Notes under the pieces: model-generated | The model's input: the letters and a program-made list of their open reading frames with translations, nothing else | Told to the model about the DNA's origin: nothing | The model's database searches: none | Program-made: the position numbers and the translations under genes | IMG/VR virus record: IMGVR_UViG_3300046010_002315 | Span: 1 to 23,036 of that record | Strand: one strand, 5' to 3' | From: a virus | DNA length: 23,036 nucleotides | In this document: positions 1-23,036 of the stretch, piece by piece | Layout: the number at the start of each line of letters is the position of its first letter | How positions within the stretch are numbered: position 1 is the first letter of the stretch

Positions 1-2475
1 CGGTACTTGCTCGCGTGTGGTCGAGAGCTTGGCATCGGTTTGAACGATACCGCCAGTGACAGTTGACAAGGAACTGCGCAACCGGTCAACGCGCTCTTCA
101 TCTGGGGTTGTAGTTGGCGCAGGTGCGGCCGGCGCTGTTTTGTTTGACAGGCCAAGGTTAGCGCGGAACGGACGCTCGCCCATTAACCCAATATCGATCG
201 GGCTGTAAGGTGTTGCTGCTGCTTCGGTCTCAACCGTTCGCATGCCAATGGCTTGTTGTAAATCAGCATTGATTTCAGCGTTTGATCTTTTGCTTGTATT
301 GATCTTCTGCAAAAGGGCATTGCCCTTTGCTGTTGTCACCCCGTCGCTGTCAAGAAACCCGCCTTTAGTCAATGCGGCCAGCGTGCCTCTGTCACCCCAA
401 TCTCTGGTCGCCTTGGTAAAACCATCAACCAAAATATTGACAGCATCTGGCGGGTTAAATGGAGCTTCTTTGGTCGTCGCAGCTTTGGGTGCTTCCACTG
501 GCTGGGCCGGTGCTGCCTCTGCCGCTTTGGTCTGGACCGTCTCGCGTGGGCGATTAGTTAAAGGAATGCCAGTCGCTTGCGTGAGCTTTTGGTCAACGCT
601 CAAATCTGGTGCCAAGCTTGGATCAACTCGGTCATAAGGTTGACCAAGGTTAGCTTCTCTAAAAATCTGCGCCTCAGCGGGCGAGGCAACGCCGCCCCGC
701 TCCTGAACATTGCGCATGGCTCGGCTGATGATCTCTTGGCGCGGCTGATCTTCAGAGCGGCGGCTGGTGTCTTTACCGGCCAGCGCACTGGCTTCAATCT
801 GGTACTGAGACTGCGCGTTTGAAGGGCCCACTGCAGGAGCGTTTAAGTCTAAGTTGGGCAGCGCCTGTTTAGCAATTGCAAAAGTGCCGGCCTGAGTTGG
901 ATGTGAAACGACAGCCATCTCTAACGCATTGCCACCAGCATTGGCAGTGGTATCGCGTATCACGGCCAGACGAGATTGGGCCTCTTGCGCATTCATTGGC
1001 GTAAGGTCTACAAAGCCTGCGGCAGCTCCAGGTGCGGGTGTGCCCCTAGCGGTTTGCGCTTGCGCTAAAAGGTTGTCGCGATCAAACGCTGGAATGCCAG
1101 GCGTGTTGGCCTCAGCGATAAGTCCAGTCTGCCTGTCAATCAAAGCTTGACGCTCAGGCAGACTTGCCGCGGCTAGAGAGTTACCTGCGATCTGCTGGGG
1201 GGCAGCGCTTAGTGCTTGAGCTGGAGTTGGTATTGGCGCGCCGGCCAAGTCAGCGTTAATTGCAGGTGCCAGTTGGGTATTAACTGTCTGGCGAAGGATC
1301 ATGTCCAAGTCGCCAGCTGCAGAGTTGGCTGCAATAGCTGCGCTTCCCGCATCAGTTGAGTCTTTAAGTTGCTGTAAGGAGTTGTCGCGCTGACGTGATC
1401 CAAAGACTGCGGCCGTGCCGCCACCGGTTACACCACCTACAACAAAGCCTTGAGCTGCGGCTTCTCCAACGCCCTTAGATAAATCAAGGGATGGGTCAAT
1501 CTGACGCATTGCGACGTTCTGGCCAAATTGCTCACCTGAGCCTTGCACAAGCTCGGTCGCGCCTTCAGTGCCAAAGCCCCGTGCAACACGCCCAGCAACG
1601 GAGCCGCCTTCGCCAATGATTTTTCCAAGAACACGACCACCTACTAAATTGGTAGCGGCGTCTACCGCACCAGAGATTAGCCCCGACTCTTGGCCAACTT
1701 TTGCTGCAAGATAGGCTCTTGCCGTCTCTGGTTTGTAGCCATTGGCTAAAAGCGCTTGGTAGTCAGGTGATGACTCATAAACTTCTGGCTTGACTTGCTG
1801 AGCTTCTAAAACACCCTGTGTTTTGCCGCCAGCATAACCAAGGGCACCCTCGCCGACAGCTCCCACACTGGCCATGGTTTGGGCACCCGTCTCGATGGCT
1901 GCTGAACGGCCAACAGCTTGAGCCTCTGCCTGCGTTGCCCCTCTGGCTAGGGCTGCGGCACTGGCTTGTTCTTGCGCTGCTATTGACCGACCTCTGGTAA
2001 AAAAGGCAGTTACAGCTAAGGCTAATGTCTGGGGAAGTGAGCCCAGTACATCACCAGCCACTCTGGTGGGAGACAGGTACGCGGCCTTATTTGGGTCAAG
2101 CGTTGCATATTCCAAATCTTGGATTGACTCACCTGATACAGCACCCTTCTCAGGTTTAACTTGCTGCATGATCTCCTGGCTTCGCCGGGCTTGCTCATTG
2201 GCAAAGCGCGACAACGCCATCGCAGCACTTTTTTCTGTAACCCGTTTAAAAGCTTCTGGATCATCTTTGAATAAAGTGGCTGCGTCTTGTTCGCTTAAAG
2301 AGTTGGGATCTAAAGCTTCAAGAATCCGAGCACCTGCGCCAAGCAATGCCCGGCCACCAGTTTCGGCAGATGCACCTAAGAAGCTTCGATTTTGTGTGAC
2401 CTTTGGTTTTTCCGGGGTGTCGTATTTGTCAAATGGATTAACGGCTACGTCGTATTTATCAAACGGGTTTGCCAT
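1..2475 (-). CDS. Giant internal virion / polyvalent protein (3' end outside window)
   Basis: The frame from ATG 2475 stays open through base 1, so 825 codons are visible and the C-terminus lies outside. It opens with a tandem NPFDKYD motif (residues 3-9 and 13-19). Then come an acidic/basic helical part (20-135), a hydrophobic Ala/Gly-rich stretch (about 136-220), and a glycine-zipper-like region with EGATELVQGSGEQFGQN and GFVVGGVTGGGTAAV (304-357), a mark I know from large phage polyvalent and internal virion proteins. From 370 it is linker-like, Pro/Gln/Ala-rich. Enzyme domains, if any, should be nearer the missing C-terminus. As last and largest gene of the ejection set it corresponds in position to T7 gp16. 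Only a weak ribosome site precedes the start. Confidence 0.75.
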   Translation of the reverse strand, partial: MANPFDKYDVAVNPFDKYDTPEKPKVTQNRSFLGASAETGGRALLGAGARILEALDPNSLSEQDAATLFKDDPEAFKRVTEKSAAMALSRFANEQARRSQEIMQQVKPEKGAVSGESIQDLEYATLDPNKAAYLSPTRVAGDVLGSLPQTLALAVTAFFTRGRSIAAQEQASAAALARGATQAEAQAVGRSAAIETGAQTMASVGAVGEGALGYAGGKTQGVLEAQQVKPEVYESSPDYQALLANGYKPETARAYLAAKVGQESGLISGAVDAATNLVGGRVLGKIIGEGGSVAGRVARGFGTEGATELVQGSGEQFGQNVAMRQIDPSLDLSKGVGEAAAQGFVVGGVTGGGTAAVFGSRQRDNSLQQLKDSTDAGSAAIAANSAAGDLDMILRQTVNTQLAPAINADLAGAPIPTPAQALSAAPQQIAGNSLAAASLPERQALIDRQTGLIAEANTPGIPAFDRDNLLAQAQTARGTPAPGAAAGFVDLTPMNAQEAQSRLAVIRDTTANAGGNALEMAVVSHPTQAGTFAIAKQALPNLDLNAPAVGPSNAQSQYQIEASALAGKDTSRRSEDQPRQEIISRAMRNVQERGGVASPAEAQIFREANLGQPYDRVDPSLAPDLSVDQKLTQATGIPLTNRPRETVQTKAAEAAPAQPVEAPKAATTKEAPFNPPDAVNILVDGFTKATRDWGDRGTLAALTKGGFLDSDGVTTAKGNALLQKINTSKRSNAEINADLQQAIGMRTVETEAAATPYSPIDIGLMGERPFRANLGLSNKTAPAAPAPTTTPDEERVDRLRSSLSTVTGGIVQTDAKLSTTREQVP

Positions 2476-2480
2476 TTTTT

Positions 2481-3464
2481 TCACTTCGCTTTCAAATACT
2501 TAGCTGCTGCGCCTTTGCCATACTTTTGATCAAATGCAGGTGCCAAGGTTGGATCAGCTTTAAGATCAGAAATAGCCCCCGCTGGTGGGGTTGGAAGTGC
2601 AGAAGCATTTGAGCCAGGCAAACGTTTATCTGCAATTGATTTAAGCAGCGCATCGGCGCTTTGCTCATACCCTTGCGCTCGGGCAGTCAGCTCCTTGGCA
2701 TCATCAGGTGAAGCCATCTCCGCATCTTTGCGAAGATTCTGAGCCATCGTGACCCAACTGCGAGCTGCTGTAGCAACATCACCAAAGTTCTTGGTACTGG
2801 CACCGCTCAGATCAGAGATGCTTCGTGTCAACTCTTCGCGCTTTTCAGGGTCAGTCTCTTTTGCTAAAAGGTTTCTGGCATCTTGAAGAACCTTTGCGTT
2901 TGTAAGCGTGAAATTAGCAAGTGCCGCCTGAGCTTTAGATCCTGATTGTTCTTTTGCATTTGTTTCGGCAGCTACTGAACGTAGATAGCCTTTAACGCCA
3001 GTTTTACTTGTTTGCTCAGTAGCTGTTGCCACGCCTGTCTGGGTGGCTGCCTCAGTGACATTCCCTTTATTTGCAGCCAATTGTTTAGCCTTGAGCGCAG
3101 CTTCAGCTTCAGGCACACCAGCGGTTGCCTTCGCAGTGATTCCAGCCGCTTCGTTCTGGGCTTCTAAGCCTTGGATTCCCGAGTCTTTAATGCCTTGTGC
3201 CGTAGCACTTCGAGCAGCGAGAACACCTTTTGCAACAATTGGTGCTGCTTCAGCTTGTGCAGTGGCAAGTCTTGGAACATCTGCAATATTTCTTGAACGC
3301 GTTATCTCATCCACGCGCAACGCTTTTTGCTCTTCCATGTCGAGCAACTGCTGACTCAATTCAACCTTTTGACTTTTATCGAATTCGCTCTTTGCGCCAA
3401 TGCTGTAAGCATCAGCCGCACCTTTTAAACCGCTAGCGGCGGCTCCAATTAATCCAGCAAGCAT
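2481..3464 (-). CDS. Ejection protein, Ala-rich helical
   Basis: This 327-residue protein starts with ATG two bases after the upstream stop (AAGGG site nearby). It opens MLAGLIGAAASGLKGAADAY, an amphipathic Gly/Ala helix typical of phage internal proteins. The remainder is almost entirely Ala/Lys/Gln/Glu-rich helix to residue 290, ending SDLKADPTLAPAFDQKYGKG, a DPxxAxxFDxKYGxGAA tail I recognise from ejection and transglycosylase-like phage proteins. There is no catalytic motif here. Its length and place before the largest protein resemble the T7 gp15 to gp16 pair. The stop TGA is five bases from the next ATG. Function by order and composition. Confidence 0.65.
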   Translation of the reverse strand: MLAGLIGAAASGLKGAADAYSIGAKSEFDKSQKVELSQQLLDMEEQKALRVDEITRSRNIADVPRLATAQAEAAPIVAKGVLAARSATAQGIKDSGIQGLEAQNEAAGITAKATAGVPEAEAALKAKQLAANKGNVTEAATQTGVATATEQTSKTGVKGYLRSVAAETNAKEQSGSKAQAALANFTLTNAKVLQDARNLLAKETDPEKREELTRSISDLSGASTKNFGDVATAARSWVTMAQNLRKDAEMASPDDAKELTARAQGYEQSADALLKSIADKRLPGSNASALPTPPAGAISDLKADPTLAPAFDQKYGKGAAAKYLKAK

Positions 3465-3466
3465 GA

Positions 3467-3961
3467 TTAACCCTTCACGTTCTGGTTAGAAAAACCATTC
3501 AAAATTGAGTACACCTTGTCAGAGTCGCCGCCAAACATCTTGATCGTGACCTCGACAAAGATTTGCATTGCGTCGCCAATGGTCTTGTCATCGACGTTTT
3601 CAATCTGGGTCTTTTTTAAGAAGTCAGCCGCTTGTGCCAACAAATACACACCAGCCGGGATAATCACAGCAGGCGGTATGGTTTTGTTTGACTCTTTGAA
3701 CAGTGTGGCCATCAAGCCAGCAATACCCATCCCCAGGCGCTCGCTCACAGGACCTTGGCCTTGCATCTGCTTCATCACCATTTGGTTGGTCTTTTCGCTG
3801 AACATGATCTTCATGCCAGCCAGAACAATGCGGTCATAAGCGTTTTGCAATTTTGGAGGCATCTTGATGTTCTCTTGAATAGCATCTGGCGTAATTGCAG
3901 CCCCCTGCTCTGGCTCGCCCTGTACAGGTTGCGTCATGTTTTGTTCAATCATTCCAGCCAT
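3467..3961 (-). CDS. Small internal-virion-module protein, hypothetical
   Basis: This 164-residue protein begins with ATG after AGGAGA at ideal spacing, suggesting high expression. It has a Gln/Pro-rich N-terminus (1-35), a helix with Met-rich surface (MKIMFSEKTNQMVMKQMQGQG, around 49-69), the segment ERLGMGIAGLMATLFKESN (74-92) and a hydrophobic helix IPPAVIIPAGVYLLAQAADFL (94-114). I recognise the pattern from podovirus genomes between ejection genes but know no function. Its position and hydrophobic helix suggest a small virion protein moved with the DNA. It sits three to five bases from the following gene. Confidence 0.6.
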   Translation of the reverse strand: MAGMIEQNMTQPVQGEPEQGAAITPDAIQENIKMPPKLQNAYDRIVLAGMKIMFSEKTNQMVMKQMQGQGPVSERLGMGIAGLMATLFKESNKTIPPAVIIPAGVYLLAQAADFLKKTQIENVDDKTIGDAMQIFVEVTIKMFGGDSDKVYSILNGFSNQNVKG

Positions 3962-3974
3962 AAATTTCTCCTAT

Positions 3975-5006
3975 TTATCCGCGGACGTTTGCGATAAGGC
4001 CAGCGGGTTGCTGTTGCCCCATGGTCACTGCGCCTTGGTTGACGTTTATTTGGGGGTATTGAGCCTTTAAGTTCGCATTCATTTGTGCAATTCGAGAAGC
4101 TTGTAGTGCCGAGTCGCGATTGGTCTTGTCTGCAATTGATTTGCGATAGGCTGCATCCGCTTTAAGTTGCTCAGTCTGAGCCGCAGTCTTGCCAGATGCC
4201 ATGTCCATGACGCCAGTAGCCACACCGCCTGCTGCTTGGCCAAGTACCATGGCGGCCATTGGCTGCTCTTTGGCAAAGGCCATAGCCTTGTCAATAATGC
4301 CTGGCGTAATTTGAGAGCTGCCAGGTGTTTGGCCAAATGTATTGCCTGGAGTTGCCGCAGTGTTGGCAGCTACTTGAGTTGGATTAAATTGCTGGGCCGT
4401 TGAGTCAAAGCCGCCTAAGGGTGCAGGTGCTGCTGGCCCAGGCATGGGAATGTTTGGTGCCGCAGCAGAAGGCGTATTTAGAGACTGCGATGCGGCCTCG
4501 CGAGCCGAAGTTGTTGTAATGTTATCTCTCAGCACATCAGTCGCTGGAGCTTGTGTACCAACATTTTGTGAACCTGGTGTTAGGTCAGCACCCGCTGGGC
4601 TAGATGTAAGGCCCGAGGTAGGCGATGTTGAAGAGAACGCATCCGAGAAAGTCTGGTTAAAGCCAGTACCCGCATCTGACATCAAACCACCAATACCACC
4701 GCCCAAAGCAACAGCGCCGCCCAAGATCATTAGATCTTTATTGCCGGTAACATTGCCAACTAGGCTTAGAGCTCCGCCAGCAAACATAAGTCCCTGAGCA
4801 ACGGTTAACGCTTCAAAGCCCGCCATAAGAGTAGAAGCTCCGGCAATGATGGTGCCAGCTTCCCACATGCCCGCAACGGCCATGACGGCAGATACCGGGT
4901 CACGTCGCTCCCCATAAGCTGGGCCACCAGTGGGGTCACCAATAGGGTGATCCAACGACATTGCCTTAGTCATGGCCCTGCTTAAATATGTTTTTTCAAA
5001 CTTCAT
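3975..5006 (-). CDS. Ejection protein with glycine-rich membrane-like segments
   Basis: This 343-residue protein starts inside the preceding stop (ATGA) and has a strong GAGGAA site. Residues about 38-112 form several hydrophobic, Gly/Ala-rich stretches (VMAVAGMWEAGTIIAGAS, GLMFAGGALSLVGNV, LMILGGAVALGGGIGGLM), which could insert in the host envelope. They are followed by a Ser/Thr/Pro/Ala-rich linker (115-240) and a helical C-terminus with QTEQLKADAAYRKSIADKTN (about 283-302). This plan suits internal proteins that exit the head to make a DNA channel (T7 gp14 to gp16 role). No known domain is recognised. The next gene follows after a gap of 13 bases with a strong AGGAGA site. Confidence 0.65.
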   Translation of the reverse strand: MKFEKTYLSRAMTKAMSLDHPIGDPTGGPAYGERRDPVSAVMAVAGMWEAGTIIAGASTLMAGFEALTVAQGLMFAGGALSLVGNVTGNKDLMILGGAVALGGGIGGLMSDAGTGFNQTFSDAFSSTSPTSGLTSSPAGADLTPGSQNVGTQAPATDVLRDNITTTSAREAASQSLNTPSAAAPNIPMPGPAAPAPLGGFDSTAQQFNPTQVAANTAATPGNTFGQTPGSSQITPGIIDKAMAFAKEQPMAAMVLGQAAGGVATGVMDMASGKTAAQTEQLKADAAYRKSIADKTNRDSALQASRIAQMNANLKAQYPQINVNQGAVTMGQQQPAGLIANVRG

Positions 5007-5368
5007 TTTGATTTCCTCGAAAAGGGAAGTTCCGCTAATAGGTAGTACTCAAATTTGTGATCAGACCAGGTGGGCTCAAACCCCATACGTAGAACAAAAC
5101 GCTGCTCAGCGCTTCGTCCAAGAGCAATGCGGGTTGTTAGGAATCCATAACGATCAAACAAAGGCGCCAAGAACTCTCGTGCCCGCATACGCAGCACCGT
5201 TCGCAGCCTGTGCTCGGCAACAATTGCAAAATGGATTTCTGAGCCCTTTATCAGGGCTGTGCAGACGTGAATATCATCAATAAAGCCTGGCACCGCATCC
5301 CACGACTGGAACGCCCTGACCTCCTCGGCCGAACTCGTAATCGGCCGAAGAAGGTCTTCTCGGTTCAT
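5003..5368 (-). CDS. GNAT-like protein related to T7 gp13
   Basis: This 121-residue protein has the look of the GNAT-like phage family that includes T7 internal virion protein gp13 (138 aa). The second half contains FLAPLFDRYGFLTTRIALGRSAEQRFVLRMGFEPTW (about 66-101), including RFVLRMGFEPT like the acetyl-CoA-fold RxFxxRxGF motif of GNAT proteins. The first half lacks a clear P-loop-like acetyl-CoA signature (no RxxGxG), so catalytic activity is doubtful. It overlaps both neighbours (ATGA at start and at stop), so it is tightly coupled to two ejection genes. A structural role in the virion, as for T7 gp13, is likelier than enzyme action. Confidence 0.7.
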   Translation of the reverse strand: MNREDLLRPITSSAEEVRAFQSWDAVPGFIDDIHVCTALIKGSEIHFAIVAEHRLRTVLRMRAREFLAPLFDRYGFLTTRIALGRSAEQRFVLRMGFEPTWSDHKFEYYLLAELPFSRKSK

Positions 5369-6429
5369 GCGAAGGTAATTAAGTCTTTAAGACCAGTGAC
5401 GTTGTTGTTCAGCGCATCAAGAACCGCCATACCAGACTTCAAGTTGTTAAGTTGGTTGGTCGTGCCGCCACTGATAGCAGCCGCATCTAAGTCTGGGTTC
5501 ATCACTAGATCGTTTATGTTTTTAATAGTTTGCTGATACAGGTCAGATGCGCTGGCAGTTGTCTGCATGAGCTGCTTGAACTGAGCCTCTGTTGCAGCCA
5601 AGCTTTCGCGGGTTGTCGCATCGATCTGCTGCAACTGAACCTTGGTCTGGTTATCTGCGCTGGCCATGGATGCTTTGAAAGCGTTGTCCAGTTGCTGGAT
5701 TACTAGCTTGTTTTGAGTATCAGCAGTTGCCAGGTTGGATTGCTGCTGACGCTGTGCGTTTTGTTCCCGCACGGTGTTTTGCTGAGCAGCATTGAATTGG
5801 CTGTTCTGCAGGCCACTTGTCGCATTGAACTTGGCGGTGTCCGTTAAAGCACCGGCATTGAACTGCGCCGACTGGTTAGCTGCCTGCTGATTCTGAGCCA
5901 TAGCTTGATTAGAAGCGGCCGCATTAAATTGTCCCGATTGATTCTGCGCACCAGTATTAAACTGACCAGCTTGGTTAGCCGCAGTCGCATTGAACTCACC
6001 GCTTCTGCCGTACATGTTGGCATCTTGCTGGGCAATGGGAAGCGCGTTCTTAATCACAGCCTCTTGCCCAGCGCCAATGGCCATGCTCGAATTGATCAAG
6101 CCGCGCTGGTTCATCTGCTGCAGCGCGCCCGTCTTGGCCTGCTGCATCAAAGGCGAGTCTGCCGCAATGACGTTACTTAGTTGGCCTTGAACCGTTTGGT
6201 TGCTGTCGACGTTCCATTGCGTTGGATCGTACGTGCTTGCGTCATAACCCTTGGCAAATGTTGAAGCTGGGTCGTAGGTTGACGTTGTTGCGGGGTTAAA
6301 CAGTGCCGAAGATGTGTAGGGGCTTGTTGCAACAGCAGGCGTGGTCACACCAGTTGCGGCACTGGACACCATGCCAGAGGTAATCGTTGGTGCGCTTATG
6401 TCAAAAGGGTTTTGAGGGGTGGTTGCCAT
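5365..6429 (-). CDS. Ejection (internal virion) protein with 11-residue repeats
   Basis: This 354-residue protein begins with ATG after GGAG. The N-terminal 100 residues are Ser/Thr/Pro-rich. The ALQQMNQRGLINSSMAIGAGQEA segment (about 102-124) is one I recognise from podovirus internal virion proteins delivered with the DNA. Residues 145-221 are seven exact 11-residue repeats, mostly [EQK]FNaxaxNQxx, and the period continues more weakly to about 287 with Leu/Ile/Met at fixed places, so a long right-handed helical coiled coil is likely. The C-terminus (288-354) is helical and Asn/Leu-rich. It opens an ejection-type block with a gp13-like gene next. Its stop shares bases with that gene's start (ATGA). 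Assignment to ejection is by order and composition. Confidence 0.7.
   Translation of the reverse strand: MATTPQNPFDISAPTITSGMVSSAATGVTTPAVATSPYTSSALFNPATTSTYDPASTFAKGYDASTYDPTQWNVDSNQTVQGQLSNVIAADSPLMQQAKTGALQQMNQRGLINSSMAIGAGQEAVIKNALPIAQQDANMYGRSGEFNATAANQAGQFNTGAQNQSGQFNAAASNQAMAQNQQAANQSAQFNAGALTDTAKFNATSGLQNSQFNAAQQNTVREQNAQRQQQSNLATADTQNKLVIQQLDNAFKASMASADNQTKVQLQQIDATTRESLAATEAQFKQLMQTTASASDLYQQTIKNINDLVMNPDLDAAAISGGTTNQLNNLKSGMAVLDALNNNVTGLKDLITFA
5767..5997 (-). repeat. Seven tandem 33-base repeats coding 11-residue units
   Basis: Codons 145-221 of the ejection protein fall into seven consecutive 11-residue units starting with Glu, Gln, Ala or Lys then Phe-Asn (Gln-Asn in unit four) and mostly carrying Asn-Gln near position 8-9. 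The spacing is exact, with no insertion. The weaker continuation runs to about 5569. Confidence 0.8.
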
Positions 6430-6445
6430 ATTCAGCTCCGGAAAT

Positions 6446-6471
6446 AGAAAAAGCCACCTGAAAAGGTGGCC
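6446..6471 (-). terminator. Terminator between lysis and ejection modules
   Basis: On the minus strand GCCACCT (6464-6470) pairs with AGGTGGC (6453-6459) around the loop TTTC, followed by TTTTT to 6448. A Shine-Dalgarno (GGAG) and ATG follow within 20 bases. Confidence 0.82.
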
Positions 6472-6501
6472 TTTATGTAGGCGTAGTAGCCCGTGAAAAT
6501 C

Positions 6502-6530
6502 ATTTTAAGACTTTGCTAACAGAGAATCAA
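6502..6530 (-). promoter_or_regulatory. Candidate promoter at end of endolysin gene
   Basis: On the minus strand TTGATT (6525-6530) and TAAAAT (6502-6507, five of six to TATAAT) are spaced by 17 bases. The predicted start near 6495 lies only about 25 bases before the next terminator hairpin, so it would make a short RNA unless read-through occurs. Pattern match only. Confidence 0.35.
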
Positions 6531-6962
6531 TTCTTTTTCAGCCTTGCGTCTTTTAACCAAACCCGGCAACTCTCGGCCACCGCCCTTGGTCCAAAGCATT
6601 AACTGCTCCGCTGCACCTTCCCAATCCTGAGCATTGATTTTTCGCTTCAAGGTTGAGGTCTGTAAGCGGCCTGTGCCCAGGTTGTATGCGAAATCTACGA
6701 CAGCGTTGCACTTGCGAACGTTGGTTGCCAGGATAGGACAGTTTCTTAATACGCCTGGCAGATAGGTGTGTTCGAGCTCAATCATTAAAAGCGCTCTGGC
6801 CGTGGGTTCATCCATGGGGGCATCCTCAAGCCTTACCTTGCGCTTGTCAGCGTAGTAAGTTGAGCCGTAGCCAATTGTGGCTACACCGGCCGGACAAAGG
6901 TAAGGCTTGGCCCTGTAGCCCTCAAACTGCCGGCACAAAATGGCTGCTAGTTCGAGGTTCAT
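6516..6962 (-). CDS. Endolysin, GH24 lysozyme
   Basis: This 148-residue protein cleaves the peptidoglycan glycan strand. It has the GH24 catalytic pattern E-x8-[DC]-x5-T: Glu14 (FEGYRAKPYLCPAGVATIGYG region), Cys23 in the position of T4 Asp20, and Thr29. Other family marks are TIGYG (29-33), the CNAVVDFAYNLGTG segment (74-87, resembling the FDALVSFxxNxG of phage lysozymes), WTKGGGRELPGLVKRRKAE (124-142) and length near that of T4 and P22 lysozymes. Cys at the second catalytic position is known from P1 Lyz. There is no N-terminal signal or SAR helix, so release should depend on a holin. The start overlaps the previous stop (ATGA). Stop TAG is followed by a terminator. Confidence 0.92.
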   Translation of the reverse strand: MNLELAAILCRQFEGYRAKPYLCPAGVATIGYGSTYYADKRKVRLEDAPMDEPTARALLMIELEHTYLPGVLRNCPILATNVRKCNAVVDFAYNLGTGRLQTSTLKRKINAQDWEGAAEQLMLWTKGGGRELPGLVKRRKAEKELILC

Positions 6963-7453
6963 AATCCGCGCTGCTTCAAAGTACGGTCTAAAAACCAGAA
7001 ATTAATTGTCCCAGCCAAAAGTGCCGAGAAATCTGGTGACATCATTGTTTTAAATACCTCGGTTGCTGGTGCACCTGCGAGCCATGCATTCCAAGCAAAC
7101 CAAATATGAACAAACGACCAGATCAATAACATCCAATAAGTCACCACCGGCCTGACTGACGCTGACAAACTAGCTGCCCAACCACCAGCAGCTTTGACCA
7201 TATCAGCTTGTTGATGGATTGCCGCATTAAAGGCTTCCATAACGCCTGCGTCCACAGCCGCTTCTCTTTGAGCGCCAATCTCAGCCAAACGCATCTGGCC
7301 ACGCTGCTGCTCTAGTTCACACTGACGTGAAAACATCATCAGTTCATGGGAACGTTCGTTCTTTTTATCAAAGAACTTGAGAACTTCAGGGGCTAGTCGA
7401 AAAACACCACCAAATATGCCGCCCAGAATTCCACCGCCTAATAAATCGAACAT
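6959..7453 (-). CDS. Holin-like protein, GTA 3-TM type
   Basis: This 164-residue protein has a glycine-rich N-terminal membrane-like segment (FDLLGGGILGGIFGGVFRL, 2-20), a charged helical middle (28-90) and a C-terminal membrane part with SVRPVVTYWMLLIWSFVHIW (about 98-117) and a last helix ending INFWFLDRTLKQRG. The RPxxTYW and FWFxxRTxK features are those of the GTA-type three-TM holin family, which makes membrane holes at lysis. It lies directly before the endolysin gene, sharing bases at the stop/start (ATGA). The start at 7453 is set by AAGGAG. It is the strongest holin candidate here, but two other membrane proteins in the cluster might share or regulate that role. Confidence 0.72.
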   Translation of the reverse strand: MFDLLGGGILGGIFGGVFRLAPEVLKFFDKKNERSHELMMFSRQCELEQQRGQMRLAEIGAQREAAVDAGVMEAFNAAIHQQADMVKAAGGWAASLSASVRPVVTYWMLLIWSFVHIWFAWNAWLAGAPATEVFKTMMSPDFSALLAGTINFWFLDRTLKQRGL

Positions 7454-7455
7454 GA

Positions 7456-7698
7456 CTACTCCTTCTTGCAAGTTTTTTCTTCATCGTGTGAAAGCTTCAC
7501 ACCAGCCAACAGGCCGATGAAGCCGCCTACTATGGTTTGAAATGCGGGGCCAATGAGAGCAAAAATAGGACCGTTATCGACCTGTTTTGCCCAAAGACCT
7601 AGAAGAAAAGCTGCAACCATCGAAAGCATACAAATACACAAAGTGGCAGCAACTATTAAGGTGACATAAAAAGTCAGTTTTGCTTTCATTGATTCCAT
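7456..7698 (-). CDS. Two-TM phage membrane protein, holin candidate
   Basis: This 80-residue protein has two hydrophobic segments (about 8-36 and 43-66) separated by a short KQVDNG turn, and a charged C-terminal tail HDEEKTCKKE. The second segment contains GPAFQTIVGGFIGLLAGVKL, a Gly-containing helix I recall from short phage membrane proteins coded near lysozymes. Two membrane helices and a charged tail fit a class II holin. The start ATG follows AGGGA at wide spacing, and an ATG three codons in is possible. A TAG stop ends the gene two bases before the next start. Confidence 0.6.
   Translation of the reverse strand: MESMKAKLTFYVTLIVAATLCICMLSMVAAFLLGLWAKQVDNGPIFALIGPAFQTIVGGFIGLLAGVKLSHDEEKTCKKE
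7459..7464 (-). promoter_or_regulatory. Strong Shine-Dalgarno for the GTA-type holin-like gene
   Basis: AAGGAG on the minus strand lies five bases before the ATG at 7453. It decides against an upstream in-frame start at 7471, which would add MQEGVV and overlap the site itself. Confidence 0.75.
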
Positions 7699-7709
7699 GC
7701 TTCTGGTCC

Positions 7710-7946
7710 CTATACCAATAGGTCTACTTTTCTGGTTTGAAAAATTTCTAATGACAATTTATGCTGTTCAAATCTTTTGTTGTATAGCTCTACTTCAAGC
7801 TCATCGACTTTGTCTTTGACTTTCTTAAATTTAAGAGCTATGTCGTACTCTTCTTGTAAGCGTTGCGCTCTTCTCTCACTTACATCTGCTTTTGTAGGGT
7901 AATCTGCGACTCCTACCATTGGGTACCATTTATGCAGCGTGATCAT
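7710..7946 (-). CDS. Small coiled-coil protein of lysis cluster
   Basis: This 78-residue protein begins inside the previous stop (ATGA). After an N-terminal MITLHKWYPMVGVADYPTK it is a highly charged helix (about 22-72) with many Lys/Glu/Arg and spaced Leu/Ile/Val, so a coiled coil is likely. No membrane helix or signal peptide is visible, so despite its place it is not an obvious Rz-type spanin. I do not recognise a family. Coupling to the exported protein suggests a joint role. Confidence 0.55.
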   Translation of the reverse strand: MITLHKWYPMVGVADYPTKADVSERRAQRLQEEYDIALKFKKVKDKVDELEVELYNKRFEQHKLSLEIFQTRKVDLLV

Positions 7947-8230
7947 TTCTTTTCGCGATCAAGTGCTTCTTTGAAGCCATGAATTACCAAGCCTCTAAGC
8001 TGTGTTGAATCTGCTGAGCCCGCCCACTCGGACAAGTTGTTCCATATGACGATATAGTCTTGCGAACGACATTGGTTTTGATTTCTCATAATCCATGCCA
8101 CCATTTCTTTATGTCTCTCGGATGGATCGTGAAATGTATAGGCAATGTGAAGAAGGTCACGAACACCGCATCCTTGCTTTGCGGCTGCTCCAGCGATCAT
8201 CAAAACAAAGCAAACTGTTAAGCAGCGCAT
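7943..8230 (-). CDS. Exported protein with Sec signal and two mature cysteines
   Basis: This 95-residue protein has a clear Sec signal peptide: MRCL, a hydrophobic core to residue 14, and AAA at 15-17 with cleavage before Lys18. The lipobox pattern is absent, so it is not an obvious lipoprotein. The mature part has Cys21 and Cys54, which could form a disulfide in the periplasm. It also has a recognisable block DPSERHKEMVAWIMRN (35-50) and the C-terminal LRGLVIHGFKEALDREKK. I recall similar unnamed proteins in phage lysis clusters but know no function. It sits between the holin-like and coiled-coil genes, and its stop shares bases with the next start (ATGA). A role in lysis or superinfection exclusion at the envelope is inferred. 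Confidence 0.65.
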   Translation of the reverse strand: MRCLTVCFVLMIAGAAAKQGCGVRDLLHIAYTFHDPSERHKEMVAWIMRNQNQCRSQDYIVIWNNLSEWAGSADSTQLRGLVIHGFKEALDREKK

Positions 8231-8242
8231 TCATGCCAAATC

Positions 8243-8434
8243 TCATAACCCAAAAAGCTTTTTAAAAACTTCAGCTGCAACACCCGGGCCAAGCAGCACA
8301 GCCAAGATAACCACATAGAGCAAATACTCAATCTTCGTCATTCTCTTATCGCCTGCCGCCAGAGACTCTTGAATGTGGCTATAGCGCTCCGCACAAATTG
8401 CTTCATGTACCGCGAGTTTTATTTCTTGTTCCAT
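8243..8434 (-). CDS. One-TM holin-like protein (XhlA-like)
   Basis: This 63-residue protein (chosen start ATG 8434) has a charged amphipathic helix (residues 1-35, with KLAVHEAICAERYSHIQESLAAGDKRMTKIE) and one hydrophobic segment (about 36-55, LLYVVILAVLLGPGVAAEV), ending FKKLFGL. A helix with a GDKR/E stretch before a single C-terminal membrane helix is the layout of haemolysin XhlA-type holins. It stands first in the lysis cluster, after a terminator. The earlier in-frame start at 8461 would add MRVFLCLKF and lie in the terminator, so I reject it. No ribosome site is strong. A holin or anti-holin role is likely but unproven, because two more membrane proteins follow. Confidence 0.6.
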   Translation of the reverse strand: MEQEIKLAVHEAICAERYSHIQESLAAGDKRMTKIEYLLYVVILAVLLGPGVAAEVFKKLFGL

Positions 8435-8447
8435 AAATTTCAGACAT

Positions 8448-8471
8448 AAAAAAACCCGCACTAGCGGGTTA
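8448..8471 (-). terminator. Terminator between tail and lysis modules
   Basis: On the minus strand AACCCGC (8464-8470) pairs perfectly with GCGGGTT (8453-8459) around the loop TAGT, then a run of seven Ts (to 8448). It lies about 14 bases before the start codon at 8434. A longer in-frame reading from 8461 would place the hairpin arm inside the gene, which argues for the 8434 start. Confidence 0.82.
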
Positions 8472-8497
8472 AAAAATTAATTATTGTTGATATCGCT

Positions 8498-8953
8498 TTA
8501 TCGATAGTAATTTTTGATAATTTCTGATGCGATTGGAAAATTTGGATTAGTTGGATCAACCAATACCCAAGCTTTCAAATCCGCTAAGAAATTTGTTAAC
8601 TCATTTTTTATATCCAAATTAGATTCTGTATTAATAAGATTTTCAATAGATTGTTTGCTACTTTGAATTGATGAATTTGCAAAATTTGTAAGCAATTCAA
8701 TTTTTTTGTTACGCTCAAATTCTGTCATTTCACGCAAAATCCAAAAGTCTTTAACAACGCCGTCAACCCATTGATAAACAGGACCTTCAACAACTTGAAA
8801 GTCAGTTGGTGACGGCTGTGCAACACGTTCAAATCGAGCAAAACTTAACGGTAAATTTTCTATATCAACATTAGGAAATGCTTGGCGAAAGTTATCGCCA
8901 AGTATTGGATGATCAAAAGGTTGACCGTCTACAATTTTAATAAACAACTCCAT
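8498..8953 (-). CDS. Probable tail-fibre assembly partner
   Basis: This 151-residue protein starts at ATG 8953, inside the adhesin stop (TAATG). An in-frame upstream ATG would add 16 residues overlapping the adhesin and is rejected. It opens MELFIKIVDGQPFDHPILGDN, a beginning typical of small proteins coded after fibre or tip genes in aquatic phages. Later segments include YQWVDGVVKDFWILREMTEFE (90-110 region), which echoes tail-fibre assembly chaperones whose C-terminal WxxRxMTxxE pattern is common. The C-terminal half is helical. Base composition falls sharply here: 8521-8580 is about 35 percent GC by hand count, against about 58 percent in part of the adhesin gene. This hints at acquisition or different selection. 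A terminator follows. Confidence 0.68.
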   Translation of the reverse strand: MELFIKIVDGQPFDHPILGDNFRQAFPNVDIENLPLSFARFERVAQPSPTDFQVVEGPVYQWVDGVVKDFWILREMTEFERNKKIELLTNFANSSIQSSKQSIENLINTESNLDIKNELTNFLADLKAWVLVDPTNPNFPIASEIIKNYYR

Positions 8954-10536
8954 TAGACATTTCCTGTATTCGTTGATGGGAATGCTCGACCTGCTCCCCA
9001 AATAATCCGGACAGCACCAGTACCGCCATTATTTCCGTCAGTACCGCCGCCCCCGCCATATGCGCCACCTATAGAGCCTCCATTTGAACCGCCTGAACCA
9101 CCGCCTCCATTTGCTGATCCATTTGCACCTTGTCCTAAAATTCCGACGCCACCGCCGCCCGACATAAAGCCGCCAGCACCGCCGCCGCCTGAACCACTTT
9201 GTGGGTCAATAAACTCTGAGCCGTTGTAAGTTCCACCATTGCCGCCGTTGCCAGCATAACCACCAGCTCCACCTCCTCCGGACTCAATAATTCCAGGCCA
9301 TCCGTTACCACCAACACCGCCTTGATAGCCTCCGCCGCCTGAGCCAAGGGGAATGCCTGCAAATCCACCGGCATTGCCTCTTGTACCGCCACCCGCATCG
9401 CAGTTGCCAGTTCCTATGAAATAACTTCTGCCACTTTGACCGCCCACTACAACCGTATAACCCGTACCAGGAGAAACAGTCATAGCATTTTTCCATTGCA
9501 AAGCACCCCCGCCGCCACTCTTTCCGTTGCCGCCCGCGCAGTCACCAATGCCACCGCCACCAACGACTACGGCACAGACAGACGTGACTCCTGTAGGGGC
9601 AACCCATGTGAAAGTACCCGGTGTTGTGTATTGCGCTTGACCCGGAGGGGCTGAAGTTGTAGTTGAGTTACTAGAACCGCTGGATGCTGAATTACCCGCC
9701 GCATTAGTAGCGTAGACAGTAAAGGTATACACCGTACTACCGGATAAACCTGAGACAGTGATTGTTCCTGAACCTGATTGAGCAACAGACCCCGTGATAC
9801 CTGACGGTGAAGATACAGCCGTATAGCTTGCGACAGTTGCACCTCCGTTACTAGCGGGCGCTGTGAATGACACAGTTGCTGTGCTAGAGCCTGTAGCTGT
9901 AGCTGTCCCAACCGTAGGTGCTCCCGCAACTGTAAATGGTATTGCCGAGTTGCTTGCCGTACTAGCTGCACTTATACCCGCAGAGTTAGTAGCCGTAACA
10001 GTAAAAGTGTACGAAGTACCATTGGCCAAGCCCGAAACAGTAATTGTTCCTGAACCTGCTTGCGAAACAGCGCCTGTAAAACCGCCAGGGGAAGATGTAG
10101 CCGTGTAACTTGTAATGGTTGCACCTCCGTTGTCTGCTGGAGCTGTAAAGGCAACTTGAATAGTTTGCGATGATGAGCGAGTAGCCGTTCCAATAATTGG
10201 CGCTCCAGGAACTAACGCGGCAATAAGTGCTGTTGAGTTTGAGTTTGCTGATACTCCGCTGGGTGCAACAGAATTAGTTGCAGATATTACACATCGAATA
10301 GTGTTTCCAACATCATTGGCAACAAGAACGTAAGTGCTCGACGTAGCACCTCCAATGTTAGAACCTGACCGTTGCCATTGGTATGTATAGGTTGGCGTGG
10401 GAGATCCAGTCCAAGTTCCGGTTGTACAAGTCAATGTTTGCCCATAAGTGGCAGTCCCAGTAACTGCAGGAGCTAAGGTATTGACAGGGGCACTTCCGTA
10501 TGAGTTGCCCACGGCAATCATCAAAATTCCAGTCAT
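8953..10536 (-). CDS. Ig/Fn3/glycine-rich tail-tip adhesin
   Basis: This 527-residue protein probably binds the host receptor. An Ig-like domain (about 15-100) has the W/C pattern TGTWTG...YQWQRSG...NTIRCVIS. Two fibronectin type III domains follow (about 108-200 and 205-298), each with the GGATITSY / GGATVASY start and GxSYTFTVTATN-type end. They look like an internal duplication, visible also in the DNA. From about 310 a glycine-rich domain begins with TTPGTFTWVAPTGVTSV and continues as GGGG-, GGNGG- and GGAGG-rich loops, ending with GAVRIIWG near the C-terminus. This resembles the glycine-rich adhesin class of phage tips, such as gp38-type proteins of T-even-like phages. Eight upstream residues from an earlier ATG are rejected. 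The stop overlaps the next start (TAATG). Confidence 0.82.
   Translation of the reverse strand: MTGILMIAVGNSYGSAPVNTLAPAVTGTATYGQTLTCTTGTWTGSPTPTYTYQWQRSGSNIGGATSSTYVLVANDVGNTIRCVISATNSVAPSGVSANSNSTALIAALVPGAPIIGTATRSSSQTIQVAFTAPADNGGATITSYTATSSPGGFTGAVSQAGSGTITVSGLANGTSYTFTVTATNSAGISAASTASNSAIPFTVAGAPTVGTATATGSSTATVSFTAPASNGGATVASYTAVSSPSGITGSVAQSGSGTITVSGLSGSTVYTFTVYATNAAGNSASSGSSNSTTTSAPPGQAQYTTPGTFTWVAPTGVTSVCAVVVGGGGIGDCAGGNGKSGGGGALQWKNAMTVSPGTGYTVVVGGQSGRSYFIGTGNCDAGGGTRGNAGGFAGIPLGSGGGGYQGGVGGNGWPGIIESGGGGAGGYAGNGGNGGTYNGSEFIDPQSGSGGGGAGGFMSGGGGVGILGQGANGSANGGGGSGGSNGGSIGGAYGGGGGTDGNNGGTGAVRIIWGAGRAFPSTNTGNV
9718..10205 (-). repeat. Internal duplication of the Fn3-coding segment
   Basis: Two adjacent segments, about 9718-9940 and 10000-10205, share long near-identical stretches, for example the shared base string ACAGTAATTGTTCCTGAACC (with one change) and GTTGCACCTCCGTT. 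They encode the two Fn3 domains and probably arose by duplication inside the gene. Boundaries are approximate. Confidence 0.6.
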
Positions 10537-11276
10537 GCTACGTTTCCTGTGACAACACAAACTGTGCCAGATATAAACATTACATTGCAGATACCTCGAG
10601 TAGCCAGTGAAATAGTCGCCTTATCCGAGTCAGTTCCACCGATATAGGCAGTAGCAATTGACATATTTAGTGTTACGGCACCTGAAGTATTGTTAAATAT
10701 GACAACTGAGTCACCAACGGTAAAGGTTGAGTTTGGAACAACAATGCTTCCACCTGTTCCAACTTCAATGAACTCGCCAATATCTGTAGTGGCCAAGGTG
10801 TAGCTACCGGTCTTTATTGAACCTGATTGTGGGATATTTAGGTAGCCTACTTTATTGCTACCGTCTACTGTGCAAGCACTTAAAACACCAGATGTTGGAG
10901 TTCCTAATATAGGGCTAACTAAAGTTGGGGTATTTGCAAATACCAGTGCACCCGATCCTGTGTCGTCACTTACAGCTGAAGCTAAATTCACTGATGATGG
11001 TGATGCTAAAAATGTAGCTACGTTTGTACCAAGACCTGTAACACCAGTAGATATAGAAACACCTGAGACCCATGTAGGGGGACTAGTCCCGTTTGATTGC
11101 AGCAATTGACCGCTTAGACCTGCATTAACAAAGCTTGTCAAGTTTGTATCGCTTTGATAAGGAATACTTCCAGCGGCACCTCCCGAAATATTTGCAATCG
11201 CCCCGAGTAAGGCGTCGCCAGATTGAAGCTCTTGAATAGTTGATCCATTCAATACAATTGGATAGCGAGTTGTCAT
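10533..11276 (-). CDS. Second tail fibre or fibre-tip protein
   Basis: This 247-residue protein starts at ATG 11276, preceded by AGAGG, 13 bases after the first fibre gene. It contains the SGQLLQSNGTSPPTWVSG motif (about 54-71), which is a variant of the SGQILKSAGPGAPPTW stretch of the preceding fibre, and a segment TGVTGLGTNVATFLASPSS (78-96) that I recognise from many aquatic-phage fibre proteins, followed by TGSGALVFANTPTLVSPILG. The C-terminal half is beta-rich, with repeated Gly/Val/Thr strands, likely a trimeric tip. Its stop shares bases with the next start (ATGA). It most likely forms a distal fibre part or a second fibre. Sequence alone does not tell which. Confidence 0.75.
   Translation of the reverse strand: MTTRYPIVLNGSTIQELQSGDALLGAIANISGGAAGSIPYQSDTNLTSFVNAGLSGQLLQSNGTSPPTWVSGVSISTGVTGLGTNVATFLASPSSVNLASAVSDDTGSGALVFANTPTLVSPILGTPTSGVLSACTVDGSNKVGYLNIPQSGSIKTGSYTLATTDIGEFIEVGTGGSIVVPNSTFTVGDSVVIFNNTSGAVTLNMSIATAYIGGTDSDKATISLATRGICNVMFISGTVCVVTGNVA
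10543..10548 (-). promoter_or_regulatory. Shine-Dalgarno deciding start of the adhesin gene
   Basis: AGGAAA on the minus strand lies seven bases before the ATG at 10536. It supports that ATG, which overlaps the previous stop as ATGA, rather than the in-frame ATG at 10560, which would put eight extra residues (MCCHRKRS) into the preceding gene and has no comparable site. Confidence 0.65.
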
Positions 11277-11289
11277 TTTAATTAACCTC

Positions 11290-13341
11290 TTAAGTTACTG
11301 AAATGTTGACGGTTGAACCAATTCGAGTAGTTACTGGAACATAACCATTAGCAACTGAAACTTGAATAATTGAAGCGCTATTTGTGTATACGGGCAAATA
11401 GCTGTATGAAGCGACCAAATCGTTCCAAGTAGGCGGTGCTCCCGGGCCTGCAGATTTCAAAATTTGACCAGAAGTCCCGTAATTTGGAGTTGGACCAACG
11501 CCTAAATTTCCGGTAAGAATTGCGGATGGAACAGTTAATGTTCCCGTCATCGTGCCACCAATAAGTGGCAAATAACCCCCGGATGGAATATAGGCAATCA
11601 CCCACGAAGTACCGTCATAGACTTTCATGGTTGAAATCACTGAATTAAAATATAGATTGCCTGCAACCAATCCGCCACCGCTATTGTTAGTACTTGGGTC
11701 GGTACTTTTGCTCCCTAAATATTGGTTGTTGAAGTTGTTATACGTTGCGAGGGTGTCTGTTGCAAATGTCGAAGCAGATGTTGCACTGCTCGCAGAGGCC
11801 GTTGCACTATTATTTGCGTTGGAGGCACTAACCGCAGCTGCGGCAGCCGAAGCTGAAGCTGTAGTGGCTGAACCCAAAATGCCGTCAACGTAAGTCTTAG
11901 TTGCTGCGTCTTGAGCATTTGTGGGGTCACCTAGCCCAGTTATCTTGCTTGCACCCATTGCAATAACACCGCTCATAGTGCCGCCAGTTAAACTGAGTTT
12001 AAGCCCCAAAGCTGTATCAACTTGTGAAGTTGTATATGCATTGGTGATGTTGTATCCAGCGAGGGTCGTTGGGTTAGTTCCTGCAGTGACGCGGCCGTAC
12101 GTGTCAACAGTCATTGATTGGTAAGTAGCGGCACTTACACCTGTGGTGGCTAAGTCAATGTTGTCTGCGTTCACAACAATACGGCTGCTTGAAGCGGTTC
12201 CAACATCTATGGTATTTCCGGTCTTTGTTAATCCAAGACCCGCAGTAATTTGACCCGCACCAGAAAATTGTGTCCAAGTAATTGCAGTAGTTCCAAGTGT
12301 TCCGCCAGGGGCAACCGTACAGACATAACCATTGTTCGCGTTAATCGTGCCGACCTCGACAAATACAAACGCTGCGGGCAGCTCAGTCCAGGTATCTGCA
12401 TCTGTTGTACGAGTCCAAGTGCTGACTGAGCATAAATAGATTCCGTTGTTGGCCGTTGTGCTTTGATCCTTCACCAGCACACGATCGCCTGCGCTTAAAG
12501 CAATACCGTCTACAGTCTGAGTTCCACTTAACGTAATGTCGGCAGTAGTGGCCACGCGGCATGAGCCTTTAGCGTCTAGGCCCTGGGACAACGTATCAAC
12601 ATAAGATTTAGTAGCCACGTCTTGAGCTGCAGTTGGGTCACCTACTCCCGTTATTTTTGAAGTACCCATCGCAATAGCACCAGACATAGTGCCACCCGAC
12701 AAACTTAACTTAAGACCTAAACCAGTATCGGTGTAGTTTTTAGTAGCGGCGTCTTGTCCTGTGCTGGGCTCGCCAAGACCAGTAATTTTGAACGTGCCCA
12801 TTGCAATAGCGCCGGACATGGTGATGGCTGCGAAGGTTGATGTGCCACTTGACACTACGTTACCAGTGAGATTTCCAGCTACGTTACCTGTTACGTTGCC
12901 GGTCAGGTTACCTGTGACGTTACCAGCAAGTGATCCAGTAAAACCTGAGCTTGCGCTTACCGTAGTGAACGCACCGGTAGATGGCGTAGCGCCGCCAATA
13001 GGCGTGCCGTTGATCGTGCCACCGGTGATTATAGTAGTCGAGCCAAGCGAGGCTGTACCGGTTACCGTCAAACTGGTAAACGTTCCGGCCGCTGCTGTGC
13101 TCGCGCCAATGGGGGTGCTATTTATCGTAGAAGATGTAATTGTCAGTGCCTGCAAAGCGGCAGAGGCTGTCATAGCCGTGCCAGCGGAGTTGATCATCGC
13201 CACCTTGTAGCCATTGGTGGCCAAAGTTGGGAGTAGCGCGAAGCCTGCAGTGATATTTTCAAGCTCAGCCCGAAGCTGCGCTGAAGAGCCAGGAGAGTTA
13301 GGCGTTGGGTAAGTTGTGTGGTTGTAGTAGCTATTGCTCAT
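11290..13341 (-). CDS. Tail fibre protein, modular
   Basis: Tail fibres contact the host surface. This 683-residue protein starts at an ATG overlapping the upstream stop (ATGA) with GAGG nearby. Modules in order: a probable virion-attachment N-terminus (1-60, SNSYYNHTTYPTPNSPG), Gly/Thr-rich beta-helix-like repeats (60-165, including tandem TGN[VL] tetrapeptides), two copies of an IAMGxxKITGxGDPxxxQDxATK repeat (about 174-250), a module with DRVLVKDQSTTANNGIY and an AITWTQFSGAGQIT end (250-375), a third repeat copy (about 445-487), an Ala/Ser/Asn-rich helical stalk (487-525), and a C-terminal part (to 683) with TPNYGTSGQILKSAGPG. These modules recur in many phage fibres. The absence of a clear chaperone domain suggests a separate assembly protein. 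Host specificity cannot be read. Confidence 0.85.
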   Translation of the reverse strand: MSNSYYNHTTYPTPNSPGSSAQLRAELENITAGFALLPTLATNGYKVAMINSAGTAMTASAALQALTITSSTINSTPIGASTAAAGTFTSLTVTGTASLGSTTIITGGTINGTPIGGATPSTGAFTTVSASSGFTGSLAGNVTGNLTGNVTGNVAGNLTGNVVSSGTSTFAAITMSGAIAMGTFKITGLGEPSTGQDAATKNYTDTGLGLKLSLSGGTMSGAIAMGTSKITGVGDPTAAQDVATKSYVDTLSQGLDAKGSCRVATTADITLSGTQTVDGIALSAGDRVLVKDQSTTANNGIYLCSVSTWTRTTDADTWTELPAAFVFVEVGTINANNGYVCTVAPGGTLGTTAITWTQFSGAGQITAGLGLTKTGNTIDVGTASSSRIVVNADNIDLATTGVSAATYQSMTVDTYGRVTAGTNPTTLAGYNITNAYTTSQVDTALGLKLSLTGGTMSGVIAMGASKITGLGDPTNAQDAATKTYVDGILGSATTASASAAAAAVSASNANNSATASASSATSASTFATDTLATYNNFNNQYLGSKSTDPSTNNSGGGLVAGNLYFNSVISTMKVYDGTSWVIAYIPSGGYLPLIGGTMTGTLTVPSAILTGNLGVGPTPNYGTSGQILKSAGPGAPPTWNDLVASYSYLPVYTNSASIIQVSVANGYVPVTTRIGSTVNISVT
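11881..12008 (-). repeat. Repeat copy 3 of fibre unit
   Basis: Codes for the third unit (VIAMGASKITGLGDPTNAQ, then DAATKTYVD), separated from the first two by an unrelated module of about 190 residues. The flanking GLKLSL[ST]GGTMSG string is also repeated. Confidence 0.7.
12592..12822 (-). repeat. Repeat copies 1 and 2 of fibre IAMGxxKITGxGDP unit
   Basis: Two units of about 90-130 bases (about 12729-12822 and 12592-12720) code for near-equal peptides with AIAMGT and KITG, then a D/EP and QDxATKxYxD. A third copy lies apart at 11881-12008. They look like module duplications in the fibre gene. Confidence 0.7.
12852..12932 (-). repeat. Tandem TGN[VL] tetrapeptide repeats
   Basis: Residues about 137-164 of the fibre read as repeated four-residue units (GNVT, GNLT, GNVA), visible in DNA as a 12-base period with ACGTTACC- and GGTTACC-type cores. 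This is probably beta-helix or shaft structure, not a CRISPR. Confidence 0.65.
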
Positions 13342-15380
13342 CTCAGTCCTCGGCGAGGGGTGTAGTGAACAATGATGCTGTTCACCGTGAATTGCGGAAA
13401 GAGGTCAGAGTTGGATGAAATACGTACTGAAATGTTTTCGGCAGTACCCGTGACTTCAATTTCTGATGGAGAAATATCAGTACCGTCCCAAACAAAGTTA
13501 TCCCAAAGCATCGAATCCCAAAAACCTGACCTTAGATCGTTCTCATAGGTTTCGTCTTGCGGCTGATCAATCGTGGAAGTTCTGTATCCCAGGTCATAAC
13601 CAAATTGAATTTCGGTGTACGAGTCGCCAGTTAACTCGACGCTCGCTTTACGGTAGCGCTTAAGTAGCCTAGGTGATCCAGTCGCGTTAAAGACCAAGTT
13701 AATGTTGGCCGGAATGTTGTCGCCATCAAAGCTCGTGCCGGCGTCAAGGCGGTAGACATAACCATTTGTGGACCCAAAGAACTGCGAAGTGTTGCCCGTT
13801 GGTGTCTCTCCTTCCACGCAACAACTGACAGGATGCGCAAACTGCACAGGCATGCTTCCAAGCAGCTTGCCATTTAGCACAGTCATATAAAGTGCATTGC
13901 CGTTGGAGAAGAAAATCCGGTACTGGCCCTTGTCCCGATTTACTAGGCTTCCAACAGTTGCATCTCGATTTTGCTGAATAAAAGGCCGCAAGTTCATTGT
14001 CAATGAGGCTGGTAAAAAGTTACCGAAGTTCAGCGTTGTGCCCAAACTGACAATCCCACGGTCATCCAGCACATAGGCTTGATCCATGTTTTGCGCGGTA
14101 TAAGCAATTGCGCCTGTACCGGAATTAAATGTAGACAAGCTGAAGTTAGCTGAGCTTGTGCCATAAAGAACTGAAGTGTCCGATCGGGTGTAAACCGCAA
14201 GGGCTCCACTGGTTTGATCACCGGGCAGAGTTAAAAGGTTTGTAACCTGTGCGTTCATCGCCAACTCCCCTGCTCCAAGTAGCGGAGACCACTGGTACGG
14301 ATAGCCCAGGCCCGAGAACTGCAATGAGGCACCAAAACTCAAAAACAAATGCTGTTTATGAAAAACAATGTGATTGGGCGTATCAACCGTCATGCCCGTA
14401 GCAATAGGAACAAAGGTTGTCCCATCAAATTCAAACGCACGGTTAACACCGTCAACGCCGTAGATTTTGTAATTAGCCGTGCCGCCACCAAAGTTGGCAA
14501 CCACCGTTTCATACCGCCCACTTGGCAACAATGTGATCTGAGTTGCCGCGGCGCCCGCCTTAGCTTTGATACCACCGCCAACTGTCAGATTCTCGCCACT
14601 TATAAAATTTCCTGTGGAAGATGAAAGAATTAATCTCCCGGCTGCAGTGCCCGCACTAGTGGTGCCCGACTGCAGCACAACGCGGGCTACCACCCCAGTT
14701 GCGCCGCTTGTTGCACCCGTAACGGTATTACCGTCCGAGATCAAAGCGGTACCCGAGTTGAAGCTCAATTCTTTGCCAAGCGTGACTACTGTCCAGCCGC
14801 TGCTGCTTGATTTGTAAAGGACTGCTGCCGTTGCGGCTGAATTGTTTCGCCAGGCATACACAACACCGTTGTAGTAGCTCACGCCCAAAATCGAGCCTGA
14901 GCCCGGAACTGCGGTGATGTCTGCGCGGTAGTTGTCTGCGGCTAAACTTTGGTACGTCGCATCCGTCAGCCCATCGGCCGATACGCCCTGCACAGTTGTG
15001 ATGGTTGCCACATTGATGGAGCTGACCCGAACAAGCTCTCCAGTAACAAACGTCCCTGTCTCGCGTGTAATCACGATGCTCGTCGAATCAACGTAAATCA
15101 CAACGCCCGTTGCTGCAGAGAGCGCTCCGGTAATGGTGTTACCCACAGTCACTGCTGCAACAAAGGTGCAAACAAGTAAGTTGTAGGTAGCATCAGATGG
15201 ATTGGGCCGGCCGTCAAAACGCTCATAGCCTGCAATTCGCGTGTAGCCACCCGTAATACTGCACTCAAAATTAGTTGCGCGCCTCGCCACCCCTGAGGGC
15301 AACGACAGCGTAGGTGTTACTTGATCAAGCCCCCCGCCAAGTTTAATCAGGTCGTATTTGACGGGGACTGCTTTAAACAT
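13338..15380 (-). CDS. Large beta-rich tail protein, nozzle-like
   Basis: This 680-residue protein follows the adaptor, where short-tailed phages encode the tail nozzle (T7 gp12, P22 gp10). The N-terminus has KLGGGLDQVTPTLSLPSGVA (about 13-32) and ITGGYTRIAGYERFDGRP (42-59), features I associate with a recurrent podovirus tail-protein family. The body is almost all beta strands. Two insert-like modules with G-x-TxTGAxSxATGVV (about 77-100 and 212-232) look like paralogous beta domains. The C-terminal third carries nozzle-like strand pairs and ends YTPRRGLR. The start is three bases after the adaptor stop with only a weak ribosome site. The next gene begins inside its stop (ATGA). Tail nozzle or hub is inferred from order and fold character. 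Confidence 0.7.
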   Translation of the reverse strand: MFKAVPVKYDLIKLGGGLDQVTPTLSLPSGVARRATNFECSITGGYTRIAGYERFDGRPNPSDATYNLLVCTFVAAVTVGNTITGALSAATGVVIYVDSTSIVITRETGTFVTGELVRVSSINVATITTVQGVSADGLTDATYQSLAADNYRADITAVPGSGSILGVSYYNGVVYAWRNNSAATAAVLYKSSSSGWTVVTLGKELSFNSGTALISDGNTVTGATSGATGVVARVVLQSGTTSAGTAAGRLILSSSTGNFISGENLTVGGGIKAKAGAAATQITLLPSGRYETVVANFGGGTANYKIYGVDGVNRAFEFDGTTFVPIATGMTVDTPNHIVFHKQHLFLSFGASLQFSGLGYPYQWSPLLGAGELAMNAQVTNLLTLPGDQTSGALAVYTRSDTSVLYGTSSANFSLSTFNSGTGAIAYTAQNMDQAYVLDDRGIVSLGTTLNFGNFLPASLTMNLRPFIQQNRDATVGSLVNRDKGQYRIFFSNGNALYMTVLNGKLLGSMPVQFAHPVSCCVEGETPTGNTSQFFGSTNGYVYRLDAGTSFDGDNIPANINLVFNATGSPRLLKRYRKASVELTGDSYTEIQFGYDLGYRTSTIDQPQDETYENDLRSGFWDSMLWDNFVWDGTDISPSEIEVTGTAENISVRISSNSDLFPQFTVNSIIVHYTPRRGLR

Positions 15381-15383
15381 ACG

Positions 15384-16064
15384 TTATGCCAAGGGCGGTC
15401 CGCTGACAATAGTAGGCAATTGATCGATGTTCAAACGCTCCATCAAGCGCTTAAATTCGTACTCACCGCGCTGATAAACCTCACTTGCTGACTCGTATCC
15501 TCCGTAGTAGTACATGGCTCTGAACACAATCAGCATATGAAAGTTGCTGGGCAATGCAGGCGTGTCCGAGTCTGCTGTCAACTCAATGGGCTTGACGTAG
15601 TACTCGCAGTCGATCACATAAGGCTGGTCAGGGATTGAGCCCAGCCCAAGACGCTTACTACCGTCAATCGTTGCCACTACTGGCCGCGCATATGTCGTTC
15701 GCATATTGCCGTACATGTACAAGTTGCGAAACGTCGTGTACTCCATATAGTTCAACAACTGCTCATCAGCATAATTTTGCCCAACGGAACTACATCGGAA
15801 ACTATCGCGCTTCCAATTGGCAAAGGTGCTTCCAATACCTGCTTGTGTTGGCGTGTAAAACTGCTGTTGGGTCGAGCTGTTAAAAGTCATTGATTCACGC
15901 ATGAAAAGCCAATCTTCTTTGCTTGTCTGAATATCAGTCCAGGCTGACGTTACCCAATTGGCAATGCGGGCGGCTTCGCCCGTCAAGTTTTGCGCAGTGG
16001 TTAACGCCGGACCAGTGATTCCGCACTCCACTCGAGTGCGGTTAACAAGCTGAAGAAAATTCAT
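15384..16064 (-). CDS. Head-tail adaptor-like protein
   Basis: This 226-residue protein resembles podovirus adaptors, which form a ring under the portal and connect it to the tail nozzle (the role of T7 gp11 and P22 gp4). The N-terminal half is helical and has the typical pattern of a long helix followed by WVTSAWTDIQTSKEDWLFMR (about 37-56). The rest alternates strands with Tyr/Phe-rich segments (QQQFYTP, YMEYTTFRNLYMYGN) and a C-terminal helix with YEFKRLMERLNI. Its start overlaps the preceding stop as ATGA. The next gene is a large nozzle-like protein, which supports the call. An 8-bp inverted repeat lies in codons about 8-14. The adaptor identity comes from pattern and order, not from a motif unique to the family. 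Confidence 0.72.
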   Translation of the reverse strand: MNFLQLVNRTRVECGITGPALTTAQNLTGEAARIANWVTSAWTDIQTSKEDWLFMRESMTFNSSTQQQFYTPTQAGIGSTFANWKRDSFRCSSVGQNYADEQLLNYMEYTTFRNLYMYGNMRTTYARPVVATIDGSKRLGLGSIPDQPYVIDCEYYVKPIELTADSDTPALPSNFHMLIVFRAMYYYGGYESASEVYQRGEYEFKRLMERLNIDQLPTIVSGPPLA

Positions 16065-16480
16065 GCTGGTTCAGCCAGCACATGTTGAAGCCATGCGCGT
16101 CCACGCGGGTTGGTGTCCTCTACCAGGTCGAATGGGTAGCAAAGACCATGTCGAGCCACCATGTCAATTTGGTCTGGCGCAGACGCATTGCGCGTAATTT
16201 GCGAGTATTTGGTCTCTTTCATGCGAGCCAGCACTTCAACATACTTGCGGCGAACCAAGGTTGGATAGCCGCGAATGATTGGCTGGTTGGTGCCATTCAC
16301 ATTAACAATAACTTGTGGCGACTGGTTTTCATCTGTCGTTGAATGCACATTGATCGTGACGAGTTCATTCATAAATGATTCTTCACTTGCCAATGCACTG
16401 AAATCTTTTGACTCTGCAAGAGTCTCGATCACAGGAGCGTCATCCGTAATCTCAATACCTTTAATTGGTTTCATAGCCAT
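16061..16480 (-). CDS. Conserved phage structural-module protein, unknown function
   Basis: I cannot name this 139-residue protein. It starts at ATG 16480 with TGGAG upstream, and an internal ATG two codons later is possible. The first 45 residues are acidic. The middle has a strand with VTINVHSTTDENQSPQVIVN, then YPTLVRRKYVEVLARMKET (about 82-100) and a conserved-looking C-terminus with PFDLVEDTNPRGRAWL (116-131). Small proteins of this look sit between capsid and adaptor genes in podovirus-like genomes. The gene is first after a terminator, and its stop shares bases with the adaptor start (ATGA), so its product is probably made together with the adaptor. A head-completion or internal role is a guess. 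Confidence 0.6.
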   Translation of the reverse strand: MAMKPIKGIEITDDAPVIETLAESKDFSALASEESFMNELVTINVHSTTDENQSPQVIVNVNGTNQPIIRGYPTLVRRKYVEVLARMKETKYSQITRNASAPDQIDMVARHGLCYPFDLVEDTNPRGRAWLQHVLAEPA

Positions 16481-16497
16481 TCGTTTCTCCAGTTAAT

Positions 16498-16552
16498 TAA
16501 AAAGAAAGGGCCGCATAAAGCGACCCCTTCAAAATCCTCTGTTAAGGAGGAT
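16498..16552 (-). terminator. Terminator (double hairpin) closing head module
   Basis: On the minus strand a 6-bp stem (ATCCTC 16547-16552 with GAGGAT 16534-16539) is followed by a larger hairpin. In it the arm 16520-16529 pairs with 16505-16514 around the loop TTTAT, giving about 10 bp including two G-T pairs. The tract TTTCTTTTT follows, running into 16496. It fills the 80-base gap between the decoration-like gene and the next gene, whose Shine-Dalgarno starts within a few bases of the T tract. Confidence 0.75.
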
Positions 16553-16560
16553 GGCAACAA

Positions 16561-16998
16561 TTACAGTGCTGTGCCAGGCATCAAAGCCGTGTCGTAGAAC
16601 GTGTAAGTCACACCACTCACGCCGTTAAGTGCTGTGGTGTTAGGAACAAACGCGACTGTCGAGCTGATCTTCAGTAAACCAATCAATGTTGTATTGGCAG
16701 TGGTTTGTGGAGGCACTGGGCAAGGCTCGCCTGCTCCAACGATTGGACCTTGGGTGGTTGAAGCCACCCCAGCACCAGTCAGCCAAAGTGCAAACAAGCA
16801 GCTCTGGTTTGCAGCCAACGAGGTGTGGCCTGCGGTAAAAGCCGTCTCGGCCGAAGCGAAAGATTTCAAAACGCCATTGTTTGTATAGACAACAGTGTTT
16901 ACATTCTTCAGCTTTGTATTGACGGACGAACCGTAGGTTAGGCCGCCGGCCGTCAGGGTCATGTAGCCACTATTGGCTTGTTCGATGTTGTATGACAT
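16561..16998 (-). CDS. Putative capsid decoration or minor head protein
   Basis: This 145-residue protein starts at an ATG preceded by AAGGAA at good spacing, 11 bases after the upstream stop. It is beta-rich, with many Thr, Val, Ala, Gly and Asn residues and no charged coiled-coil or membrane segment. It begins MSYNIEQANSGYMTLTAGGL and later has the cysteine-containing segment GAGEPCPVPPQT (about 88-99). Second after the major capsid gene, with a strong ribosome site and a terminator directly behind, it fits an abundant head protein such as a decoration or cement protein. I recall similar unnamed proteins next to N4 gp56-type capsid genes but cannot confirm this. Tail function is less likely from position. 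Confidence 0.6.
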   Translation of the reverse strand: MSYNIEQANSGYMTLTAGGLTYGSSVNTKLKNVNTVVYTNNGVLKSFASAETAFTAGHTSLAANQSCLFALWLTGAGVASTTQGPIVGAGEPCPVPPQTTANTTLIGLLKISSTVAFVPNTTALNGVSGVTYTFYDTALMPGTAL

Positions 16999-17009
16999 TT
17001 TGATTTTCC

Positions 17010-17219
17010 TTATTGAACAGTGTTGAGCGTGCCCATGTTTGAAGCATTAGCTGCGCCGGATGTACCGGAGCCAGTTGTAATGCCGCCATGGGTGTGGGCG
17101 TTTAGCGCTGTGCGAAGCGCGGCAAGGTCGGTTAAGACCGAATTGAATAGCTGCCTAATCTCATCACTGGTGAGAAGGTCAGGCACGGCTACCATTCGTT
17201 GGTTGATTGATTCAGCCAT
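17010..17219 (-). CDS. Small virion protein with HTHGG motif
   Basis: This 69-residue protein starts at an ATG with a perfect AAGGAG Shine-Dalgarno, eight bases after which translation begins, implying strong expression. The first 40 residues form a helix (LLTSDEIRQLFNSVLTDLAALRTALNAH). The rest is AHTHGG followed by a Gly/Ser/Thr-rich flexible tail. HTHGG-type motifs occur at trimer tips of phage tail and baseplate proteins, where His residues bind metal, and also in small head-fibre-like proteins. Lying between capsid and the putative decoration gene, it could be a capsid-surface fibre or spike. That role is inference. I do not recognise a named family. Confidence 0.65.
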   Translation of the reverse strand: MAESINQRMVAVPDLLTSDEIRQLFNSVLTDLAALRTALNAHTHGGITTGSGTSGAANASNMGTLNTVQ

Positions 17220-17229
17220 AGTTAACTCC

Positions 17230-18291
17230 TTAAAGAGCAGTTACGCCGGCTTCGATACGAGCCATAAAGGCATCGTTCAAGCGGACAGTGGCAAACCAAG
17301 TGGATGCACCGACATAACCGAACTGACCCAAGGGGTTAGCGTGATTGGTCTGGCTGGCTTTGAGCACAACAGGCTTAATTGCTGACATGCCTTTAAGCGC
17401 AACTTGGCCCCATGCGTCTTCACCAATGATGATGAATGGGTATACGTCAACGCTTGTGCCGCCAACTGACAACATGCCGCTTGAGCCAACGCTTGCACCG
17501 GCCGCTGCAAATGATTTGAGCAGCGGTGAGGAGATGAAGCGGAAGTCTTCGCATGCGCCAACTTCGCGGTCATGGATTGGCTTAAATGAGCCATACTCTT
17601 CAACGCGTGTGAAGCCGGGTAAGTTGCGAATGTCAGACACGGCATCTGTGTGAACAAACACAATGTATGAAGGCTGCACAGCGCGTGTACCAAAGTTGAC
17701 ACCAGGGGCCAAGCGTGAGGTCACGCGGCGAGCTCGATTGGACTCAAGGGTACGAGCCGATTTACGCAAAGCGTTTAAGCTGACGGGCGTGTTCACTGCT
17801 GCTCGGCTAGAGCCGTTAGCGTAGATCACCGTTGAGCCAGCCTTCAAGACGCCGTAGCGAACCATCTCCATCACCTCAGCAAGGGTCTCGCCCGTGAGCT
17901 TGACCATTTCGCCAGGAATGTCGTCTTCGTACAGTTGCTCAACCTTGCTGGAGTACTTGAAAAGCACGCCATATTGTTGTAACTGAACAGAAACGTCTTG
18001 GAACGAGATCGTATTGGAGTTGGGCGTTACGCCCTCGGCCAATACAAAATTACTCGCTGTAATGTCAGGCGTACCAACATATCGAGAGGTATTCTCAATT
18101 GTTGTGCCAGAGGTGGAAGCGCCAAAAGGCAAAGTGCGACGGAATACCAGAGTATCTGTCGAGTTTTGCGGCATTTCGCGTTGTGTACCAAAGTCACCGA
18201 GGACGGTGATAGGTTGGGCGTGCTCAAGCATGCCCTGTGCCGCACGAATTAGATTTCGCGATGCACTGGTGCCATAGTTTTGAATGGACAT
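17230..18291 (-). CDS. Major capsid protein, N4 gp56 family
   Basis: This is the shell protein of the head. At 353 residues it fits the N4-gp56 family of HK97-fold capsid proteins. Hallmarks seen are the N-terminal fold-start with a REMPQNSTDTLVFRR segment (39-53), the E-loop-like SRYVGTPD stretch, and the C-terminal GQFGYVGASTWFATVRLND block (about 322-340), which is the strongest family signature I recognise. The start ATG has an AAGGAA Shine-Dalgarno nine bases upstream. The gene follows scaffold after a 27-base gap and precedes two small head genes that each have strong ribosome sites. There is no delta domain or protease site visible at the N-terminus. Annotation is confident from sequence character and position. 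Confidence 0.93.
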   Translation of the reverse strand: MSIQNYGTSASRNLIRAAQGMLEHAQPITVLGDFGTQREMPQNSTDTLVFRRTLPFGASTSGTTIENTSRYVGTPDITASNFVLAEGVTPNSNTISFQDVSVQLQQYGVLFKYSSKVEQLYEDDIPGEMVKLTGETLAEVMEMVRYGVLKAGSTVIYANGSSRAAVNTPVSLNALRKSARTLESNRARRVTSRLAPGVNFGTRAVQPSYIVFVHTDAVSDIRNLPGFTRVEEYGSFKPIHDREVGACEDFRFISSPLLKSFAAAGASVGSSGMLSVGGTSVDVYPFIIIGEDAWGQVALKGMSAIKPVVLKASQTNHANPLGQFGYVGASTWFATVRLNDAFMARIEAGVTAL

Positions 18292-18318
18292 GGTAGTAGT
18301 TCCTTAAATATTGAGATT

Positions 18319-19188
18319 TCAATAACCACGCTGCGCTTTTGTTTTTTCGCGCTTTGTGGCTTCATAGTTCCAGAGTTCTTCCGGCGAGAGGTCGTCCAGT
18401 GTTTTGGGCGGTGCCACTTGTCCCGGTCGAGTTACCGCGGCAGCAGCTAGGCGTGCTCCGCGTTCTTGCTTGATTTCTGATGCAGGCTTTGCTTTTGCGC
18501 TTTGGAACAGGTCCAACATGCGAATTGCATCCTTGGCCGAAGCTGAACCAGCTAAAGCGCGAGTCTCAGGTGTTTGCACAGAAAACCAATTGGCAAACTC
18601 GGGCGTGTTAACCGTCGTCTCCCAGTCGTCGTGCTTTCCCTCAATACGGGCTTTCTCTAACTCTCTCGCCATCTCCTGCCTAGACTCAGAGACCTGCTGC
18701 TGCACATACCCAGCCACCTGCTCAGGCGTTAGGTTTTGCTGCTGCGTGACTCCAGCCATCTTGGCGGTGACGTACTCCTCCATGGCCCCTGCCCACTCAG
18801 GAAAATCTTCCTTGAGCTGATCCCATTTCTCAGGGTTGGCCGTTGCTATAACGATTTGCTTTTGCGATGGCGCGTCCGCGACTTGCCGACGGGCCAGCTC
18901 AGCTTCTCGTTGCATCGCCGCGACCCGACCCTCTGTCGTTTTGACGTGATGCAGCAATTGAGCGTTTGCCTGTGCCAGCTCGTCAATCTGAGCAAGTTTT
19001 GCTCTGACGGTGTCTGACAACCCAGCAAGAGGGTCTTCCGGTTCAACACTCTCAGGCTCTGGTTCGGGAGTTGGCGAAGCTTGCTCCGCTATAACGACCT
19101 CTTCTTTTGCGGGTGACGCATCACCGGCCTGGAGAATCGCTGCTTCCTCGTTCCACAGCTCTTGCATGTTTTCTTGGTTTTCTTCCAC
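18319..19188 (-). CDS. Capsid scaffolding protein
   Basis: Scaffold proteins guide capsid subunits into a procapsid and leave before DNA packaging. This 289-residue protein lies directly upstream of the major capsid gene, the usual position. It has an acidic, Pro/Glu-rich N-terminus (residues 1-55), a long helical segment with heptad-like hydrophobics (about 58-105), a second helix-rich block (155-185, many Gln/Glu) and a basic C-terminus (after 270, EATKREKTKAQRGY). A basic C-terminal helix is the part of P22-type scaffolds that binds coat protein. The chosen start is GTG at 19188. An ATG seven codons in, preceded by GGAAG, is also possible. No serine-protease motif is visible, so it does not look like a protease-scaffold fusion. 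Function rests on position and composition. Confidence 0.8.
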   Translation of the reverse strand: MEENQENMQELWNEEAAILQAGDASPAKEEVVIAEQASPTPEPEPESVEPEDPLAGLSDTVRAKLAQIDELAQANAQLLHHVKTTEGRVAAMQREAELARRQVADAPSQKQIVIATANPEKWDQLKEDFPEWAGAMEEYVTAKMAGVTQQQNLTPEQVAGYVQQQVSESRQEMARELEKARIEGKHDDWETTVNTPEFANWFSVQTPETRALAGSASAKDAIRMLDLFQSAKAKPASEIKQERGARLAAAAVTRPGQVAPPKTLDDLSPEELWNYEATKREKTKAQRGY

Positions 19189-19202
19189 TTTTCAAACGCC
19201 CA

Positions 19203-19229
19203 TAAAAAAACCACCTCAAGGGCGGTTTG
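19203..19229 (-). terminator. Intrinsic terminator before scaffold gene
   Basis: Read on the minus strand, AAACCGCC (19221-19228) and GGTGGTTT (19208-19215) form an 8-bp stem with one G-T pair around the loop CTTGA, followed by a run of Ts down to 19204. It lies between the 66-residue gene and the scaffold gene, only about 15 bases before the scaffold start codon. Confidence 0.8.
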
Positions 19230-19249
19230 ACTAACAAAGCCGAACGGGA

Positions 19250-19450
19250 TTAATCCTCCGGTTCAGCGGCTACACCCCGAGTTGCCTGATTAGGCAAGTC
19301 GAGAATTCTTTTAAGTAATCGGATTTCGCCGCGAAGCGCGGCGGTTTGGTTATCTGATAGATCAGCGTCGTTCTTAAGACGCGCTTTATCTAATTCAAAC
19401 TGAACCCAGCGGTGTAACTGGTGCCAACCTGGGGTGCTGAAATCAAGCAT
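19250..19450 (-). CDS. Small hypothetical phage protein (66 aa)
   Basis: I do not recognise this protein. It begins MLDFSTPGWHQLHRWVQ and ends in an acidic, Pro-containing tail. The middle (about residues 17-50) is a charged amphipathic helix with regular Leu spacing (LDKARLKND, LRGEIRLLKRIL), so a helical hairpin or coiled coil is likely. An in-frame TTG at 19465 would add five residues (MCPFF). I prefer the ATG at 19450 because a predicted promoter just upstream would place the RNA start only about nine bases before the TTG. No good Shine-Dalgarno supports either start. A terminator follows the stop directly. Position before scaffold suggests a head-assembly or packaging accessory, without sequence proof. 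Confidence 0.6.
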   Translation of the reverse strand: MLDFSTPGWHQLHRWVQFELDKARLKNDADLSDNQTAALRGEIRLLKRILDLPNQATRGVAAEPED

Positions 19451-19480
19451 AAAAAAAGGACACAAGTGCCCGTGAGATGT

Positions 19481-19509
19481 ATTTTGAAGAGACCAAAGTC
19501 ATTTGTCAA
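19481..19509 (-). promoter_or_regulatory. Candidate sigma70-type promoter
   Basis: On the minus strand a perfect TTGACA (19504-19509) is followed after exactly 17 bases by CAAAAT (19481-19486), which matches TATAAT at four of six positions. It sits wholly in the 47-62 base gap after the Dps-like gene. A start near 19474 would give a leader of about 24 bases before the ATG of the 66-residue gene, so this could drive that gene and, past the terminator, scaffold and capsid. Evidence is pattern match only. Confidence 0.45.
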
Positions 19510-19512
19510 CCA

Positions 19513-19887
19513 TCATTCCAAGAACCTCAACTTGTAAAGCGTTGACTGATAAAGCGAGACCGCTTCATCAATTAAGTTATGAAGCGCTGTTTCACTGCGC
19601 TTACAAATTTGCTCGCGACTGTCTTCAATCCAAGCCATTTGCTGTTCAAGTACATCTGCAATTTCTCCAGCATAGTCATTCTCCAATAATGGGATATCAA
19701 GCAATTCGTTGTAACGCCCTTGGTAAGCTTCAGCAAAAGAGTCAGCGCGCTCCACAATGCCTTCATAAAAAATTCCAAGCGCCATGTGAGCGGCAAAGCT
19801 GCCAGGGCCTGATGCCTTTAAATGTGCACGGTGAGCCATGTCCCGTGCCAAAAATAAAAGGGCTACATAGCGGCCTGCCTCTTTCAT
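19513..19887 (-). CDS. Four-helix protein with Dps/ferritin-like ligand pattern
   Basis: This 124-residue protein starts at an ATG that overlaps the preceding stop (TGATG). Predicted helices run about 4-25, 30-57, 67-87 and 95-120, a four-helix plan. His22, His34, Asp49 and Glu53 have the same spacing (12, 15, 4) as His51, His63, Asp78 and Glu82 of E. coli Dps, four of its five ferroxidase ligands. The fifth, Dps Asp67, falls on Gly38. The surrounding AH...G...AxH...F...DxxAE pattern aligns without a gap. I recall related phage proteins of unknown function (I believe the DUF5856 group, not certain). It is shorter than Dps (about 167 aa) and lacks the Lys-rich N-terminal tail. A structural or metal-binding role in the head module is inferred. 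Iron oxidation is a hypothesis. Confidence 0.72.
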   Translation of the reverse strand: MKEAGRYVALLFLARDMAHRAHLKASGPGSFAAHMALGIFYEGIVERADSFAEAYQGRYNELLDIPLLENDYAGEIADVLEQQMAWIEDSREQICKRSETALHNLIDEAVSLYQSTLYKLRFLE

Positions 19888-20246
19888 CAGTAGGCTTTCT
19901 TATCAAACATCGCCTTAATGGCAACCACTACGCTGATGGTTGAGCTTGTACCGCCGCTTGTAACCGCACGAATGTAGCCAGGGTTCTCTGTTACCTTGCG
20001 AATGCCTGCCGCAGTAAATGAAGTGTTAGTTCCAATCCATGCATTGAGCGTTGACCAATTGTTTCCGTCGTTAGAACCCTGGAGTACCGCTGTTGCACTG
20101 CCAAAAGTACCCGAAACTTGTACCGTCAGATCAGCTGCGTAAGGTACCGGAAAAGCTGTTCCGGTGTCCGAATCAGTTAGCGCCCAAGACACTAAAACTG
20201 CACCGTTTAAGCTGTTTCTGTCTGTCGTTGCATTGACTGAAGCCAT
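19887..20246 (-). CDS. Small beta-rich virion protein, hypothetical
   Basis: This 119-residue protein begins with ATG after AAAGG and 12 bases downstream of the previous stop. It is rich in Val, Thr, Ser and Gly, with alternating hydrophobic residues. It contains VQVSGTFGSATAVLQGSNDG, typical of the short beta-sandwich proteins coded beside phage capsid genes, where a GSNDGxxW motif follows a strand. No signal peptide or membrane segment is seen. Its stop overlaps the next start as TGATG, so the two are probably translationally coupled. Position suggests a head decoration, stabilising or tail-joining protein. The exact role cannot be read from the sequence. Confidence 0.7.
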   Translation of the reverse strand: MASVNATTDRNSLNGAVLVSWALTDSDTGTAFPVPYAADLTVQVSGTFGSATAVLQGSNDGNNWSTLNAWIGTNTSFTAAGIRKVTENPGYIRAVTSGGTSSTISVVVAIKAMFDKKAY

Positions 20247-20258
20247 GATGAATTGCCT

Positions 20259-21533
20259 TTATTTGGTTGGGTAGAGATTGACCCAAGGGTTATCTGGGTT
20301 TTGGTTCGAGCCGCCGTAATAGTTGCCTGTCACGCCTGAAAGCTTTGCCGCGTCAGTAGTGTTGATGGCATTGGTAGTCACCCCATTAGGCTGACCAGAA
20401 CTAGTGGGCGGGAACATTGTGTAGTTATAGACACCCGCTGCAATTGCTGCTGCAGGCCCTGGGTATGCGGTGCCGTCTGGCCCGTACACAACACCAGTGG
20501 AAGATGCTCCAGAAGTTGCGCCTAGGCCACTTGTGTTTGTTGCCCCAGTTGAGACAACGCCAGAGCCAGTCGTAAGACTTGGCGAAGAGTTAGAGGCGTT
20601 TTTTGATTTCAGAGCAGCGAGCTGCTTTACCAAATCTTGATAGCTTGTGTTTAAAGTGCCGTATTGAGTATTGAGCAAACCAATTTTTGTATCGTAGCCT
20701 CTGGTCGTATCGGCCAGTTTGGTTTGTAGTGCCGTGTTTGCATCGGTCAAGGTATTGAATTTATTTGCTGTATTTAAGCGGCTTTTAATATCCGCTAAAT
20801 TCCAGCCTGTAACTCGTGCGATGTCTTCGGGCTTCCATCCCGCCGTTCCTATTTTTCTGGCGTAATCGGTGTCGTCCTTACCCGTATTGGCCGTAAAGTA
20901 ACCCCCGACATCTTTGGCCAGGTTGTATCGACTCAATACATCAGCCTCGCTTACCCCATAGGCATCAGCAATATCTTTTGCTGAATATTTCATCTCATCC
21001 ATTTTTTGAAGAATGGCGTAGTCGCTCATGCCTGGCGCAAAAGAGCTAAGAATTTGCTGTTTGCGAGTTGGCGCTGCTGTTTGAGTAAGTGCAGTGTTAG
21101 CAGACACACCAGTGGTCGCCGTAGTGGTAGCTGCTGTGCTGGTCGGGTTGTTGGCAAGAACCGAGCTGCCACCAGGCGCACCGCTAAAGTCGCCTCCAAC
21201 AACTGAGCCGCTCCCGCCTGTACTTGACGATGTGTCTATCGCATCAGCAATTAATCCAGTTGGCTGGTTGCTTACAACAGCACCTGAGCTGGCTGCCTCA
21301 TTGCCAAAGTTAACACCAGCCGTTGAGAAATAGTTATTGATCTCGTTGGCGTTAAACCCAGTTGCACGGATCAAGTCATCCATGCTTACGTTGTTTGCTC
21401 TTGCCGCCTCCGCAATAGCGTTTGGATTATTGATGTTGCTCTGTACATAAGACTTGATCGTGTCGTCTGACACCTTAGTTGGGGTGCTAGCCGCGGGGCT
21501 CATATCTTCGTAAACATTGTTTCTAGTGGCCAC
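20259..21533 (-). CDS. Virion-associated protein with degenerate helix-turn repeats and coiled coil
   Basis: I do not recognise a named family. The protein (424 aa) starts with GTG at 21533, preceded by AAGGGG at good spacing. An ATG ten codons later is the alternative start. Three related helical units can be seen: around residues 35-70 (DLIRATGFNANEINNYF), 180-205 (DIADAYGVSEADVLSRY) and 236-257 (DIARVTGWNLADIKSRL). Each has a helix, a G-x-hydrophobic turn and a second helix, like a small helix-turn-helix. Ser/Thr/Gly/Ala-rich linkers separate the first two. Residues about 258-310 look like a coiled coil (repeated LNTQYGTLNTSY pattern), then a Gly/Ser/Thr-rich tail ends in an Asn/Pro/Tyr-rich segment. 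Its place between portal and capsid genes suggests a head or internal virion protein. A DNA-binding role for the repeats is possible but unproven. Confidence 0.7.
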   Translation of the reverse strand: MATRNNVYEDMSPAASTPTKVSDDTIKSYVQSNINNPNAIAEAARANNVSMDDLIRATGFNANEINNYFSTAGVNFGNEAASSGAVVSNQPTGLIADAIDTSSSTGGSGSVVGGDFSGAPGGSSVLANNPTSTAATTTATTGVSANTALTQTAAPTRKQQILSSFAPGMSDYAILQKMDEMKYSAKDIADAYGVSEADVLSRYNLAKDVGGYFTANTGKDDTDYARKIGTAGWKPEDIARVTGWNLADIKSRLNTANKFNTLTDANTALQTKLADTTRGYDTKIGLLNTQYGTLNTSYQDLVKQLAALKSKNASNSSPSLTTGSGVVSTGATNTSGLGATSGASSTGVVYGPDGTAYPGPAAAIAAGVYNYTMFPPTSSGQPNGVTTNAINTTDAAKLSGVTGNYYGGSNQNPDNPWVNLYPTK

Positions 21534-21544
21534 GGTTTAACCCC

Positions 21545-23036
21545 TTATATTCCTGATCCAGCGACCAACTTAAGTCGTTGCTCTGCGGCGAAGAGTTCCT
21601 TCTTGCCGCGCTCTTTGATGGCCGTGTCGGCCAACTTGGCTTTGATCTGTTCCAACGTCATGTTCTGGTTGTTGGAAAGCTTGAGCATCTCGATCTCGCG
21701 ACTCATCTGCAGTTCAGCCATACGCATCTGCGCTTGTTGCTGCGCGATCTGCTGGCGGGTTTGAAGCTCCATCATGTCGCTTTGGTTCTGCACCTTGGCT
21801 TGCTCCATCGTTGACTGAGCCCTGATCTGCGCGGCCACTAGTCTTGGATCTTGTTGCTGGCCTTGCTGCGCTGCTTGCTTTTGCTGTTCCTTGATTTGCT
21901 CGATCTCCTCGTCTGACTTAAACACCTCAGCCGGGTCAATGTGCTGCGCTTGAAGAGCTTTCTCAAATAACTTTTTAGTGTCCAAATAGACTCCGTAAAT
22001 TGGGTTAGCGCCTGCTGCCAATAAATTTAAGAAGCTTTGGTTCTGGATGTCCCGCACTAGAAGCGCTGAACTGCCCCGTGCATCGATGGTGAAGTCGCCT
22101 TTAACTTCCTCATCCTCGTTGTACATCATGTTGTAGTCGTAATACCGCTTGATGTGGGGCTTGGTTATCATGTCATCGAACTGCTTGACTAAGCGGCGAA
22201 GGACCACGTTGCTGTTATTCATCAAGAGCTGCATGCCGCCTACTGTATCGGGCGCACTTCCCTTCTCTCCCTGCATAAGCATGGGCACACCAGTCTCTTG
22301 GTCAGCAAGCTCTGCTGCCATCTTGATAATGGCTGAGAGCTCTGCTTGATGCGAATTGAACTCAAACGTCGTGAACGCTTTACGCACATCGTCCACATCA
22401 TCACTTGCGTACCAAATCTTGCGGCTACTGAGCTGCCACTGCTTATCGGCCGGCTGAATGGTGCCCGCCTTAATCACAATCTGCGGACCACTGGAAACCC
22501 CAGCGTTATCCATCATCTGACGCCAGGCGGCGTTTAATACTTTCTGTTGTGCCCGCATTAAGTACGGAATGCCGTAACCCCAGCAACTGCCCGAGACTTT
22601 CTCCCACACAAAAAAATCATATGGGATATCACCGTTCTCAATCGGATTTAAAAACGCCTTGACCACAGTGGAGTTGATCACCACCACACACGCGCTGATA
22701 GTTTTAAGCTCATCGTTCTCTTGGTCGATTCCTTCAACGCCTGAGGCAAGCAAATCTTCTTTGTCAATTTCACCCCAGTATTCCCACACATCGTAGGTCG
22801 CCTTGGTCTGATCGCGTTCGGTCTCGTCTCGTAACTCCTGGAGCGTGGCGCTTCTCTGAGGCCCCTCTTCCAGAACTTTTCGAATCTGCTCTTTCATATA
22901 ACCAGGCTGCTTGGCCAAGTCCCTCACTTGCTTGGCCGTCATCTGAGTGCGCTCGTAGATGCCTTTACCGTCATGAATGTCCTCACCAGCCGCCGGATCG
23001 GGCCAACAGTTGCGCGGGTCAACTCTGAAGCTTGCA
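21545..23036 (-). CDS. Portal protein, P22-like (5' end outside window)
   Basis: The portal forms the dodecameric ring at one capsid vertex, through which DNA enters and leaves and to which the tail attaches. The frame is open to the window edge, giving 496 visible residues and no start codon. The visible N-terminus carries the VDPRNCWPDP segment (residues 5-14), like the DP-rich segments of P22-type portals. The middle is a mixed alpha/beta body. From about residue 395 on it becomes a long Gln/Ala/Met-rich helix, with repeated QQQ, AQIRAQ and AQMRMAELQ stretches, resembling the C-terminal barrel helix of P22 gp1. It ends with TAA and a clear AAGGGG Shine-Dalgarno sits just before the next gene. 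Being first in a head operon fits. The terminase genes should lie just beyond 23036. The family call rests on recalled sequence character, not on a search. Confidence 0.85.
   Translation of the reverse strand, partial: ASFRVDPRNCWPDPAAGEDIHDGKGIYERTQMTAKQVRDLAKQPGYMKEQIRKVLEEGPQRSATLQELRDETERDQTKATYDVWEYWGEIDKEDLLASGVEGIDQENDELKTISACVVVINSTVVKAFLNPIENGDIPYDFFVWEKVSGSCWGYGIPYLMRAQQKVLNAAWRQMMDNAGVSSGPQIVIKAGTIQPADKQWQLSSRKIWYASDDVDDVRKAFTTFEFNSHQAELSAIIKMAAELADQETGVPMLMQGEKGSAPDTVGGMQLLMNNSNVVLRRLVKQFDDMITKPHIKRYYDYNMMYNEDEEVKGDFTIDARGSSALLVRDIQNQSFLNLLAAGANPIYGVYLDTKKLFEKALQAQHIDPAEVFKSDEEIEQIKEQQKQAAQQGQQQDPRLVAAQIRAQSTMEQAKVQNQSDMMELQTRQQIAQQQAQMRMAELQMSREIEMLKLSNNQNMTLEQIKAKLADTAIKERGKKELFAAEQRLKLVAGSGI

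Follow-up and report, generated by a model that had tools for sequence, protein, structure and literature searches.

Dps is a bacterial iron-oxidising DNA-protection protein whose metal site is formed between two subunits; E. coli-type Dps, though not all Dps, also carries a lysine-rich N-terminal tail for DNA binding. Full-length Dps is encoded by phages as well, Gratiaviridae among them, and defence against oxidative damage has been proposed as its role (PMC8008677). The T4 gene rI.-1 (MobD.6), in turn, is mostly treated as no more than an accessory to lysis inhibition (PMC6832632). Its product is annotated DUF5856 (the gene is called rI.-1 in RB49 and others), a family for which our full-text literature search found no paper and whose entries are labelled 'unknown function' or, misleadingly, 'starvation-inducible transcriptional regulator'. 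Here we describe a 124-residue member of this family encoded in a 23,036-nucleotide stretch of viral DNA (IMG/VR record IMGVR_UViG_3300046010_002315, the window). An earlier note, made from the sequence alone, took the protein for a shortened phage relative of Dps, and profile homology, a predicted four-helix bundle and a ligand set kept in homologues all support that reading.

Re-reading of the ORF bore out its boundaries and the residue numbering given previously (H22, H34, G38, D49, E53). Its ATG lies at 19887, and the start overlaps the stop of the upstream 119-residue gene as TGATG, such that the two genes may be translationally coupled. The protein (pI 4.9) matches Pfam DUF5856 (PF19174; E 2.9e-14, 54.3 bits against a gathering cut-off of 34.6) and phrog_858 (E 3.1e-17), the source of the transcriptional-regulator label, and it holds all residues that are invariant across DUF5856 (H22, H34, A36, Y41 and D49). 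Both profiles were matched by 51/51 members of our working alignment, eight of which also matched phrog_3636, labelled 'DNA binding protein' (best E 8.2e-7); the window protein matches the latter weakly (E 0.0077, residues 8-53). When an Ackermannviridae homologue was used as the tblastn query, at least 1,467 phage records were found to carry the family, including T4, Kuttervirus, Jiaodavirus and jumbo phages, and scans of IMG/VR added many podovirus loci. A scan that used a related phage protein as query matched two MAG contigs. A cellular origin was not upheld, and the window protein had no plasmid match.

The relation to Dps emerges at the level of profiles. Searching solved structures with the window protein as a single sequence returned no relative, and a family profile was needed: against PDB sequences, its best 12 matches were all Dps-type or Dps-family proteins, HP-NAP coming first (E 2.6e-4). 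Profile-profile comparison with nine Dps gave E 8.8e-7, and hhalign with first-sequence columns gave E 5.6e-9 and a score of 55.6, as compared with at most 19.4 for 100 column shuffles and 13.3 for the reversed profile. In the hhalign alignment, H22, H34, D49 and E53 pair with H51, H63, D78 and E82, which are among the invariant columns of the nine aligned Dps. Pfam Ferritin (PF00210) had no match to the family, whose relation to it takes profile-profile comparison to see, and neither Pfam nor NCBIfam assigns DUF5856 to the ferritin family. Taken together, distant homology of the window protein to Dps is well supported, and we regard it as nearly certain.

We then considered the predicted structure. 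AlphaFold2, run as a monomer on the family alignment, returned a four-helix bundle (pLDDT 96.6, pTM 0.90) with helices at residues 2-23, 30-59, 76-94 (76-89 and 91-94, with a break at 90) and 100-122. The best VIA-align match was MsDps2 (Z 15.0, rmsd 2.3, 122/124 residues), with Dps chains making up most of the list, and the best Foldseek matches were likewise Dps, at a probability of 1.00 and modest E values (0.011 up). Since helical bundles can attain a high Z by chance, the structural match was weighed jointly with the sequence profile. On this basis, the fold is predicted to be a ferritin-like four-helix bundle with Dps as its closest structural match.

The window protein thus shares with Dps (E. 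coli Dps, HP-NAP) a four-helix bundle, the H51/H63/D78/E82 ligand columns and profile similarity, yet it differs in several respects. It is indeed shortened, at 124 residues versus 167 in E. coli Dps, and residue 1 of the model lies over Dps residue 30. Helix A begins at residue 2 in the model, leaving no Dps-type lysine-rich N-terminal tail, and residues 60-75 are modelled as coil, where Dps has the short helix of the BC loop. Moreover, it has Gly in place of Asp67 and Leu in place of Trp52. Judging from the model, which lacks both the BC-loop helix and the lysine-rich tail, the protein may depart from Dps in how it assembles and in DNA binding. Because helix 30-59 is unbroken and places His34 and Asp49 ~22 Å apart (15 × 1.5 Å; monomer model), a site using all four ligands would need two subunits, as in Dps. 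Like the full-length Dps of other phages, this is a Dps-type protein carried by a phage; however, whereas the Dps of Lactobacillus and Streptomyces phages are detectable with E. coli Dps as the query, DUF5856 forms a separate, shorter lineage. The novelty lies in a misleadingly named Dps lineage that is compact and lacks the tail, rather than in a new kind of system.

Conservation was counted over 49 non-redundant sequences, including podoviruses, T4-likes, Ackermannviridae and jumbo phages. H22, H34, A36, Y41 and D49 are present in every one of them, E53 in 48 and H19 in 46, so the His/His/Asp/Glu set singled out earlier is kept among homologues. Neither outcome that the earlier note had named as refuting its reading, a different predicted fold or homologues devoid of this set, was observed. 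Glu53 is replaced by Gln in a single relative (L032:5001-5354), which offers a naturally altered form of the putative metal site.

The earlier note had relied on a gapless fit to the 12/15/4 spacing of the Dps ligands. This fit is true of the window protein, whose H22 lies over Dps H51 without a gap in hhalign, but it does not extend to the family: residues 27-29, in the A-B turn, are missing from 42/49 relatives, which consequently have an H22-H34 spacing of 9, and a spacing of 12 is confined to a minority (the window and its nearest relatives, RB49 and a handful more). The A-B turn of the window protein is accordingly three residues longer than that of most members. We therefore dropped the gapless fit as proof of kinship with Dps; it is partly luck, and conservation is the stronger evidence. 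A chance match of the spacing was itself ruled out by the conservation, by hhalign against its controls, and by counts of the pattern H-x11-H-x14-D-x3-E, which occurred in 43/100,000 shuffles of the window protein and in 2/3,057 non-family ORFs of the fetched loci. A bare pattern match is also ambiguous, because His19 sits 12 residues before His34 in members lacking residues 27-29; in these shorter members, either H19 or H22 could be the ligand, H22 being the fully invariant one. HP-NAP also has HxxH at this place, and the family profile puts H22 on its second His.

As previously stated, the fifth ligand position (Dps Asp67) is Gly38 in the window protein. T4 has Asp at this position, and RB49, phiR1-37 and ValerieMcCarty04 have Glu. 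The position also varies in Dps itself, with Asp in 5/9 of those aligned, and thus Gly38 alone does not exclude the window protein from Dps. T4 rI.-1 belongs to the same family over its whole length and has the same invariant residues as the window protein, differing from it in having Asp rather than Gly at position 38. Of note, in T4 rI.-1 (L136:1501-1887) all five Dps ligand positions are present (H, H, D, D, E).

Table 1. Features of the window at and around the Dps-like gene, with codons of the mapped residues.
Feature	Position	Strand	Evidence or remark
680-aa protein, adjoins SU10-type adaptor gene	13338..15380	-	phrog_5107 'amidase', residues 531-675 only
Major capsid protein	17230..18291	-	phrog_1357, E 6.4e-59
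Probable scaffolding protein, 289 aa	18319..19188	-	no family match; position before capsid gene in fetched loci
71-aa ORF between Dps-like and scaffold genes	19250..19465	-	no family match; conserved in 28 fetched loci
Compact Dps-like protein (DUF5856 / phrog_858), 124 aa	19513..19887	-	Pfam, phrog, AlphaFold2, structure matches
Glu53 codon (aligns with Dps Glu82)	19729..19731	-	48/49 conserved; hhalign
Asp49 codon (aligns with Dps Asp78)	19741..19743	-	49/49 conserved; hhalign
His34 codon (aligns with Dps His63)	19786..19788	-	49/49 conserved; hhalign
His22 codon (aligns with E. coli Dps His51)	19822..19824	-	49/49 conserved; hhalign column pairing
His19 codon (near-invariant; one helical turn before His22)	19831..19833	-	46/49 conserved
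Upstream gene, 119 aa	19887..20246	-	no family match; relatives in 19 loci
424-aa protein gene, between portal and 119-aa gene	20259..21533	-	found in 8 loci
Portal protein, SU10 type	21545..22942 (listed ORF)	-	PF23899, E 1.2e-11; phrog_332, E 3.2e-36

In the window, the gene adjoins portal and capsid genes, whereas that of T4 adjoins rI. In our first scan, a portal match lay upstream in 70/80 loci (26 of the SU10 type and 44 of the DSL-LC05 type), several of the remaining ten starting too close to the gene for a portal call, and scaffold and capsid genes lay downstream wherever the locus was long enough and similarity was detectable. The two portal types showed no cross-match by tblastn; two podovirus groups thus hold the Dps-like gene between portal and scaffold/capsid. 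Elsewhere, it follows rI directly (T4-likes), precedes the endolysin gene (Caulobacter phages) or lies 1-3 genes after the tail completion gene (Ackermannviridae), so the gene is mobile between modules. The head-module location noted earlier consequently holds for podoviruses and fails for T4-likes and Caulobacter phages. Around it, the 424- and 119-residue genes come and go while the Dps-like gene persists; a single-sequence model of the 119-residue neighbour was unreliable (pLDDT 46), so the 'beta-rich head protein' of the earlier note is a tentative label. The portal frame (21545-23036, minus strand) runs on without a stop far upstream of the listed ATG, and the matches begin at position 185 or 224 of the portal profiles; the N-terminal part of the portal thus probably lies outside the window. 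The 680-residue protein looks like a tail protein by position.

Homologues have also been recovered from virions. In CsCl-purified ValerieMcCarty03 and 04, gp108 and gp100 were found by mass spectrometry with 26 and 27 spectra, in preparations totalling 135-153 proteins (PMC13119998), and gp217 of Sajous1, termed Ferritin by Phyre2, was found with 10 spectra (PMC10892097). Both gp100 of ValerieMcCarty04 and gp217 of Sajous1 are DUF5856 family members, which puts homologues in virions, purified on CsCl, of a Kuttervirus and of a T4-like phage of Klebsiella, with the caveat that such matches could be contaminants. The label 'phage structural protein' borne by g280 of phiR1-37 is an annotation only.

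Given that the metal residues of Dps are kept and that relatives occur in purified virions, the protein may guard phage DNA or virus particles against iron-driven damage. Our best reading, which we hold to be probable, is of a compact, tail-less Dps with a putative metal site between two subunits that limits Fenton damage. Two subunits would pack about a two-fold axis, with His22 and His34 (perhaps also His19) of one facing Asp49 and Glu53 of the other, so that each dimer would hold two Dps-like di-metal (ferroxidase) sites and might form part of a larger shell. Made alongside the head proteins, it would oxidise or sequester Fe(II), probably with peroxide, and thereby limit Fenton damage to phage DNA or virions in late infection; in some phages, it may be carried in or on the particle. 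Against this reading stand the change of Asp67 to Gly38, the missing BC-loop helix and lysine-rich tail, the placement outside the ferritin family by Pfam and NCBIfam, the members found outside structural operons and the chance that the virion matches are contaminants, and we found no biochemistry for any DUF5856 family member. An extension of it, which we consider unlikely, is that a minimal Dps lineage has spread through tailed phages (T4 among them) and that virions contain it as a functional metal centre, which would shield the genome inside the particle or during entry against Fenton damage; T4 rI.-1 would then be an iron/redox protein tying oxidative state to lysis timing.

The same observations could conceivably describe a protein of the virion or of its assembly that has a ferritin-like fold but no ferroxidase activity, its His/Asp/Glu set binding a metal for structural reasons (e.g., zinc) or holding together a dimer interface. 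Consistent with such a protein are the position of the gene, flanked by portal and scaffold/capsid in two podovirus groups that lack any portal cross-match, the homologues in virion proteomes and the unconserved fifth ligand; yet the invariant residues exactly match the catalytic site of Dps, T4-likes hold the gene apart from the head genes, and the position, proteome and ligand data do not locate the protein in the particle. We judge this unlikely, though the foremost of the alternatives. Virion incorporation also underlies the proposal, made for Vi01-like phages, that an iron-loaded virion part aids adsorption via iron uptake receptors (the Ferrojan horse), as the 'ferritin' gp217 of these phages belongs to DUF5856 (PMC10892097). 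However, infection by Sajous1 showed no dependence on TonB or FeoB, Salmonella tonB and feoB mutants being infected with similar efficiency (PMC10892097), there is no sign of the protein on tails, and podoviruses have the gene beside the portal, making this highly improbable for the family.

The T4 neighbourhood points in another direction, namely that the protein regulates lysis timing, with rI.-1 acting with rI/rIII and iron or redox sensing as a possible input. The DUF5856 gene of T4 directly follows rI and, in the account of Golec et al. 2010 given in PMC6832632, excess rI.-1 slightly delays the collapse of lysis inhibition. That effect is small and was seen on over-expression; moreover, RaK2 carries the gene although T, RI, RI.1 and RIII appear to be absent from it (PMC3622015), and the window phage has it in a head module, all of which render such a function improbable.

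Reading the family as compact Dps with a conserved putative metal site offers a testable function for a T4 gene whose lysis phenotype is unexplained, and allows a direct test of whether phage particles contain protection of their own against iron or oxidative damage. Incidentally, structure matches in BFVD included uncharacterised proteins of Pithovirus LCPAC404 and Fadolivirus, as well as a 'DNA-binding protein' of SU10, and Dps-like folds may thus be widespread in viruses.
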